Positions 1-63,677 of a stretch of 63,677 bases of DNA are shown piece by piece (the first letter of the stretch is position 1; the number at the start of each line of letters is the position of its first letter). Below the pieces are notes generated by a model. That model saw only the letters and a list, made by a program, of their open reading frames with translations. It was not told the DNA's origin and did no database searches. The stretch is from an uncultured Lachnospiraceae bacterium (GTDB lineage: Bacteria > Bacillota > Clostridia > Lachnospirales > Lachnospiraceae), in contig CANDAG010000022.1 of NCBI GenBank assembly GCA_947382625.1, positions 1 to 63,677 on the forward strand, read 5' to 3'. The position numbers were made by a program, and so were the translations under genes.

Positions 1-24
1 TCCGTAGGAATGGTGACAGCATGA
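1..24 (+). CDS. C-terminal tail of upstream gene, probably flhA
   Basis: The first seven codons read SVGMVTA and end in a TGA that overlaps the ATG of flhF by the ATGA arrangement. The assignment to FlhA, the flagellar export gate protein, rests only on the usual flhA-flhF-flhG gene order of Firmicutes; too little sequence is present to recognise the protein itself. Confidence 0.5.
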   Translation, partial: SVGMVTA

Positions 25-1271
25 TAATCAAGAAATTTCAGGGAAAATCAGAGGCCGAGGCCGTAGAAAGCGCAAAAAAGGAACTGGGAAACAATGTGGT
101 GATCATGAATGTAAGGAATGTGAAGCGTAAGGGACTTTTCAGCTTTATGCTGCCGCAGCTTACAGAGGTTACGGTTGCTCTGGAGGAGGAACCGGATCGT
201 ATGGGTATGCCCAAGAAGGAAACCACCGCACCTCCGGCTTTGCCGGAGCCTGCTTTGCGCAGAGAAACGCCGGGACTTCCCCTTGCAAAGGAGGACCCCC
301 TTTTGCCGGCCGATGATGTGATCGATGAGAGACCGGCATATAAGGAGGAAGCCAAAAAGGAAAGCAATGCCCTTGAGGAAAAGCTGGATAGCCTTCAGAC
401 TCTGCTTGAACAGCAGCTTCAGAAGCCGGATGAGGTTAAGGTTGAGCATGCCCTGGAGGAGCGGGAGAGTGAGCTGGAAAGGTTTATGAAGCTGCTTTAT
501 AATACCATGCTGGATAATGAGGTCAGCGAGCAGTATGCCAACCAGATCATTGATGAAATAGAGAAGTTAAATAAGCCCAATGTACCTTTTGATTATGTAC
601 TTTCCAATATTTATCAGAAGATGATCCTGAAGTTCGGGAAGCCGGTGACCATTATGCCGGCCGAGAAAGGACCTAAGGTGGTATTTTTTGTAGGCCCTAC
701 AGGGGTAGGTAAGACCACTACCATTGCAAAGATCGCGTCCAAATTTCATGTGGAAGAGGGCAAACGGGTGGTGCTTTTTACCACGGACACTTATCGTATC
801 GCAGCCGCCGAGCAGCTTCGTACCTATGCCAATATTATGGGCGTGCCCTTCAGAGTGATCTATTCAGAGGATGAGATAAAGCAGTCCATAGAGGAATTTA
901 AGGATTATGATTATGTTCTTGTGGATACCGCAGGACATTCTCACAAAAACGAGGCTCAGAAGGAGATCATGAGCGGATTTCTGCATGCTGTGGACGGTAT
1001 GGCGGATAAGGAAGTATTTCTGGTAGTCAGTGCCACTACCAAATACAGGGATCTGCTTATCATTGCAGACAGTTATTCAGACATGGCCAGCTATAATCTG
1101 ATATTTACCAAGCTTGATGAGACCATGACATTGGGAAATTTGCTGAATTTAAAGCTTTATACGGATGCTTCTATGTCCTATGTTACTTATGGCCAGAATG
1201 TACCTGATGACATAGAAGAGTTTAATCCTCAAAAGACTGTCAAGCAGCTTTTGGGAGGAAAAAAGGGCTGA
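21..1271 (+). CDS. flhF: flagellar biosynthesis SRP-like GTPase FlhF
   Basis: FlhF is the third SRP-type GTPase; with FlhG it sets the number and place of flagella at the membrane. The 416-residue protein has a basic N-terminal part (about 1-55), an acidic and proline-rich linker (about 55-135), a helical N domain (about 145-215) and a C-terminal G domain. The P-loop GPTGVGKT is at 225-232, DTAGH at 302-306 (most relatives have DTAGR) and the guanine-specifying TKLDE at 363-367. It overlaps the preceding gene by ATGA, so it is translationally coupled within the flagellar operon, and is followed by its regulator FlhG after about 40 bases. Identification is secure from motifs and context. Confidence 0.96.
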   Translation: MIIKKFQGKSEAEAVESAKKELGNNVVIMNVRNVKRKGLFSFMLPQLTEVTVALEEEPDRMGMPKKETTAPPALPEPALRRETPGLPLAKEDPLLPADDVIDERPAYKEEAKKESNALEEKLDSLQTLLEQQLQKPDEVKVEHALEERESELERFMKLLYNTMLDNEVSEQYANQIIDEIEKLNKPNVPFDYVLSNIYQKMILKFGKPVTIMPAEKGPKVVFFVGPTGVGKTTTIAKIASKFHVEEGKRVVLFTTDTYRIAAAEQLRTYANIMGVPFRVIYSEDEIKQSIEEFKDYDYVLVDTAGHSHKNEAQKEIMSGFLHAVDGMADKEVFLVVSATTKYRDLLIIADSYSDMASYNLIFTKLDETMTLGNLLNLKLYTDASMSYVTYGQNVPDDIEEFNPQKTVKQLLGGKKG

Positions 1272-1312
1272 CAGTCCCGGAAGAAAAAACCGTAAAGAAG
1301 TGAGGAAGACAT

Positions 1313-2197
1313 ATGGATCAGGCTGAACCGTTAAGAAATATTATTAAGGCAGGCACCGTCTCTGTAAACAAACCGTTGGCAAGAGTGATTTCGGTCACAA
1401 GCGGAAAGGGAGGCGTGGGAAAATCAAATACGGCGATCAATCTGGCAGTACAATTCCGCAAGCAGGGGCTTAAGGTTATTATTCTGGATGCTGATTTCGG
1501 TCTTGCTAATATAGAAATTATGTTTGGGGCTATTCCAACATATAATCTGTATGATCTGATCTATCAGGGAAAGAACATCAGGGAGATCATTACCTGGGGA
1601 CCCATGGACGTGGGATTTATATCGGGAGGGTCCGGGATCACAGGGCTTTCCAATCTGAGCAGAGATTATCTGTCGTATATTATAAGAAATCTGTCGGAAT
1701 TGGACAGTATGGCCGATATTATTATTGTAGATACCGGTGCGGGCATTTCGGATGCGGTTTTGGAGTTTCTGGTAGCCAGCGGAGAAATTCTTCTGGTCAC
1801 TACCTCGGAGCCTACGTCCATAACAGATGCTTATTCGTTGCTTAAGGCCTTAAGCCGTCATCCAAGATATGAGAGCGGATCCACAGAGGTTAAAGTGATC
1901 GCTAACAGAGTAGCGCTTTTAGAGGACGGTCAGACGCTTTTTAATAAACTGAACGCGGTGGTGAGCAGATATCTTAAGATTCCCATCACCTATTTAGGAG
2001 AGATACCGGAGGATCATCAGCTGGCAAAGGCAGTCATGCAGCAGTCTCCTGTGTCCCTGAAGACACCGGGTGCAAGGTCGGCAGTGGCTTATGAGACGAT
2101 TGCAGCAAAGCTTATGAACAAAGAAGCCAGTCCTAACAGGCTCAAAAGGGGAATGGAAGCTTTCTTTTCCCATATACTGACCACCAAAAAATATTGA
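1313..2197 (+). CDS. flhG: MinD-like ATPase FlhG (FleN/YlxH)
   Basis: FlhG is a MinD/ParA-type ATPase that stimulates FlhF GTPase activity and limits flagellar number. The 294-residue protein begins with the DQAxxLR activator helix (DQAEPLR, residues 2-8), which in characterised FlhG proteins inserts into FlhF. The deviant Walker A GKGGVGKS is at 31-38, followed by the DADFGLAN switch segment and a VDTGAGIS Walker B region near 145. The ATG follows AGTGAGG. Its stop lies just before the Shine-Dalgarno of the PilZ gene. All functional motifs are intact. Confidence 0.95.
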   Translation: MDQAEPLRNIIKAGTVSVNKPLARVISVTSGKGGVGKSNTAINLAVQFRKQGLKVIILDADFGLANIEIMFGAIPTYNLYDLIYQGKNIREIITWGPMDVGFISGGSGITGLSNLSRDYLSYIIRNLSELDSMADIIIVDTGAGISDAVLEFLVASGEILLVTTSEPTSITDAYSLLKALSRHPRYESGSTEVKVIANRVALLEDGQTLFNKLNAVVSRYLKIPITYLGEIPEDHQLAKAVMQQSPVSLKTPGARSAVAYETIAAKLMNKEASPNRLKRGMEAFFSHILTTKKY

Positions 2198-2211
2198 CAG
2201 GAGGAAAGAGG

Positions 2212-2940
2212 ATGCTTTCAGAATATGTGGTACCGGGAAGTAAGATCGAGATACGTCCGGTAAATCAAGAAGACCTTGGCGAAGAAATATTAATAAGGAA
2301 AAAAGTGTATCAGAGTCAGGTTTCCGATATTCTTTCGGAGGACAGACTGGAAATTCTGATGCCTATGGAAAAGACACGGCTGATTTCGCTTCCCGTTAAC
2401 TCGGAATACGTGATCTATTTCTTTACGGAGAACGGAATATATCAAAGCTCGGCCATTGTAGTGGATGTTTATAAGCCGGATAAAAATTTTGTTCTTCTGT
2501 TACAGCTGACCTCAGGTCTTCGTAAAACTCAGAGAAGAGAATATTATCGTTTAGACTGTGCCATCGGGATCAATATCAGGCCCCTTGAGGAGGAAGAGCT
2601 TAAGGCAGCTGCAAGGCATGACAGGTATTTGAAGCCGGATCTTCCCTTCAGGCAGGCAGTGGCAGTGGATATTAGCGGGGGTGGACTCAGGTTCGTAGGA
2701 GATCATGCCTATGAGGCAGACAGCCTGATCTATTGCCAGTATACTCTTGCCATGGGAGAGGTTAAAAAGGAATATTCACTGATGGCCAAGGTACTGGTAT
2801 CTATGGAGATTGAAAATAAACCGGGAACATACGAGCATCGGGCACAATATATTAATATCGACACTTCAGAGAGGGAGGAGATCATCCGTTTCATCTTTGA
2901 GGAGGAGAGAAAGCGCAGAAAACGCGAAAAGGGTTTATAA
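2212..2940 (+). CDS. PilZ-domain c-di-GMP receptor, YcgR/YpfA-like flagellar brake protein
   Basis: The protein has an N-terminal YcgR-type beta domain (about 1-95) and a C-terminal PilZ domain with both c-di-GMP binding signatures: the arginine motif in QRREYYRLD and the DxSxxG motif in DISGGGLRF. Proteins of this type slow or stop the flagellar motor when c-di-GMP is high. I place the start at ATG 2212, seven bases behind a perfect AGGAGG; a TTG 18 bases upstream in the same frame lies before that site and overlaps the flhG stop, so is unlikely. A diguanylate cyclase response regulator is encoded at 49025-49966 in this same window. Length 242 residues. Confidence 0.88.
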   Translation: MLSEYVVPGSKIEIRPVNQEDLGEEILIRKKVYQSQVSDILSEDRLEILMPMEKTRLISLPVNSEYVIYFFTENGIYQSSAIVVDVYKPDKNFVLLLQLTSGLRKTQRREYYRLDCAIGINIRPLEEEELKAAARHDRYLKPDLPFRQAVAVDISGGGLRFVGDHAYEADSLIYCQYTLAMGEVKKEYSLMAKVLVSMEIENKPGTYEHRAQYINIDTSEREEIIRFIFEEERKRRKREKGL

Positions 2941-2975
2941 AAAATAAAATTTGTGCTTATTGAAAGCCGGTTTTG

Positions 2976-2984
2976 TGCTATAAT
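2976..2984 (+). promoter_or_regulatory. candidate extended -10 promoter before cheC
   Basis: TG-C-TATAAT forms a perfect extended -10 element about 65 bases upstream of the cheC start, in the only substantial gap of the flagellar cluster. No -35 box is at the standard distance. It suggests that cheC-cheD-fliA can be transcribed apart from flhF-flhG. Confidence 0.5.
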
Positions 2985-3049
2985 AAAAACATATGTGAAA
3001 AAACGAAACTATTAACGACATAAAAGAGTGATCGATCAGGAGGGCCATA

Positions 3050-3685
3050 ATGAGTGATCTTAATATGGAGCGATTAACAGGCCAGTATTTTGATGTACTG
3101 AAGGAATTGGGCAATATCGGAGCCGGAAATGCAACCACGGCCCTTGCCTCTATGATGGGAAGCAAGGTTGATATGTCGGTGCCGCAGGTAAGACTCCTTG
3201 AATTTTCTGATGTGGGTGATATCGTAGGCGGTGAAGAAAAGATTATGGTCGGCATTTATCTCCAGGTAGAGGGAGATGTGGAGGGCAGCATGATGTTCAT
3301 CATGGATAAAAGGGCTGCCGCCCATGTGGTCAATAAGCTGATGGCAGGAATGCTTGTCATTGATGAGGCCAGTGCCGAGGAATATGAATTTGGAGATATG
3401 GAATGTTCCGCAGTCAAGGAAGTGGGGAATATCATAACGGGAGCATATTTGAATGCGCTGTCAGGTATTACCGGTCTGAAAATTTTCCCTTCGGTTCCGC
3501 AGATTGGAATTGATATGGCGGGGGCTTTACTTAGTGTTCCGGCAGTGGAGTTTGGCGTTTTTGGGGATCATATTCTGCTGATACAGACCAAATTTTCAGA
3601 CGATGTAGAACTGGACGGTTATTTTATTTTGATCCCGGATATGGAATCTTACGAGAAAATTTTAACATCACTGGGTGTTATTTAG
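3050..3685 (+). CDS. cheC: CheY-P phosphatase CheC
   Basis: CheC removes phosphate from CheY-P in Gram-positive chemotaxis and partners with CheD. The 211-residue protein has two pseudo-repeats, each carrying the ExxN active-site helix: KELGNIGAGNATTALA near residues 21-36 and KEVGNIITGAYLNALS near 123-138. Both Glu and Asn residues are kept, so both sites look active. The ATG follows GGAGGGCC. In Bacillus, cheB-cheA-cheW normally lie between flhG and cheC; here they are absent and only the PilZ gene separates them. Confidence 0.94.
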   Translation: MSDLNMERLTGQYFDVLKELGNIGAGNATTALASMMGSKVDMSVPQVRLLEFSDVGDIVGGEEKIMVGIYLQVEGDVEGSMMFIMDKRAAAHVVNKLMAGMLVIDEASAEEYEFGDMECSAVKEVGNIITGAYLNALSGITGLKIFPSVPQIGIDMAGALLSVPAVEFGVFGDHILLIQTKFSDDVELDGYFILIPDMESYEKILTSLGVI

Positions 3686-3718
3686 GCTTCGGAAGAAAAA
3701 ACGGGAGGCTCTTTTAAG

Positions 3719-4204
3719 ATGAGTGAGATTATTAAAGTTGGAATGGCAGATTGGAAGACTTGTAAAGGTGAGGATGGAGTGATTACGGTAGGTTTGGGAT
3801 CCTGTGTGGGGATTGCGATCAGAGATCCGAGGACTGGGATCGGCGGGCTGGCGCATATTATGCTGCCGGACAGCAGGGAGATCCAAAACAACTCGAACAG
3901 GCCCAAATTTGCAGATACCGGAATCGAAGACATGGTAAATGAGCTGGTAAAGATGGGGGCGAGCCGTTTCAGGCTTGTAGCTAAAATTGCCGGAGGCGCC
4001 CAGATGTTTGCAGGAGTGGGCAAAAAAGACACGATACGTGTGGGAGAGCGAAATGTGGCGGCCAGCAAGAAAAAGCTTGCTGAAATGCGGATTCCCCTTC
4101 TGGCACAGGATACAGGGGATACATACGGCCGAACAGTTGTTTTTTATCCAAAGAGCGGTGATTTCCATATTCGCTCTATTGGAAAGCCGGAGAAGATCAT
4201 ATGA
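3719..4204 (+). CDS. cheD: chemoreceptor glutamine deamidase CheD
   Basis: CheD deamidates specific glutamines of chemoreceptors and activates CheC. The 161-residue protein carries the Cys-His-Thr triad at Cys29 (GLGSCVG), His46 (GGLAHIMLP) and Thr23, exactly the spacing of the Thermotoga enzyme (Cys27, His44, Thr21). The start follows GGGAGG by ten bases. The stop overlaps the next ATG as ATGA, so the small membrane protein behind it is coupled to cheD. Confidence 0.95.
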   Translation: MSEIIKVGMADWKTCKGEDGVITVGLGSCVGIAIRDPRTGIGGLAHIMLPDSREIQNNSNRPKFADTGIEDMVNELVKMGASRFRLVAKIAGGAQMFAGVGKKDTIRVGERNVAASKKKLAEMRIPLLAQDTGDTYGRTVVFYPKSGDFHIRSIGKPEKII

Positions 4205-4494
4205 AGAAAAGCAGATTATTTGCTCCTTTTTTGATGCTCCTTGCAGGAGCTGTGGCGAGCATAACAATGTTTTGGTTCCATTATTCAATGAAAGAGATGC
4301 TGCCGGTCCTGTTGGCTGTGCTTTTGATATTTTATATTGCAGGATGTATTATCCAGAAGTGTATACTTTCGTTTATGGACCAGATAAGAGAGAAAGAGGC
4401 TGCAGCAGCCGCAGCCATGGAGGAAGCCCGGGCAAGGGAAGAAGCTGCGCGGGAGAATGAGGAAAGCGCAGGGGAAGAAGAGGAATTAGCATAA
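4201..4494 (+). CDS. small two-helix membrane protein, flagellar operon
   Basis: No family was recognised. The 97-residue product has two hydrophobic segments (about 7-28 and 33-55) with a very short loop between, then a charged C-terminal tail of alanine and glutamate (about 64-97) that is probably a cytoplasmic coiled helix. It overlaps cheD by ATGA and lies directly before the motility sigma factor, so it is very likely co-expressed with chemotaxis genes. Whether it has a motility role is unknown. Confidence 0.75.
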   Translation: MKKSRLFAPFLMLLAGAVASITMFWFHYSMKEMLPVLLAVLLIFYIAGCIIQKCILSFMDQIREKEAAAAAAMEEARAREEAARENEESAGEEEELA

Positions 4495-4513
4495 ACCGGT
4501 GATGGAGGTAGCG

Positions 4514-5278
4514 ATGGACGAGGCAGGCAGAAATAAGCTCTGGACAAATTATGCAAAGACGAAGTCGCCCGAGATCAGGGAAAAGCTGATTTTAGAGTAT
4601 GCACCTTTAGTGAAGCTGGTTGCCGGGCGCCTCAGTATGTATTTGGGATATAACGTTGAATATGATGATCTGGTAAGCTATGGCATTTTTGGGTTGATCG
4701 ATGCCATAGATAAGTTTGACAGTATGAAGGCGGTTAAATTTGAGACTTACGCCAGCCTCCGGATCCGGGGAGCTATTTTGGATCAGATCAGGAAAATGGA
4801 CTGGATCCCACGGACGATCAGACAAAAACAAAAGAAGATCGAAACGGTAATAAAGGAGATCGAAGCAAGAACCGGGCGGATGGCCACGGACGAGGAGATT
4901 GCCGCGAGTCTTGGGATCTCGGAGGAGGATTATCTGACCTGGCAGTCCCAGATGAAGATTACAGGCGTGGTTTCCCTGAATGAATTTATGGAATCAGGGA
5001 GCGAGATACCGGCTGAACAAAATGAACAGCATCGCTTTGAGAGTCCTGAAGAGGTCATCGAGAAGGAAGAGCTGAAAAAGATGCTTGGGCAGGTACTGGA
5101 GCTTCTCACCGAAAAAGAAAAAAAGGTGATCCTTCTTTATTATTATGAGGATCTCACATTGAAGGAGATCAGCAGTATACTGGAGGTTTCAGAATCCAGG
5201 ATATCGCAGCTGCACACCAGAGCGCTTCAGAAGATGAGAACTAAAATGGGAAATTATATGGGAATATTTTCAGTATAG
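4514..5278 (+). CDS. fliA: RNA polymerase sigma-28 factor FliA/SigD
   Basis: This sigma factor directs transcription of late flagellar and chemotaxis genes. Region 2 is seen from about residue 10 to 90 (YAPLVKLVAGRLS, DDLVSYGIFGLIDAIDKFD, FETYASLRIRGAILDQIRKM), region 3 with DWIPRTIRQK follows, and region 4 ends with the helix-turn-helix LTLKEISSILEVSESRISQ. The start ATG 4514 follows GGAGG with a five-base gap; the GTG and ATG twelve to fifteen bases earlier lie before that site. 254 residues is normal length. The position after cheC-cheD matches sigD of Bacillus. Confidence 0.95.
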   Translation: MDEAGRNKLWTNYAKTKSPEIREKLILEYAPLVKLVAGRLSMYLGYNVEYDDLVSYGIFGLIDAIDKFDSMKAVKFETYASLRIRGAILDQIRKMDWIPRTIRQKQKKIETVIKEIEARTGRMATDEEIAASLGISEEDYLTWQSQMKITGVVSLNEFMESGSEIPAEQNEQHRFESPEEVIEKEELKKMLGQVLELLTEKEKKVILLYYYEDLTLKEISSILEVSESRISQLHTRALQKMRTKMGNYMGIFSV

Positions 5279-5280
5279 AA

Positions 5281-5309
5281 TTGTAATTCTTTTTATGATA
5301 TGTTATGGT
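5281..5309 (+). promoter_or_regulatory. candidate promoter TTGTAA-17-TATGGT
   Basis: A -35-like TTGTAA and -10-like TATGGT with 17-base spacing lie directly behind the fliA stop and before the small gene at 5379. A 38-bp palindromic repeat lies between this site and the gene, so it would be in the 5' leader. Confidence 0.35.
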
Positions 5310-5318
5310 GGTTTGGCT

Positions 5319-5356
5319 ATCAAACGCGGTCACGCTTCGCGAGTCGGCTTATTGAT
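5319..5356 (+). repeat. 38-bp palindromic repeat, copy 1
   Basis: Begins ATCAAACGCG, has core GCTTCGCGAG and ends CTTATTGAT, so the ends are mutually inverted (ATCAA/TTGAT). It lies 40 bases behind the fliA stop. Same unit length and layout as the copies at 12615, 33361, 37302, 39925, 48204, 48242, 54462 and 57109. Confidence 0.8.
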
Positions 5357-5378
5357 ATAAAAAAGAGGGTGTGGGGTT

Positions 5379-5690
5379 ATGACGATCAGTCGTGTGGAAA
5401 TTCAGGGGCAGGTTACACGGGCACAGGATTTTACGAACATTAAGCATAATGAAGATAATAAAGGTATGGTGGATCAGTCCAATTTTCAGCGTCAGTTTGA
5501 TCAGACAGTAGAAAATAAGATCCGTCAGGTACATCAGGGAGATCGTACAGAGAATCAGAACAAGAAATTCGATGCCAAAGAAAAGGGAAATGGAAATTAT
5601 TCCGGAGATGGCGGACGTAAGCGAAAAAAATCTGAGGAAGACGGAAGAGTGATCCTCAAAAGTCAGGGCGGTTTCGATATGAAGATCTGA
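5379..5690 (+). CDS. conserved-looking small hydrophilic protein, function unknown
   Basis: No family was recognised with certainty. The 103-residue product is polar, rich in Gln, Asn, Lys and Asp, with no signal peptide or membrane segment; residues 70-92 are low-complexity and basic. The ATG follows GAGGGTGTGGGG. Its place between fliA and the SwrB-like gene suggests a motility-cluster accessory protein, but nothing in the sequence shows a function. Confidence 0.65.
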   Translation: MTISRVEIQGQVTRAQDFTNIKHNEDNKGMVDQSNFQRQFDQTVENKIRQVHQGDRTENQNKKFDAKEKGNGNYSGDGGRKRKKSEEDGRVILKSQGGFDMKI

Positions 5691-5720
5691 CCATGACCGG
5701 GATGCGGATAGATGGAGGAA

Positions 5721-5785
5721 AAGTTTGGAAATAAGTATCCAAACCTTCAATTAACGCAGTATCGCAGGCATAGTCTGCGATATGC
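5721..5785 (+). promoter_or_regulatory. two consecutive stem-loops before the SwrB-like gene
   Basis: Stem 1 pairs AAGTTTGGA (5721) with TCCAAACCTT (ends 5747). Stem 2 pairs GCAGTATCGCAG (5756) with CTGCGATATGC (ends 5785), directly against the AGGAGG of the next gene. No T-run follows either, so they look like mRNA processing, stability or translation-control elements rather than terminators. Confidence 0.5.
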
Positions 5786-5797
5786 AGGAGGTAAAAA

Positions 5798-6715
5798 ATG
5801 GGATTAATGGAAATTGTGCTTATCGTGATAGGGCTTGCGGCTTTTGTGCTGGGTTTTTTGCTGCCTTCAGACAAAAGAGGCAGTTCGCAGAGCTCGCTGC
5901 AGATCGATGAAGAGGATATCAGAAATGTGGTGGAGAAAGAGGTAGAGGACGCAAAGTCACAGATCAGTGATATTGTAGATGAAACCATAACCTACGCAAT
6001 GGAAAAAACAGAACGTTCCATGGACAGACTGACCAACGAAAAAATGCTTGCAGTCAATGAATATTCGGATACTGTACTCGGCGAGATCAATAAAAACCAT
6101 AAGGAAGTGGTTTTTCTTTATGATATGTTAAACGATAAGCATGACAGCTTAAAGGCTACTGTCAGTGAGGCGATCAAGGCAGACAGTGAGATCAAGCAGG
6201 CTTCCAGAGATGCAGAGGTAACGGCCAGGGAAATGCAGGAAAAGGTCCGTGAGGTACAGGAATCTGTAGATGAGGCAATGAGCAGTACAAAGCTTCTGAA
6301 GGAAAGCATGGGCGGCAGAGAAAGTGTTGCGGCTCCAAAAGCAGAAGAGGAAGATGGATTTACACCTATAACGGCCCGGAGGGTGGAAGTGATCGTTCCA
6401 ACTCCGGAGGCTTCAGTGCCTGGAACAGAAAATGCCGAAAAGCCTGGCGGTACCGATGAAAAAGCGGGTAAAGCTCTTGGAGATGAGCAGGAAAAAGACC
6501 AGAAGGTCATGTTTTCTGATAGGGCTGCAAAGAGTCAGCCGGCATCTGAGACAGGGCAGTTTTCAAATGATACCGGAAATGATGAGACTAAAAATAATAA
6601 CGAAAGAATCCTGCAGCTCCACAGAGCAGGAAAGTCCAATATGGCAATAGCAAGAGAACTTGGTCTTGGTATCGGGGAAGTTAAACTGGTCATTGATCTG
6701 TTTGAAGGCGCTTGA
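5798..6715 (+). CDS. membrane-anchored coiled-coil protein, SwrB-position (DUF6115-like)
   Basis: The 305-residue protein starts with one membrane segment (about 2-23, LMEIVLIVIGLAAFVLGFLL), continues as a long charged coiled coil (about 35-165), then a low-complexity linker, and ends in a compact helix-turn-helix-like segment (ILQLHRAGKSNMAIARELGL). That architecture and the position between sigD and rpsB match SwrB/YlxL of Bacillus, which activates hook-basal body assembly; sequence similarity is weak, so the role is inferred from position. AGGAGG lies seven bases before the ATG. Confidence 0.72.
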   Translation: MGLMEIVLIVIGLAAFVLGFLLPSDKRGSSQSSLQIDEEDIRNVVEKEVEDAKSQISDIVDETITYAMEKTERSMDRLTNEKMLAVNEYSDTVLGEINKNHKEVVFLYDMLNDKHDSLKATVSEAIKADSEIKQASRDAEVTAREMQEKVREVQESVDEAMSSTKLLKESMGGRESVAAPKAEEEDGFTPITARRVEVIVPTPEASVPGTENAEKPGGTDEKAGKALGDEQEKDQKVMFSDRAAKSQPASETGQFSNDTGNDETKNNNERILQLHRAGKSNMAIARELGLGIGEVKLVIDLFEGA

Positions 6716-6729
6716 GGGAGGAGAAAAAG

Positions 6730-7470
6730 ATGGACTTGAAATATTATCTGCGCGGTTTGGGAGTAGGTATTGTGGTAACTGCGCTAATCATGGGGATCGC
6801 ATCCAGTGTGGATTCAAAAGAAGCATTAAGTGACGATGAGATCAGAGAGCGGGCGAGAGCCCTTGGCATGGTAGAAGAGAGCACTGTGCTTGCGGATACC
6901 TTAGCCCAGGGAAATGTGGATTCTTCTGTAGGAGGAGCTTCCGGGGAAGAAGAGCCTGAGGCGGTTCCCTCTCCGACATCCGATCAAGAGGAAGAAGCAT
7001 CTGCACCTGAGGAGGAAGAGACATCGCCATCACCCGAAGCAGAAGAGGATGAGGAGATACCGGAGACTTCGGCGGAACCCAAAGCGGCAGAAAAAGAAGT
7101 GAAGCCTTCCCAATCTCCATCACCGACCCCTGTTCCTTCAGCTTCGCCGTCACCGAAGCCCACTGCTGAACCGACAGCCACACCGTCACCGGAGCCGACC
7201 TCTGAACCGGCCTCCACGCCGGTTGCTGTATCAGAGACGGATGCCGGTACATCACAGGGAGAGAGCATCACCATCCATATTGCAGGTGGAGACAGCTCTT
7301 TAACGGTGTGCAAAAAGCTTGCTCAGGCAGGGTTGATAGAGTCGGCGTCTGAATATGATGCCTATCTGTGTCAAAACGGTTATGATAAGCGGATCCGTGC
7401 AGGCTCCTTTGAAATACCGGTGGGGGCAGGAGAAGAAGAGATCGCGGGTATCATATTGAAATTAAAATGA
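6730..7470 (+). CDS. anchored protein with C-terminal MltG/YceG LysM-like domain
   Basis: The protein has an N-terminal membrane anchor (about 6-26), a long Pro/Ser/Glu/Ala-rich linker (about 65-180) and a C-terminal domain of about 70 residues beginning ITIHIAGGDSSLTVCKKL that resembles the LysM-like subdomain of the lytic transglycosylase MltG. The catalytic transglycosylase domain is missing, so it probably binds peptidoglycan without cutting it. The start ATG 6730 follows GGGAGGAG; the TTG 18 bases earlier overlaps the previous stop. A terminator follows, closing the flagellar operon. Confidence 0.72.
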   Translation: MDLKYYLRGLGVGIVVTALIMGIASSVDSKEALSDDEIRERARALGMVEESTVLADTLAQGNVDSSVGGASGEEEPEAVPSPTSDQEEEASAPEEEETSPSPEAEEDEEIPETSAEPKAAEKEVKPSQSPSPTPVPSASPSPKPTAEPTATPSPEPTSEPASTPVAVSETDAGTSQGESITIHIAGGDSSLTVCKKLAQAGLIESASEYDAYLCQNGYDKRIRAGSFEIPVGAGEEEIAGIILKLK

Positions 7471-7484
7471 CATCAATTACGATA

Positions 7485-7510
7485 AAATCCCTCTTGCAAG
7501 AGGGATTTTT
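7485..7510 (+). terminator. rho-independent terminator closing the flagellar operon
   Basis: Stem ATCCCTCTT / AAGAGGGAT with a very short loop, followed by TTTTT. It lies about 15 bases behind the stop of the MltG-like gene. Confidence 0.9.
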
Positions 7511-7522
7511 GTATGTTATAAT
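7494..7522 (+). promoter_or_regulatory. promoter for rpsB-tsf nested in the terminator
   Basis: TTGCAA (7494-7499) and TATAAT (7517-7522) are 17 bases apart. The -35 box is formed by the terminator loop and 3' arm, so the end of one operon and the start of the next share DNA. Predicted transcription start near 7529 gives a leader of about 120 bases. Confidence 0.8.
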
Positions 7523-7591
7523 CTTCACGTTGTGAATAAACACGCATATTCATTGACTGCCGGTGCCTTTTTTAGTTTTGTTCCCTGGAGG

Positions 7592-7645
7592 ATGAAAGGT
7601 TTGCAGGAGAGAAAAATATGCGGAGGAAAAACCAAACGGAGGTAA
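7592..7645 (+). CDS. possible 17-codon leader peptide before rpsB
   Basis: An ATG behind CTGGAGG opens a frame for [17 protein letters not shown] that stops four bases before the rpsB start and spans its Shine-Dalgarno. It is short, basic and could be chance; if translated it would couple or modulate rpsB translation. No comparison is available here. Confidence 0.25.
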
Positions 7646-7649
7646 GAAA

Positions 7650-8414
7650 ATGAGTGTTATTTCTATGAAACAGCTTTTGGAAGCAGGTGTTCATTTTGGA
7701 CATCAGACAAGAAGATGGAACCCCAAAATGGCTCCTTATATCTTTACAGAGAGAAACGGGATCCATATCATCGACCTGCAGAAGTCTGTAGGTAAGGTGG
7801 ACGAGGCCTACAGGGCAGTATTTGAGATTGCCAGCCAGGGCGGAACGATCCTTTTTGTAGGAACCAAGAAGCAGGCTCAGGATGCTGTGAAGGCAGAGGC
7901 AGAGCGTTGCGGTATGTATTTTGTAAATGAGAGATGGTTAGGCGGTATGCTTACCAACTTTAAGACCATTCAGAGCCGGATCGACAGATTAAAGGCCATT
8001 GAATTAATGTCTGAGGACGGAACCTTTGATGTGCTTCCCAAGAAGGAAGTTATCGCACTTAAGAAGGAATGGGAGAAGCTTGAGAAGAACTTAGGCGGTA
8101 TCAAGACCATGACAAGGATTCCGGATGCCATTTTTGTAGTAGATCCCAAGAAGGAAAGGATCTGTGTACAGGAGGCTCATGCTCTTGGCATTACACTGAT
8201 CGGAATCGGTGATACAAACTGTGATCCTGAAGAGCTGGATTATATCATTCCCGGTAATGACGATGCGATCAGAGCGGTTAAGCTTATCGTTTCCAAGATG
8301 GCAGACGCCGTGATCGAGGCTAACCAGGGTGAAGAAAATGTAGAGGCTCAGATGGAGGAAGCGGCAGGCGAGGCTGCTCCTGAGGATATTGAAGAGATTG
8401 CAGCGGCTGAATAA
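7650..8414 (+). CDS. rpsB: 30S ribosomal protein S2
   Basis: S2 joins the small subunit late and is needed to bind S1 or mRNA. The 254-residue protein has the S2 signatures [22 protein letters not shown] at the N-terminus and the [12 protein letters not shown] segment near 157. The C-terminal tail is acidic and alanine-rich. AACGGAGG precedes the ATG. It is followed directly by tsf, the universal bacterial pair. Confidence 0.98.
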
Positions 8415-8445
8415 TCCGCAGATTGAATAGACGGAGGAAATAAGA

Positions 8446-9384
8446 ATGGCTAATATTACAGCAGCTATGGTAAAAGAATTAAGAGAGATGACCGGCGCAG
8501 GCATGATGGACTGCAAAAAGGCATTAGGAGAAACTGACGGCGATATGGATGCCGCTGTGGAGTTCCTTAGAAAGAACGGTCAGGCAAAGGCAGAGAAGAA
8601 GGCAGGAAGGATTGCTGCTGAAGGACTTTGCAAGGTAATCGTGAAGGAAGACAAGGTGGCAGCGGTTGTTGAGGTGAATTCCGAGACTGACTTTGTTGCT
8701 AAGAATGATGAGTTCCAGAGCTTTGTAGCTGCAGTGGCAGAGCAGGCAGTAGAGACAGATTCCACTGATATGGATGCGTTTATGGCAGAGCCCTGGAAGA
8801 ATGATACATCCAAGACAGTTAAGGATGCACTGGTAGAAAAGATTGCCAGGATCGGTGAAAATCTGAACATCAGAAGATTTGAAAAGGTAGTGGCCGAGAA
8901 TGGCTTTGTGGTTTCCTATGTTCATGGCGGCGGAAGGATCGGCGTTATCGTTGAAGCCGAGACGGATGTGGTGAATGATGCAGTCAAAGAGGCTATGACC
9001 AATCTTGCAATGCAGGTGGCAGCCCTTTCTCCCAAATATGTTTCTACAGACGATGTTTCTGAAGAGTATAAAGCTCACGAGAAGGAAATCCTGATGGCTC
9101 AGATTGCCAATGATCCTAAGATGGCAGGCAAGCCTGAGAAGGTGATCGAGGGCGCAGTGACCGGACGTCTTAACAAGGAATTAAAGGAAGTATGTCTGTT
9201 AGAGCAGGTATATGTAAAGGCTGAGGACGGAAAGCAGACAGTAGCTCAGTATGTGGCTCAGGTTGCCAAAGAAAACAATGCAAAGCTTTTTGTTAAGAAA
9301 TTCGTACGTTTCGAAACCGGCGAAGGTATCGAGAAGAAAGTGGACGATTTCGCAGCGGAGGTTGCAGCGCAGGCTGGTATGTAA
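8446..9384 (+). CDS. tsf: elongation factor Ts
   Basis: EF-Ts regenerates EF-Tu-GTP. The 312-residue protein has the N-terminal UBA-like domain with LREMTGAGMMDCKKALGE, then NSETDFVAKNDEF, the classical EF-Ts signature. GGAGG precedes the ATG; a strong terminator follows the gene. Confidence 0.98.
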   Translation: MANITAAMVKELREMTGAGMMDCKKALGETDGDMDAAVEFLRKNGQAKAEKKAGRIAAEGLCKVIVKEDKVAAVVEVNSETDFVAKNDEFQSFVAAVAEQAVETDSTDMDAFMAEPWKNDTSKTVKDALVEKIARIGENLNIRRFEKVVAENGFVVSYVHGGGRIGVIVEAETDVVNDAVKEAMTNLAMQVAALSPKYVSTDDVSEEYKAHEKEILMAQIANDPKMAGKPEKVIEGAVTGRLNKELKEVCLLEQVYVKAEDGKQTVAQYVAQVAKENNAKLFVKKFVRFETGEGIEKKVDDFAAEVAAQAGM

Positions 9385-9416
9385 GAGAAATTTTACATCG
9401 AAAAGAGTTCAATAAC

Positions 9417-9449
9417 AAAAGCCTCAGGGGAGTTCCCCTGGGGCTTTTC
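9417..9449 (+). terminator. terminator behind tsf
   Basis: GCCTCAGGGG / CCCCTGGGGC stem with the loop AGTT, preceded by an A-run and followed by TTTT, so it may work in both directions. Confidence 0.9.
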
Positions 9450-9490
9450 TAAAAAAATGCTATTTGACCCTTTTCCGCCAAAGCAACTTG

Positions 9491-9499
9491 TGATACAAT
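9491..9499 (+). promoter_or_regulatory. extended -10 promoter before the deacetylase
   Basis: TG-A-TACAAT. A TTGACC lies 24 bases upstream, too far for a standard -35. Confidence 0.5.
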
Positions 9500-9531
9500 A
9501 ATTGCAAAGTGTTCATAAGGAGTTAATATTC

Positions 9532-10458
9532 ATGGGGGCGACCTATGACCGACAAAAGAGAGTTCAGCGTCTAAAAAAAATAATATTGGGTCTTATTGCA
9601 GGAGCGATCCTGATCCCTCTTGTTCTCAGCGTAATATTTGGGATCCGTGTGGTACAGCTGGGAAACAGGGTGAAGGAGTTAGAGGCATTAATAGAGGAAG
9701 AAAAGACAAAGGAAGGGCGCAGTGTTTATTCTGTGTCTCCTATTGAGGAATCTCCCCGGGATGGCCAGGATACAGCCAGTCTTTTGACGGACATGGCCGG
9801 AGCAGAGAATGCGGGGGAGAGTGAGACAGACTGCAAGGAGATCTACCTGACCTTTGATGACGGTCCCAGCGGCAATACCTCCAAAATTTTGGATATTTTA
9901 AAGGAATATGGTGTGAAAGCCACTTTTTTTGTGGTAGGGAAAACGGACGATAATTCCGTTGCGCTTTACCAGAGGATTGTGGAAGAGGGGCATACCCTGG
10001 CAATGCATTCCTACAGTCATAAGTATAATGAGCTTTACAAATCCGAAGAGAACTTTGTGGAGGATATGGAGAAGCTTCAGGAGTATCTTTATGATATCAC
10101 AGGAATATGGCCCAGATACTATCGTTTCCCCGGAGGAAGCTCCAATACGGTAAGCAAAGTGGATATGTACAAGCTTATGGCCTACCTGAATGAAAACGGG
10201 ATCACCTATTTTGACTGGAATGTTTCTTCCGGTGATGCCAGCAGTGTCCAGATCAGTTCGGCTAATATAGTGGATAATTGTATGAACGGGATGAGGGACA
10301 AAAAAGAGTGCATGATATTAATGCATGATGCAAACGAAAAAAAGACCACGGTGGAGGCACTTTCAGAAGTGATCAGACAGATCCAGGAAAGAGGAGATTC
10401 AGTATTTCTTCCGATCACGGACGATACACCGCCGATCCAGCATATAACCTTGCAGTAA
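9532..10458 (+). CDS. membrane-anchored polysaccharide deacetylase (NodB/CE4)
   Basis: Enzymes of this family remove acetyl groups from peptidoglycan or other amino-sugar polymers outside the membrane. The 308-residue protein has a membrane segment (about 18-40), a short coiled linker, and a NodB domain from about 105: TFDDGP with the catalytic and metal Asp, metal ligands in HTLAMHSYSH, RYYRFPGG, and ILMHD near the end. The start ATG 9532 follows AAGGAG; an upstream TTG at 9502 precedes that site. It stands as a single transcription unit or with the bactofilin gene downstream. Substrate cannot be told. Confidence 0.9.
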   Translation: MGATYDRQKRVQRLKKIILGLIAGAILIPLVLSVIFGIRVVQLGNRVKELEALIEEEKTKEGRSVYSVSPIEESPRDGQDTASLLTDMAGAENAGESETDCKEIYLTFDDGPSGNTSKILDILKEYGVKATFFVVGKTDDNSVALYQRIVEEGHTLAMHSYSHKYNELYKSEENFVEDMEKLQEYLYDITGIWPRYYRFPGGSSNTVSKVDMYKLMAYLNENGITYFDWNVSSGDASSVQISSANIVDNCMNGMRDKKECMILMHDANEKKTTVEALSEVIRQIQERGDSVFLPITDDTPPIQHITLQ

Positions 10459-10509
10459 ATATGACTTTCATAGTTATTATATAAGAAAACAGAATGGAGG
10501 ATTAAAAAG

Positions 10510-11319
10510 ATGGGTTTTTTCTCAGATTTGAAGGATGACTTGTCACAGGCAGTCAATGAACTGATGCCGGAAGAGGGAGCGCCGGAGGTAAAAAAGGAGT
10601 CTGTAGAGAAGGAAAAACCGGTAATGCCGGAAACAAGAAGTAATTTCACAGAGAGGGAAAGGCCAGCTTCGGTTAATAATTTTGTGAATGACTTTGACAG
10701 CGATCTGGATCAGATGTTGAGTAAGGCGGAAGCGGAAGTGCCTGAGACACCGAAGGTGCCGGAAGCACCGGCAGTGGCAGAGGAGGAGCCTGTATTTGTG
10801 GCTCCGCCCATTGAAGAGAGAATTCCGGAAATGCCTGTGCAGCATGCGGGCAGAAGGAGCTCTGACGAAGTCTCTGTACTGACGGAATCCATGCTTATTA
10901 ATGGTAATGTGGCTACAGAGGGCGGCCTTGAGGTCAGGGGAAGCATAGTAGGAAATGTGGAGGCTCTTGGTAAGCTCAATATTACCGGTATGATCCAGGG
11001 AAATTCCCAGGCAGCTGAAATATATGCGGAGGGCGCTAAGATCACAGGAGAGCTCAGAAGTAATTCCAGTATTAAGATCGGACAGAGTACAGTGATCCTT
11101 GGAAATATCTATGCCAACAGTGCAGTGATCGCAGGCGCTATCAAGGGGGATATTGATGTAAAGGGACCTGTGATCCTGGAAGCATCCGCTATTGTGATGG
11201 GTGATATTAAGTCTAAATCTGTACAGATCAATAATGGTGCGGTGATTGAAGGTATGTGTTCACAGTGTTATGCGGATGTGAGCCCCACCTCTTTCTTTGA
11301 CAGTCTGAAAAACAAATAA
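10510..11319 (+). CDS. bactofilin-family polymer-forming protein
   Basis: Bactofilins form nucleotide-independent filaments that scaffold cell wall enzymes. The N-terminal 120 residues are acidic, proline-rich and probably disordered; residues about 130-255 form the repetitive right-handed beta-helix typical of the family (INGNVATEGGLEVRGSIVGN, then repeated G-x-I/V units such as GNIYANSAVIAGAIKGDIDV). 269 residues. Its place behind a peptidoglycan-type deacetylase fits a wall scaffold. AATGGAGG precedes the ATG. Confidence 0.88.
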   Translation: MGFFSDLKDDLSQAVNELMPEEGAPEVKKESVEKEKPVMPETRSNFTERERPASVNNFVNDFDSDLDQMLSKAEAEVPETPKVPEAPAVAEEEPVFVAPPIEERIPEMPVQHAGRRSSDEVSVLTESMLINGNVATEGGLEVRGSIVGNVEALGKLNITGMIQGNSQAAEIYAEGAKITGELRSNSSIKIGQSTVILGNIYANSAVIAGAIKGDIDVKGPVILEASAIVMGDIKSKSVQINNGAVIEGMCSQCYADVSPTSFFDSLKNK

Positions 11320-11337
11320 AAACGAAAGGCATACTAT

Positions 11338-12033
11338 ATGCGCAGAATTTTATTAAAGCTAAGCGGAGAAGCGCTAGCGGGAGAGAAGCGGACAGGATTT
11401 GATGAGGAAACCGTAAGGAAGGTTGCCCTGCAGGTAAAGCAGCTGGTAGATGACGGCATCCAGGTAGGAATCGTTACAGGAGGCGGAAACTTCTGGCGGG
11501 GACGTACCAGCGAGAACATTGACCGGACCAAGGCAGATCAGATCGGTATGCTTGCAACTGTAATGAACTGCATTTATGTCTCGGAGATTTTTCGCAGCGT
11601 CGGCATGAAAACGGCGGTTCTGACACCCTTTGAGTGCGGCTCTTTTACCAAGCTGTTTTCAAAGGACAGAGCGGAGAAATATTTCGGGAAGGGTATGGTA
11701 GTCTTCTTTGCAGGCGGAACCGGGCATCCTTATTTTTCCACAGATACAGGTGTTGTACTTCGGGCAGTGGAGGTGGAGGCAGAGGTGATCTTGCTTGCCA
11801 AGTCCATTGATGGTGTCTATGACAGCGACCCTGCAGTCAACCCGGCTGCCAGAAAGTATGACGAGATCAGTATCGATGAGGTGATCGCCCAAAATCTGCA
11901 GGTGGTGGATATGACAGCATCTATCCTGGCAAGAGACAATAAGATGCCTATGTGGGTGTTTGGTTTAAATGAGAAGGACAGTATTGTAAATACAATAAAG
12001 GGGAACTTTACGGGAACAAAGGTAACCGTATAA
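11338..12033 (+). CDS. pyrH: UMP kinase
   Basis: Hexameric UMP kinase phosphorylating UMP to UDP. The start RRILLKLSGEALAG, the GGGNFWRG loop and DGVYDSDPAVNP are the amino acid kinase family signatures. 231 residues. It lies before frr, as in nearly all bacteria. The Shine-Dalgarno AACGAAAGG is weaker than its neighbours'. Confidence 0.97.
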   Translation: MRRILLKLSGEALAGEKRTGFDEETVRKVALQVKQLVDDGIQVGIVTGGGNFWRGRTSENIDRTKADQIGMLATVMNCIYVSEIFRSVGMKTAVLTPFECGSFTKLFSKDRAEKYFGKGMVVFFAGGTGHPYFSTDTGVVLRAVEVEAEVILLAKSIDGVYDSDPAVNPAARKYDEISIDEVIAQNLQVVDMTASILARDNKMPMWVFGLNEKDSIVNTIKGNFTGTKVTV

Positions 12034-12055
12034 GTAAAATGGAGGGATTACAAAA

Positions 12056-12607
12056 ATGGACGAGAGACTTAAGGTTTATGATGATAAAATGAAGAAAACC
12101 TTCGAGCATTTGGAGAGTGATTACCAGGGGATCAGGGCAGGACGCGCCAATCCTCATGTACTTGATAAACTCAGGGTTGATTATTACGGAACGCCTACTC
12201 CTATCCAGCAGGTGGGAAATATTACCATTCCCGAGGCCAGAATGATCCAGATCGCACCATGGGAGAAGACATTGATCAAAAGTATCGAGAAAGCCATCAT
12301 GGCGTCTGATATCGGCATCACACCTTCTAATGACGGTTCTGTCATCAGATTGGTTTTTCCGGAGCTTACCGAGGAGCGAAGGAAGGATCTTGTAAAGGAT
12401 GTGAAGAAAAAGGCGGAAGAAGGGAAGGTTGCTGTCCGCAATATCAGAAGAGACGGAAACGATTCCTTCAAGAAACTGGCGAAGGCAGAGGTCTCAGAGG
12501 ATGAGATCAAGGAGCTTACCGATAAGCTCCAGAAGCTGACAGATCAGTACATTAAGGATATCGATAAGCTGATGGAAGAAAAATCCAAAGAAATCCTTAC
12601 AGTTTAA
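12056..12607 (+). CDS. frr: ribosome recycling factor
   Basis: Releases ribosomes after termination together with EF-G. The 183-residue protein shows the RRF pattern: GIRAGRANPHVLDKLRVDYYG, WEKTLIKSIEKAI, and RRDGNDSFKK. ATGGAGGG precedes the ATG. The next gene, uppS, is separated by palindromic repeats. Confidence 0.97.
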   Translation: MDERLKVYDDKMKKTFEHLESDYQGIRAGRANPHVLDKLRVDYYGTPTPIQQVGNITIPEARMIQIAPWEKTLIKSIEKAIMASDIGITPSNDGSVIRLVFPELTEERRKDLVKDVKKKAEEGKVAVRNIRRDGNDSFKKLAKAEVSEDEIKELTDKLQKLTDQYIKDIDKLMEEKSKEILTV

Positions 12608-12614
12608 GATCATG

Positions 12615-12650
12615 ATCAAACGCCGGCACGCCCCGCGACCGGTTATTGAT
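12615..12650 (+). repeat. 38-bp-type palindromic repeat, copy 2 (36 bp)
   Basis: Begins ATCAAACGCC, core GCCCCGCGAC, ends GTTATTGAT; two bases shorter than the other copies. It starts seven bases behind the frr stop. Confidence 0.75.
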
Positions 12651-12658
12651 GAGAGAAA

Positions 12659-12691
12659 CATATGCCGGCCCGCAAAGCGTGTCGGCATATG
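12659..12691. repeat. palindrome next to copy 2, probable inverted relative
   Basis: Arms CATATGCCG and CGGCATATG around a CCGCAAAGCG core. The reverse complement, with GCTTTGCGG in the centre and ATGCC/GGCAT arms, resembles the hairpin at 54507-54536. It has no T-run, so it would not terminate frr-uppS transcription. Confidence 0.6.
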
Positions 12692-12714
12692 CTGTAACAT
12701 CGAAAGGATAGAAT

Positions 12715-13440
12715 ATGGCAGAAGAAATGAACCTGGTGATGCCAAAACATGTGGCGATCATACTTGACGGAAACGGCAGATGGGCCAAGAGCAAAGGAAT
12801 GCCGAGAAATTACGGACATGTGCAGGGAGCAAAAACAGTAGAGGTTATCTGTGAAGAGGCATATAGGATGGGGATACAGTACCTGACAGTATATGCCTTT
12901 AGTACGGAGAACTGGAGCAGGCCAAAGGATGAGGTGGATGCTCTGATGAAGCTTTTGCGTAATTATATGAAGACCTGCCTGGCTACCGCCAAAAAGAACC
13001 GTATGTGTGTGCGGGTTTTGGGAGATAAGACAGGGCTGGATGAGGATATCAGAAGCAGGATCGCACAGCTGGAGGAATCTACCAGAGACAATGACGGACT
13101 TCATTTTCAGATCGCGTTGAATTACGGAGGAAGGGATGAGATCATCCGTGCCGTAAGGACAATGGTCGAAAGAGCTGCAAGAGGTGAATTGCTTAAGGAA
13201 GATGTGACGGAGGATTATCTTTCAGGTCTTTTGGATACAAGGGGAATTCCGGAGCCGGATCTTCTGATCCGTACCTGTAATGAACAGAGGATATCCAATT
13301 TCCTTTTATGGCAGCTTGCCTACACGGAATTTTATTTTACGCCTGTGGCCTGGCCTGATTTTACAAAGGAAGAATTGGTCAAAGCTGTGGAGGCATATAA
13401 TCATAGAGACAGAAGATATGGCGGAGTTAAGGAGGAGTAA
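12715..13440 (+). CDS. uppS: undecaprenyl diphosphate synthase (isoprenyl transferase)
   Basis: Makes the C55 lipid carrier for wall polymers. The 241-residue protein has HVAIILDGNGRWAKSKG with the catalytic Asp, the NYGHVQGAKT segment, FSTENWSRP and the C-terminal ISNFLLWQLAYTE. It precedes cdsA with AAGGAGGAG overlapping its own 3' end. Confidence 0.97.
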   Translation: MAEEMNLVMPKHVAIILDGNGRWAKSKGMPRNYGHVQGAKTVEVICEEAYRMGIQYLTVYAFSTENWSRPKDEVDALMKLLRNYMKTCLATAKKNRMCVRVLGDKTGLDEDIRSRIAQLEESTRDNDGLHFQIALNYGGRDEIIRAVRTMVERAARGELLKEDVTEDYLSGLLDTRGIPEPDLLIRTCNEQRISNFLLWQLAYTEFYFTPVAWPDFTKEELVKAVEAYNHRDRRYGGVKEE

Positions 13441-13443
13441 GCC

Positions 13444-14274
13444 ATGTTTATGACAAGGCTGATGAGCAGTATCGTACTTTTGGTGCTGGCAGTATCCACG
13501 ATACTGATCGGCGGGCATTTTCTGGCGGCAGTGCTCCTTTTTCTTGCCCTGAAGGCTTACAGGGAGCTGACAAAAGCCTGTCATCTTGCCGGCAAAGACA
13601 GGATGAACGGTTTGGAAATCATCGGATATGCAGGGATCGTGTCCTATTATCTGCTGATGGTGTTTGTGGAGGATAAGATTTATCTTCTGCTTGCTCTGAT
13701 CACTATATTAGTGGCTTATATGTTCCTGTATGTGTTTACCTTTCCCAAATACAGAGCGGAGCAGATCATGTGCAGCTTCTTCTGTGTGGCCTATGCGCCG
13801 GTAATGCTTTCTTTTATTTATCTGGTAAGAGAACTGCCTTATGGGATCTACACTGTCTGGATGATCTTTATAAGCTCATGGATCTGCGACACCTGTGCCT
13901 ACGCAGTGGGGATACTGTTTGGCAGGCATAAGCTGGCGCCGGTTTTAAGTCCTAAGAAATCCATTGAGGGAGCGCTGGGAGGAATCCTGGGATCTGCTCT
14001 GGCAAGCGCTGTATATGCACATTTTGTGGTGGAAGCTGTGATCAGTGAACAGCAGATATTATGGATCTTTGTACTGATCAGCGGGGCGGGAGCAGTGATC
14101 TCCCAGGTAGGAGACCTGGCAGCCTCTGCTATTAAGAGAAATCACGAGATAAAGGATTACGGGAAGCTGATCCCCGGCCATGGCGGTGTCATGGACCGGT
14201 TTGACAGTGTGATCTTTACAGCGCCTATGATCTATTTTCTGGTCCTTATGCTGATACATGGAGGGCGTATATAA
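13444..14274 (+). CDS. cdsA: phosphatidate cytidylyltransferase
   Basis: Makes CDP-diacylglycerol for phospholipid synthesis. The 276-residue polytopic membrane protein has about seven hydrophobic segments and the C-terminal CDS signature KRNHEIKDYGKLIPGHGGVM followed by DRFDS. The ATG is three bases behind the uppS stop with its own Shine-Dalgarno. Confidence 0.96.
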   Translation: MFMTRLMSSIVLLVLAVSTILIGGHFLAAVLLFLALKAYRELTKACHLAGKDRMNGLEIIGYAGIVSYYLLMVFVEDKIYLLLALITILVAYMFLYVFTFPKYRAEQIMCSFFCVAYAPVMLSFIYLVRELPYGIYTVWMIFISSWICDTCAYAVGILFGRHKLAPVLSPKKSIEGALGGILGSALASAVYAHFVVEAVISEQQILWIFVLISGAGAVISQVGDLAASAIKRNHEIKDYGKLIPGHGGVMDRFDSVIFTAPMIYFLVLMLIHGGRI

Positions 14275-14288
14275 GGGGAGAAGGCATT

Positions 14289-15437
14289 ATGAAAAAAATC
14301 GCAGTATTAGGCTCCACAGGCTCTATCGGAACCCAGACTCTTGAAATTGTACGAAATAATCGGGATCTGCAGGTTGTGGCCCTGGCAGCAGGAAGTAATG
14401 TTGCCAAAATGGAAGAGCAGGTGAGGGAGTTTCATCCGGCTCTGGCAGTGATGTGGGGTGAGGAAGCGGCAGGTGAACTAAGGGTAAGGATAAAAGATAC
14501 CGGAACAAGGGTGCTTGCAGGTATGAGCGGTCTTCTGGAAATTGCTGTTATGGAAGAGATGGAGGTTTTAGTGGCGGCAATTGTGGGCATGATAGGTATA
14601 AGGCCTACAATTGCCGCAATTGAAGCGGGAAAGACCATCGCTCTTGCCAATAAGGAGACGCTGGTGACAGCAGGGCATATCATCATGCCTCTGGCAGCGC
14701 AAAGGAAGGTGTCTGTCCTTCCTGTGGACAGTGAGCACAGCGCCATCTTTCAGTCTATGCAGGGACAGCCCGGTGAGAGAGTAAGCAAGATCCTGCTTAC
14801 CGCTTCCGGCGGCCCTTTCAGGGGGAAAAAGAGAGAGGAGCTTCTGGATATCACCGTGGAGGATGCCTTAAAGCATCCAAACTGGGCCATGGGCAGAAAA
14901 ATTACGGTAGATTCCTCTACCCTGGTAAATAAAGGGCTGGAGGTGATCGAGGCCAAATGGCTGTTCGGGGTAGGACCGGAAAAGATCCAGGTGGTAGTGC
15001 ATCCCCAAAGCATTATTCATTCTATGGTAGAATATGCAGATGGCGGGATCATGGCACAGCTTGGTATGCCGGACATGAAGCTGCCCATCCAGTATGCGCT
15101 GTTTTATCCTGACAGGAGGCCCATGGAAGGCAGGCGGGTAGATTTCTTCGAGTTATCCTCTATTACCTTTGAAAAACCGGATGCGGAAACCTTCCGGGGG
15201 CTTAAGATGGCTTATGAGGCCATACAAAAAGGGGGCAGCATGCCCACGGTTTATAATGCGGCCAACGAGAAGGCAGTCTCGTTGTTCCTGGATCGGAAGA
15301 TCAAATTCCTTGAGATTTACGACCTGATCCAGGGAGCCATGGAAGGTCATAAGATCATTGATGATCCTTCCCTGGAAGAGATCCTTGAAACAGAAGCGGC
15401 TGTATACGAATTTATTGATGCAGGCAGGAGGTTATAA
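14289..15437 (+). CDS. dxr: 1-deoxy-D-xylulose 5-phosphate reductoisomerase
   Basis: NADPH-dependent step of the MEP isoprenoid pathway. The N-terminus has LGSTGSIGTQTLEIV, then LANKETLVTAG, VDSEHSAIFQ with the metal site, and TVDSSTLVNKGLEVIEA. 382 residues, full length. ispG of the same pathway lies 3.4 kb downstream. GGGGAGAAGG precedes the ATG. Confidence 0.97.
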   Translation: MKKIAVLGSTGSIGTQTLEIVRNNRDLQVVALAAGSNVAKMEEQVREFHPALAVMWGEEAAGELRVRIKDTGTRVLAGMSGLLEIAVMEEMEVLVAAIVGMIGIRPTIAAIEAGKTIALANKETLVTAGHIIMPLAAQRKVSVLPVDSEHSAIFQSMQGQPGERVSKILLTASGGPFRGKKREELLDITVEDALKHPNWAMGRKITVDSSTLVNKGLEVIEAKWLFGVGPEKIQVVVHPQSIIHSMVEYADGGIMAQLGMPDMKLPIQYALFYPDRRPMEGRRVDFFELSSITFEKPDAETFRGLKMAYEAIQKGGSMPTVYNAANEKAVSLFLDRKIKFLEIYDLIQGAMEGHKIIDDPSLEEILETEAAVYEFIDAGRRL

Positions 15438-15438
15438 A

Positions 15439-16494
15439 GTGGCAGTATCGATTTTGCTGTTTATCATTATTTTTCTTGTGGTAGTGATCTCCCACGAGCT
15501 GGGACATTTTATTATTGCAAAGAAGAACAATATCCGCGTGGTGGAGTTTTTTGTGGGAATGGGGCCTACCCTCTTTTCCTTTTACAAAGGGGAGACCAAA
15601 TATTCCCTGAAGCTTTTGCCCATCGGCGGAGCCTGTATGTTTGAGGGAGAGGACGGACTGGAGGCAGAAAAAGGAGTCATGTCCGAAAGAGCCTTTCCTA
15701 ATGCACCGGTGTGGACACGTTTTGCAACGGTTTTTGGCGGACCGCTGTTTAATTTTCTCACAGCCTATGTGATGGCCATGATCCTGGTAGCCGCCTGCGG
15801 GATCACAACGCCGGAGGTGATCCTGGTGAATGATAACAGCCCGGCTAAGGAAGCAGGGCTCTTAGAAGGAGATATGATCACCAGGATCAACGGGAAGCGT
15901 ATCCATATGGGAGGCGAGGTGACGCTGGCCTCCCAGACCAACACAGAGGGTGCAAGGCTGATGATCACCTTTGCCCGTGACGGAGAAGAGAGGACGGTGG
16001 CAATAGACCCGGCCTATGACGAGGCTGACGGACGCTATTACATGGGGATCGCCGCAGGAGGATATCTGAAGTGCAATGTGATCCAGACCTTCCAGTATGC
16101 CTTTTATACCATGAAATTTTATGTGGAGACCACCTTTAAGAGTCTGGGTATGCTGGTGTCGGGACAGCTCTCAAGGGATGATGTGGCAGGCCCCATAGGG
16201 ATCGTGAAGGTAGTAGATGAGGCTTATGATTCGGCAAAGGCATATGGAGTGCTGGATGTGGTATTGAATATGGTCAACATCGCTTTGCTGCTTTCAGTCA
16301 ATTTGGGGATCATGAACCTTCTGCCGCTGCCGGCGCTTGACGGAGGGCGTTTGGTGTTTTTGCTGGTAGAGGCTGTCCGTGGGAAGCCGATTCCGCCCGA
16401 AAAGGAAGGAATGGTGCATTTAGCGGGAATGATGGCTTTGATGGTACTCATGGTACTGGTATTTTTTAACGATATAACAAAATTTTTCAGATAG
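15439..16494 (+). CDS. rseP: RIP metalloprotease RseP/RasP (site-2 protease)
   Basis: Cuts membrane proteins within the bilayer, for example anti-sigma factors and signal peptide remnants. HELGH is at residues 16-20 in the first membrane segment, a PDZ domain lies about 110-200 (NSPAKEAGLLEGDMITRING), and the LPALDGGR motif supplies the third metal ligand near the C-terminus. The best start is GTG 15439, seven bases after AGGAGG and one base behind the dxr stop; earlier ATG codons in the frame lie within dxr. 351 residues. Confidence 0.93.
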   Translation: MAVSILLFIIIFLVVVISHELGHFIIAKKNNIRVVEFFVGMGPTLFSFYKGETKYSLKLLPIGGACMFEGEDGLEAEKGVMSERAFPNAPVWTRFATVFGGPLFNFLTAYVMAMILVAACGITTPEVILVNDNSPAKEAGLLEGDMITRINGKRIHMGGEVTLASQTNTEGARLMITFARDGEERTVAIDPAYDEADGRYYMGIAAGGYLKCNVIQTFQYAFYTMKFYVETTFKSLGMLVSGQLSRDDVAGPIGIVKVVDEAYDSAKAYGVLDVVLNMVNIALLLSVNLGIMNLLPLPALDGGRLVFLLVEAVRGKPIPPEKEGMVHLAGMMALMVLMVLVFFNDITKFFR

Positions 16495-16528
16495 TATCAA
16501 ACACACTTAAGGGAATCCTTATGCAAGA

Positions 16529-16552
16529 TTACCAAAAATATGATTTTGGTAA
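16529..16552 (+). terminator. weak AT-rich hairpin behind rseP
   Basis: TTACCAAAA / TTTTGGTAA with a six-base loop, followed by CTTTGT. The lack of G-C pairs and of a long T-run makes termination uncertain. Two TATAATGGAT sequences 28 bases apart (16558 and 16586) follow and could be -10 boxes for the phosphatase gene, but no matching -35 box was found. Confidence 0.35.
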
Positions 16553-16627
16553 CTTTGTATAATGGATTCTTTTTTGTTGGAACTATATAATGGATGAATA
16601 AAGATTGGCAGGGAGGAAGCAGCGGGA

Positions 16628-17332
16628 TTGAAAATCATATCAGGAGTATATTGGGATCAGGGAAAACGTCCGGTAAATCAGGATTCGCTTCTTTTGCAGC
16701 AGGCGATTACAGGCAGAGGGAGGGTGATGCTTGCCGCGGTAAGTGATGGGATCGGAGGGCTTTCTGAAGGAGAGAATGCCAGCGGATTTATTACAGAAAA
16801 GCTGATCGAACATTTTTACGGGCAGCTTGTAGGACTGATCGGACGCAAAAGGAGCAAAGCCGCCCTGAAAAAGAGTATCCTCCGCTGCTTTTATGAGATG
16901 AACAGCCAGCTGAAGGTCTACGGGGAGGGAAGGGGGATCAGGCTGGGAGCCACCATATCCCTTTTGTTTTTGTGGGGACGGAACTATATGATCTTTCATC
17001 TTGGAGACAGCAGGATCTATCTGTGCGGCAGAAGGAAGATCAGGCTTCTTACCAGAGATCATGCGGGGAGAGGCGGCGTTACGAAATGCATGGGAAGCTT
17101 TCCGTTTCAATATCCGGATGTTTCATTTGGAAAGATCCGCGGCAGAAGCGGTTTCCTTTTGTGTACAGACGGTTTTTACAGGACGCTTGACGGGGAAGCC
17201 ATGCAGGCCCTTTTGCCCGGAGATATAGCAGGAGAGGAGCAGATCGAACGGAGGCTTCGGCAACTGGGCATAAGGGCTGAAAAAAGAGGTGAGCAGGATA
17301 ATCTGTCGGCAGTGTATTGTGTAGCTTATTAG
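16628..17332 (+). CDS. PP2C-type serine/threonine phosphatase
   Basis: Metal-dependent phosphatase predicted to reverse the neighbouring kinase. The 234-residue protein shows the PP2C motifs in order: RPVNQDS, SDGIGG, LGDSRIYL, CTDGFYRTL and EQDNLSAV. The likely start is TTG 16628, eleven bases after GGGAGGA; the product then begins MKIISGVYWDQG, which fits the family. Its stop overlaps the Shine-Dalgarno of the kinase gene, so the two are coupled. At this place Bacillus has proS. Confidence 0.88.
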   Translation: MKIISGVYWDQGKRPVNQDSLLLQQAITGRGRVMLAAVSDGIGGLSEGENASGFITEKLIEHFYGQLVGLIGRKRSKAALKKSILRCFYEMNSQLKVYGEGRGIRLGATISLLFLWGRNYMIFHLGDSRIYLCGRRKIRLLTRDHAGRGGVTKCMGSFPFQYPDVSFGKIRGRSGFLLCTDGFYRTLDGEAMQALLPGDIAGEEQIERRLRQLGIRAEKRGEQDNLSAVYCVAY

Positions 17333-17340
17333 GAGGTGCT

Positions 17341-18732
17341 ATGACGGAAGTTTTATTCCATAAATATGAGATGCTCGGACTGATCGGTTCCGGAGGCACA
17401 GGCAGAGTCTATCTGGCAAAGGATCAAAATCTGGAACGGCTGGTGGTGCTAAAAGAGAGTAAGGATGAGCTTTTGGCTGCGGAAACAGAGCTTTTGAAGG
17501 GCCTCAGGCATCCGGGGCTGCCTCTTGTCTATGACTGCTTTGACTGGCAGGAGAGAAGCTTTCTGGTCATGGAGTATATTGAGGGAATGTCTCTTCGCCA
17601 GTATCTGGAGAGACATGGCAGGGTACCGGAGAGACAGGCCGTTACATGGGGCATGGAGCTGTGCAGGATATTGGAATATCTCCACGGGAGACACCCTGCG
17701 ATCATTTACAGGGATCTGAAGCCCGAGAATATTATGATACAGCAGGATGGCACATTGAAGCTGATCGATTTCGGAGGCGCACTGCGGTTCGCCTGTGGAA
17801 GCGGCAGGGAAGTATTCTGTGTGGGAACTGCAGGCTACAGTCCCAGGGAACAGTGGCAGCAGACGAAGGGGGATGTGACCTGGGATATCTACGGATTGGG
17901 CGCAGTGCTCCATGAGATGCTTACCGGTGCAGATCCGGCCCGTCCGCCTTACATAAGGAGATCCGTGCTGGAATATGACAGAACTCTTTCCGGAGCCTGG
18001 GATAAGATCATTGGCACCTGTACGGCAGAGGGGCCGGCAGGCAGATACCAGTCAGCAGAGGCGCTTTTGCAGGAGCTGGAAGGGCTGGAGCGTTCCGGGT
18101 GGGCGCGGCTCTTAGAGGCGCTGTCTTATCATAGTTTCTGCAGGCCTTTGGGGGCTGAGCTTCCGGCACGGATATGGCAGATATGCAAGCGCACGATCAT
18201 GCTCTTTTCTGGCGGCTGCACCGCTCTGTGTTTTATTCTTCCCCTGATACAGGGGATTCCGGAAACGGACATTCCGTTTCCTTATCTTGATCAACCATTA
18301 TGGTCACTTATGTTTACCCTGATCCTATATTTGCTCCTGAATGGCAGCAGACGAAAAAGAAGTCCTCTGTGCAGGCAGGAAAAGAATCTCTGGCTGACAG
18401 AAAAGAAATTTCCCGGTTTACTTTCCCTGTTGCTTATAGGGAGCGGATTGATGTCCATGCTCTCCCGGGGAATGGTCCCAAAGGTATATGCAGGGGAGGA
18501 GCCCGAGAGGCTGTGGGTGGAGATGCGGGATGATCTGGGAAGGAAGATGCTCCTTAAAGAGGATGCGGTTTATGTGACAGATGATACGGTGCGCTTTGAG
18601 CTTCCTGCGGGCAGGCTGCCTGACCAGGAATTGTCACTTAAGCTTGTGGCGGTAGGGGAGGACGGAACAGGCTACAGCAGCCGGACCTTTTTGATCAGGG
18701 GAGAAAAGGAAGAGAGCGGAGATTTGGATTGA
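17341..18732 (+). CDS. membrane Ser/Thr protein kinase (Hanks type, no PASTA repeats)
   Basis: The kinase domain spans about residues 8-260: GSGGTGRVYLAKD glycine loop, VVLKES with the ATP lysine, YRDLKPENIM catalytic loop, LIDFGGA metal loop and GTAGYSPREQ activation segment, all intact. Two or three membrane segments follow (about 283-305, 320-338, 360-380), then an extracytoplasmic tail of about 80 residues. There are no PASTA repeats, so it is not a PrkC-type muropeptide sensor. ATG 17341 follows AGGAGG. The upstream PP2C gene is its likely opposing enzyme. Confidence 0.88.
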   Translation: MTEVLFHKYEMLGLIGSGGTGRVYLAKDQNLERLVVLKESKDELLAAETELLKGLRHPGLPLVYDCFDWQERSFLVMEYIEGMSLRQYLERHGRVPERQAVTWGMELCRILEYLHGRHPAIIYRDLKPENIMIQQDGTLKLIDFGGALRFACGSGREVFCVGTAGYSPREQWQQTKGDVTWDIYGLGAVLHEMLTGADPARPPYIRRSVLEYDRTLSGAWDKIIGTCTAEGPAGRYQSAEALLQELEGLERSGWARLLEALSYHSFCRPLGAELPARIWQICKRTIMLFSGGCTALCFILPLIQGIPETDIPFPYLDQPLWSLMFTLILYLLLNGSRRKRSPLCRQEKNLWLTEKKFPGLLSLLLIGSGLMSMLSRGMVPKVYAGEEPERLWVEMRDDLGRKMLLKEDAVYVTDDTVRFELPAGRLPDQELSLKLVAVGEDGTGYSSRTFLIRGEKEESGDLD

Positions 18733-18757
18733 TATTCATGGGAGGCTGGCTTATAAT
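18729..18757 (+). promoter_or_regulatory. promoter TTGATA-17-TATAAT before ispG-polC
   Basis: TTGATA at 18729-18734 overlaps the stop of the kinase gene; TATAAT is at 18752-18757. Both boxes and spacing are near consensus. An open frame of 29 codons (18738-18827, starting MGGWLIII) ends directly before the ispG ATG but overlaps the promoter and is probably not a gene. Confidence 0.75.
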
Positions 18758-18827
18758 AATCCTGACAGAGAGAACACAGGAAACAGATGGAGCATTTCTG
18801 GAATTTTACAGGCAGGAGGATAAGTAA

Positions 18828-19877
18828 ATGGCGAAGAATACAAGGGTGATCAGGATTGGCAGCAGGGTGATCGGAGGCGGAAATCCTATTCTGATCCAGT
18901 CCATGACCAATACAAGGACAGAGGATGTAAAGGCTACGGTGGAACAGATCCACAGACTGGAGAAGGCAGGATGTGAGATCATCCGTTGTACGGTACCTAC
19001 CCTGGAGGCGGCGAAGGCCCTTGGGGAGATCAAAAAGCAGATTTCCATTCCTCTTGTGGCAGATATCCATTTTGACTATAAGATGGCGATTGCGGCGATC
19101 GAAAACGGAGCGGATAAGATCAGGATCAATCCCGGTAATATCGGCGGAAAGGATAAGGTGGCGGCGGTAGTAGCGGCTGCTAAGGAGAGAGAGATTCCCA
19201 TCCGGGTAGGGGTTAACAGCGGTTCTTTAGAAAGAGAGCTGGTAGAAAAGTACCACGGGGTAACGGCTCAGGGACTGGTAGAGAGCGCTCTGGATAAGGT
19301 GGGAATGATCGAGGAGCTGGGATATGAGAATATGGTGATCAGCATTAAATCCTCTGATGTGCTGATGTGCGTCAGGGCACATGAGATTCTGGCTTCCAGG
19401 ACAGATTATCCTCTGCACGTAGGGATCACGGAGGCAGGGACGATCATCAGCGGCAATATTAAGTCTTCTATCGGTTTGGGGCTGATCCTGCATCAGGGCA
19501 TCGGGGACACGATCCGCGTATCCTTAACAGGAGATCCGGTAGAGGAGATAAAGTCCGCAAAACTGATCCTGAGAACCTTAGGGCTCAGAAAGGGCGGGAT
19601 TGAAGTGGTTTCCTGTCCTACCTGCGGCAGGACAAAGATCGATCTGATCGGGCTGGCCGGTCAGGTGGAAGCAATGGTGGCTGATTTTCCTCTGGATATC
19701 AAGGTGGCAGTCATGGGCTGCGCTGTCAACGGACCCGGCGAGGCTAAGGAAGCTGATATCGGAATTGCAGGCGGGATCGGCGAGGGGCTGCTGATCAAAA
19801 AGGGAGAGATCATCAGAAAGGTACCGGAGGAACAGCTTCTTGCGGTGCTTAAGGAAGAACTGGAGAATTGGGAATAA
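18828..19877 (+). CDS. ispG: 4-hydroxy-3-methylbut-2-enyl diphosphate synthase
   Basis: Iron-sulfur enzyme of the MEP pathway. 349 residues with the N-terminal TIM-barrel segments (IQSMTNTRTEDV, LVADIHFDYKMA) and the cluster cysteines in SCPTCGR and MGCAVNGPGEA. AGGAGG lies 9 bases before the ATG. It is followed by polC after one base, so both share the promoter at 18729. Confidence 0.97.
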   Translation: MAKNTRVIRIGSRVIGGGNPILIQSMTNTRTEDVKATVEQIHRLEKAGCEIIRCTVPTLEAAKALGEIKKQISIPLVADIHFDYKMAIAAIENGADKIRINPGNIGGKDKVAAVVAAAKEREIPIRVGVNSGSLERELVEKYHGVTAQGLVESALDKVGMIEELGYENMVISIKSSDVLMCVRAHEILASRTDYPLHVGITEAGTIISGNIKSSIGLGLILHQGIGDTIRVSLTGDPVEEIKSAKLILRTLGLRKGGIEVVSCPTCGRTKIDLIGLAGQVEAMVADFPLDIKVAVMGCAVNGPGEAKEADIGIAGGIGEGLLIKKGEIIRKVPEEQLLAVLKEELENWE

Positions 19878-19878
19878 A

Positions 19879-22800
19879 ATGGCAAAACAGTTTTTTGAGG
19901 TGTTTCCGGCTTTGCAGCTGGACAAAAAAATACAGGATCTGTTCGAGCAGGTAGCAGTTGAAAAGGTCTCTGCAACTAAGAGCAGGGATTATATCAGAGT
20001 TACGGTTTCAAGTAACTATCTGATCCCCAAGGAGACCATTTTCAAGGTGGAAAAGGAAATAAAAAAGCAGTTGTTTGCTTATCAGCCGGTGGTGGTGAAG
20101 CTGTACGAGAAGTTTCGTCTGTCCGAGCAATATACGCCCGAAAAACTGATGGATGTCTATAAAGAAAGTATTCTGCTGGAGCTGAAGGCCTACAGCCCTG
20201 TTGAATATCATCTTTTCAAGGGGGCGGAAATAGATTTTGCGGGGACAGAGGGCCTTACCATTACGGTGGAGGATACTACGCCTGCCCGGAGCAAGTCGGC
20301 GGAGCTTGTCAGGATCATTGAAAAGATCTTCAATGAGCGTTGCGGGTTTTCGGTGATCTGCAGAATGGAATATAAAGAAAAGAAAAAAGCCTCCACAGAA
20401 GAGGAGGATCTCATCATTGCCCGTCAGGTGGCGGAAATAGCCGGAAGGGCATTACTTGCCACAGGAGGCGGCGCTTCCGGTATAGCCGGCGCAGATGAGA
20501 GGGGCGGATCCGCTGCAACCGGTCAGGACGGGAAGAAGGAAAACCGGCAGAAGGAAGCACCGGAGACGCCCAAAGGACAGGGCAGCGCTTACGCTTTCCC
20601 GGGCGGCGGAGAGAGGAAAGGGCTTCGTAAGGGCGAGGCCGGCAAGGGAGGCAGACCTGATTTCAGAAGGCCGGTAAAGCGTTCAGACAATCCGGATGTA
20701 CTCTATGGCAGAGATTTTCAGGAGGAAGCTATCCCCATAGAGGATATTGAAGGAGAGATGGGTGAGGTTGTTATCCGCGGCAAGATCATCAGCTTTGATT
20801 CCAGGGAAATCCGGAATCAGAAGACGATCTTAATGTTTGATGTGACGGATTTTACCGATACGATGACGATCAAGCTATTTACCCATAATGAGCAGGTGGC
20901 AGAGATCACAGAGGGCATAAAAAAGGGTGCCTTTGTTAAGCTTAAGGGGATCACCTCTATCGATAAGTTTGATAATGAGCTTACCATAGGTTCTATTATA
21001 GGGGTAAAGAAGATCCCTGATTTTACCACCTCCCGGAATGATACCAGCCTCAAAAAAAGGGTAGAGCTTCACTGTCATACCAAAATGAGCGATATGGACG
21101 GCGTATCGGAAGCAAAGGATATCGTTAAGCGTGCATACAAATGGGGGCATCCGGCCATTGCCATTACAGACCACGGAGTGGTGCAGGCCTTTCCGGATGC
21201 CAATCATGTGTGGGAGGATCTGTGGAAGGCGGAGAAGGCCAGATGCAAGGAGGCCGGGGAGCCTGCGCCGGATAAGCAGGATTTCTTCAAGATCATTTAT
21301 GGAATGGAGGCCTATCTGGTGGATGACCTTCAGGAGCTGGTGATGGAGGAGGACGGGCAGGATTTTACTTCTGATTTTGTGGTGTTCGATATAGAGACCA
21401 CAGGTTTTTCTCCGGTAAACAACAGGATCATTGAGATCGGTGCAGTGAAGGTAAAGGGAGGAGAGATCGCGGATAAATTTTCTGCCTTCGTGAATCCCGA
21501 TGTACCGATCCCCTTTGAGATCGAGAAGCTGACGGGGATCAATGACAGTATGGTGAAGGACGCGCCCTTGATAGAGCAGGTGCTTCCGGAATTTCTGGCC
21601 TTCTGCGAGGGTGCTGTGCTGGTGGCTCATAATGCTGGATTCGATATGAGCTTCATTAAGGAAAATGCCATGCGGCAGGGAATCCTGCGGAAATTTACCT
21701 GCGCGGATACCCTTGGGATTGCCAGGATCCTGCTGCCCCATCAGGCAAAGCATACATTGGATGCAGTAGCCAAAACCATGGGGGTATCCCTGGAGAACCA
21801 TCATCGGGCGGTAGATGATGCCCAGGCCACCGCGGAGATCTTTGTGAAGTTTATTCCCATGCTTAAGGAGGCCGGTGCAGATACTCTTGCAAAGGTCAAC
21901 GCCATGGGGGATTCGAGTCCGGAGATCATCAAAAGGCTTCCCTCCTATCATGCCATTATTCTGGCAGAGAACAATGTAGGAAGAGAAAACCTTTATACCC
22001 TGATATCCGAATCTCATTTAACCTATTACAGCAAACGTCCCAGAGTTCCCAAAAGCTTTTTGATGAAGCATCGGGAAGGCCTGCTCTTAGGAAGCGCCTG
22101 TGAGGCGGGTGAGCTATACCGTGCCCTGCTGGAGGGGAGGCCGGAGACAGAGATCGCACGGATCGTGAATTTTTATGATTATCTGGAGATACAGCCGGTA
22201 GGAAATAATAAGTTTATGATAGAGTCTGAAAAGATCACCTCCATTAATTCTGTAGAGGATATCCAGGAGGTCAACCGCAGGATCGTAGCTCTTGGAGAGG
22301 AGTTCCACAAGCCTGTAGTTGCTACCTGTGATGTGCATTTTTTGGATCCGGAGGATGAGGTCTACCGGCGGATCATTATGGCCGGTAAGCATTTTTCGGA
22401 TGCGGATGATCAGGCTCCCCTTTACCTGCGGACAACAGAAGAGATGCTGGAGGAATTTTCATACCTTGGCAGGGATAAGGCGGAAGAGGTGGTGATCACC
22501 AATACAAACCGGATCGCAGACAGGATCGATGTGATGGCGCCGGTACGCCCGGATAAGTGTCCTCCTGTGATCCCGGACAGTGATAAGACATTGACGGATA
22601 TCTGTTATAATCGGGCTCATGAGCTTTATGGCGAGGAACTGCCCCAGATCGTAAAAGACAGACTGGAAAAGGAACTGAATTCCATTATCACCAATGGCTT
22701 TGCCGTGATGTATATCATCGCCCAGAAGCTGGTATGGAAATCTGTGGAGGACGGTTATCTGGTGGGGTCCCGTGGTTCTGTAGGGTCTTCTCTGGTAGCC

Positions 22801-24456
22801 TTCATGGCGGGGATCACGGAGGTAAATTCCCTGAGCGCTCATTACAGGTGTCCCTCCTGCCATTATTGTGATTTTGATTCACCGGAGATCAAAGCCTATG
22901 CCGGAAATGCGGGCTGTGACCTGCCGGATAAGAAGTGCCCGGTATGCGGGGAGATGCTGGTAAAGGACGGCTTTGACATTCCCTTTGAGACCTTCCTGGG
23001 ATTTAAAGGGGACAAGGAGCCGGATATCGACCTGAATTTTTCGGGGGAATACCAGAGTAAGGCACATAAGTACACGGAGGTGATCTTCGGGGCAGGCCAG
23101 ACCTACCGGGCCGGAACCATAGCAACCTTAGCGGATAAGACTGCTTTTGGATATGTAAAGAATTATTATGAAGAAAGAGGAAAGCGTAAGCGGGTCTGTG
23201 AGATCAACCGGATCGTAGGAGGCTGTACGGGGATCAGACGCAGTACCGGACAGCATCCCGGCGGTATTATCGTTCTTCCCATGGGAGAGGATATCAATTC
23301 CTTTACACCGGTGCAGCATCCGGCCAATGATATGACAACGGATATTGTCACTACCCATTTTGATTACCATTCCATTGATCATAATCTGCTGAAGCTTGAT
23401 ATACTGGGGCATGATGATCCTACCATGATCCGTATGCTGCAGGATCTTACGGGAATAGATCCTACGAAGATACCGCTGGATGATAAGCAGGTGATGTCCC
23501 TGTTCCAGAATACCTCGGCTCTGGGGATCACACCGGATCAGATCGACGGCTGTCCGGTGGGGTCCCTTGGAATTCCGGAATTTGGTACAGAGTTCGTGAT
23601 CCAGATGCTTCTGGACACGAAGCCTCAGTGTCTCTCGGATCTGATCAGGATTTCCGGTCTGGGACATGGAACGGATGTGTGGCTTGGAAATGCCCAGACA
23701 CTGATCTTGGACGGCAAAGCCACAATTTCTACGGCAATCTGCTGTAGGGATGATATTATGATCTATCTGATCAATCAGGGAGTGGACAGTGCGCTGGCCT
23801 TTACCATTATGGAAAGTGTCCGAAAGGGAAAAGGTCTGAAGCCTGAGTGGGAGAAGGCCATGAAGGAACAGGATGTGCCGGACTGGTATATCTGGTCCTG
23901 CAAAAAGATCAAATACATGTTCCCGAAGGCTCATGCGGCTGCCTATGTAATGATGGCCTGGAGGATTGCTTACTGTAAGATCAATTATCCTCTGGCCTAT
24001 TATGCGTCCTATTTTTCCATACGTGCCTCGGCATTTTCTTATGAGATCATGTGCCGGGGACAGAGCCATCTGGAAAATATCATGGCTGATTACAAAAAGA
24101 GGAGCGATTCCCTGAGCAAAAAAGAACAGGATACCCTCAAGGATATGAAGATCGTCCAGGAAATGTATGCAAGGGGCTTTGATTTCGTACCCATTGATAT
24201 TTTCAGTGCTCATTCCAGAAATTTTCAGATCGTTGAAAATAAGCTGATGCCATCCTTAAACAGCATTGACGGTCTGGGAGAAAAAGCGGCAGACGCCATT
24301 GTGGAGGCGGCCAAGGATGGCCCCTTCCTTTCCAAGGATGATTTCCGGGAGAGGACGAAGGTGTCCAAGACAGTGGTGGATATGATGTATGAGCTGGGGC
24401 TTTTGGGAGAGCTTCCGGAATCCAATCAGATCAGCCTGTTCGATTTTGTATCATAG
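19879..24456 (+). CDS. polC: DNA polymerase III PolC-type alpha subunit with proofreading exonuclease
   Basis: Replicative polymerase of low-GC Gram-positives. 1525 residues: an N-terminal domain, an OB fold (about 290-370), a split PHP domain (VELHCHTKMSDMDGV near 395), an inserted DEDD exonuclease starting VVFDIETTGFSPVNNR near 500, then the palm with RGSVGSSLVAFMAGIT and PDIDLNFSG and the zinc-finger cysteines (CPSCHYC, CPVCGE). The C-terminus carries QISLFDF, a sliding clamp binding motif. A glycine-rich segment near 200-270 makes it longer than the Bacillus enzyme. ATG 19879 is one base behind the ispG stop; earlier ATG codons are inside ispG. Its last 31 bases overlap the end of the opposite AraC gene. 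Confidence 0.97.
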   Translation: MAKQFFEVFPALQLDKKIQDLFEQVAVEKVSATKSRDYIRVTVSSNYLIPKETIFKVEKEIKKQLFAYQPVVVKLYEKFRLSEQYTPEKLMDVYKESILLELKAYSPVEYHLFKGAEIDFAGTEGLTITVEDTTPARSKSAELVRIIEKIFNERCGFSVICRMEYKEKKKASTEEEDLIIARQVAEIAGRALLATGGGASGIAGADERGGSAATGQDGKKENRQKEAPETPKGQGSAYAFPGGGERKGLRKGEAGKGGRPDFRRPVKRSDNPDVLYGRDFQEEAIPIEDIEGEMGEVVIRGKIISFDSREIRNQKTILMFDVTDFTDTMTIKLFTHNEQVAEITEGIKKGAFVKLKGITSIDKFDNELTIGSIIGVKKIPDFTTSRNDTSLKKRVELHCHTKMSDMDGVSEAKDIVKRAYKWGHPAIAITDHGVVQAFPDANHVWEDLWKAEKARCKEAGEPAPDKQDFFKIIYGMEAYLVDDLQELVMEEDGQDFTSDFVVFDIETTGFSPVNNRIIEIGAVKVKGGEIADKFSAFVNPDVPIPFEIEKLTGINDSMVKDAPLIEQVLPEFLAFCEGAVLVAHNAGFDMSFIKENAMRQGILRKFTCADTLGIARILLPHQAKHTLDAVAKTMGVSLENHHRAVDDAQATAEIFVKFIPMLKEAGADTLAKVNAMGDSSPEIIKRLPSYHAIILAENNVGRENLYTLISESHLTYYSKRPRVPKSFLMKHREGLLLGSACEAGELYRALLEGRPETEIARIVNFYDYLEIQPVGNNKFMIESEKITSINSVEDIQEVNRRIVALGEEFHKPVVATCDVHFLDPEDEVYRRIIMAGKHFSDADDQAPLYLRTTEEMLEEFSYLGRDKAEEVVITNTNRIADRIDVMAPVRPDKCPPVIPDSDKTLTDICYNRAHELYGEELPQIVKDRLEKELNSIITNGFAVMYIIAQKLVWKSVEDGYLVGSRGSVGSSLVAFMAGITEVNSLSAHYRCPSCHYCDFDSPEIKAYAGNAGCDLPDKKCPVCGEMLVKDGFDIPFETFLGFKGDKEPDIDLNFSGEYQSKAHKYTEVIFGAGQTYRAGTIATLADKTAFGYVKNYYEERGKRKRVCEINRIVGGCTGIRRSTGQHPGGIIVLPMGEDINSFTPVQHPANDMTTDIVTTHFDYHSIDHNLLKLDILGHDDPTMIRMLQDLTGIDPTKIPLDDKQVMSLFQNTSALGITPDQIDGCPVGSLGIPEFGTEFVIQMLLDTKPQCLSDLIRISGLGHGTDVWLGNAQTLILDGKATISTAICCRDDIMIYLINQGVDSALAFTIMESVRKGKGLKPEWEKAMKEQDVPDWYIWSCKKIKYMFPKAHAAAYVMMAWRIAYCKINYPLAYYASYFSIRASAFSYEIMCRGQSHLENIMADYKKRSDSLSKKEQDTLKDMKIVQEMYARGFDFVPIDIFSAHSRNFQIVENKLMPSLNSIDGLGEKAADAIVEAAKDGPFLSKDDFRERTKVSKTVVDMMYELGLLGELPESNQISLFDFVS

Positions 24457-25331
24457 GAGGAGAATTGCTCTGCACCAGCCTGCTTTCGATACTCTCTGGG
24501 GCTCATCTGATAGTATTTCCGGAAGGCGGAAGAAAAATGCTCGGCAGAGGAGTAACCCAGATCCTCTGCAATGGAAGTGATGCTTCTGGTCTGGTCAGAA
24601 AGAAGAATGGCAGCGGCGGACATTTTGGCTTCTGCCTTTTTTTCCTGAAAGGATTTCCCGTAAAAGTCCATCAAAAGCCTCTGGGTCTGCCGGGGACTTA
24701 AGCTTAATCGGTCTGCCAGAGTATTTAAGGACAAAGAGGAATATTCATAGAGAAAATATTCTTCTATGATAACGGATTTGGTATCGGTTACATTGCCCTG
24801 AGGAAGAACTGCCTGGGAGATTTGGCGTTGTTCGTAGTTTCGGACCATATAAATGATAAGCTGGGACAAAAGCAGCTCCGCCTGAGTACGATAGCCGGTA
24901 TACCGATGCTCAAGCTCAAAAAAGAGTTGTTTCATAAGCCCATGAACGCCCTGAGTATCTTTTCCAATCCAAAAAGGGGTAGCCATGAAGGCGTCCAGTA
25001 CGGAAGAATGCTTTCCCGGATGAGGACTGCGGCGGATCCTGAAGTAAACGCAGTATTCCTGCATAGGATCTGAAAGAATGGGAGTCTGTGCGTGATCGAT
25101 ATGAGGCCCGGTAACAAAAAGAGTATTTGGATGAATGTCATAATAGCGGTCATCAACTTTTAGCTTGCCTTCGCCAAAGGGGATGTAATGGATCTCGTAG
25201 CATCCGTTTCCATGGCTGTGGGAAGGAAGCGTCCGGGTGAAACGTTCAAAAACGATATTCAGTGCCTGAACGGAGGCGTCGTCTATCTTAAAATGGATAT
25301 TCATATTTGTATAAAGTGTTCTCATGATCAT
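24426..25331 (-). CDS. AraC-family transcription regulator
   Basis: The 301-residue protein has an N-terminal cupin-like sugar sensing part (about 1-150, including HSHGNGCYEIHYIPFGEG) and a C-terminal double helix-turn-helix (about 195-290): LSLNTLADRLSLSPRQTQRL and ITSIAEDLGYSSAEHFSSAF followed by SPREYRK. It is transcribed away from the dehydrogenase gene and is the obvious candidate regulator of the carbohydrate genes 25526-30774. Two ATG codons (25331 and 25325) lie 4 and 10 bases behind AGGAGG; either could be used. The 3' end overlaps polC tail to tail by 31 bases. Confidence 0.88.
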   Translation of the reverse strand: MIMRTLYTNMNIHFKIDDASVQALNIVFERFTRTLPSHSHGNGCYEIHYIPFGEGKLKVDDRYYDIHPNTLFVTGPHIDHAQTPILSDPMQEYCVYFRIRRSPHPGKHSSVLDAFMATPFWIGKDTQGVHGLMKQLFFELEHRYTGYRTQAELLLSQLIIYMVRNYEQRQISQAVLPQGNVTDTKSVIIEEYFLYEYSSLSLNTLADRLSLSPRQTQRLLMDFYGKSFQEKKAEAKMSAAAILLSDQTRSITSIAEDLGYSSAEHFSSAFRKYYQMSPREYRKQAGAEQFSSYDTKSNRLI

Positions 25332-25347
25332 CCGTCCTCCTATCTCA

Positions 25348-25356
25348 ATTATACCA
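25348..25356 (-). promoter_or_regulatory. extended -10 promoter of the AraC gene
   Basis: On the minus strand the sequence reads TG-G-TATAAT, 17 bases upstream of the earlier ATG. The start of transcription would be very close to the Shine-Dalgarno, giving an almost leaderless message. Confidence 0.5.
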
Positions 25357-25408
25357 CAAAACCTATAAAAACACGACATCTTTCAGAAGAATTCGGCAGG
25401 TATCGCTC

Positions 25409-25436
25409 TTAAAAAAGTAGCTTGAAGGCTTATAAT
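25409..25436 (+). promoter_or_regulatory. candidate promoter of the dehydrogenase gene
   Basis: TATAAT at 25431-25436 with a weak TTAAAA -35 box 16 bases upstream. A weak -35 fits activation by the divergent AraC protein. Confidence 0.45.
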
Positions 25437-25525
25437 AGAAGATAAGCAAACACACAAATTACTTCCGGATAGGAAAGGCCCGGAAGCAAAGCAATGGATG
25501 CCTGTACGGCAGGAGGAGAAGAGCT

Positions 25526-26590
25526 ATGGCGGTAAAGATGTTGATGAAGGGGGCGGTACTGCCCGGAAACAGTACGGTGGAGCTGAAGGATTTTGAGGTG
25601 CCGACGCCGGGGCATGGTCAGGTGCTGGTAAAGACTATGGCAACCACGATATGCGGCAGTGATATCCGGTGTATTTACAGGGAGCACACAGGAAAAGGGC
25701 CGGAAGGGTATATTCCCGGTATGGTGGCAGGACATGAGCCCTGCGGTATCATAGTGGAGGAAGGAGAAGGCTTAAGACGCTTTAAAAAGGGAGACAGGGT
25801 GATCGTTTATCATATTTCCGGCTGCGGAGTCTGCAATGATTGCAGAAGGGGATATTATATATCCTGTAAAAGTCCTTTCCGTCAGGCCTACGGCTGGCAG
25901 AGGAACGGTGGGATGGCGCCCTATATACTGGCAGAGGAAAAGGATCTGATCGAGTTACCGGATGAGCTTACTTACAAGGATGGGGCTCAGGTTGCCTGCG
26001 GGTTCGGGACGGTATATGAGGCCATTGAAAAGATCGGTATCTGTGGAAACGATGCGGTTCTGGTAACGGGCCTTGGCCCGGTAGGGCTTGCCGCCCTGAT
26101 GCTGGCAAAGGCAATGGGAGCAAACAAGCTGATCGGAGTCGAGATGAATGAGTACCGGATCGAGCTGGCAAGAAAGCTGGGATTGGTGGATCATGTGTTT
26201 AAACCCGGAGAGGAAGCTCTTTCGCAGATACTGGAGGTAACCGGCGGTAAAGGGGTAGAGAGAGCGATCGATGCTTCTGCCAGTGATGGAGGACGGCAGC
26301 TGGCGATCCGCGCTGCCAGGGACTGGGGAAAGATTGCCTTTGTAGGGGAAGGGGGAACCTGCAGCTTCAATCCGAGTCCGGATATTATCCACGGGCAAAA
26401 GACGATCTATGGCTCCTGGGTAACCTCCCTCTGGAAAATGGAGGAGCTGGTGGAACGTCTGGTCCGCTGGGGGATCCATCCGGAGGATCTGATCACCCAT
26501 GAGTTCCCCATTGAAAGGGCAGACGAGGCTTATCGACTCATGGCAGGAGGAGAATGCGGCAAGGTAGCGGTTACTTTTGGGGAAGAATAA
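25526..26590 (+). CDS. zinc-dependent medium-chain alcohol dehydrogenase
   Basis: Sugar-alcohol or alcohol dehydrogenase of the MDR superfamily. 354 residues with catalytic zinc residues in TTICGSDIR and AGHEPCG, a complete structural zinc loop CGVCNDCRRGYYISC (C-x2-C-x2-C-x7-C), and the nucleotide motif GLGPVGLAAL near 180. AGGAGG precedes the ATG. It starts a cluster with an aldo/keto reductase and FucU, so a sugar substrate is likely; which one cannot be seen. Confidence 0.88.
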   Translation: MAVKMLMKGAVLPGNSTVELKDFEVPTPGHGQVLVKTMATTICGSDIRCIYREHTGKGPEGYIPGMVAGHEPCGIIVEEGEGLRRFKKGDRVIVYHISGCGVCNDCRRGYYISCKSPFRQAYGWQRNGGMAPYILAEEKDLIELPDELTYKDGAQVACGFGTVYEAIEKIGICGNDAVLVTGLGPVGLAALMLAKAMGANKLIGVEMNEYRIELARKLGLVDHVFKPGEEALSQILEVTGGKGVERAIDASASDGGRQLAIRAARDWGKIAFVGEGGTCSFNPSPDIIHGQKTIYGSWVTSLWKMEELVERLVRWGIHPEDLITHEFPIERADEAYRLMAGGECGKVAVTFGEE

Positions 26591-26613
26591 TCTTTTAGGA
26601 AGGCATAAAGGAC

Positions 26614-27639
26614 ATGAAAATGAAAACAAAGATTGAACAGGAAAAGATTCCCTTACGGACTCTCAGCAGCGGAGAAAAAATTCCCTGTATGGGAATAGGA
26701 ACCTTCGGCTCAGATAAATATGGAGCTGCGGAAATTGCCGAAGCAGTTTACGGGGCAGTAAAATGTGGTTATCGGCTGATCGACTGCGCTGCAGTATATC
26801 AGAATGAAAAGGAGATCGGTCAGACGCTGAAGCAGCTTTTTACAGAAGGAGAAGTGAAGAGAGAGGAGCTGTTTATTACCTCCAAGGTATGGAATGATAT
26901 GCATGGGGAAGGGAAGGTGTCTTCCTCCTGCAGGCAGAGTCTTTCGGATCTGCAGCTGGAATATCTGGATCTGTATTTTGTGCACTGGCCTTTTCCCAAT
27001 TATCATGCGCCGGGGTGTGACGGAGATTCCAGAAATCCGGATTCAAAGCCTTTTTCCGTGGAAGAATTTATGACAACCTGGAGGCAGTGCGAGGCGCTGG
27101 TGGATCAGGGGCTGGTGCGATATATCGGTATGAGCAATATGACGATCCCCAAGCTGGAGGCGGTGCTTCCCCTTTGCAGGATCAAGCCTGCAGCGTTGGA
27201 AATGGAGCTGCATCCTTCCTTCCAGCAGCCGGAGCTTTTTGACTATGCCATATCCCATAATATCCTGCCGATCGGTTATTGCCCCATCGGCTCTCCCTCA
27301 AGACCGGAGAGAGACAGGGCAAAGGAGGACGTGGCGGATATTGAGCTCCCGGCAGTGGCAGCCGCTGCCAGGGCACATCAGGTGCATCCGGCAGTGATCT
27401 GCTTAAAGTGGGCGGTACAAAGGGGGCAGGTGCCAATCCCCTTTTCTGTAAAGGAGCAGCAGTATCTTTCCAACTTAATGTGTACTACGGAGGATCCTCT
27501 TACAGAAGAGGAGATGAAGGCCATTTGCAGGGAGGATCAAAACTGCCGGCTGATCAAAGGACAGGTGTTTTTGTGGGAAGGAGCCAGGGGCTGGGAGGAT
27601 CTCTGGGATATGGACGGCGTGATCGTGACAAAGGAATAA
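26614..27639 (+). CDS. aldo/keto reductase
   Basis: NADPH-dependent TIM-barrel oxidoreductase. The tetrad is visible: Asp in GYRLIDCAAVYQNE, Tyr five residues later, Lys in FITSKVWND, His in LYFVHWPFP. 341 residues. Two ATG codons (26614, 26620) follow AGGAAGG; the first is taken. It lies 23 bases behind the dehydrogenase gene and is co-directional, indicating one operon. Confidence 0.88.
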   Translation: MKMKTKIEQEKIPLRTLSSGEKIPCMGIGTFGSDKYGAAEIAEAVYGAVKCGYRLIDCAAVYQNEKEIGQTLKQLFTEGEVKREELFITSKVWNDMHGEGKVSSSCRQSLSDLQLEYLDLYFVHWPFPNYHAPGCDGDSRNPDSKPFSVEEFMTTWRQCEALVDQGLVRYIGMSNMTIPKLEAVLPLCRIKPAALEMELHPSFQQPELFDYAISHNILPIGYCPIGSPSRPERDRAKEDVADIELPAVAAAARAHQVHPAVICLKWAVQRGQVPIPFSVKEQQYLSNLMCTTEDPLTEEEMKAICREDQNCRLIKGQVFLWEGARGWEDLWDMDGVIVTKE

Positions 27640-27667
27640 AGAGCAGATAAAGAGGAGGGAAAAGGAA

Positions 27668-28105
27668 ATGTTGAAGGGAGTACCTAAAATTTTATCTCCG
27701 GAGCTTTTAAAGGTATTATGCGAAATGGGGCACAGTGACCGGCTGGTGATCGCAGACGGTAATTTTCCGGCAGAGACCATGGGAAAAAACGGAATCGTGA
27801 TCCGTATGGACGGACACGGGGCCTGTGAGCTTTTGGAGGCGATCCTGCAGGTTTTTCCGCTGGATACTTACGTGGAGCATCCCATGAATCTGATGCAGGT
27901 GATGCCCGGCGATACGGTGGAGACACCCATATGGGATGAGTACAAAGAAATCGTTAAGAAGGCAGATGCGCGGGGAGAGACGGTCATAGGAGAGATTGAG
28001 CGTTTTGCCTTTTATGAGGAGGCAAGGAGTGCCTACGCGATCATCGCCACAGGAGAGAGTGCCCTTTATGCCAATATCATGCTGCAAAAAGGGGTTGTGA
28101 TCTGA
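27668..28105 (+). CDS. fucU: FucU/RbsD-family sugar mutarotase
   Basis: Enzymes of this family interconvert sugar anomers, classically L-fucose. The 145-residue protein follows E. coli FucU closely at LKGVPKILSPELLKVLCEMG, at the histidine-containing GHSDRLVIADGNFP, and at the C-terminal ERFAFYEEARSAYAI and ILQKGV-like end. AGGAGGG precedes the ATG. It completes the dehydrogenase-reductase operon and suggests that a free hexose or 6-deoxyhexose is handled here. The exact sugar is not proved. Confidence 0.85.
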   Translation: MLKGVPKILSPELLKVLCEMGHSDRLVIADGNFPAETMGKNGIVIRMDGHGACELLEAILQVFPLDTYVEHPMNLMQVMPGDTVETPIWDEYKEIVKKADARGETVIGEIERFAFYEEARSAYAIIATGESALYANIMLQKGVVI

Positions 28106-28110
28106 ATTTG

Positions 28111-28150
28111 CCGTAAGGAGAGACCCATCGAAGATGGGAGGATCCCTTAC
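28111..28150 (+). other. long stem-loop behind fucU
   Basis: CCGTAAGG pairs with CCTTACG, and inside it CCCATC / GATGGG pair around GAA. A second small stem GCGCAC / GTGCGC lies at about 28158. No T-run follows; the true terminator comes at 28190. Confidence 0.6.
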
Positions 28151-28189
28151 GACCTGCGCGCACATCAGTGCGCTTCTCTATAAATAGTA

Positions 28190-28235
28190 TCGAACACCGG
28201 ATGGATTGTTTTTGGGGGAATCTGTCCGGTGTTTT
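28190..28235 (+). terminator. terminator of the fucU operon, interrupted by a mobile element
   Basis: ACACCGGA and TCCGGTGT flank a loop rich in T and G, followed by TTTT. The palindromic element 28236-28380 begins directly after this T-run, and the last eight bases, GGTGTTTT, are repeated on its far side. Confidence 0.8.
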
Positions 28236-28380
28236 GTAACTATTCAGCCTTCGGCTTCATAGTTACCCTAAATCTGCCCATTTAAAGCCGCCTTCGGCGG
28301 AGGGGCAGATTCACTCTTGGCTGAATCCATGCTTTCTCACGGACTTTGCAGCAAGTGCAAAGTCCTGGCTGAATAGTTAC
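28236..28380. mobile_element. 145-bp MITE-like palindromic element, copy A
   Basis: The termini GTAACTATTCAGCC and GGCTGAATAGTTAC are perfect 14-bp inverted repeats. GGTGTTTT is directly repeated at 28228-28235 and 28381-28388, an 8-bp target duplication. Inside are three stem-loops: the 5' 31 bases (GTAACTAT...ATAGTTAC), AATCTGCCC...GGGCAGATT with a CCGCC-TTC-GGCGG tip, and GGACTTTGCA / TGCAAAGTCC. No open frame. GTAA ends with 8-bp duplications are, from my knowledge, typical of IS66-type elements, so a transposase acting in trans is likely. Confidence 0.88.
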
Positions 28381-28427
28381 GGTGTTTTCCCATTATAAAA
28401 AAAATACTATCAATCGGCGCATTTTTT

Positions 28428-28436
28428 TGGTAAAAT
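28428..28436 (+). promoter_or_regulatory. extended -10 before the GH31 gene
   Basis: TG-G-TAAAAT, 32 bases upstream of the start codon; no good -35 box. Confidence 0.35.
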
Positions 28437-28467
28437 CAATTAAAAGCGAATGCAGGAGGGATGGAAT

Positions 28468-30774
28468 ATGAAATTTACAGAAGGATACTGGTTAAGGAGC
28501 GAACGTGCCAATTCACTTTACGCCATGCAGGCCTGTGAGGTGGAAGAGATCCCGGGTGGTATGCGGATCCTTAACGCTGTGGGGCCGGTAGATTCCCGGG
28601 GGGCAACACTTAATATGCCTACCATTACAATAGAGTTTACGGCTGCGGCAGAGAATGTGATCTTTGTGAGAGCATGGCATTATGAGGCTTATGACAAAAG
28701 GGAGCCGCGTTTTGAGATCAGAAAGCCTTCCTGTAAAAGCAGCTTTACAAGGAACGATCAGGAAGCAGTGCTGACATCAGGAGAAGTCAGCGTCCATGTG
28801 AATCTTGCAAGATGGGAATACAGCTTTTGGGCGGGGGGAAGGATGCTTACCTCCTGCGGCTTCAGAAATTTGGGGTATATCCGCTGGGATCGGAAGGGAT
28901 CAAGTATGCTTCCCACAGAAAATTATATGTGTGAGCATGAATACAGCCCTTATATGGTAAATGAGCTCTCCCTGGCTCCCGGAGAAAATGTCTACGGCTT
29001 TGGAGAGCGCTTTACAGCCTTTGTAAAAAACGGGCAGGTAGTGGATACCTGGAATGAAGACGGCGGTACCTCTTCTCAGGTCGCCTACAAGAGTATTCCT
29101 TTTTATATGACAAACAGAGGCTATGGCGTACTGGTTGACCATGCGGACAACGTTTCCTTTGAGATGGCAAGCGAAAAGGTAGAATATGCAGGCTTTAGCG
29201 TACCCGGCGAGGAGCTGCGTTATTATTTTTTCTATGGCCCGAAGCCGAAGCAGATCATAAATGAATTGACGGCCCTTACAGGAAGGCCGGCGCTGCCTCC
29301 TGCCTGGTCATTTGGCCTGTGGCTTTCTACCTCCTTTACCACCGATTATGATGAAAAGACGGTGACAGGCTTTCTGGACGGTATGCAGGAGAGAGAAATT
29401 CCTTTAAGCGTTTTTCACTTTGACTGCTTCTGGATGAAGGGATTTCACTGGTGTGATTTTGAGTGGGATGAAAGGGTGTTCCCGGATACGGAAGGGATGC
29501 TTGCCCGTTATCATGAAAGAGGGCTGAAGATCTGTGTCTGGATCAATCCTTATATTGCCCAGGGAACCGCTCTTTTTAAAGAAGCAGTGGAAAATGGCTA
29601 TCTGCTCATGCGCTCAGACAAAAAGGGCGTGCGCCAGACCGATAACTGGCAGGCCGGCATGGGACTTGTGGATTTCACCAATCAGGATGCCTGCAGCTGG
29701 TATCAGAGTAAGCTGCGGCGTCTTCTGGATATGGGAGTGGACTGCTTTAAGACCGATTTCGGTGAGAGGATTCCGGTGGATGTGATCTACCACGATGGAA
29801 GCGATCCACGGGCCATGCATAATTACTATACATTTTTATATAACCGTTGTGTATTTTCACTTCTTAAGGAGGTTAAGGGCGAGAAGGAGGCCGTGCTTTT
29901 TGCAAGGAGTGCCACCGCAGGCTGTCAGCAGTTTCCTGTACACTGGGGCGGTGACTGCAGCGCCAATTATCCTTCCATGGCAGAAACCCTGCGGGGCGGC
30001 TTATCCTTTGCCATGTCAGGGTTTGCCTTCTGGAGTCATGATATCGGGGGCTTTGAGCATACGGCGCCGGCAGATGTGTATAAGCGCTGGCTTGCCTTTG
30101 GTCTGCTCTCCTCCCACAGCAGACTCCACGGCTCCTCCAGCTATCGTGTGCCATGGGCTTTCGATGAAGAAGCCTGTGATGTGGCAAGATTCTTTGTCCG
30201 CTTAAAATGCCGTCTGATGCCTTATCTGTATGCAAAGGCAGTAGAGGCTCATGAGGAAGGGACACCTGTCCTTCGGCCTATGGTGTTTGAATATCCGGAG
30301 GATCCGGCCTGTGCTTCCCTGGATATGCAATATATGTTAGGCGAGAGCATTTTGATCGCGCCGATCTTCAATGAAGAAGGGAAGGCCTGGTATTATCTGC
30401 CGGAAGGCACCTGGGTAAATTATTTTGACGGAACCTGTCAGGAGGGCGGTCGTTTTTATCAGGGAACCTATGATTATTTTTCCCTGCCCCTTTATATCAG
30501 GGAAAATACGCTTCTTGCGCTGGGGACTATTGCAGAAAGGCCGGATTATGATTATACAGCAAACAGCGAGCTCCATTTCTATGCGCCGGCAGAAGGAGAA
30601 AAGGCGCTTTGCCGGATCCCGGATACGGAGGGAAATATTGTGGCAGAGATAGCAGTGACTCTGAAAGATAACAAACTGGAATCCCGTGTGGAAGGGGCAT
30701 CTAGGGAAGCGTTTTTGGGCCGGAAGGTGATCGTCCATGGCCGGGACGGACAAATGACAGAAATGAGTCTATAA
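28468..30774 (+). CDS. glycoside hydrolase family 31, alpha-xylosidase type (YicI-like)
   Basis: Releases alpha-linked xylose, probably from isoprimeverose-type sugars of xyloglucan. 768 residues without signal peptide, so cytoplasmic. The nucleophile Asp430 is in KTDFGERIP and the acid/base Asp496 in HWGGDCSAN; the 66-residue interval equals that of E. coli YicI (416 and 482). WSHDIGGFE follows. The start ATG 28468 lies seven bases behind AGGAGGG; the earlier in-frame ATG 28450 precedes that site. The gene follows its own promoter after the mobile element. Confidence 0.92.
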   Translation: MKFTEGYWLRSERANSLYAMQACEVEEIPGGMRILNAVGPVDSRGATLNMPTITIEFTAAAENVIFVRAWHYEAYDKREPRFEIRKPSCKSSFTRNDQEAVLTSGEVSVHVNLARWEYSFWAGGRMLTSCGFRNLGYIRWDRKGSSMLPTENYMCEHEYSPYMVNELSLAPGENVYGFGERFTAFVKNGQVVDTWNEDGGTSSQVAYKSIPFYMTNRGYGVLVDHADNVSFEMASEKVEYAGFSVPGEELRYYFFYGPKPKQIINELTALTGRPALPPAWSFGLWLSTSFTTDYDEKTVTGFLDGMQEREIPLSVFHFDCFWMKGFHWCDFEWDERVFPDTEGMLARYHERGLKICVWINPYIAQGTALFKEAVENGYLLMRSDKKGVRQTDNWQAGMGLVDFTNQDACSWYQSKLRRLLDMGVDCFKTDFGERIPVDVIYHDGSDPRAMHNYYTFLYNRCVFSLLKEVKGEKEAVLFARSATAGCQQFPVHWGGDCSANYPSMAETLRGGLSFAMSGFAFWSHDIGGFEHTAPADVYKRWLAFGLLSSHSRLHGSSSYRVPWAFDEEACDVARFFVRLKCRLMPYLYAKAVEAHEEGTPVLRPMVFEYPEDPACASLDMQYMLGESILIAPIFNEEGKAWYYLPEGTWVNYFDGTCQEGGRFYQGTYDYFSLPLYIRENTLLALGTIAERPDYDYTANSELHFYAPAEGEKALCRIPDTEGNIVAEIAVTLKDNKLESRVEGASREAFLGRKVIVHGRDGQMTEMSL

Positions 30775-30796
30775 AAGACATTAAAAGGGAAAAGAA

Positions 30797-33343
30797 ATGG
30801 CTGATAGAACGAAGAAATTTTTATGGAGCAGCCTGATTGGCATGATATTGGTATGCGTGGTGGTATTTATGGCGCTTGCTGTTTTTATGAACAGGAAAAC
30901 CAAGGAATCTATTCAGGAAATCAGTGCAATATATATGGAAGAGCTCAACGCTCAATTGCAGGAAAAGTTTTCATCCGTCATTGATCTGCGTCTGGGGCAG
31001 GTAGGCGAGGTGGTGACCCAGATGCCGGAAGACAGGTTTGAATACGGGGAAGAGATGCTCGACATACTGACCCAAAGCCTTATGGTGAGGAATTTTGATT
31101 ATGTCGGGTTTCTTACCGGGGAAGGAGAGCTTTCCAGAATTTCAGGAGAAGAGCTTGAAATCTTTAATGACTTTGACGTCATGGAGGAACTGGACAAAAA
31201 CGGACATATCGTAGGGATGGCGACCAACAGGGAAGGGGACAAATTCCTTTTGCTCGGACAGGTAGCAGCCTATTCCATGGCAGAAGGGGAGGAAAGCCTG
31301 GCGCTGGTGGCAGGGGTCTCCATGGAATATCTGAATAAAGCCCTTTATCTGGATGAAAATGACGAGCAGGTCTACTCTCATATTATCGACGGGGAAGGGA
31401 ACTTTGTGATCCGTAACGGCGGCGCATACAGAAACAGCTATTTTGAACGTGTCAGAGAGGTATACGGAGATTACAACGGAACAACCGTAGAGGGATATAT
31501 TGAGCGGCTTAAGGAGGCAATGGATCAAAGGGAGGCTTACAGCGTTCTGGTCCTGATAGAAGGAGAGGAGCGTCAGGTCTATTGCTCCCCCATTGCGGAC
31601 AGCTCAGGCTGGTATCTGATCAGTATTATGAGAAATGATACATTGAATGAGGCAGTCACCAAGCTGGACAATGTGCGTTCCGGAATCATGATCGGAAGCT
31701 CTCTGATCATCCTTATCGCCATGCTGTTTGTTTTTTATAAATATTTTGGTCTGACACAACAGCAGATGAAAGCCCTTGACAGGGCCAAAAAGGAAGCCGA
31801 ATATGCCAGCAAGGCAAAGAGTGATTTCCTTTCCAGTATGAGCCACGATATCCGAACACCCATGAATGCAGTCATCGGAATGACGGAAATTGCCATGAAA
31901 AATGTAGGGGATCCTGATCGGATACAGGACTGCCTGAAAAAGGTCATGCTCTCCAGCAAGCATTTGCTTGGTCTGATCAACGATGTGTTGGATATGTCCA
32001 AGATTGAAAGCGGCAAGATGACCCTGAATATGAACCGGATGTCCCTGCGGGAGACGTTAGATGATATTGTGAACATTATCCAGCCTCAGGTGAAGGCCAG
32101 AAGCCAGTTTTTTGACATCTTTATCAGGAATATTTTGTCGGAGGACGTATACTGCGACAGTGTGCGCATCAACCAGGTGCTTCTAAATCTCCTTTCCAAT
32201 GCGGTGAAATTCACGCCTGAGGAAGGCCGGATCGATGTCCATGTCTATCAGGAGGAATCGGATAAGGGAGAGGAATATGTCCGGACTCATTTCGAGGTGG
32301 AGGATAACGGGATCGGAATGTCAGAGGAATTTCAGCAGAAGATCTGGGATACTTTTTCGAGAGACAATTCCGAGCAGGTACAAAAGACCACAGGAAGCGG
32401 GCTTGGAATGGCCATCACCAAAAGGATCGTGGAGCTCATGGACGGAACCATTGAGCTGAAAAGCGAGCTTGGGAAGGGAAGCCATTTTCATGTGATCATG
32501 GATTTCAAAAAAGCCGAGTCAGTGGATGAAATGAGGCTGCCGGAATGGAATGTTCTGGTGGTGGATGACAACGAGCTACTCTGCCACAGTGCAGTTGCCA
32601 ATCTGGAGGAGCTGGGAGTTCACGCTGAATGGACGCTGGATGGAAAAAGAGCGGTGGAAATGATAGAGGAGCGCCATAGCAGGAGGGATGATTACCGTTT
32701 TGTGCTGATCGACTGGAAAATGCCGAATATGAACGGCCTGGAGACCATTCATGAGATCCGCAGGCGGGTTGGCAAGGATATTCCTGTCTTTCTTATCTCA
32801 GCCTATGACTGGAGTGAAATTGAAGAAGAAGCCATGAATGCGGAGATAGAAGGATTTATTTCAAAGCCCCTGTTCCGCTCCACATTATATGGCTGTCTGA
32901 AGCACTATGCCGGGGACGGGACGGCTGCTATGGAAGACAATGACAATGAGGTCGTTGATTTTACCGGAAAAAGAATCCTTCTGGCAGAGGATATTGAGAT
33001 CAACTGGGAAATTGCTAATGAAATCCTTACATCCTTCGGGTTTGAAATGGAGCATGCAGAGAATGGTAAGATCTGCGTGGAGATGTTCACAGCGTCTGAT
33101 GTGGGATATTACCATGCAATTTTGATGGATATCCGAATGCCGGTAATGAACGGCTATGAAGCAACCAAAGCGATCCGCGGTCTGGAACGGGCAGATAAGG
33201 ATCTGCCGATCATAGCCATGACGGCGGATGCCTTCGAAAATGATGTTCAGGTCTGTCTGCAATGCGGTATGAATGCCCATGTAGCAAAGCCTCTTGACAT
33301 TCAGGAGCTGATCAGAGTCCTGAAGAGGAATTTAGGGGCGTAA
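30797..33343 (+). CDS. hybrid sensor histidine kinase with two receiver domains
   Basis: 848 residues: membrane segment about 10-32, extracytoplasmic sensor region about 33-290 (probably Cache type), second segment about 297-317, HisKA with His350 in SSMSHDIRTPMNA, HATPase with VLLNLLSNAVKFTPEEG, GSGLGMAITKRIVELM, then two receivers with Asp639 (LIDWKMPNMNG) and Asp778 (LMDIRMPVMNG). No DNA-binding or enzymatic output domain is present and no partner regulator is adjacent, so phosphate must pass to a protein encoded elsewhere. The gene is 22 bases behind the GH31 gene, which could mean a carbohydrate signal. Confidence 0.92.
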   Translation: MADRTKKFLWSSLIGMILVCVVVFMALAVFMNRKTKESIQEISAIYMEELNAQLQEKFSSVIDLRLGQVGEVVTQMPEDRFEYGEEMLDILTQSLMVRNFDYVGFLTGEGELSRISGEELEIFNDFDVMEELDKNGHIVGMATNREGDKFLLLGQVAAYSMAEGEESLALVAGVSMEYLNKALYLDENDEQVYSHIIDGEGNFVIRNGGAYRNSYFERVREVYGDYNGTTVEGYIERLKEAMDQREAYSVLVLIEGEERQVYCSPIADSSGWYLISIMRNDTLNEAVTKLDNVRSGIMIGSSLIILIAMLFVFYKYFGLTQQQMKALDRAKKEAEYASKAKSDFLSSMSHDIRTPMNAVIGMTEIAMKNVGDPDRIQDCLKKVMLSSKHLLGLINDVLDMSKIESGKMTLNMNRMSLRETLDDIVNIIQPQVKARSQFFDIFIRNILSEDVYCDSVRINQVLLNLLSNAVKFTPEEGRIDVHVYQEESDKGEEYVRTHFEVEDNGIGMSEEFQQKIWDTFSRDNSEQVQKTTGSGLGMAITKRIVELMDGTIELKSELGKGSHFHVIMDFKKAESVDEMRLPEWNVLVVDDNELLCHSAVANLEELGVHAEWTLDGKRAVEMIEERHSRRDDYRFVLIDWKMPNMNGLETIHEIRRRVGKDIPVFLISAYDWSEIEEEAMNAEIEGFISKPLFRSTLYGCLKHYAGDGTAAMEDNDNEVVDFTGKRILLAEDIEINWEIANEILTSFGFEMEHAENGKICVEMFTASDVGYYHAILMDIRMPVMNGYEATKAIRGLERADKDLPIIAMTADAFENDVQVCLQCGMNAHVAKPLDIQELIRVLKRNLGA

Positions 33344-33360
33344 GGCTGACAGCGTTTGAT

Positions 33361-33398
33361 ATCATAAGGATGTCTGGCGAAGCCTGGCATCCGTTGAT
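33361..33398 (-). repeat. 38-bp palindromic repeat, copy 3
   Basis: On the minus strand: begins ATCAACGGATGCC, core GCTTCGCCAG, ends CTTATGAT. The ten bases beyond it (minus strand ATCAAACGCT) look like the first part of a second unit in tandem. It starts 18 bases behind the histidine kinase stop. Confidence 0.8.
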
Positions 33399-33431
33399 TC
33401 TTACAGATTTCAGAAAGGTACGGTTTGATAA

Positions 33432-34079
33432 ATGACGAAGAAGGAACTGGCGCTTGAGGTCATCGAGCGTCTGAAAAAGGAATACCCGGAGGCGGGATGT
33501 ACGCTGGACTATAACCAGGCATGGAAGCTGCTTGTAAGTGTGCGGCTTGCGGCCCAGTGTACGGATGCGAGAGTCAATGTGGTGGTGAAGGATCTGTATG
33601 CCAGATTTCCGGATATCGATGCACTGGCATCGGCCTCTGTGGAGGAAATAGAGGAAATTGTGAAGCCCTGCGGATTAGGACACAGTAAGGCGAGAGATAT
33701 CAGCGCCTGCATGAAAATGCTGCGGGATGAACACGGAGGCAGAGTGCCGGATGATTTTGATCAATTGTTAAAGCTTCCGGGAGTAGGGCGTAAAAGCGCA
33801 AACCTGATCATGGGGGATGTGTTTGGTAAGCCGGCCATTGTCACAGATACCCATTGTATCCGTCTGGTAAACAGAATGGGGCTTGTGGACGGGATCAAGG
33901 AGCCAAAGAAGGTGGAGATGGCATTGTGGAAGCTGATACCGCCGGAAGAGGGGAGCGATTTTTGCCATCGTCTGGTAGAGCATGGCCGTGCAGTCTGTAC
34001 AGCCAGGACGAAGCCTTACTGCGATAAGTGTTGTCTGAAGGATGTCTGCGCCAGGGCTGGGGTGGAGCAGACCGCTTAA
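33432..34079 (+). CDS. nth: endonuclease III
   Basis: DNA glycosylase/AP lyase for oxidised pyrimidines. The helix-hairpin-helix LPGVGRKSANL holds the catalytic Lys, and TDTHCIRLVNRMG the catalytic Asp. The C-terminal iron-sulfur loop reads C-x7-C-x2-C-x5-C; the usual first spacing is six. 215 residues. The Shine-Dalgarno is AAAGGTACGG. It stands alone between two repeat-bearing gaps. Confidence 0.92.
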   Translation: MTKKELALEVIERLKKEYPEAGCTLDYNQAWKLLVSVRLAAQCTDARVNVVVKDLYARFPDIDALASASVEEIEEIVKPCGLGHSKARDISACMKMLRDEHGGRVPDDFDQLLKLPGVGRKSANLIMGDVFGKPAIVTDTHCIRLVNRMGLVDGIKEPKKVEMALWKLIPPEEGSDFCHRLVEHGRAVCTARTKPYCDKCCLKDVCARAGVEQTA

Positions 34080-34202
34080 CAGGCCGGGGCAGACTATACA
34101 GGATAGAGAGGAACAGACTATTCGGGAGAGATAGCATAGTAATGGCATGTAAGCGAAGTCTGCAATTGAAATAACTGTATAAAAATTATAAGGCTTCGAA
34201 TG

Positions 34203-34254
34203 CCTTGTAATCACGCATTTTTAAGTGATTATGAGGGGTTCGGGGTCTTTTTTA
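34203..34254 (+). terminator. possible terminator region between nth and the ABC module
   Basis: CCTTGTAATCAC pairs imperfectly with GTGATTATGAGG, and a run of six T follows 16 bases later. The 34080-34342 gap holds this and the repeats at 34263, nothing else recognised. Confidence 0.35.
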
Positions 34255-34262
34255 ATTACAAA

Positions 34263-34308
34263 ATTGTAGGATAATTGTAATATTGGCGTAGGATTTCTCT
34301 GCTATATT
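34263..34308 (+). promoter_or_regulatory. promoter with two 11-bp phased ATTGTA repeats
   Basis: ATTGTA occurs at 34263 and 34274, exactly 11 bases apart, ending where a -35 box would be. An extended -10 TG-C-TATATT is at 34300-34308. Direct repeats at this spacing are typical of OmpR-family regulators; none is encoded beside this transporter. Confidence 0.45.
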
Positions 34309-34342
34309 AGGGACTATCAAAGCAGAAAGAGGTGTTCACACA

Positions 34343-34900
34343 ATGAATTTATTAGAAGTCAACAATATCTGTAAGACTTATGGCAGTGGTGAAGCTACTG
34401 TACAGGCATTGAAAAAAGTCAGCTTTTCTGTCCCAAAGGGGGAGTATGTCGCTATTGTCGGGGAATCCGGTTCGGGTAAGAGTACGCTCCTTAACATGAT
34501 AGGCGCACTTGATAGCCCTGAGTCCGGTAAAGTAATGATCAGCGGCAAGGGCATTTTTTCCATGAATGACCGCAAACTTACTGTTTTCAGACGGAGAAAT
34601 ATCGGTTTTATCTTTCAGGAATTTAACCTTATCCCTGAACTTACGGTAGAGCAGAATATTATTTTTCCGGTACTGCTTGATTATCAGAAGCCTGACAGAA
34701 AATATCTGGCAGACGAGCCAACCGGGAATCTTGATACGCAGAACAGCAGTGAGGTCATTGCTCTTTTGAAAGAAGCGTCCAAAAAGTATGAGCAGACGAT
34801 TATCATGATTACCCATAACCGAAGTATTGCTCAGACAGCGGACCGGGTTTTGAATGTAACGGATGGCGTGTTGACGGATTTGGGGAGGTGCAGGGAATGA
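34343..34900 (+). pseudogene. ABC transporter ATPase with in-frame deletion of the signature motif
   Basis: 185 residues where relatives have about 225-255. Walker A GESGSGKST (about 46) and the Q-loop region FQEFNLIPELTVEQN are normal, but YQKPDRKY runs straight into LADEPTGNLD (Walker B). The usual 45 or so residues between them, which hold the LSGGQ signature and the helical subdomain, are missing without a frame change. ITHN with the switch His remains. A dimer cannot form normal ATP sites without LSGGQ, so it is probably inactive. It overlaps the permease by ATGA. Confidence 0.85.
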
Positions 34901-37230
34901 AAAGCTATTTAAGCCTTGTGCCTGTTTCGGGAAAGGTGCGGAAACGGCAGAACCGTATGACGATTTTCTGTATTATCATTTCCGTATTGCTTGTAACTGC
35001 GATTTTCAGTGTTGCAGACATGTTTATTCGGACACAAAGTGAGGAGTTGCAGCATAAGCATGGAAACTGGCATATCAAGTTGGAAAATATCTCTCAGGAA
35101 GCAGCAGAAGAAATCCGCCAGCACCCGGATGTTGCAGCTATCGGCTGGTCGGAAATATTTAACGCAGATGTAGACCAGCCTTATTATATCGGAGAGAAAA
35201 AAGCTGCATTATACGGTACTGACAGTACTTATCTGGCAGAGCTTGTTAATGCCCTTGAAGAAGGCTCTCTGCCGCAGAGTGACAATGATATTATGCTTAG
35301 TTCCAATGCGAAACTTGCGTTAGACGTAAAGATTGGCGATTATGTGACCGTAAAGACACCTTCGGAGAATAGGGATTTTAAGGTATGCGGTTTCGGTTCG
35401 GATGATGCAGAGTATTATCGGGATCAGACATATATGGTTGCTGTCTATATGATGCGGGATGCATATATTTCGATCATGGAACAAAACAATATCCCAATCA
35501 ATCCAGTCTGTTACATTCAGTTTCAGGATGTGTCAAAGGCATCCGGTATTATGGCGGAAATCAGACAGCAGTATTATTTGCCGGAGGAGGATATTTCGGA
35601 AAATACGGCAATTATGGGGCTCGCCGGACAAAGCAGCAATGAATCCATGCATAATATTTACGGAATAGCGGCAGTCTTATTTATTTTGGTATTATTGGCT
35701 GGCGTACTGATGATTTCCGGCAGTATGAACAGCAATGTGGCGCAGCGGACAAAATTCTTTGGAATGATGCGCTGTATTGGTGCAAGCCGTCAGCAGATTA
35801 TCCGGTATGTACGGCTGGAAGCGTTAAATTGGTGCAAAACGGCTGTGCCTGTTGGGTTGATCATAGGTACGGCAATCGAATGGGGCATTTGTGCATTGCT
35901 CCGCTATGGGATTGGCGGTGAATTTGCCGCTATGCCGGTATTTGCCCTCAGCCCTGTTGGACTGATCAGTGGGGCGATGGTTGGAATTGTAACTGTCCTG
36001 CTGGCGGCGCAGTCACCTGCGAAACATGCATCTAAGGTTTCTCCGATGGCAGCGGTTTCCGGAAATGTGGATACGGCACTTTCTGTACACCATACAACAA
36101 AACGGAATATCAGAAACATTGAAAGGACATTGGGTATCCACCATGCAACAGCATCTAAGAAAAACTGGTTTTTATTGACAGCCAGCTTTTCACTCAGTAT
36201 TATACTGTTTCTCTGTATTTCCGTAGGGTTGGATTTTGCGTATGAACTGATGCCCTCCGTAAATCGGTCATGGCAGCCGGATATTACCCTTACAGGCTAT
36301 GCAAATGAGCGTGTACTGGATCGGAGTTTAAGTGATGCTATCAGCGGGATTGCCGGTGTAGAGCTTATTTGGGGCAGTTCCTACATGGAGAATGTTCCGG
36401 CTGCTTCTTCAGGGCAGGAAATCGATCATGTCAATATAACGTCATACAGTGAGTATATGCTGGACTGTGCAGAGGATAGCCTTGTGCAGGGAAATTTATC
36501 GGAAGTTTATGGGGATGTCGGCAAGGCTATGACTGTTTTAAATAAAGATAATCCGATAAAAGTTGGAGACATCATTCAGGTAGCGGGACAGGAGATTGAA
36601 GTTGTATGTGGCATATCCAGCGGGCTGTATCCCGGCGAGTACAGCATAATCTGCTCACAGGAAACGTTTGCCCGGCTGACAGGGGAAGAAAATTACAGTA
36701 TGATAGGAATACAATTAAGCAGCAAGGCTACGGATGAAACGGTAAAGCAGATTAACAGTCTTGCGGGAAGCGATGTTATTTTTACGGATGAGCGTCAGCG
36801 TAATCAGGAAGATGCCAATACCTATCTGGCTGTGAAATTTCTGTTGTATAGTTTTATGGCAATCATTGCCATGATTACGCTGTTTAATATTATCAACAGC
36901 ATTTCCATGAGTGTAACTGCCCGGATAAAGCAGTATGGAGCTATGAGGGCGGTTGGTATGGATGGGGAACAGCTTACCCGGATGATTGGTGCGGAAGCCT
37001 TTACTTACGCTATCTCTGGGCTTATAGTTGGCAGTGGTACAGGAATTGCTCTAAGCCGCTTTTTGTATGTGAAATTGGTTACACGGTTTTTTGGAAGCCA
37101 GTGGAGTTTGCCGATTGTTCTGATTGCTATTATTCTTGTATTCGATATTGCTTCTGCTGCATTAGCGGTATATGCACCCGCAAAGCGGATCAGAGATATG
37201 CCGATTACTGCAACTATTAATGAATTGTAA
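34897..37230 (+). CDS. FtsX-like ABC transporter permease
   Basis: 777 residues with two FtsX/MacB-type units: a first membrane segment near 25-45, a large extracytoplasmic domain, three segments between about 255 and 370, one near 425-445, a second outer domain, and three segments near 650-770. Motifs like FGMMRCIGASRQQIIRYV and YGAMRAVGMDGEQLTRM mark the coupling regions. ATG 34897 follows GGGGAGG by eight bases and overlaps the ATPase stop. The gene is intact although its ATPase partner is damaged. Composition is more AT-rich than the flanks, suggesting acquisition by transfer. Confidence 0.88.
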   Translation: MKSYLSLVPVSGKVRKRQNRMTIFCIIISVLLVTAIFSVADMFIRTQSEELQHKHGNWHIKLENISQEAAEEIRQHPDVAAIGWSEIFNADVDQPYYIGEKKAALYGTDSTYLAELVNALEEGSLPQSDNDIMLSSNAKLALDVKIGDYVTVKTPSENRDFKVCGFGSDDAEYYRDQTYMVAVYMMRDAYISIMEQNNIPINPVCYIQFQDVSKASGIMAEIRQQYYLPEEDISENTAIMGLAGQSSNESMHNIYGIAAVLFILVLLAGVLMISGSMNSNVAQRTKFFGMMRCIGASRQQIIRYVRLEALNWCKTAVPVGLIIGTAIEWGICALLRYGIGGEFAAMPVFALSPVGLISGAMVGIVTVLLAAQSPAKHASKVSPMAAVSGNVDTALSVHHTTKRNIRNIERTLGIHHATASKKNWFLLTASFSLSIILFLCISVGLDFAYELMPSVNRSWQPDITLTGYANERVLDRSLSDAISGIAGVELIWGSSYMENVPAASSGQEIDHVNITSYSEYMLDCAEDSLVQGNLSEVYGDVGKAMTVLNKDNPIKVGDIIQVAGQEIEVVCGISSGLYPGEYSIICSQETFARLTGEENYSMIGIQLSSKATDETVKQINSLAGSDVIFTDERQRNQEDANTYLAVKFLLYSFMAIIAMITLFNIINSISMSVTARIKQYGAMRAVGMDGEQLTRMIGAEAFTYAISGLIVGSGTGIALSRFLYVKLVTRFFGSQWSLPIVLIAIILVFDIASAALAVYAPAKRIRDMPITATINEL

Positions 37231-37301
37231 TATGAAAAATCACCTAAATTGGGAAAAACTCAGCGATATAATCGCACATTAGAAAAGATATGCACTATGT
37301 A

Positions 37302-37339
37302 GACATACGGACAGTCCGCGGAGCGTACTGTCCGTTGTT
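37302..37339 (-). repeat. 38-bp palindromic repeat, copy 4, also the permease terminator
   Basis: On the minus strand it begins AACAACGGACAG with core GCTCCGCGGA. On the plus strand it forms ACGGACAGT / ACTGTCCGT followed by TGTTTG, a usable terminator for the permease gene. Confidence 0.7.
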
Positions 37340-37352
37340 TGTGAAAAAACAG

Positions 37353-37381
37353 TTGACATTTTTCAGCTAAAGGAATAATAT
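37353..37381 (+). promoter_or_regulatory. promoter of the metal resistance operon
   Basis: TTGACA (37353-37358) and TAATAT (37376-37381) are 17 bases apart, close to consensus. The -10 box overlaps the operator that follows. Confidence 0.85.
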
Positions 37382-37412
37382 AAACATATGAACAATTGCT
37401 CATATGTTTATA
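37379..37412. promoter_or_regulatory. SmtB/CzrA-type operator
   Basis: Perfect 13-bp inverted arms TATAAACATATGA / TCATATGTTTATA around ACAATTGC. The inner ATATGA-ACA...TGC-TCATAT fits the 12-2-12 operator known for zinc and cadmium ArsR-family repressors. It covers the -10 box and start site, so repressor binding should block transcription until metal is bound. Confidence 0.85.
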
Positions 37413-37428
37413 GAAAGGCGGTGATCAT

Positions 37429-37788
37429 TTGGCGATCAATGAAGTAGAATGCTGCGAGACCTATCAGACCCATGAAGAGCTTCTGGCGCTTGTAAATGCC
37501 AAGATGCCGGACGAGGATAAGCTCTACGATCTGGCGGAGCTGTTTAAGGTTTTTGGGGATTCCACCAGGATACGGATCCTGTATGTGCTGTTTGAGGCCG
37601 AGGTATGTGTGTGTGATCTGGCCGAGGCGCTGCATATGACCCAATCGGCGATCTCCCATCAGCTGAAGATCCTGAAGCAGTCCAGGCTGGTGAAGAGCAG
37701 AAGGGAAGGAAAGTCAGTGTTTTATTCTCTGGCGGATGGCCATGTGAGAACGATCATTGCCCAGGGAAGAGAACATCTTGATGAGTAA
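37429..37788 (+). CDS. ArsR/SmtB-family metal-sensing repressor
   Basis: 119 residues with a winged helix-turn-helix (VCVCDLAEALHMTQSAISHQ). The alpha-5 zinc site is complete as D-x-H-x10-H-x2-E in DGHVRTIIAQGREHLDE. An alpha-3-type CVC motif and two adjacent cysteines near the N-terminus (ECCE) could make a second, CadC-like site for soft metals. Start is TTG 37429, behind AAAGGCGGTGATC, a near perfect match to the 16S tail. It should repress its own operon through the operator at 37379. Confidence 0.9.
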   Translation: MAINEVECCETYQTHEELLALVNAKMPDEDKLYDLAELFKVFGDSTRIRILYVLFEAEVCVCDLAEALHMTQSAISHQLKILKQSRLVKSRREGKSVFYSLADGHVRTIIAQGREHLDE

Positions 37789-37818
37789 GAGAATGAATTT
37801 AAGAAAGGATGAAAGAAA

Positions 37819-38037
37819 ATGAAGAAGAAATTTAAGCTGGAGGATTTAGATTGTGCCAACTGTGCAGCCAAGATGGAGGATGCCATAAAGAAGATCGCGG
37901 GAGTAAATGATGCAAATGTCAGCTTTCTTGCACAGAAAATGACCATTGACGCTGAGGATGACAGATTTGACGAGATCATGAAGGAAGTGGTAAAGGTTTG
38001 TGCAAAGGTGGAGCCTGACTGTAAGATATTGATGTAA
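37819..38037 (+). CDS. heavy-metal-associated (HMA) domain protein
   Basis: A 72-residue single ferredoxin-like HMA domain with the metal motif DCANC at 11-15. The ATPase that follows has no HMA domain of its own, so this looks like its detached metal-binding module. AAGGATG-type Shine-Dalgarno; 30 bases behind the repressor gene. Confidence 0.88.
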   Translation: MKKKFKLEDLDCANCAAKMEDAIKKIAGVNDANVSFLAQKMTIDAEDDRFDEIMKEVVKVCAKVEPDCKILM

Positions 38038-38056
38038 CCGGAAAGAGGGATTTATT

Positions 38057-39925
38057 ATGACAAAGAAACAACAGAAGATGCTTGTCCGCATTATCATTGC
38101 GGCAGTCCTTTTTACAGGTTTGTTTGTCTGCGGGCATGCAGGTTTTCTGGATAGCCTTGAAGATACATGGATCCTGTTTGTGATCTATCTGGTCCCCTAT
38201 CTTGTGATCGGTTATGACATCATCTTTAAAGCGGCAAGAAACATCAGCCACGGACAGGTGTTTGATGAGAACTTCCTGATGATGATCGCAACCTTCGGGG
38301 CTTTTGGGGTAAAAGAGTATTCAGAGGCCGTTGCCGTTATGCTTTTTTACCAGATAGGAGAGCTCTTCCAGAGCTATGCCGTAGGGAAGTCCCGCCAGTC
38401 AATCTCTGATATGATGGATATCTGTCCTGAATATGCCAATATCGAGGAGGATGGAAAGCTTGTCAGGGTGGATCCGGATGAGGTAGAGGTAGGAAGTATT
38501 ATTGTGGTGAAGCCCGGAGAGAGGATACCCCTTGACGGTATTGTGACAGAAGGAGAGTCCCTGATCGATACAGCTGCCCTTACAGGAGAATCTGTTCCCA
38601 GAAAGGCCTCTGTGGGGGATGAGATCGTCAGTGGCTGTGTAAACGGCAGCGGAACCCTTAAGGTGCAGGTGTCAAAGGAGTTTGATGATTCTACTGTGGC
38701 CAAAATATTGGAGCTGGTGGAAAATGCCAGCAGTAAGAAGGCCAGGGTGGAAAATTTTATCACCAGGTTTGCCAGATACTATACGCCTGTTGTGACTGTG
38801 GGTGCAGTGCTGCTGGCTTTTCTGCCCCCGCTTCTTATGGGCGGCGGATGGGCCGAGTGGATCCGGCGGGCATGTATCTTTCTGGTGATCTCCTGTCCCT
38901 GTGCCCTGGTGATCTCTGTTCCTCTGGGATTTTTTGGAGGGATCGGCGCCGCGTCCAGGATCGGTGTCCTGATCAAGGGCAGTAATTATATGGAAGCAGT
39001 GGCAGAGGTGACTACCATTGTCTTTGATAAGACCGGCACATTGACCAAAGGAGAATTTAAGGTTCAGGAGCTTTTGCCGGAGAACTGTACCGGGGAGGAG
39101 CTTCTTGAGCTGGCGGCTTTAGGGGAAGGATATTCTACCCATCCCATCGCAGGCTCCATCAAAGAGGCCTATGGAAAAGAGCCTGATATGACCAGAGTGG
39201 GGCAGGCTGAGGAGATTGCAGGGGAAGGGATCTGTGTCCCTGTGGATGGCAAAGAGGTATTGATCGGAAACGAAAAGCTGATGAGGGCAAGAGGGATTTC
39301 CTGTAAATCCTGTGAAGCTCCGGGCACGGTTGTTTATGTTGCCTGCGAAGGAAAAAGCTGCGGGGTGATCGTCATTGCGGACAGCATTAAGGACGGGGCC
39401 AGAGAGGCCATCAGCAGCATGAGACAGGTGGGGGTTAAAAGATGTGTGATGCTCACCGGAGACAGAAGGCAGGCTGGGGAGGCCGTGGCAGCAGAGCTGG
39501 GGATGGATGAGGTCCATGCGGAGCTTTTGCCGGGAGAGAAGGTTTCCAGAGTGGAAGCGCTTTTAAGCGCCCAGAAGGAAAAAGAAAAGCTTGCCTTTGT
39601 GGGAGACGGGATCAATGACGCTCCGGTTCTGACAAGGGCGGATATCGGTATCGCCATGGGCAGTATGGGAAGTGATGCAGCTATTGAGGCTGCGGATGTG
39701 GTGCTGATGGATGACGATGTGAAAAAGATCGCTGCTGTAGTGCGGATCTGCCGCAAGACCCTTCGGATCGTGAAGCAGAATATCATTTTTGCACTGGCAG
39801 TCAAGGCACTGGTGCTTCTTCTCGGCGCATTTGGCCTTGCCAATATGTGGGAGGCTGTATTTGCCGATGTGGGAGTTTCAGTGATCGCAATCTTGAATTC
39901 CATGCGCGCCCTGAAGGCGGAGTAA
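38057..39925 (+). CDS. cadA: P1B-type zinc/cadmium/lead exporting ATPase
   Basis: 622 residues, no N-terminal HMA domain. The transport motif CPC is at 280-282, the phosphorylated Asp324 in DKTGTLTKG, the TGES actuator motif near 176, HP near 361 and GDGINDAP near 517. The last membrane helices hold the Lys (VKALVLLL) and Asp (FADVGVS) typical of zinc-type pumps. With the SmtB-like repressor this gives an efflux operon for Zn, Cd or Pb rather than copper. Confidence 0.93.
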   Translation: MTKKQQKMLVRIIIAAVLFTGLFVCGHAGFLDSLEDTWILFVIYLVPYLVIGYDIIFKAARNISHGQVFDENFLMMIATFGAFGVKEYSEAVAVMLFYQIGELFQSYAVGKSRQSISDMMDICPEYANIEEDGKLVRVDPDEVEVGSIIVVKPGERIPLDGIVTEGESLIDTAALTGESVPRKASVGDEIVSGCVNGSGTLKVQVSKEFDDSTVAKILELVENASSKKARVENFITRFARYYTPVVTVGAVLLAFLPPLLMGGGWAEWIRRACIFLVISCPCALVISVPLGFFGGIGAASRIGVLIKGSNYMEAVAEVTTIVFDKTGTLTKGEFKVQELLPENCTGEELLELAALGEGYSTHPIAGSIKEAYGKEPDMTRVGQAEEIAGEGICVPVDGKEVLIGNEKLMRARGISCKSCEAPGTVVYVACEGKSCGVIVIADSIKDGAREAISSMRQVGVKRCVMLTGDRRQAGEAVAAELGMDEVHAELLPGEKVSRVEALLSAQKEKEKLAFVGDGINDAPVLTRADIGIAMGSMGSDAAIEAADVVLMDDDVKKIAAVVRICRKTLRIVKQNIIFALAVKALVLLLGAFGLANMWEAVFADVGVSVIAILNSMRALKAE

Positions 39926-39962
39926 ACAACGGATGCCAGGCTCTGCCGACCATCCTTATATT
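39925..39962 (+). repeat. 38-bp palindromic repeat, copy 5
   Basis: Begins with AACAACGGATGCC on the last base of the cadA stop codon, core GCTCTGCCGA, then CATCCTTATATT. The next AACAAC starts exactly 38 bases on, at 39963, and runs into the terminator stem. Confidence 0.75.
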
Positions 39963-39965
39963 AAC

Positions 39966-40018
39966 AACCGGGCTTTAAGACGGATCGGTGTATCGGTCTG
40001 TTTTAAAGCCCGGTTTTG
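39966..40018 (+). terminator. terminator of the metal operon
   Basis: AACCGGGCTTTAA and TTAAAGCCCGGTT pair around a long loop that itself contains GGATCGGTG / TATCGGTC; TTTTG follows. A mobile element was inserted a few bases behind it. Confidence 0.85.
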
Positions 40019-40023
40019 TTACA

Positions 40024-40220
40024 GTAACTATTCAGCCTTCGGCTTCATAGTTACCCTAAATCTGCCCATTTAAAGTGTCTACGCTCCGCTTCGGTCCGTG
40101 CTAAACGAACGTCCACTGGACGTTCAGCACCCTTCGGCGAAGGGGCAGATTCACTCTTGGCTTAAACTACGCTTTCTCACGGACTTTGCAGCAAGTGCAA
40201 AGTCCTGGCTGAATAGTTAC
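40024..40220. mobile_element. 197-bp MITE-like palindromic element, copy B
   Basis: Same 14-bp perfect inverted ends as copy A. TTGTTACA is directly repeated at 40016-40023 and 40221-40228, an 8-bp target duplication. The sequence equals copy A at both sides, but the tip of the central stem holds about 50 extra bases, including GTGCT...AGCAC around GAACGTCC / GGACGTTC. No open frame. Confidence 0.88.
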
Positions 40221-40250
40221 TTGTTACATTCCATTGCTTCAAAAACTATC

Positions 40251-40280
40251 TTGAAGGTTTCCGTTCCGCTATGATAGAAT
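40251..40280 (+). promoter_or_regulatory. promoter TTGAAG-18-TAGAAT
   Basis: The -10 is extended (TGA before TAGAAT). It lies 23 bases behind mobile element copy B and about 80 bases before the secreted protein gene. Confidence 0.6.
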
Positions 40281-40357
40281 AGAAGCAGCTGTGAAGGTTA
40301 CTTACCAGTTACGAATGGAAATTCACATGAGGCACAGAAATATAGGAAGCAGAAGAT

Positions 40358-41497
40358 ATGCGAAACAAAAGAACGGGCATTTTGATCAATAAGGCGGCGC
40401 GCGGAGTGTGGAGGTGTCTGATGATCAGCATATGGCTGGTGCTGTTACTGGCGTCTCCCGCCGATGCATATGCACAGGAGGATGAGGATTCCAAAGCCCT
40501 TTTAGCCGCTTATGAGGATTATCAGCAGCGTTTTTCGCGGATAGAAGACCGTACCCAGATAGAAAACGAAGGATTCAGGGTGATAGAGGAACAGATCTTT
40601 CCCATAGAGTTTAGGGGCTATGGAGAGGTTTCCATGATCCCGGCATTAGACAGAAGGTACCACAGGCTGGCTCTTTTTTTTGCGGATGAGAGTGGTCAGG
40701 TGGTGTATAAGACGGACCAGTTAGAGGCCAATAACCGGAACAGGGGGCAGATGCGGCAGCCTATCAGGGAGCTGGCGGCGGTTTCCTTCCAGGACCTTGA
40801 CGGGGACGGGCTGATGGACATTATTTTGATCACCACCTGTGTGAATGACAGAGGAGATTATGCGGGGAAGCCCTATAAGATCGGAGATGTGCTGTTCCAG
40901 AGCGGCCAGGGCTTTTACTGGGATTACCGTCTGTCCGATAAGATCAATCGGTTCAGCATGAATAAAAGCGTGGAGAGTATTGCCGCCTTTGTAAAGGAAG
41001 GGAAATCTACGGAGTTTCTTTATACGGCAGCTACCAAGAGGGAGCTTGTGAGAAAAGGTTTTGTGATCGCCCAGGAGCAGTGCTATTTCCGACAGTTCGA
41101 AAAGCTCGGTAAGCTGGAGGTGGTGCCGGGGACCTATACCATGGCTGATTTTGCTACCTTTATGATCTATCTGATCAACGAGGAAGGTTATATTGTGTGG
41201 AGTCTGCAGCCCATGGGGGATTATGATAATCTTTATGCCCTTAAGGGGATCACCTGCAGGGATATTGACGGAGACGGGATGAAGGATATCCTGGTGCTGG
41301 CCCGTTACAGCTATGAGGGAGAGCAGAATGAGCTTCTGGCTGAAAACGACTATGCCATTTATTACCAGCGTACCGGAGGCTTCTATGAGGATACGGAAAT
41401 CAAGGAGCAGTATCCATGCAGTGAAGAGGATACAGTTGCAGGGCTGGTGGAAAAGGCCCGGAGCTTTTGGGGATGGAAAGTGGAAGGGGACGGATAA
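40358..41497 (+). CDS. secreted protein with two FG-GAP/VCBS-like calcium loops
   Basis: 379 residues with a signal peptide (basic start, hydrophobic 18-33, probable cleavage after ADAYA). Two DxDGDGxxDI loops (DLDGDGLMDI and DIDGDGMKDI), each with the same following beta strand, mark integrin-like or VCBS-type repeats that bind calcium. No catalytic motif was seen. It begins a tightly packed four-gene unit with a two-component system and an anchored protein, so it may be the extracellular input for the kinase. That role is inference. Confidence 0.75.
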   Translation: MRNKRTGILINKAARGVWRCLMISIWLVLLLASPADAYAQEDEDSKALLAAYEDYQQRFSRIEDRTQIENEGFRVIEEQIFPIEFRGYGEVSMIPALDRRYHRLALFFADESGQVVYKTDQLEANNRNRGQMRQPIRELAAVSFQDLDGDGLMDIILITTCVNDRGDYAGKPYKIGDVLFQSGQGFYWDYRLSDKINRFSMNKSVESIAAFVKEGKSTEFLYTAATKRELVRKGFVIAQEQCYFRQFEKLGKLEVVPGTYTMADFATFMIYLINEEGYIVWSLQPMGDYDNLYALKGITCRDIDGDGMKDILVLARYSYEGEQNELLAENDYAIYYQRTGGFYEDTEIKEQYPCSEEDTVAGLVEKARSFWGWKVEGDG

Positions 41498-41500
41498 AGA

Positions 41501-42160
41501 ATGATAAAAATACTGATCGTAGATGATGAGAAATCTATATGTGATCTGATCGATTTAAATCTGTCGGCGTCGGGCTATCACTGTCAGAGCGTGCAGAACG
41601 GGCTGGATGCCATTGACCTGATAGAAAAGGAAAGCTTTGATCTTATCCTGTTGGATATCATGCTGCCGGGGGCGGACGGCTATGACGTGATGGAATACAT
41701 ACGTCCTTTAAAGATCCCGGTGATCTTTATTACGGCAAAGCATGAGGTAAAGGACAGGGTAAAGGGACTGAAGCTGGGGGCGGATGATTATCTGGTCAAG
41801 CCCTTTGACGTGGTGGAGCTGGTGGCCCGGGTGGAGGCGGTGCTGCGCCGCTATAATAAGACGGAAAAGCAGCTTACGGCAGGAGATGTGGTAGTGGATG
41901 TGGAGGCCCGCAGGGTTTTGAAGGATGGAAAGCCTGTGGTGCTCACCAACAAAGAATTCGGCCTGCTGGTGCTTTTTATACAGAACAAAAATGTGGCGTT
42001 GTTTCGTGAAACCTTATACGAAAAGGTATGGGAGGATGAGTATATCAGCGACAGCCGTACTTTAGACCTCCATGTACAGCGTCTTCGAAAGAAACTTGGA
42101 TGGGAGCAGAATCTGGTAGCTGTTTATAAGGTGGGCTACCGGCTAGAGGTGCCGCAATGA
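41501..42160 (+). CDS. OmpR/PhoB-family response regulator
   Basis: 219 residues. Receiver with Asp52 (LLDIMLPGADG), Thr in FITAKHE and Lys in LVKPFD, then a winged-helix effector with VLTNKEFGLLVLF and SRTLDLHVQRLRKKL. It overlaps the kinase gene by ATGA. Proteins of this family bind tandem half-sites at about 11-bp spacing; such an array is at 44426-44491. Confidence 0.95.
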   Translation: MIKILIVDDEKSICDLIDLNLSASGYHCQSVQNGLDAIDLIEKESFDLILLDIMLPGADGYDVMEYIRPLKIPVIFITAKHEVKDRVKGLKLGADDYLVKPFDVVELVARVEAVLRRYNKTEKQLTAGDVVVDVEARRVLKDGKPVVLTNKEFGLLVLFIQNKNVALFRETLYEKVWEDEYISDSRTLDLHVQRLRKKLGWEQNLVAVYKVGYRLEVPQ

Positions 42161-43581
42161 AATTTTCTTCAAAGCTGCTGATATGCACCATGATCGTTAT
42201 GGCGATCGCACTGGGCTTCAGCGGGTTTTATTTTGTGAACAGTGTGTTTGAGATCTCTCTTGAACGGGAGGCCGGGCAGGCTCTGGATGAAAACAGTATT
42301 CTCTGCTTTGCTTTTGAGACTGCCGCTTTAAATGTGCCTGCCAAATATGACGTACTTCAGGATAACACGGTGGAGCAGCTTGCCTCAAAGCTGGAATCCT
42401 CCAGCCAGAGCGCCAGCCGCATGCTCAGGATCTCCAATGAGGAAAAGGAGACCCTTTATGCCAGCGACGGGTTTGAAACGGATGATGAGCTGCTTGCACA
42501 GACACAGGCAGGCACAAAGGCTTACCGGACGATCTGCTTAAACGGGCATTACTATATCCAGACCGGAAGTACGGTAAACGCTCTGGACCGGGTTTTGTAT
42601 CTGGAGACCCTGCGGGATGTGTCGGTGGTCTTCGATGAAAGAGCTCTGGGCTTTCGGGTATACCGGCGGGTGACGGTGGCCATGCTTCTTTTTGGAATGG
42701 CGGCCATGCTTCTGATCTCCTTTTTGCTCACCAAGCCGATCCGTCTGCTGACAAGAGCCACCAAGAAGATGGCGGCGGGAGATTATGCTTATCGTGCCAA
42801 AAAGATCAGCAATGACGAGCTGGGGCAGCTTACCCTTGATTTTAATCATATGGCGGAGGCTCTGGAAGAGAACATGGGTAAGCTGGAGGATGAGATCCAG
42901 GCAAAGGAGGACTTTGTGGGAGCCTTTGCCCATGAGCTGAAGACGCCCCTTACGGCGATCATCGGGTATGCGGATATGCTCCGTTCCCGGAAGCTGGATG
43001 AGGAAAAAAGCCTTCTGTCTGCCAATTACATCTATACTGAGGGCAAACGGCTGGAGGCCATGTCCATCCGGCTTTTGGATATCATGGTCACAAGACACGG
43101 ACAGGCTCAGTTTCAGGAGGTACAGGCGGAAAGCCTTTTCCAGTATCTGCAGGGAATGTTCCGGACCAACGAAGATATGGAATTCGTCTATTCCTTTGAC
43201 AAGGCTATGGTCTGGGCGGAAAGCAATCTGATCATTACCGTGCTGATCAATCTTCTGGATAATGCCTGCAAGGCCTCGGAACCGGGCAGTATCATTGAGA
43301 TCAGAGGGATCTCCAGGGCGGATGGCTATCTTTTTCAGGTAGAGGATCATGGTATGGGTATCCCGGAGGGAGAGCTTTTGAAGATCACCAAGGCCTTTTA
43401 TATGGTGGACAAATCCAGGGCAAGAGAGCGGAACGGCGCAGGCCTTGGCCTGGCGCTCTGCACGGAGATCCTGTCCCTTCACCACAGCAGCCTGTCTATA
43501 GAGAGCAAACTGGGAGAGGGGACCTGCATCGGCTTTCTTTTGCCTGGGAAGGATTCTGAAGGGGGGCAGGAGAAGTCATGA
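42157..43581 (+). CDS. sensor histidine kinase
   Basis: 474 residues: membrane segment about 5-27, outer sensor region about 28-170, second segment about 172-192, HAMP, HisKA with His259 in AFAHELKTPLTAI, HATPase with INLLDNACKAS, VEDHGMGIP and GAGLGLALCTEI. All motifs intact. Coupled to the regulator before and the anchored protein after it by ATGA overlaps. Confidence 0.94.
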   Translation: MKFSSKLLICTMIVMAIALGFSGFYFVNSVFEISLEREAGQALDENSILCFAFETAALNVPAKYDVLQDNTVEQLASKLESSSQSASRMLRISNEEKETLYASDGFETDDELLAQTQAGTKAYRTICLNGHYYIQTGSTVNALDRVLYLETLRDVSVVFDERALGFRVYRRVTVAMLLFGMAAMLLISFLLTKPIRLLTRATKKMAAGDYAYRAKKISNDELGQLTLDFNHMAEALEENMGKLEDEIQAKEDFVGAFAHELKTPLTAIIGYADMLRSRKLDEEKSLLSANYIYTEGKRLEAMSIRLLDIMVTRHGQAQFQEVQAESLFQYLQGMFRTNEDMEFVYSFDKAMVWAESNLIITVLINLLDNACKASEPGSIIEIRGISRADGYLFQVEDHGMGIPEGELLKITKAFYMVDKSRARERNGAGLGLALCTEILSLHHSSLSIESKLGEGTCIGFLLPGKDSEGGQEKS

Positions 43582-44408
43582 AGAAATCATTGATCAATGT
43601 TACTCTTTTTGTGATCGCAGTGCTGATCATGGCCGCATCCATCTGGGGACCGGAGCAGCTTGCGGTATATAAGGACAACAGGGTGCTTGACAGGATCCAT
43701 ACCCAGACTGCCGAGATGGAAGGGGAAGGGTACCGCTACACCTTGGGAAGTAACGAAAAGCTTTATATCCTCTCTCAGTGTCTGAACAGCCAGAGCCTGC
43801 CGGAAAGTGAACAGAACGCCCTTACCCGGGTGGAGGAGGAATCAGCGGACTACCAGGAGCTGGGGGGAACCTATGCCTTTGTGGTCAATCACAGAGGGCC
43901 TGCGGAAAAGGAGATTACGGAGGAAGAGATCTTTACCACCTGCAATGAAATGCTTGGGAGCCTGAAAGAGCTGGGAATTTTGCCGGAAACCGTCAGGGAG
44001 GTGCAGGGAGCGGATTACGAAGCAACCCTTTATTCCGCCATCGACGTGTTGGAGCCCAGAAATAATGTGGCGGTATGGAAGATGACTCTGTCAAACAGCA
44101 AGCGTAATGCGGATAAATCCAACCGTCTCATTGATGCCTATCTGGATGCGGGTGACGGAAGGATTTATGAGTTTTATGCAAGGACGGAACGGAAGTGGGA
44201 GGAGATCGATCCCGATGAGATCATCGAAAAGTGGAGCGAATACATGGGACTTGAGGCTCCTTTGCCCTACGAGACGGATAATCCTCTTTTAGAGGCCACC
44301 CCTTATTACAAAAAGTATGTTTTTGCCGGCTCAGGGGAGGACAGGACCATCGTAACGGTGGGCTTTTATGACGGGATCAACGAGCTGTTCCTGAAAATAT
44401 CCAAGTAG
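43578..44408 (+). CDS. membrane-anchored extracytoplasmic protein of the two-component unit
   Basis: No family recognised. 276 residues with one N-terminal membrane segment (about 7-26) and a soluble, acidic outer part without cysteine pairs or catalytic motif. It overlaps the kinase gene by ATGA, which suggests an accessory to the kinase comparable in position to YycH/YycI, though no sequence similarity is claimed. Confidence 0.75.
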   Translation: MKKSLINVTLFVIAVLIMAASIWGPEQLAVYKDNRVLDRIHTQTAEMEGEGYRYTLGSNEKLYILSQCLNSQSLPESEQNALTRVEEESADYQELGGTYAFVVNHRGPAEKEITEEEIFTTCNEMLGSLKELGILPETVREVQGADYEATLYSAIDVLEPRNNVAVWKMTLSNSKRNADKSNRLIDAYLDAGDGRIYEFYARTERKWEEIDPDEIIEKWSEYMGLEAPLPYETDNPLLEATPYYKKYVFAGSGEDRTIVTVGFYDGINELFLKISK

Positions 44409-44425
44409 ACGCAAAGAGTTCGCAA

Positions 44426-44514
44426 ATGATACAAAAATGATGCATAAATGATGGAAGTTTGATGGAAATATGATGATAAAATGATGCACCGGTTTTGTAA
44501 ACTTGCTTTATTAT
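44426..44514 (+). promoter_or_regulatory. six 11-bp direct repeats and promoter before the amidase
   Basis: ATGATG-like units start at 44426, 44437, 44448, 44459, 44470 and 44481, each exactly 11 bases after the last (first ATGATA, fourth TTGATG, others ATGATG). A -10 TATTAT lies at 44509-44514; the last repeat occupies the -35 position. This is the layout of promoters activated by OmpR/PhoB-type regulators, and the regulator at 41501 is the nearest candidate. Confidence 0.75.
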
Positions 44515-44544
44515 AAGCGAGGTTACAAAGGAGCATCATTTTTT

Positions 44545-45462
44545 ATGGAAAAACGAAGGAAAAGCAAAAGGCGGAGCAAAAAAGGAAAAAGGGCGGGATT
44601 TGGTTTGTGTATGGCGTTGACAGCGGGGATATTGGGACTGTCCGCCTGCCAGGTCATGGTCTGGGCGGCCCCCAAAAATATAAGAGAGGAGAAGGCGGTC
44701 AGCACGCTCCGCGAACTGACCTTATCTTCAAAAAAAGAGACGGCATCAGAGAGCTGGATGGAGCAGACCATACAGATGGCGGCAATCGGCGGGGCAGTGC
44801 AGAACGCTATTATGGAGAAAACCCGGCAAGGGACGCAGGAAGAGGAAAACAGGCAGCCATTGATCGCCATCGACCCGGGGCATGGTGGAATGGATTGCGG
44901 ATGTGCGGGAAAAAGCGCGGAGGAAAAGGATATCAATCTGCAGATTGCCAGGGCTCTTGAGAAGGAGCTGACGGAAAAGGGGTACCGGGTGCTGATGCTC
45001 AGAGAGAAGGATGAGCTGATCGGCAAGCTGGATCGTGTGGAGATCGCAAACAGCTATCAGGCGGATCTTTATGTGAGCATCCATCAAAATACTTACGAAG
45101 GAAAGGATAAGAGCGTAGGCGGTATTGAGACCTGGTACGACGGAGCGGATACCACAAGAGATAATGAAAGACTGGCTCTTCTGGTCCACAGAGAGACGGT
45201 TAAAAGTACGGGAGCAAAGGGACGGGGAGTAATCAACAGCCAGGAGCTCTATGTGGTCAGTAAAACCCTGATGCCTGCCTGTCTGATCGAAACCGGATTT
45301 TTGTCAAACCCTCAGGAGGAGCAGCGTCTGGCAGATACGGATTATCAGAGGCTGCTGGCAGAGGGCATCGCCCGGGGAATCGAGCTTTATTTCCATCCCG
45401 GCATTCTCTATATCCCCTTTGAGGAAGCACCCTGGAGGGATGCTGCGACCGCAGAGGTATAA
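44545..45462 (+). CDS. N-acetylmuramoyl-L-alanine amidase (Amidase_3)
   Basis: Zinc amidase cutting the peptide from peptidoglycan. 305 residues with a very basic N-terminus, a membrane segment (about 22-42), and the catalytic domain from about 105: AIDPGHGGMDCG with the first His, a Glu in the RAKG-like loop, VSIHQN with the second His, and LIETGFLSN near the end. ATG 44545 follows AAAGGAG by about ten bases; earlier codons in the frame lack a ribosome site. Confidence 0.92.
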   Translation: MEKRRKSKRRSKKGKRAGFGLCMALTAGILGLSACQVMVWAAPKNIREEKAVSTLRELTLSSKKETASESWMEQTIQMAAIGGAVQNAIMEKTRQGTQEEENRQPLIAIDPGHGGMDCGCAGKSAEEKDINLQIARALEKELTEKGYRVLMLREKDELIGKLDRVEIANSYQADLYVSIHQNTYEGKDKSVGGIETWYDGADTTRDNERLALLVHRETVKSTGAKGRGVINSQELYVVSKTLMPACLIETGFLSNPQEEQRLADTDYQRLLAEGIARGIELYFHPGILYIPFEEAPWRDAATAEV

Positions 45463-45478
45463 AATCTCTTTTTTTGCC

Positions 45479-45484
45479 TATAAT
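45479..45484 (+). promoter_or_regulatory. -10 box of rubrerythrin
   Basis: TATAAT, 40 bases before the start codon. No -35 box or PerR-like palindrome was seen. Confidence 0.4.
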
Positions 45485-45524
45485 ATGGGCAGTAGGCAAA
45501 TCTTGGATAAAAAGGAGATTTTTT

Positions 45525-46115
45525 ATGGCATGTGATTTTAAGAACAGTGAAACAAAAGACAACCTTATGCGTTCCTTTGCCGGAGAGAGCCAGGCCAGGA
45601 ACCGCTATACCATCGCGGCAGCCCAGGCAAAGAAGGAGAAGCTGCATGTGATAGAAAGGGTTTTTCGCTTTACGGCAGATCAGGAAAGGGAGCATGCAGA
45701 GATTTTTTATAAGTATCTGAAGGAGCTTGGGGGAGAGACGATCCATATAGACGGAGGCTATCCGGTGGATATTTCCGAGAAGCTCTCAGACCTTCTGCGC
45801 ATGGCCCAGCATAATGAGTATGAGGAGCATGACGATGTGTACAAAGCCTTCGGGGAAAAGGCGAAGGAAGAGGGCTTTCCTGCCATTGCCAGTACCTTTT
45901 TTATGATCGCGGAGATTGAAAAGGTGCATGGAGACAGATTTGGAAGGTTTGCAGAGCTTATGGAAAAGAACAGGCTCTTTCAGGAGGATCAAAAGACAAG
46001 CTGGATCTGCTTAAACTGCGGATATATCTACGAAGGGGAGATGGCACCCGGAAAGTGCCCGGTGTGTGCCCATGATCAGGGATTTTTCGTGAGAGCCGAT
46101 CAGCCCCTTTTATAA
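45525..46115 (+). CDS. rbr: rubrerythrin
   Basis: Non-haem di-iron peroxidase protecting anaerobes from hydrogen peroxide. 196 residues: a four-helix di-iron domain with ESQARNRY, DQEREHAE, E-x2-H in AEIEKVHGDRF, and a C-terminal rubredoxin domain with CLNCGYIYEG and CPVCAHDQG. ATG 45525 follows AAAGGAG. Confidence 0.95.
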   Translation: MACDFKNSETKDNLMRSFAGESQARNRYTIAAAQAKKEKLHVIERVFRFTADQEREHAEIFYKYLKELGGETIHIDGGYPVDISEKLSDLLRMAQHNEYEEHDDVYKAFGEKAKEEGFPAIASTFFMIAEIEKVHGDRFGRFAELMEKNRLFQEDQKTSWICLNCGYIYEGEMAPGKCPVCAHDQGFFVRADQPLL

Positions 46116-46143
46116 AGAAATTCTTAAGACATCCGGTCAGCAA

Positions 46144-46173
46144 TTGACAATTTAAGACACAGGCGAATATAAT
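46144..46173 (+). promoter_or_regulatory. promoter TTGACA-18-TATAAT
   Basis: Both boxes are perfect consensus, spacing 18. It drives the VanZ-like gene with a leader of about 90 bases. Confidence 0.8.
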
Positions 46174-46179
46174 GAAATC

Positions 46180-46268
46180 GTTATATTGGGGCGGGATGGC
46201 AGGGGCAGCAAAAGGTCTGCCGGCTTTCCCTGGAGACAGGAAAGGGAAGCACGGGTGAATCAAGGAAT
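46180..46268 (+). ncRNA. structured leader of the VanZ-like gene, class unknown
   Basis: GGCAG / CTGCC enclose AGCAAAAGGT, and GCTTTCCC-TGGAGACA-GGAAAG forms a second stem; the leader is G-rich and unlike nearby gaps. I compared it in mind with c-di-GMP, ZTP, fluoride, guanidine and manganese riboswitches and found no match. It could be a regulatory RNA or only chance structure. Confidence 0.3.
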
Positions 46269-46775
46269 ATGAAAAAAAGAACCAGATGGCCCATAGTAAT
46301 GCTTTTGTGGCTTATTTTTATAGCGATGATCGGAGGGATCGTTTATCTCTCCTTCCAGAACGGTGAAGAGAGCAAGGAATTGGGAAAGCAGTTTCTCAGG
46401 CAGCTCTCCGGCGCGGGGCAGATCGGAGAAGGCGCTTCAAGGGAAGAGCTGGATACCTTAAATTACCTGATCCGGCAGAGCGGAAGAGTGCTGGCGTTTC
46501 TGATGATCGGAATCATGGGAACCATTACCATCCATGTGACCTTTGCAGGATGCCACTGGTTTTTTAAAACCGGTATCACTCTTTTGATCCTTACGGGGAT
46601 TGCCTGCTTCACCGAGAGGATGAAGGTTTATATTCCCAGCAGGCATTACAGCTATGAGGAAATGATGCTCAGCGTGGCGGCAGCGGCGGCAGGATTTCTG
46701 GTGGTGTCCATCATCACCCTGTTAGGCAGGATACTCAAAGGAATATCCCACCTGCTTGCCGCCGGCCACACATAA
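46269..46775 (+). CDS. VanZ-like small membrane protein
   Basis: 168 residues with four hydrophobic segments (about 8-28, 76-93, 98-115, 132-155). YLSFQNGEESKELG after the first segment and NYLIRQSGRVLAFLMIG fit the VanZ pattern. The function of such proteins in non-resistant hosts is not known. The stop is four bases from the end of the opposite pyrI gene; no terminator is seen between them. Confidence 0.65.
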   Translation: MKKRTRWPIVMLLWLIFIAMIGGIVYLSFQNGEESKELGKQFLRQLSGAGQIGEGASREELDTLNYLIRQSGRVLAFLMIGIMGTITIHVTFAGCHWFFKTGITLLILTGIACFTERMKVYIPSRHYSYEEMMLSVAAAAAGFLVVSIITLLGRILKGISHLLAAGHT

Positions 46776-46779
46776 GAGT

Positions 46780-47211
46780 CTATAAGGTTTCTGTACATTT
46801 CTCCTCACAGTACTTGCAGCGGTAGATTTCCTTTTTTTCGTCCGCCAGTACAAAGATGTGGGGAAGCTCCTGTTCAATAGAAGTGATGCATCTGGGATTT
46901 TTGCACCGGATGATATTTTTCAGCTCCTTCGGGAGCTGAAGCTCTTTTTTGGAGACAATGGCTCCGTCCTTTATGACGTTAACTGTGATGTTGTGGTCAA
47001 TAAAAGCAAGAACATCCAGATTCAGCATATCAATGTCGCATTCTACCTTCAGGATATCTTTTTTTCCCATTTTGTTGCTGCGGGCATTTTTGATGATGGC
47101 TACGGTACAGTCCAGTTTGTCCAGCTGCAGATGATGATAGATGGAAAGGCTTTTACCGGCCTTAATATGATCCAGCACAAAGCCTTCTTCGATTTTTCCT
47201 ACATTAAGCAT
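46780..47211 (-). CDS. pyrI: aspartate carbamoyltransferase regulatory subunit
   Basis: Binds nucleotides and confers allosteric control on PyrB. 143 residues with the four zinc cysteines CKNPRC (C-x4-C) and CKYCEEK (C-x2-C). AAGGAGG lies before the ATG. Coupled behind pyrB with a 22-base gap. Confidence 0.95.
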   Translation of the reverse strand: MLNVGKIEEGFVLDHIKAGKSLSIYHHLQLDKLDCTVAIIKNARSNKMGKKDILKVECDIDMLNLDVLAFIDHNITVNVIKDGAIVSKKELQLPKELKNIIRCKNPRCITSIEQELPHIFVLADEKKEIYRCKYCEEKCTETL

Positions 47212-47233
47212 AGTGTTCCTCCTTCTGTGGCTT

Positions 47234-48151
47234 TTAGCCTACATGAATATCCAGCAGGGTTAGGATCAGCGCCATACGCACATATACGCCGTACTGTACC
47301 TGCTTAAAATATGCGGCTCTCGGGTCATCATCCACCTCCACGGAAATCTCATTGACCCTGGGCAGGGGATGGAGCACCAGCATATCGGGGGAGGCCAGCT
47401 GCATTTTGGCCTTGTCAAGAATATAAAAATCCTTCAGCCTTACATAATCCTCCTCATTAAAAAAGCGTTCCTTCTGGACCCGTGTCATGTAGAGCATGTC
47501 AAGCCTTGGCATAATGGATTCCAGGCGGATGACCTCCTCGTAGGGAATGTTTTTTTCGTTCAGCATTTCCGTTACATAATCAGGTACCATCAGCTCTCTC
47601 GGAGAGATAAAGATGAACCGGATCCCTTCATATCGGGAAAGGGCGTTGATCAGGGAGTGGACGGTGCGGCCGAATTTCAGATCTCCGCACAGGCCGATGG
47701 TAAAATGGTCAAGGCGTCCCTTTAAGGAACGGATGGTGAGAAGGTCGGTGAGGGTCTGGGTGGGGTGCTGATGTCCTCCGTCGCCTGCGTTGATCACGGG
47801 AATGGAGGAGCGGTCTGCCGCTACCTTGGGAGCGCCCTCCTTGGGATGGCGCATGGCGCAGATGTCCGCAAAGCAGGAGATGACCCGGATGGTATCGGAT
47901 ACGCTTTCTCCCTTTGCAGCGGAGGATGCGGAGGCATCGGAAAAGCCGATGACGCTTCCTCCTAAGTTTAGCATGGCGGCTTCAAAGCTGAGCCGGGTAC
48001 GTGTGCTGGGTTCATAAAAGCAGGTAGCAAGCTTTTTGCCCTCACAGGCTTTGGCATATTTGCCGGGATTCGCCTCAATGTCGTTTGCCAGATCAAAGAG
48101 CCGGTCCAATTCCTCTGTGGAAAAATCAAGAGGACTCATAAGATGTCTCAT
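47234..48151 (-). CDS. pyrB: aspartate carbamoyltransferase catalytic subunit
   Basis: Commits carbamoyl phosphate to pyrimidine synthesis. 305 residues with [14 protein letters not shown] (carbamoyl phosphate loop), [11 protein letters not shown] and [10 protein letters not shown] start it at ATG 48151 (product [11 protein letters not shown]), six bases behind AAGGAG; the longer frame from 48208 would run through the leader terminator hairpin and lacks a ribosome site. Confidence 0.96.
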
Positions 48152-48169
48152 AGTGATACTCCTTCCGCA

Positions 48170-48200
48170 AAAAATCGAAGAGAAGCTCTCTTCGATTTTT
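48170..48200 (-). terminator. terminator hairpin in the pyrB leader, probable attenuator
   Basis: On the minus strand AAAAATCGAAGAG pairs with CTCTTCGATTTTT and a T-run follows, only about ten bases before the pyrB Shine-Dalgarno. A terminator directly before a biosynthetic gene implies attenuation. No PyrR-type binding loop was recognised; a UTP-sensitive or upstream-pairing mechanism is possible. Confidence 0.75.
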
Positions 48201-48203
48201 ATT

Positions 48204-48241
48204 AACATAAGAACAATTTGCGAAGCGCATCATCCCTTGTT
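48204..48241 (-). repeat. 38-bp palindromic repeat, copy 6
   Basis: Minus strand: AACAAGGGATGATG, core GCTTCGCAAA, then CTTATGTT. It abuts copy 7 head to tail with no base between and lies directly before the pyrB leader terminator. Confidence 0.75.
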
Positions 48242-48279
48242 TCCATAGGGATGATTTGCAAAGCACATCATCTGTTGTT
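48242..48279 (-). repeat. 38-bp palindromic repeat, copy 7
   Basis: Minus strand: AACAACAGATGATG, core GCTTTGCAAA, then CATCCCTATGGA. It begins on the last base of the nitroreductase stop codon. Together copies 6 and 7 can fold with ATCATCCCT / AGGGATGAT. Confidence 0.75.
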
Positions 48280-48821
48280 TAGCTTTGAAATGATAACAGG
48301 TCCTCTACAGGCTTCCTTCTGGGAGCGGCAGGCGCTTCGTCAGGATAACCCACAGGGATCAGTGCGGCAACTTCCCTTCCTTCAGGGAGGTTTAATAATG
48401 ACGCAGTCTTTGCATCGTCAAAAATTCCCATGATCACGCTGCCGAGTCCTTTGTCCCAGGCGGCAAGACAGAAGGTCTGACTGGCAATTCCGGCGTCATA
48501 GGCCTGCCAGAAGCTGCCTTTGGCAGTGGAAAAGGAACCGTCGCGCTCAAAACCGCTTCTGCCGGTAAGAAAGGTGACTACCATAAGCAGCGGAGCCTGG
48601 GCAATGATCTCTCCGTTTCGGGGATAAGCCTGGGTGCATTCGGCAGCGATCTTGTCCTTCAATTCGCCTTCAACAGCGATATAGCGTGCGATCTGGGTGT
48701 GCTTCCAGCTGGGAGCGTAGGATGCAGTCTCAACAATCTCGGAAAGTAAGGCGTGATCTATGGGATCGGCCTTGAATTTACGGATGCTTCTGCGTTCTTT
48801 GATACAGTCTTTTGCGGTCAT
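48279..48821 (-). CDS. nitroreductase-family FMN oxidoreductase
   Basis: 180 residues starting KDCIKERRSIRKFKADPI, with the FMN-contacting RRSIRKF, SYAPSWKHTQ, and the C-terminal LIPVGYPDE. ATG 48821 lies seven bases behind AGGAGG; upstream codons in the frame belong to the leader. Substrate unknown. Confidence 0.9.
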   Translation of the reverse strand: MTAKDCIKERRSIRKFKADPIDHALLSEIVETASYAPSWKHTQIARYIAVEGELKDKIAAECTQAYPRNGEIIAQAPLLMVVTFLTGRSGFERDGSFSTAKGSFWQAYDAGIASQTFCLAAWDKGLGSVIMGIFDDAKTASLLNLPEGREVAALIPVGYPDEAPAAPRRKPVEDLLSFQS

Positions 48822-48879
48822 AAGCGTCCTCCTGTCTGATAGGGTGCCGCAAAGCGGCGTCTGTTGATTTACAGGGTCT

Positions 48880-48908
48880 ATTTTAGCATATCGCCCCCGC
48901 AGTTTCAA
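48880..48908 (-). promoter_or_regulatory. promoter of the nitroreductase gene
   Basis: Minus strand TTGAAA (48908-48903), 17 bases, TAAAAT (48885-48880). A small GCCGC-AAA-GCGGC stem at 48846-48858 lies in the leader. Confidence 0.65.
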
Positions 48909-48945
48909 TCGGAGAAAAAAGAAAGTTTCGGGAAGGTTTTAGTCG

Positions 48946-48974
48946 TGGACAATTTCCTGCTTTTAGAATATAAT
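48946..48974 (+). promoter_or_regulatory. promoter of the diguanylate cyclase gene
   Basis: TGGACA and TATAAT 17 bases apart, 50 bases before the start codon; divergent from the nitroreductase promoter. Confidence 0.7.
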
Positions 48975-49024
48975 ATCCTCATGTGTATCAGGTTCGGGTA
49001 CAGAGAAAAGGAAAAGGAACGCCT

Positions 49025-49966
49025 ATGGATAAAATTTTGGTTATAGATGACAGTCTGCTGCAGGCAGAAGCGCTGAAATCTCTTTTGGCAGAGGATTATG
49101 AGGTGACCGTATGCAGTACGGCGGAGGAAGGGTTAAAAAAGGCTAAAACAGGAGAGTATTCACTGATCCTGCTGGATGTGATCATGCCTTATATGGACGG
49201 CTTTGTCCTGCTTAAGGAGCTGCAGGAGGATATTCACACCAAGTTTATCCCGGTGATACTGATCACCAGCCTTACAGATATGATGCATGAGCAGAAAGGC
49301 CTGGTCATGGGGGCGGTGGATTATATTACCAAGCCCTTTAAGCCCCTGATCGTGAAGGCAAGGGTGAACACCCATATCAAGCTGTTCCAATACAGGAAAC
49401 AGTTTATGAAGGACGCCATGATCGATGAGCTTACGGGGATCGCCAACAGACGGAGCTACGAAAAAACCAGCATGACCAGATGGCGGGAGGCTGTCCGTCT
49501 GAAGCTGCCCTTTACGGTGTGTATGTTCGACATCGATAAATTTAAGCTTTATAATGATTCCTTCGGGCATCCGGCAGGAGACAAGGTCATAGCGTCTGTG
49601 GCTAAAACGGTATCCTCTTATCTGCGCAGGAGTACGGATTTTGTGGCCCGCTATGGGGGAGAGGAGTTTGTGGCCCTTTCGTTAGGAGAGAATGCGGAAG
49701 CTGCCTTCGAATTTATGAAGAAGATCCGGGGAGAGATCGAGAATCTGCATATTCCCCACTGTTCTCCGGTATCCGAGTGGGTGACCATCAGCATCGGCGG
49801 GGTTACCGTCATTCCGGAGGAGAAGGATTCCTATGAGGATGTCTTGAAGAAGGCGGACGAGATGCTTTATATCGCCAAGCAGCAGGGCAGGAACAGGGTG
49901 GTCTGGTGCAATGAAAAGAAGGAACAGTGGCAGGAGCAAAAGGAAGGGGATGTGTTATGGCAGTAG
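49025..49966 (+). CDS. response regulator diguanylate cyclase (REC-GGDEF)
   Basis: Makes c-di-GMP when its receiver is phosphorylated. 313 residues: receiver with Asp in LLDVIMPYMDG and Lys in TKPFKP, then GGDEF domain with RYGGEEF and a feedback I-site RSTD (RxxD) five residues earlier. It may supply the signal for the PilZ protein at 2212. ATG 49025 follows AAAGGA. The end overlaps the next gene by ten bases. Confidence 0.93.
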   Translation: MDKILVIDDSLLQAEALKSLLAEDYEVTVCSTAEEGLKKAKTGEYSLILLDVIMPYMDGFVLLKELQEDIHTKFIPVILITSLTDMMHEQKGLVMGAVDYITKPFKPLIVKARVNTHIKLFQYRKQFMKDAMIDELTGIANRRSYEKTSMTRWREAVRLKLPFTVCMFDIDKFKLYNDSFGHPAGDKVIASVAKTVSSYLRRSTDFVARYGGEEFVALSLGENAEAAFEFMKKIRGEIENLHIPHCSPVSEWVTISIGGVTVIPEEKDSYEDVLKKADEMLYIAKQQGRNRVVWCNEKKEQWQEQKEGDVLWQ

Positions 49967-50331
49967 AATTTAAGGAGAAAAAAAGGTGGCTGTTTTTGGG
50001 ACTGCCTTTTACATTTACAACCTATCATGTGAAGGAAAATCTGATCACAATAGAGAGCGGGCTTCTTAAGAAAACAGAGAATGACTGTTATATGTACAAG
50101 GTGCAGGACGTGGAGCTTGTGACCTCCCTGGCGGAAAGGATCTTTGGGCTGGGGACGGTAGTCTGCTATACCGGAGACGTAACCCATCCGAAGCTGGAGC
50201 TGATCCATATCAAAAATGCCAAGACAGTGAAGGATCATATCCTGGAGGCATCAGAACAGGCACGGATGAAACGGCGTACCCTGAATACATTGGATATCGG
50301 TGCGCAGGCAGAGGAAATAGATTCGGATTGA
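49957..50331 (+). CDS. small PH-like (bPH2/YdbT-type) domain protein
   Basis: 124 residues, beta-rich, with FTFTTYHVKENLITIESGLL and the YKVQDVELVTSLAERIFGLG segment typical of bacterial PH-like domains. No membrane segments, unlike most YdbS/YdbT proteins. It overlaps the cyclase gene, suggesting a linked role. Function unknown. Confidence 0.75.
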   Translation: MAVEFKEKKRWLFLGLPFTFTTYHVKENLITIESGLLKKTENDCYMYKVQDVELVTSLAERIFGLGTVVCYTGDVTHPKLELIHIKNAKTVKDHILEASEQARMKRRTLNTLDIGAQAEEIDSD

Positions 50332-50348
50332 GAATGAAGGCATTGCGG

Positions 50349-50375
50349 GCGGTATGAGGATTTCATACCGCTTTT
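50349..50375. terminator. terminator between convergent genes
   Basis: GCGGTATGA and TCATACCGC pair around GGATT, followed by TTTT on the plus strand. It overlaps the 3' end of the opposite gene. Confidence 0.8.
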
Positions 50376-50770
50376 CTGTCCGGGGATAAAAGCCGTTCAA
50401 ACAAAAGCCCGGCCAGAAACCAGTTGGGGAAATAGTCAAGGCGCACCACCTTGCCTATATTCCAGCGGGAGCGCTCATAATTCCAGGGGCAAAGGTCAAG
50501 GCGGGACAGAAGGCTTCCGGTGAGATATTCCCCTGTAAAAATGCAGAGGGCATAGACTGTCCCTTTCAGAAGGGCAGGAAGCTTTCGGAGCATTTTAAAA
50601 ACAGGGCCAAGGACAGATACGCTTCCGTAGATGGGAAACATCCAAAGGGAGGTACGTCCGTATAGCCGCAGGTCTCTCTGGCGCAGAGAGCCGAGGGAGG
50701 TAAAAAAGATCTCAAGACTCCAGCCGAGGAGTCCGCATTGAAGGAAGGCTTTCAAAAATTTTTTTATCAT
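50363..50770 (-). CDS. putative ABC-transporter type IV membrane protein (DUF1113-like)
   Basis: 135 residues with three or four hydrophobic segments and the family signature CPWNYE..., NIGKVVRLDYFPNWFLAGLL. A GWSLE segment near the start also fits. Biochemical role unknown. Start at ATG 50770 is chosen because the longer frame begins inside the palindrome 50807-50841; no strong ribosome site is seen. Confidence 0.7.
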   Translation of the reverse strand: MIKKFLKAFLQCGLLGWSLEIFFTSLGSLRQRDLRLYGRTSLWMFPIYGSVSVLGPVFKMLRKLPALLKGTVYALCIFTGEYLTGSLLSRLDLCPWNYERSRWNIGKVVRLDYFPNWFLAGLLFERLLSPDRKAV

Positions 50771-50806
50771 GGTAGCAGTATGGAACGAAATGCCGGTTTT
50801 TATACA

Positions 50807-50841
50807 TATAGTAAACGACAAAATAATTTGTTGTTCACTAT
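50807..50841. repeat. palindrome family 2, copy 1
   Basis: TATAGTAAACGACAAA / TTTGTTGTTCACTAT with a short AT-rich centre. A near-identical perfect palindrome is at 54542-54577. It lies between the DUF1113 start and folC. Confidence 0.75.
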
Positions 50842-50872
50842 GATCTTACAGACATAAAGGGGAGCGGGGAGT

Positions 50873-52279
50873 ATGGAAATAAGAGAGTGGGGGGAAGAGC
50901 TGATCCAAAGATATCAGGGATCGGGCGGTGAGATGACTTATCAGGAGGCCATGGATTATGTGGAGGAGCTTCGAACCTATGGCGTAAGGCCGGGACTTGC
51001 CAATATGGAAAACCTGATGGAAAAGCTCGGAAACCCTGAAAAGGGCCTTGCTTTTGTCCATATTGCGGGAACCAACGGAAAGGGATCTGTGACTGCCTTT
51101 CTTTCCGAGATCCTTCAGCAGGCCGGTTATCGTACAGGCAGATACATATCGCCGGTGATCTTTGAGTACAGGGAAGAGATCCAGGTGGGCAAAAGACCGA
51201 TCAGTAAAAAGGAGCTCTGCAGGAAGATGACAGTCATGCGGGAGCTTTGCCGGGAGCTTGTAAAGGAGGGAAAGCCTCACCCCACAGCCTTCGAGGTCAA
51301 AACCGCAATGGCCTTCTGGCATTTCCGGGAGCAGGGGTGTCAGATCGTGGTTCTTGAGACAGGTCTGGGCGGGCTTTATGACGCTACCAATATCATTACG
51401 GATACCAAAGTGGCGGTATTTTCATCCATCAGCCTGGATCATATGGGGATATTGGGAAAGACGATTTCGGAGATTGCCGGGCAGAAGGCGGGGATCATGA
51501 AGCCGGGAGCTGTTGCGGTTGCCCTTAAGGGGCAGGAGGAAGCGGTAGAGGTTTTAAGGGAGCATGCGGTGGCTCTTGGGATCCCTCTTATCCTGGTTGA
51601 TCCGGGGGATGCCCGTAAGGTAAAAAGGGGTCTCGAAAAACAGAGCTTTTCTTATGAAAAATTTGAGGATCTGACCATCACTCTTCCCGGTACTTTCCAG
51701 ATTGAAAACGCCATGTTGGCGGTTCGGGCAGCCCAGGAGCTTGGAAAGGCAGGCTTTCCTCTGAAGGATAAGGCAATCTATCAGGGACTATTAAAGGCCT
51801 TTTGGCCGGGGCGGTTCCAGGTGCTTTCCCGAAAACCCTGTTTTGTTGCGGATGGAGCACATAACAGGGATGCTGCCAGACGCCTTGCGGAATCCATCGG
51901 TTTTTATTTTACAAACCGGAGGATTCTATATATAATAGGAATGCTGAGGGATAAGGAACAGGATCAGGTCTTAAGGATCACCTGCCCTTTGGCGGAGCAG
52001 ATACTGACAGTGCCCACTAAGGGGGAGCGGGGCTGTTCCTCCTACGAGCTGGCCAGGAGAGCGGGAGAGTATCACCCGAATGTGACGGCGGCAGACAGTG
52101 TGGAGGAGGCAGTGGAGCTGGCCTGTCTTTTAGCGGACGAGAAGACGGTGATCATTGCCTTTGGTTCCCTGTCTTATCTGGGGGAGCTGATCCGGATCGT
52201 GGAAAAGAGAGCAAAGGACAAAGGCAAGAGCCAGGGCAAAGGCCATACAGGGAGAGATTTTCATGGTAAACAAAGATAA
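50873..52279 (+). CDS. folC: folylpolyglutamate synthase/dihydrofolate synthase
   Basis: Adds glutamate to (dihydro)pteroate and folates. 468 residues: [13 protein letters not shown]-loop, [15 protein letters not shown] and HNRDAARRL. First gene of the folate operon; its end overlaps folE by 17 bases. GGGGAG precedes the ATG. Confidence 0.95.
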
Positions 52280-52826
52280 AGTGAAAGAGGCAGTGAGGCT
52301 TCTGTTAGAAGGAATCGGTGAGGATCCGGAAAGGGACGGACTTAAGGAGACGCCGGAGAGAGTGGCCCGGATGTACGAGGAGCTTCTTGCCGGGATGGAG
52401 GCTTCGGCCGGTGAACATCTGGCCAAAACCTTTGAGGCTTCAGATCCGGGGATGGTGATCGAAAAGGATATTCCTTTTTATTCCATATGCGAGCACCATA
52501 TGCTGCCTTTTTATGGCAAAATACATATCGCCTATCTCCCGGAGGGAAAGGTAGTGGGGATCAGCAAGCTGGCCCGTACCGTGGAGGTGTTTGCCAGAAG
52601 GCTCCAGATTCAGGAGCGGATGACCGCCCAGATCGCAGACGCCATTATGGATACCTTACACCCCGGCGGAGTGATGGTAATGGCAGAGGCAGAGCATATG
52701 TGCATGACCATGCGGGGGATCAAAAAGCCCGGAAGCCGGACGGTGACCATGGCAGTCCGGGGGGCTTTTGAGGAGGATGAGAGGCTGCAGAACCGCTTTT
52801 TTCAGATGATCAGGCAGGGGATTTAA
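52263..52826 (+). CDS. folE: GTP cyclohydrolase I
   Basis: First step of pterin synthesis. 187 residues with [14 protein letters not shown], the zinc Cys and His in CEHHMLPF, and the third ligand in HMCMTMRG. Start is within folC, indicating translational coupling. Confidence 0.96.
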
Positions 52827-52830
52827 AGAA

Positions 52831-53643
52831 ATGAAGATTGGCACACGTGAATTTGATACCGCACATCATACGTATATTATGGGGATCCTGAATGTAACGC
52901 CGGATTCCTTTTCGGATGGCGGGAAATATACAAAGCTTGATCCGGCCCTTTTCAGGGTGGAGGAAATGATAAAGGAAGGTATGGATATCCTGGATATCGG
53001 CGGGGAGTCCACCCGGCCGGGATATCAGCAGGTGTCAGGAGAAGAAGAGGCCGGGAGAGTGATCCCGGTGATCGAGGCGGTGAGGGCACGGTTTGATGTT
53101 CCCATTTCTCTGGATACCTGTAAAGCGCAAGTGGCCGGAGCAGGCCTTAAGGCAGGAGCCGATCTGATCAATGATATCTGGGGGCTGAAAAAAGATCCCG
53201 GGATGGCAGAGGTCATTGCAGGGGCAGGGACGCCCTGTGTGCTCATGCATAACCGGAAGGAGCCGGTTTATGAGGAGCTTCTGAGGGATGTTACAGAGGA
53301 TCTGCAGGAGACCCTTTCCATTGCGGAGCGGGCAGGGATCAGAAGGGATCGGATCATCCTCGACCCGGGGATCGGATTCGGCAAGACCTGTGAGCAGAAT
53401 CTTAAGATGCTCCAGTCTCTTGAGAAGATTGCAGATATGGGTTTTTCGGTGCTTTTGGGGGCAAGCCGGAAATCGGTGATCGGACTGACGCTTAATCTGC
53501 CGGTGACGGAGCGGCTGGAGGGCACACTGGTCACCACCGTGGTTGCAGTTTTGAAAGGATGCGCCTTTGTCAGAGTCCATGATATTAAGGAGAATGTACG
53601 GGCGGTAAGGATGGCAGAGGCGATCATGCAGGTGGAGGGATAG
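52831..53643 (+). CDS. folP: dihydropteroate synthase
   Basis: Target of sulfonamides. 270 residues with MGILNVTPDSFSDGG, GGESTRPG and DPGIGFGKT. Four bases behind folE. Confidence 0.96.
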   Translation: MKIGTREFDTAHHTYIMGILNVTPDSFSDGGKYTKLDPALFRVEEMIKEGMDILDIGGESTRPGYQQVSGEEEAGRVIPVIEAVRARFDVPISLDTCKAQVAGAGLKAGADLINDIWGLKKDPGMAEVIAGAGTPCVLMHNRKEPVYEELLRDVTEDLQETLSIAERAGIRRDRIILDPGIGFGKTCEQNLKMLQSLEKIADMGFSVLLGASRKSVIGLTLNLPVTERLEGTLVTTVVAVLKGCAFVRVHDIKENVRAVRMAEAIMQVEG

Positions 53644-53647
53644 TCAG

Positions 53648-54457
53648 ATGGATCAGATCATAATAGAAGACCTGGAGGTGTATGCCGGGCATGGCGTGTA
53701 TCCGGAGGAGACAAGGGAAGGACAGCTTTTTAAGGTGAGTGCGATCTTAAATACGGATCTGCGGCCGGCAGGGATGGCGGATGAACTCACGCTTTCTACC
53801 AATTATGGAGAGGTCTGCAGGCTGGTCCACAGATATTTAAGAGAGAACACCTTTCTTCTGATAGAAGCTGCGGCAGAGCACCTGGCGGAGGAAATCCTTC
53901 TGTCCTTTCCTCTGGTGGAGAGTCTTGTGTTGGAATTAAAAAAGCCTATGGCGCCGGTAAAAATCCCTTTTTCCAATATTGCTGTTAAAATAGAGAGAGG
54001 ATGGCGTCAGGTTTATCTCGGGATCGGTTCTAATATGGGAGATAAGCAGGCCTATATAAGTGAGGCTTTGGATTCGCTCAGGGCGCATCCTAAGATCCGG
54101 CAGGTAAAGTGCTCCCGGCTGATCGTCACCGAACCCTATGGCGGTGTGGAGCAGGATAACTTTTTAAACGGGGCTGTGGGATTGAAAACTCTTTTATCGC
54201 CCTATGAGCTGCTTGCCCTTCTGCAGTCTCTGGAAAAGAAGGCGGGCAGGGAACGGCTGGTGCATTGGGGGCCAAGGACACTGGATCTGGACGTGTTGTT
54301 TTATGAAGGCTTTGTTTCCGATGACGAGAGACTTATCGTTCCTCATCCGGATATGTCAAACAGACGGTTTGTGCTTGAGCCTTTGGATCAGCTCTGCCCC
54401 GGGTACATCCATCCCCTGACGGGGAAGACGGTGAGGCAGATGCTGAAGGAGCTGTAA
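53648..54457 (+). CDS. fused dihydroneopterin aldolase-HPPK
   Basis: A bifunctional protein: residues 1-118 are FolB (YAGHGVYPEE with the catalytic Glu, LKKPMAPV with the catalytic Lys), and about 120-269 are FolK (YLGIGSNMGDKQAYI, HWGPRTLDLDVLFY, VPHPDMSNRRFVLEPL). The two steps follow each other in the pathway, so fusion may aid transfer. Four bases behind folP; last gene of the operon. Confidence 0.94.
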   Translation: MDQIIIEDLEVYAGHGVYPEETREGQLFKVSAILNTDLRPAGMADELTLSTNYGEVCRLVHRYLRENTFLLIEAAAEHLAEEILLSFPLVESLVLELKKPMAPVKIPFSNIAVKIERGWRQVYLGIGSNMGDKQAYISEALDSLRAHPKIRQVKCSRLIVTEPYGGVEQDNFLNGAVGLKTLLSPYELLALLQSLEKKAGRERLVHWGPRTLDLDVLFYEGFVSDDERLIVPHPDMSNRRFVLEPLDQLCPGYIHPLTGKTVRQMLKEL

Positions 54458-54461
54458 GGGA

Positions 54462-54499
54462 AACAACGGACAGCACACTCTGCGAGCCAGCTTATTGAT
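54462..54499 (+). repeat. 38-bp palindromic repeat, copy 8
   Basis: AACAACGGACAGC, core ACTCTGCGAG, end CTTATTGAT; five bases behind the folBK stop. The terminator that follows is a related unit of the same length. Confidence 0.8.
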
Positions 54500-54542
54500 A
54501 AAAAAACGGATGCCAGGCTTTGCGGACTGGCATCCGTTTTTT
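54500..54542 (+). terminator. folate operon terminator, built from a repeat unit
   Basis: CGGATGCCAG / CTGGCATCCG around GCTTTGCGGA, with A-runs before and T-runs after, so it can act both ways. It directly follows copy 8 and shares the GCTTTGCGGA core with the repeat family. Confidence 0.9.
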
Positions 54543-54577
54543 ATAGTGAACGACAAATTATTTTGTCGTTCACTATA
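54542..54577. repeat. palindrome family 2, copy 2
   Basis: A perfect palindrome: 16-base arms TATAGTGAACGACAAA and TTTGTCGTTCACTATA around TTAT. Relative of 50807-50841. Confidence 0.8.
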
Positions 54578-54598
54578 AGAGCTGCTTCAGAAGCTATT

Positions 54599-55624
54599 TT
54601 AGGGTATCACCGCATCCATGGCCGCCGAGAATGGCGTTACGTTTACCGGACCGTTTACCGGTGTGTGGTAGACGGGGGTATCCGCTCCGAATTCATTAAA
54701 ATAGGCGTAGGCAGAGGTAAGGTTGATATTGGTGTAATTACCTTCGGCAACCACCTCGGGATTGCTGCCGTCAAGGTTCATCCGCATAAGGGCAGGACTT
54801 TCGGCAGAATTCTTCTGGTAATAAACAGAATAGTCACCTACATTAAAGCAATCCACCCGGTCGTTGGTAAGGATCTCCACGGTGCTTGCGGAGAGGGAAT
54901 AACGGCAGAGCCGGTAATTGGAGGAAACATCCATATAGTAGATATAGCCCTGGTGATAAACCGGATACCAGAGGTTGCCCTCATAGACGGTATAGATGCT
55001 GTCAGTTCTGGTATCAAGCCCGTATAAGTAATGGTCTCTTTCGGTGCCGTTAAAGTATATGGTTCCGTCGAAGCAGGCCGCTGGATTGATCACGCTGTCA
55101 GAAACTAAGGTTTTTTCGCTTTTGTCCGTTTTGAGCTTATAAAGCTGGGTGAAATCCTTATTGTTGTAATGCTGGTAATAGATATAGTCCCCTACAAGCT
55201 GCATGGTGATGGCAGCAGTCCTGTCCAGGCATTTGCTGTCCCGTCCGTTTAATTTGCAGCGGTAGACGCCCCGGGTGGGGATCACATAGCCCATGCCTGA
55301 GCCGCCGTCTGAGCTGTCCATATAATAGTAAATATAATCTCCCCCCACATTAAGAGAGGTAGCCCGGGAATTGATGAGCTTGGTGATTTCTGTTTCATCC
55401 GCATTCATGGAGTACAGGCAGCCGTTATCGTAGGCATTGGAAAAATAGACTTTTCCATCGCTTTCTGCAAATAACCCCTTATTGTTCAGGTTTCCACCGG
55501 TATTTCCCGTGACGGAAATATTATTGGAGGGAATTCGGTCATTTAACAGGGAAACGGCATAAATTACGATTGCGGCCATTAAAATAATCCCTGTGCCGAT
55601 CAAAATTTTCCATTCTTTTTTCAT
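54599..55624 (-). CDS. membrane-anchored beta-propeller-like protein (DUF5050 type)
   Basis: 341 residues with one N-terminal membrane segment (about 6-27), then repeated strands with the pattern GDYIYYxxx...LYKLxxD (for example VGDYIYYQHYNNKDFTQLYK), typical of DUF5050 propeller repeats. No enzymatic motif. ATG 55624 lies about eight bases behind AAAGGAG. Probably an outer surface protein of unknown role. Confidence 0.8.
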   Translation of the reverse strand: MKKEWKILIGTGIILMAAIVIYAVSLLNDRIPSNNISVTGNTGGNLNNKGLFAESDGKVYFSNAYDNGCLYSMNADETEITKLINSRATSLNVGGDYIYYYMDSSDGGSGMGYVIPTRGVYRCKLNGRDSKCLDRTAAITMQLVGDYIYYQHYNNKDFTQLYKLKTDKSEKTLVSDSVINPAACFDGTIYFNGTERDHYLYGLDTRTDSIYTVYEGNLWYPVYHQGYIYYMDVSSNYRLCRYSLSASTVEILTNDRVDCFNVGDYSVYYQKNSAESPALMRMNLDGSNPEVVAEGNYTNINLTSAYAYFNEFGADTPVYHTPVNGPVNVTPFSAAMDAVIP

Positions 55625-55651
55625 ATAAAATAACTCCTTTCTGCACTTCCT

Positions 55652-55680
55652 ATTATAATGAGTCAAAATTTATTCCGCAA
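55652..55680 (-). promoter_or_regulatory. promoter of the DUF5050-type gene
   Basis: Minus strand TTGCGG (55680-55675), 17 bases, TATAAT (55657-55652). Confidence 0.65.
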
Positions 55681-55719
55681 CTGCATTTTATTGAAAAAGG
55701 GAAAAAGAAGTAACAGTGC

Positions 55720-55748
55720 TTGAACACCCGATTTATTTGGTATAAAAT
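55720..55748 (+). promoter_or_regulatory. promoter of pheA
   Basis: TTGAAC and TAAAAT 17 bases apart. A 27-bp mini element follows in the leader. Confidence 0.6.
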
Positions 55749-55761
55749 AAATAGCAGATTT

Positions 55762-55788
55762 GTAACTGCCTAGTACCTTCACAGTTAC
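55762..55788. mobile_element. 27-bp mini palindromic element in the pheA leader
   Basis: GTAACTG ... CAGTTAC inverted ends. The flanks GCAGATTT (55754-55761) and ACAGATTT (55789-55796) match at seven of eight bases, as an aged target duplication. Same GTAAC/GTTAC ends as the long elements at 28236 and 40024. Confidence 0.6.
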
Positions 55789-55824
55789 ACAGATTTTATG
55801 AGGACATTTGCGGAGGAGACGGAC

Positions 55825-56949
55825 ATGGATTTACTGGAATTACGGGGGCAGATCGATGAGATCGATGCCGAAATCGCAGCATTATACGAAAAAAGAATGG
55901 ATGTATGCGCCCAGGTGGCGGAATATAAGATCGAGACAGGAAAGAAGGTCTTTGACAAGACAAGGGAGGAGGAAAAGCTCCGGAAGATCAGGGCGATGGC
56001 CCACAATGAGTTCAACAGCCAGGGGCTGTCGGAGCTTTTTGAACAGATCATATCCATGAGCCGCAAGCTTCAGTACCGGATGCTGTCGGAGAGAGGGAGT
56101 ATGGGAAACCTTCCCTTTATCGGCGTTGACGGCTTAGATGGCAGAAAGGCCAGAGTGGTGTTCCAGGGAGCGGAGGGAGCCTATTCCCAGGCGGCCATGG
56201 TTCAGTATTTCGGGGAAGAAGTGAACAGCTTCCATGTGGAAACCTTTCGGGATGCTATGGGCGCCATCGATGAGGGCAGTGCGGATTTTGCAGTGCTTCC
56301 CATTGAAAATTCCACGGCAGGGATCGTCAGCGAGATTTATGATCTTCTTGCAGAATTTGAAAATTATATTGTGGGAGAGCAGATCATTAAGATCGAACAT
56401 TGCCTGATGGGTATTCCGGGAACGGAGTTTTCAGATATCAGGACTGTCTATTCCCATCCCCAGTCTCTGATGCAGTCGGCCCGTTTTTTGAACAGCTATG
56501 ACTGGCAGCAGATCAGCATGCAGAATAATGCCTTTGCCGCCCGGAAGGTGGCGGAGGATAAGGAGCATTCTAAGGCCGCCATTGCCAGTGAATATGCGGC
56601 GAAGCTTTATGGCCTTCAGATCCTGAAAAAGGGGGTCAATGATTCCAGCACCAATTCCACCCGGTTTATTATTGTCACCAACCAGAAGATCTTTCTTAAG
56701 GATGCAAAAAAGGTCAGCATCTGCTTTGAGATTCCTCATGAGAGCGGATCCCTTTACCATATGCTGTCCCATTTTATCTATAACAATCTGAATATGAACC
56801 GGATAGAGAGCAGGCCCATTGAAGGGCGGAACTGGGAGTATCGGTTTTTTATTGATTTTGACGGGAATCTGGCGGACAGCTCCGTAAAGAATGCGCTAAG
56901 AGGTCTTCGGGAGGAAGCAAGGAACCTTCGGATACTGGGAAATTATTAA
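55825..56949 (+). CDS. pheA: bifunctional chorismate mutase/prephenate dehydratase
   Basis: Makes phenylpyruvate for phenylalanine. 374 residues: AroQ-type mutase (LRGQIDEIDAEIAALYEKRM) about 1-85, dehydratase about 105-285 (FQGAEGAYSQAA, ENSTAGIVSEIYD, NSTRFI) and a C-terminal ACT domain (IESRPIEGRNWEYRF) for feedback by phenylalanine. ATG 55825 follows GGAGGAG by six bases; an in-frame ATG at 55798 precedes that site. Mini mobile elements flank the gene on both sides, and the stop codon lies in the duplicated target of the downstream one. Confidence 0.95.
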   Translation: MDLLELRGQIDEIDAEIAALYEKRMDVCAQVAEYKIETGKKVFDKTREEEKLRKIRAMAHNEFNSQGLSELFEQIISMSRKLQYRMLSERGSMGNLPFIGVDGLDGRKARVVFQGAEGAYSQAAMVQYFGEEVNSFHVETFRDAMGAIDEGSADFAVLPIENSTAGIVSEIYDLLAEFENYIVGEQIIKIEHCLMGIPGTEFSDIRTVYSHPQSLMQSARFLNSYDWQQISMQNNAFAARKVAEDKEHSKAAIASEYAAKLYGLQILKKGVNDSSTNSTRFIIVTNQKIFLKDAKKVSICFEIPHESGSLYHMLSHFIYNNLNMNRIESRPIEGRNWEYRFFIDFDGNLADSSVKNALRGLREEARNLRILGNY

Positions 56950-56980
56950 GTAATTAAGAAGCCTTTGGCTGAATAATTAC
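56950..56980. mobile_element. 31-bp mini palindromic element directly behind pheA
   Basis: GTAATTAAGAAGCC-TTT-GGCTGAATAATTAC; the right end matches the end of the long elements at 13 of 14 bases. ATTATTAA is repeated perfectly at 56942-56949 and 56981-56988; the first copy contains the pheA TAA stop. It looks like both ends of a MITE joined after loss of the interior. Confidence 0.75.
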
Positions 56981-57002
56981 ATTATTAAGGAGACAGGGCA
57001 AA

Positions 57003-58382
57003 ATGAGAGAACGGGAATTGATCGTATATAAGGATTTCCCCGGAGAAGAGGGGAAGCTTTTGTTTGATATGGCAGGACTGATGGAGGGCTATAAGGGGCA
57101 GGAGGGAAATCAAACATCGACATGCTCCGCAAGCCAGCCTATTGATCAAAAGCAGATGGCCTATCAGCTTTGCGACTGCATCCACCGGCTTTTGGAGCTG
57201 GCGGGAAACCACGGCTTTTATGGAAATCTCTGGCATTGCTATTTATCCAACCTGTTGGTGAACAACGAAAACAGCTACAGCAGGGCCTGCGAGATCCGGG
57301 GACAGGTGGAGGGTACCATCAATCGGGCGGTGCTCCATGATATTGTGATCTTTAAAGAGTTTTTTGATTATGATTTTTCTGATATGGTAAAGACCCTGGG
57401 AGTGGAGAGCTTTGAGCTGGTCATGGACTATGCGGGAAGCGAGAGTGAAAGCAAGGTGTACAACAGCCGCATCAGGGACCGGATCTGTGATCTGGCGGTA
57501 AAGTTTACCAAGGATCATACGCCGGAGGAGATGAAGGATACGCTCACAGAGTTCTACCGGGACTATGGAGTGGGAAGATTCGGCCTGCATAAGGCTTTTC
57601 GAGTGGTACATAGTGAGAATGGAGTGGAGATCGTGCCCATTCCCAACATCGCCCATGTGTATCTGAAGGATCTGGTGGGATATGAGATCCCCAAGCAGAA
57701 GCTGATAGAGAACACAGAAGCTTTTGTGGAGGGCAGGAAGGCAAATAACTGTCTTTTGTTCGGAGATGCCGGTACGGGCAAATCCTCCAGCATCAAGGGG
57801 ATCGCCAATGAATATTATGAAAAGGGCCTGCGCGTCATCGAAATCTACCGGCATCAGTTTCAGGATATCAACGATGTGATCTCCCAGATCAAAAACCGGA
57901 ATTACAAATTCATTATCTATATGGATGACCTGAGCTTTGAGGATTTTGAGACGGAGTACAAATACCTGAAGGCAGTGATCGAGGGTGGGCTTGAGAAAAA
58001 GCCGGAGAACGTGCTGATCTATGCGACCTCCAACAGGCGCCATCTGATCCGTGAGAAGTTTTCCGACAAGGAGGAAAGACGTCCGGCCCTTAAGATCGAC
58101 GATCTGCAAAGGGAAGAGCTCCATACGGGGGATACTGTCCAGGAAAAGCTTTCTCTGGTATCCCGGTTCGGAGTTACCATTTTCTTTGCCGCGCCGGATA
58201 AGAAGGAATTCCAGAATATCGTGAAGGTTCTGGCAGAGCGCTATCAGGTGGAAATGCCAGAGGAAGAGCTTCTGGCAGAGGCCAATAAGTGGGAGCTTGC
58301 CCATGGAGGATTATCAGGGAGATGCGCTCAGCAGTTCATCGATCATCTGCTTGGGAAGAAAAAGGAGGGGCTATGTCAGTAA
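57003..58382 (+). CDS. AAA-type ATPase (DUF815-like)
   Basis: 459 residues. The Walker A GDAGTGKS is at 254-261, Walker B FIIYMDDLSFE near 303-313, and an arginine-bearing TSNRRHLIRE segment follows. The N-terminal helical part (GNLWHCYLSNLLVNNENSYS) fits the DUF815 family, whose role is unknown. Bases 57109-57146 are a copy of the 38-bp repeat translated in frame as part of a linker (about residues 36-48). The gene overlaps the polyphosphatase gene by ten bases and starts the ppx-ppk operon. Confidence 0.85.
   Translation: MRERELIVYKDFPGEEGKLLFDMAGLMEGYKGQEGNQTSTCSASQPIDQKQMAYQLCDCIHRLLELAGNHGFYGNLWHCYLSNLLVNNENSYSRACEIRGQVEGTINRAVLHDIVIFKEFFDYDFSDMVKTLGVESFELVMDYAGSESESKVYNSRIRDRICDLAVKFTKDHTPEEMKDTLTEFYRDYGVGRFGLHKAFRVVHSENGVEIVPIPNIAHVYLKDLVGYEIPKQKLIENTEAFVEGRKANNCLLFGDAGTGKSSSIKGIANEYYEKGLRVIEIYRHQFQDINDVISQIKNRNYKFIIYMDDLSFEDFETEYKYLKAVIEGGLEKKPENVLIYATSNRRHLIREKFSDKEERRPALKIDDLQREELHTGDTVQEKLSLVSRFGVTIFFAAPDKKEFQNIVKVLAERYQVEMPEEELLAEANKWELAHGGLSGRCAQQFIDHLLGKKKEGLCQ
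57109..57146 (+). repeat. 38-bp palindromic repeat, copy 9, inside a coding sequence
   Basis: ATCAAACATCGAC, core GCTCCGCAAG, end CCTATTGAT. It encodes roughly QTSTCSASQPID in the ATPase without breaking the frame. The next 40 bases (with GCTTTGCGACTGCATCC) may be a decayed second unit. Confidence 0.7.
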
Positions 58383-59908
58383 AAACATTTGCGGCCATAG
58401 ACGCGGGATCCCACGAGCTGGCCATGAAGATTTTTGAGGTTCCGAAAACAGGAGAGATGCGGGAGATCGACCATATCCGCTACAGCATCGATATGGGGAC
58501 GGAAACCTACGGTACCGGAAGGCTGTCTTATGAAAGAGTGGATGAGCTCTGCCGGGTGCTGCGGGAATTTTCGGGCATTATGAAGTCCTATCAGGTGGAG
58601 GAATACAAGGCTTATGGCACCAGTGCCATAAGGGAGTCCAGAAACCGGGCCATTTTGCTGGACCAGATCGAGCAAAGGACGGGAATCCATATTGATGTCC
58701 TGAGCAATTCCGAGCAACGTTTTCTGGATTATAAATCCATTGCTTTTCAGGGAGAGGGCTTCCAGAGGATCATAGAGAACGGCACCGCTATTGTGGATAT
58801 CGGGGGAGGCAGCATCCAGATCTCCCTGTTTGACAATGACACACTGGTCTCCACCCAGAATATGCGTCTGGGGGTTTTGCGGGTACAGGAGCGTTTATTC
58901 CATTTAGATGCCAGTATCAGCCAGTACGCCACCCTGATCGAGGAAATGACAGAGGCGCAGATGAGCGTTTACAAAAAGCTTTATCTTCGGGACCGGCAGA
59001 TCAAGAGCATCATAGTGGTGGATGATTATCTTTCGGCGCTGGTGACCAGAGGCAAGAGTAAGGGGACCATACGCGGTTTTGCAGACAGGGAGACTATGGA
59101 GCATTATTCCGAGATCTGCCGTACCAGAAGCTTTCCGGAGCTGGCCAGGACACTGGATATGCCGGAGAAGAACATTCCTCTTTTGTATATTTCCATGGTA
59201 ATGCTGCACTGCATTATGGAGCATATGGGAGCGGACCAGATCTGGGCGCCGGGAGTGACCTTATGTGACGGTATCGCCTATGAGTACGCCGAAAAAAATC
59301 AGATCATGACAGCCGCCCATGATTTTGAACAGGATATTATCGCCTGCGCCAAAAATATCAGCAAACGCTATCGCGGCAGCAGAAAAAGAAGTGAAACTCT
59401 GGAGAAGATCGCTCTTTCCATTTTTGACAGCATGGAGGGCCTCCACGGGCTGGGAAGAAGAGAGCGTCTGCTTCTGCAGATCTCCACGATCCTTCATGAC
59501 TGCGGCAAGTATATCAGTATGGTAAACCTGGGAGAATGCTCCTACAGTATCATCATGGCCACGGAGATCATCGGTCTTTCCCATCAGGAAAGGGAGATCG
59601 TGGCCAATGTGGTAAAGTTTAACCATCTGGAATTTGATTATGACAAGACCATGGGTTCTAGCTCCATGGACAGGGAGTCTTACCTGAAGATCTCCAAGCT
59701 CACTGCTATTTTGCGGGTGGCAAACGGGCTTGACAGGAGCCATAAGCAGAAATTCAAGGAGGTCAGGATTTCCTTAGAGGAGGATGAGCTGATCCTTGCA
59801 GTGGATACACAGGAAAATATTATGCTGGAGAAGGGACTTTTTGACGCCAGGGCCGATTTCTTTGAGGAGGTATACAATGTAAGGCCGGTGATCAGGAGGC
59901 AGCGTTGA
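58373..59908 (+). CDS. ppx: Ppx/GppA exopolyphosphatase-guanosine pentaphosphatase with HD-like C-terminus
   Basis: Hydrolyses terminal phosphate of polyphosphate or pppGpp. 511 residues: ASKHA fold with AAIDAGSHELAMKIFE, YGTSAIRES, VDIGGGSIQISLF, and a C-terminal HD region (ISTILHDCGKYI). ATG 58373 follows AAGGAGGGG. Whether it prefers polyphosphate is inferred from ppk downstream. Confidence 0.92.
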   Translation: MSVKTFAAIDAGSHELAMKIFEVPKTGEMREIDHIRYSIDMGTETYGTGRLSYERVDELCRVLREFSGIMKSYQVEEYKAYGTSAIRESRNRAILLDQIEQRTGIHIDVLSNSEQRFLDYKSIAFQGEGFQRIIENGTAIVDIGGGSIQISLFDNDTLVSTQNMRLGVLRVQERLFHLDASISQYATLIEEMTEAQMSVYKKLYLRDRQIKSIIVVDDYLSALVTRGKSKGTIRGFADRETMEHYSEICRTRSFPELARTLDMPEKNIPLLYISMVMLHCIMEHMGADQIWAPGVTLCDGIAYEYAEKNQIMTAAHDFEQDIIACAKNISKRYRGSRKRSETLEKIALSIFDSMEGLHGLGRRERLLLQISTILHDCGKYISMVNLGECSYSIIMATEIIGLSHQEREIVANVVKFNHLEFDYDKTMGSSSMDRESYLKISKLTAILRVANGLDRSHKQKFKEVRISLEEDELILAVDTQENIMLEKGLFDARADFFEEVYNVRPVIRRQR

Positions 59909-62064
59909 TGTTTGGAAGGGAGATAGATGAGATGGACAGCAGATCCATATATGACGATCCGGCCTGCTACAGCAACCGTGAGCTGAGCTGGATCATGTTT
60001 GACAAGCGGGTATTGAGCGAAGCGGTGGATGAGGAAACTCCGCTTTTTGAGCGTCTGAAATTCCTCGGGATTTCGGCATCTAATTTAGATGAATTTTTTA
60101 TGGTGCGGGTGGCATCCTTAAAGGATATGGTACATGCCGGCTACACGAAGACAGACATAGCAGGAATGACGGCCACAGAGCAGTTGGATGCTTTAAGCTG
60201 TGTGACTCATGAGCTGGTGGAGCAGCAGTATCAGGTATATAACAGGGAGCTTTTGCCAAAGCTTGCCGAAAACGGTATCCGCGTGATCGAGAGGCACGAG
60301 GAACTGACAGAGAAGGAAGCGGCCTATGTGGACAGCTTTTATGAGGAAAATGTGTATCCGGTACTGACGCCTATGGCAGTGGATTCCTCCCGGCCCTTTC
60401 CCCTGATCAGGAATAAATCCCTGAATCTGGGGGCGTTGGTCAAGAAAAAGGAAGGGGATGAGAGCCTGGAGTTTGCCACAGTTCAGGTACCCAGCGTATT
60501 GGACAGGATCGTCCAGATCCCTGTTAAGGATACGGAAGTCAAGACGGTGATCCTTTTGGAAGAGGTGATCGAGAGAAATATCCATAAGCTGTTTATGAAT
60601 TATGATATCGTCAGCTCCTGCCCTTTCAGGATCATGAGAAATGCGGATCTGACCATCGAGGAGGATGAGGCGGAGGATCTGCTCAAGGAGATCGAGCGGC
60701 AGCTCAAGCGCCGTCAGTGGGGTCAGGCCATCCGTCTGGAGGTGGAGGAAGGGATCGATGAGAGGCTCCTTAAGATCATTGAGGAGGAGCTTGCCGTTTC
60801 CGAGGAGGAGATCTATCGGATCCACGGCCCTTTAGATCTTACCTTCCTTATGAAAATGTACGGTCTTCCCGGCTATGAGCATTTAAAGGAGAGGCGTTAT
60901 GCGCCGCCCCAGCCGGTACCGGAGCTTTCCGGGGATTTTGATATTTTTGAACGGATCCGGGAAAAGGATATTTTACTGTTCCATCCCTATGAATCCTTCA
61001 GTCCGGTGGTGGACTTTATCAGACAGGCATCCAGAGATAAGGATGTGCTTGCCATTAAGCAGACCCTTTATCGTGTCAGCGGCAATTCCCCCATCATTGC
61101 GGCCCTTGCCCAGGCGGCGGAGAACGGTAAGCAGGTTTCCGTGCTGGTAGAGCTGAAGGCCCGTTTCGATGAGGAAAACAATATTGTCTGGGCCAAGATG
61201 CTTGAAAAAGCCGGCTGCCATGTAATATACGGGCTGGTGGGCTTAAAGACCCACAGCAAGATCACGCTGGTGGTACGGCGGGAGGAGGACGGCATCAGAA
61301 GGTATGTGCATCTGGGAACCGGAAATTATAATGATGCCACCGCAAAGCTTTATACGGATGTGGGACTTTTGACTGCAGCGCCCTCCATCGGAGAGGATGC
61401 CACGGCGGTATTTAATATGCTTTCAGGCTACTCGGAGCCCCTTAGCTGGAATAAGCTTTCTCTTGCGCCCCTGTGGTTAAAGGACAGATTTCTTTCTTTA
61501 ATAGGAAGAGAAAAGGAAAACGCCCTGGCAGGCAGAAGCGGCCATATCATTGCCAAGGTGAACAGTCTCTGTGACAAGGAGATCATCAAAGCCCTGTATG
61601 AGGCCGGGGCGGCAGGGGTAAAGATCGAACTGATCGTAAGAGGGATCTGCTGCCTGAAGACAGGTCTTCCCGGTATCGGTGACAATATTACGGTCCGCTC
61701 TATTGTGGGAAATTTCCTGGAGCATAGTCGTATTTTTTACTTTGAAAATAACGGGCAGCCGGAGTACTATTGTGCCAGCGCCGACTGGATGCCCCGAAAT
61801 TTAGAGCGCCGGGTGGAGATCATGTTCCCGGTGGATAAGCCGGAGCTCCAGAGGAAGCTTATGAATATCCTGGAAATGCAGCTGCAGGATAATGTGAAGG
61901 CACATATTCTCACGGCAGAGGGCAATTATCAAAAAACAGGCAAAGGAGAAAAAGGAGCCGTCAATTCCCAGCTGGAATTCTGCCATATGGTAAGGGATGC
62001 GGCGAGAGCCCATGAAAAGCTGGCAAACAGCAGGGTATTTATTCCGGAGATGCATCATGAATAG
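59908..62064 (+). CDS. ppk: polyphosphate kinase 1
   Basis: Makes polyphosphate from ATP. 718 residues: N-terminal YSNRELSWIMFDKRVL, LGISASNLDEFFMVRVA, then the phosphorylated His in GLKTHSKITLVVR and GTGNYNDATAKLY; second catalytic site around SADWMPRNLERRVE. AGGAGG lies eight bases before ATG 59908; the TTG three bases earlier is less likely. The stop region overlaps maf. Confidence 0.95.
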   Translation: MFGREIDEMDSRSIYDDPACYSNRELSWIMFDKRVLSEAVDEETPLFERLKFLGISASNLDEFFMVRVASLKDMVHAGYTKTDIAGMTATEQLDALSCVTHELVEQQYQVYNRELLPKLAENGIRVIERHEELTEKEAAYVDSFYEENVYPVLTPMAVDSSRPFPLIRNKSLNLGALVKKKEGDESLEFATVQVPSVLDRIVQIPVKDTEVKTVILLEEVIERNIHKLFMNYDIVSSCPFRIMRNADLTIEEDEAEDLLKEIERQLKRRQWGQAIRLEVEEGIDERLLKIIEEELAVSEEEIYRIHGPLDLTFLMKMYGLPGYEHLKERRYAPPQPVPELSGDFDIFERIREKDILLFHPYESFSPVVDFIRQASRDKDVLAIKQTLYRVSGNSPIIAALAQAAENGKQVSVLVELKARFDEENNIVWAKMLEKAGCHVIYGLVGLKTHSKITLVVRREEDGIRRYVHLGTGNYNDATAKLYTDVGLLTAAPSIGEDATAVFNMLSGYSEPLSWNKLSLAPLWLKDRFLSLIGREKENALAGRSGHIIAKVNSLCDKEIIKALYEAGAAGVKIELIVRGICCLKTGLPGIGDNITVRSIVGNFLEHSRIFYFENNGQPEYYCASADWMPRNLERRVEIMFPVDKPELQRKLMNILEMQLQDNVKAHILTAEGNYQKTGKGEKGAVNSQLEFCHMVRDAARAHEKLANSRVFIPEMHHE

Positions 62065-62680
62065 ATTTTTGACAAATGGAAAAGAATATGAAATCTTTCT
62101 GGCCTCTGCATCCCCCAGGCGGCGGGAGCTTTTAACCCAGATCGGGCTGGAGTATCAGGTACTGGTCAGCGATGTGGAGGAAAAGACGGTAAGCAATGCG
62201 CCATGGAAAATGGTGGAGGAGCTTTCTGCCCTGAAAGCCGGCGCAGTCCTTGCAAGGCTTCTGGAGGACGGCCAAAAAGGCGCCTTTGTAGTGATCGGAG
62301 CCGATACGGTGGTAGCACTCGAAGGAGAGATCATGGGAAAACCAAAGGATGAGCAGGAAGCCGCACGGATGCTTTCCCGTCTCCAGGGAAGGACCCACCA
62401 GGTTTATACCGGGGTGACTTTTGTTTATGTGGAGGAGGGAGAGCGGTCTTACGATATCTCCTTCCATGAAAAGACGGAGGTGACCATGTACCCCATGAGC
62501 CGGGAGGAGATCCGTGCCTATGTGGATACGGGAGAGCCCATGGACAAGGCGGGTGCATACGGGATCCAGGGCAGATGTGCCGCCTATATCAAAGGCATAT
62601 GCGGAGACTATAACAATGTGGTGGGATTGCCGGTGGGAAGACTCTACCAGGAGCTTCAGAAAATCTGCCGGCCGGAATAG
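62057..62680 (+). CDS. maf: Maf-type nucleotide pyrophosphatase
   Basis: House-cleaning enzyme removing modified or non-standard NTPs, linked to septum control. 207 residues with FLASASPRRRELL, VIGADTVVALEGEIMGKP and DKAGAYGIQG. Overlaps ppk by eight bases. Confidence 0.94.
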   Translation: MNRFLTNGKEYEIFLASASPRRRELLTQIGLEYQVLVSDVEEKTVSNAPWKMVEELSALKAGAVLARLLEDGQKGAFVVIGADTVVALEGEIMGKPKDEQEAARMLSRLQGRTHQVYTGVTFVYVEEGERSYDISFHEKTEVTMYPMSREEIRAYVDTGEPMDKAGAYGIQGRCAAYIKGICGDYNNVVGLPVGRLYQELQKICRPE

Positions 62681-62701
62681 ATGAGGACAGGAGCCGAAAA
62701 A

Positions 62702-63514
62702 ATGATACGATTGATCGCTTCGGATGTGGATGGAACCCTGATCAGGGATTCTACGCCGGATCTGTATCCGGAGATGGTACAGACCATAAAAAGCTTAAAA
62801 GAAAAAGGGGTTTTATTTTGTGCCGCCAGCGGCAGACAGTATGCAAGCCTTAAGAATGTGTTCCGGGAGGTGGCGGATGATATTGCTTATATAGCGGAGA
62901 ATGGAGCCCATATCCGTTATCAGCACCGGAATATTTCCGTAACCCCCATGAAAAGAGAGGATATAGAAGGGATCATGGCAATGCTGCGACCCTATTACGG
63001 AGAGTGCGAGGCCATTATCTCCACGCCGGAGGGAAGCCTTATTGAGAGCAGAAATCAGGAGTTTATCGATCTGATCACCTATGGCTATCACAACTCCTTC
63101 AGGCAGGTGAAGGATGTCCTTGCAGAAAAGGCGGAGATCATTAAGATCGCCATCTACCGAAAGGAAAGCATCCGTGATCTTGGAGAAAAGGTTTTTATCC
63201 CTGCCTGGAAGACAAAAGTCAAAGCCTGTATGGCAGGGGAGGAATGGGTGGATTTCATGGACCGGTCAGTGGACAAGGGGAGAGGGCTTCAGATCCTGGA
63301 GGAGACCCTTGGCATTGCCCGGGAGGAAACCATGGCCTTTGGGGATAATGATAACGATATTGGCATGATGCTGGCTGCAGGAATCAGCTATGCGGTGGAA
63401 ACAGCCACTCCGGGTGTGAAACAGGCGGCGGGGAATATCTGTCCCGGATGGACCGACAAAGGCGTCTGCCGGGTGCTCTGTGAGCAGTTCGGATTAGATT
63501 CAATAAGCAGGTAG
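62702..63514 (+). CDS. HAD-superfamily Cof-type phosphatase
   Basis: 270 residues with DVDGTLIRD (nucleophile), AASGRQYAS, and AFGDNDNDIGMM. Sugar phosphate or flavin substrates are typical of the family. ATG 62702 follows AGGAG by eight bases; the earlier ATG 62681 lies before it. Confidence 0.9.
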   Translation: MIRLIASDVDGTLIRDSTPDLYPEMVQTIKSLKEKGVLFCAASGRQYASLKNVFREVADDIAYIAENGAHIRYQHRNISVTPMKREDIEGIMAMLRPYYGECEAIISTPEGSLIESRNQEFIDLITYGYHNSFRQVKDVLAEKAEIIKIAIYRKESIRDLGEKVFIPAWKTKVKACMAGEEWVDFMDRSVDKGRGLQILEETLGIAREETMAFGDNDNDIGMMLAAGISYAVETATPGVKQAAGNICPGWTDKGVCRVLCEQFGLDSISR

Positions 63515-63579
63515 CAGGGGCCGTATTCCATACCGATACCTTGCATAAATTCTGCTGACAATTTTTGTAAGGATTGGTA

Positions 63580-63608
63580 TTGACGATACCGTTGCCTTAA
63601 AGCATAAT
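63580..63608 (+). promoter_or_regulatory. promoter with a small inverted repeat
   Basis: TTGACG-17-CATAAT. The -35 box sits inside GGTAT-TGACG-ATACC, and another GATACC occurs 45 bases upstream (63531), which may be repressor half-sites. Confidence 0.45.
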
Positions 63609-63645
63609 AAGAGTACCACGAGTGTTTTATCAAGGAGGAGAAAAT

Positions 63646-63677
63646 ATGCACGAATTTGACGATGCGGTATTACAATG
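63646..63677 (+). CDS. start of a gene cut by the window end
   Basis: ATG behind AAGGAGGAG opens MHEFDDAVLQ and runs off the end. Too short to identify. Confidence 0.6.
   Translation, partial: MHEFDDAVLQ

Follow-up and report, generated by a model that had tools for sequence, protein, structure and literature searches.

Multicopy MITE with IS66-type ends and duplication-flanked 31-bp hairpins in a Lachnospiraceae genome

A 145-bp segment behind fucU in an uncultured Lachnospiraceae bacterium (GenBank assembly GCA_947382625.1) is a MITE, being short, noncoding, bounded by inverted ends, and multicopy with duplications belonging to its own copies. It lies in a 63,677-bp stretch (contig CANDAG010000022.1, positions 1 to 63,677), called here the window. 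Our reading, to which we give a probability of about 0.87, is that the element belongs to a family mobilized in trans by a transposase of the ISBst12 type; with less confidence, we take the 31-bp hairpins of the family to be mainly deletion remnants. Here, we report the multicopy family with its distinct 8-bp duplications and an empty site, together with autonomous-looking relatives that have the same ends, 8-bp duplications, and a conserved D-D-E. Features beyond those of a first-pass annotation of this DNA are an internal copy of the end within the first hairpin (H1), compensatory changes across species in the hairpins, and a 31-bp class that includes a unit at positions 56950 to 56980.

The first-pass annotation had described 145 bp with perfect 14-bp ends and an 8-bp duplication around a noncoding, three-hairpin segment, and both the coordinates and the description hold (Table 1). 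The window was scanned for elements of 24 to 300 bp that have 10/10 complementary end bases and an exact 8-bp repeat on both sides; such an arrangement of duplication and inverted ends occurs at two sites in the window (28236-28380 and 40024-40220) and in 0 of 200 first-order Markov resamples of it. All three hairpins (H1, H2, and H3) are present, no open reading frame of at least 90 aa lies over the element, and the predicted RNA fold reaches −64.5 kcal/mol (z = −7.34). The inner arm of H1 (28253-28266) is an inverted, imperfect copy of the element end (12/14 matches). Upstream of the element and of a terminator-like hairpin is an RbsD/FucU-family gene (27668-28105), and the next gene downstream is of glycosyl hydrolase family 31. 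The terminator-like hairpin was not listed by a consensus terminator scan, which takes loops of 3 to 8 only. Rfam returned no match for window positions 27600 to 29000 (E up to 1), that is, no known structured RNA.

Table 1. Positions of the MITE, its parts, and related elements in the window
Feature	Position	Strand	Remarks
MITE, noncoding	28236..28380	+	145 bp
Left target-site duplication GGTGTTTT	28228..28235		Terminator stem end plus T-run; single copy in the empty site of genome G012
Right target-site duplication GGTGTTTT	28381..28388		
Left terminal inverted repeat GTAACTATTCAGCC	28236..28249	+	Same as both ends of the 1,824-bp IS in locus L083
Right terminal inverted repeat	28367..28380	-	Exact reverse complement of GTAACTATTCAGCC
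Hairpin H1, 31 nt	28236..28266	+	Left end plus inner arm, 3-nt loop, TC/CT 2x2 mismatch
Hairpin H2, AATCTGCCC / GGGCAGATT, nested hairpin inside	28271..28311	+	
Hairpin H3, GGACTTTGCA / TGCAAAGTCC	28341..28365	+	
Terminator-like hairpin behind fucU; T-run is the insertion point	28193..28233	+	Ends TTTT, loop of 11
Second family copy, 197 bp	40024..40220	+	Middle of H2 swapped for another hairpin
Duplication TTGTTACA of the 197-bp copy	40016-40023 and 40221-40228		
31-bp mini-element, H1 only	56950..56980	-	22 bp ahead of an ATG
Duplication ATTATTAA of the 31-bp mini-element	56942-56949 and 56981-56988		

The host assembly (4.18 Mb, 113 contigs, 88% complete) contains 23 near-full-length copies on both strands, 81 to 100% identical to the window copy. 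Target duplications are 8/8 in 15 of these, 7/8 in 5 (one of them, at L008, scored after its BLAST match end had been lengthened by 4 bp), and lacking in 3; no two left flanks are alike. Nineteen of the 23 copies lie outside called open reading frames, with 85% of the flanking DNA called coding by the same crude caller. A query made of the joined flanks (the window without the element) aligned over positions 1 to 747 of 748, at 74%, to genome G012 (record CATLHM, uncultured Lachnospiraceae bacterium), which has family members at other sites. G012 was matched to that record through 200 bp flanking its copy L050, which recur without a mismatch in L172, and this puts the genus of the window in the Lachnospiraceae. 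The orthologous site in G012 is empty. It has the end of the FucU gene, then the terminator hairpin with its T-run uninterrupted and a single GGTGTTTT, and the downstream gene is that of the window; what is absent is the 145 bp plus one copy of the duplication. The first-pass annotation had argued that the element inserted within the T-run of the terminator behind fucU and had suggested looking for copies with other flanks and for a relative with an empty site holding a single GGTGTTTT. Both were found, and the insertion stands because the G012 site is empty and the 23 host copies are differently flanked.

Several neighboring arrangements were also seen. The 197-bp copy and a copy at L043 (528-723) have the same foreign hairpin within the middle hairpin, as if modules had been exchanged. 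At L023 (1483-1678), a 27-bp near-palindrome with a 7/8 duplication of its own encloses a full copy, as if that copy had gone into an old short unit. A lone end at L048 (2010-2023; host C23:33109-33122) apparently lies where an open frame ends, so that its TGA or TAG could act as the stop codon. Related ends (GTAACAGTTCAGCCATG...) mark a second MITE family, represented at L043 (1947-2132; 186 bp) and L247 (1055-1155; 101 bp), which are host contigs C98 and C1; both of its elements have an 8/8 duplication. In the window, a different dispersed repeat (about 75 to 80 bp; 28105-28183) lies in the interval from fucU to the terminator. The host genome has 18 more matches to this repeat, some of them paired 79 to 142 bp apart, and G012 has 16; it is missing from the orthologous site in G012 and has no Rfam match.

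Ends that start with GTAA are typical of the IS66 family. The MITE ends start with GTAA, and from these and the 8-bp duplications the first-pass annotation had named that family. Within the genus, 48 matches to PF03050 were found in 36 genomes; 30 of the 48 were examined for ends of the element type, and 2 of these, L083 and L081, have such an end on each side. L083 (genome G023) spans 1,824 bp, with exactly GTAACTATTCAGCC at both ends and AGGAATTA duplicated on both sides. One 493-codon frame in it matches PF03050 (DDE_Tnp_IS66; 72.5 bits versus a cutoff of 23.1), and its seven other frames of at least 80 codons matched no Pfam family; against the NCBIfam IS66 model, the protein scores 144 bits, under the cutoff of 180. 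L083 has a single transposase open reading frame, with no tnpA/tnpB arrangement. L081 (genome G018) is 1,797 bp long, with ends GTAACTATTCAG and a 478-codon frame. Eight-base-pair duplications accompany the MITE, L083, and five copies in genome G021, with the exception of L081, where the duplication is unclear (5/8). A third match, L085, has one such end.

The G021 copies were read from contig ends: L083-type IS ends occur at 12 of them, and five contig pairs share an exact 8-mer beside those ends, which gives at least five IS copies, each with an 8/8 duplication. G021 and the genome of L083 are of the same genus, and their 14-bp ends are identical to those of the MITE. Residues D259, D310, and E436 are invariant in all four aligned IS66-type proteins, and we take them to be the D, D, and E expected of a DDE catalytic site.

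In the host assembly (88% complete, 113 contigs), no intact IS with the 14-bp ends was found. Its only PF03050 match (contig C5; L049, C5:19721-20995; 58 bits) is a diverged IS66-type transposase gene, which was rejected as the partner for want of matching ends (its best pair is unconvincing, at 10/14 with a 7/8 duplication and not GTAA); the end-pair scan used on it does recover the L083 element. Since the only host match is diverged and without such ends, the partner is deduced from relatives. The IS66 assignment is borne out by the identical 14-bp ends and PF03050 transposase of L083, and the IS66-type transposase with matching ends that the annotation had looked toward was found in relatives and not in the host assembly.

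By way of the published ends of ISDge4, the IS66 attribution can, on sequence likeness, be narrowed to the single-ORF ISBst12 group, and the MITE is probably moved in trans by a transposase of that group. According to the excerpted text of PMC12898284, ISDge4 of Deinococcus geothermalis (IS66 family, ISBst12 group) has the ends GTAACTGCTCAGCA / GTGACTACTCAGCA, GTAA at one and GTGA at the other, a 449-aa transposase, an 8-bp duplication, and observed transposition; the same excerpt calls IS66-family transposition insufficiently characterized. So far as that excerpt describes it, ISDge4 is like the MITE in its end (GTAACTGCTCAGCA matches GTAACTATTCAGCC at 11/14) and in the 8-bp duplication, and like the 1,824-bp relative (493 codons) in its single-ORF IS66-type transposase. 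Unlike ISDge4, the window element is 145 bp long with three hairpins and without a transposase frame, and its full-length relatives were found in other genomes.

In the mechanism that we propose, full-length elements with the same 14-bp ends would make an IS66-type DDE transposase (single-ORF ISBst12 group), which most likely works in trans on both MITE ends. The 145 bp would then go into new, mostly intergenic sites, with 8 bp of target duplicated. The 31-bp hairpins would mainly be remnants, formed by recombination or slippage between the right end and the inner arm of H1, with loss of the rest of the copy. Weighing against the proposal are the failure to find an intact partner in the host assembly, the NCBIfam score under its cutoff, the unclear duplication of L081, and the 3 host copies that lack a duplication. 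We infer from sequence the movement of the family, its dependence on an L083-type transposase for the 145-bp MITE, and any effects on neighboring genes.

Short units were sought in 280 sequences (1.35 Mb of loci that overlap in part, with the window among them) as GTAA...TTAC arms with a 7/8 or 8/8 duplication. Twenty were found, 17 of them exactly 31 bp, against 0 in reversed sequence; one (L166) was a contig-cut full copy and was dropped, leaving 19 (16 of 31 bp, 2 of 42 bp, and 1 of 29 bp). The class is mostly the left hairpin H1 alone. Eleven of the 19 had been fetched by an H1 pattern that demands the inner-arm bases, and 8 had not. A second scan with stricter ends, run over all sizes, gave 101 duplication-flanked elements (reversed control, 0): 17 of 27 to 42 bp, 83 of 101 to 197 bp (71 at 138 to 147 bp), 1 of 1,824 bp, and none of 43 to 100 bp. 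The duplication-flanked elements fall into two main size classes, one of about 143 bp and one of 31 bp.

Among 130 distinct flanked hairpins, 65 are full copies with a duplication of at least 7/8. A duplication this good also flanks 16 short ones; of the remainder, 16 have the right end but not the duplication, and 33 have neither. As a control, the right flank was also tried at 14 shifted positions from −12 to +12, and one match came up, at +4. We take this to be L063 (1501-1535) in genome G028, a 35-bp remnant made of H1 plus TGAA, with ATATACTC at 8/8 on both sides and the right end gone.

The 31-bp duplication-flanked hairpins would, at about two chances in three, be mainly deletion remnants of inserted copies. 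The right end repeats the inner arm of H1 in direct orientation, 114 bp from start to start, so one deletion in a full copy gives exactly a 31-bp hairpin with the duplication intact. At positions 9 and 10, the inner arm departs from the TTCAG core common to every IS end seen here, and its bases there possibly mark a deletion origin. Of the eight units that were not pattern-fetched, four have the inner-arm bases and are all 31 bp (the window unit, L274, L233, and L057), and four are without them (L034, L113, L220, and L227), as is L245 from the second scan; four of the five exact 31-bp units not fetched by pattern keep the departure from the core. Deletion is favored because the direct repeats are rightly placed, because L063 is a remnant, and because of these four in five. 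Against it stand the five units without inner-arm bases and the narrowness of the sizes (17 of 20 at exactly 31 bp, and no duplication-flanked element from 43 to 100 bp), which calls either for these particular direct repeats or for a mobile 31-bp unit. A comparison of flanks across genomes yielded no pair with 31 bp and the full element at one site, six further flank matches aside; it did recover the empty site of the window and shared full copies (L177/L192 and L183/L201).

The chief alternative is that the 31-bp H1 is itself the transposing unit, cut at both arms of its palindrome, the 143-bp family being a compound element with H1 as its base. We think this possible, on the doubtful side. 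It would account for the 19 short units with 7/8 or 8/8 duplications against none in reversed sequence and for the sharp gap in size between 43 and 100 bp, and it gains from L220 (42 bp) and L245 (31 bp), which have the TTCAG core on both arms, and from genome G009, in which the 42-bp L220 is duplication-flanked at 8/8 and the 145 bp finds no match. The exact 31-bp size, however, is explained by the direct repeats of the full element, and the inner arm in four of the five unfetched 31-bp units is unlike the core of all IS ends. Transposon ends 3 bp apart are, moreover, hard to synapse. Put in full, the proposal would be that an IS66/ISBst12 DDE transposase moves a 31-bp palindrome with 14-bp arms, leaving 8-bp duplications, and that the larger MITEs are built around it, which we regard as doubtful. 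If true, the palindrome would rank with the smallest DNA units that transpose and duplicate their target.

Covariation was assessed in an alignment (A1) of 59 full-length members from the host, the genus, and named records, from which 5 of 64 full-length copies with unusual lengths were left out. In H1 and H3 together, 97.5% of cells are paired and 67 are changed on both sides (17.9 in shuffles), and H2 likewise has double changes, in each case uncorrected for kinship of the rows. The covariation of H2 and H3 is not built in by the searches, because both lie outside every search pattern. The outer ends covary too, pairing with each other in 95.2% of cells, with 38 double-changed cells versus 22.3, and the pairs showing double change are no more numerous than in shuffles. 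At positions 6 and 7, the left end agrees with the inner arm in 49 of 59 rows and with the right end in 40 of 59. That the pairing of the outer ends is less well kept than that of H1 is suggestive only, the rows being related. The TC/CT mismatch of H1 is kept in 58 of 59 rows, being preset by the pattern for named records, and is present in all 21 rows fetched by DNA similarity. Its two positions are those at which the inner arm differs from the TTCAG core of the IS ends.

Such compensatory changes raise a second alternative, that the hairpins are retained for an RNA role (3'-end processing, stability, or termination) and that the family persists by serving host genes. The location of 19 of 23 host copies outside open reading frames, amid flanks that the crude caller counts as 85% coding, would suit it too. 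Purifying selection, however, also predicts the intergenic bias, and the shuffle control leaves sequence relatedness in. Copy sets vary between species, the G012 site is empty, and Rfam gave no match (E up to 1); we hold this reading to be improbable.

Members were found by DNA similarity in 9 of 60 genomes, including the host, all 9 of one genus; 24 genomes from other families of the same order gave no match by DNA similarity. The exact H1 pattern occurs in at least 90 stretches of named genome records, of which 80 were listed; among the matches listed, the titles are mostly Lachnospiraceae, with Roseburia, Blautia, Eubacterium, Hominisplanchenecus, Clostridia, and "uncultured bacterium" as well. 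In these pattern-fetched records, most H1 bases are fixed, including the TC/CT mismatch, and positions 6 and 7, H2, H3, and the duplications are free. The 80 loci listed hold 81 hairpins: the right end with a 7/8 or 8/8 duplication in 36, the right end with a poorer or unreadable duplication in 14, and no right end within 330 bases in 31. In a family-wide sample, the exact pattern is present in 4 of 299 genomes and 3 of 298 genera, with the host counted in both, which makes for a patchy distribution. In viral contigs the exact H1 pattern had 0 matches, so at the sensitivity of exact matching there is no hint that phages carry the element.

An element of the REP/REPIN type, mobilized by a RAYT (Y1) transposase, would likewise be small, palindromic, mostly intergenic, and multicopy. 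That reading is very improbable here, given the 8-bp target duplications at 20 of 23 host copies and ends identical to those of a DDE-type IS; we know of no such target duplication made by Y1 transposases. Chance or an assembly artefact, for which the fragmented host assembly might speak, can be dismissed, with 0 of 200 resamples and the same family in other genomes and in named records.

The MITE, which is probably trans-mobilized and of the ISBst12 type, has parallels among other small repeats. Cyanobacterial small dispersed repeats are mobile repeats of a few tens of bases. They appear alike in mobility and in that size, and are mentioned in the excerpted part of PMC3116915. That same part presents REPINs and REPs with their RAYTs, also tiny intergenic hairpins, as presumably dispersed by a transposase acting in trans, and it regards REPIN/REP singlets as what is left of doublets (PMC3116915), much as most 31-bp units here may be deletion remnants; unlike those described there, the window family has target duplications and DDE-type ends. 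In the portion of PMC3189936 consulted, MITEPsy1 is 100 nt long, with 18-nt ends, a 4-nt duplication, and observed transposition. The window MITE is like MITEPsy1, as that portion presents it, in being short, noncoding, and multicopy, with inverted ends, a target duplication, and ends shared with an IS. It differs from that description in its IS66-type ends, 8-bp duplications, and compensatory hairpin changes, and its family in having an internal end copy and 31-bp duplication-flanked derivatives.

A search of the open-access literature, extending to parts of the texts, found no MITE assigned to the IS66 family, and it found no paper holding the 14-bp end. On these sequence features, the family would be a new one of the IS66/ISBst12 kind, unusual in its three covarying hairpins, its internal end copy, and its 31-bp derivatives. 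It offers a natural set of ends, internal end copies, and minimal products for testing what a transposase requires of its ends, and its 31-bp units pose a clean question, that of deletion remnant versus minimal transposon. The family also accounts for a hairpin that recurs in some genomes of the Lachnospiraceae and that one might take for a terminator or a small RNA.
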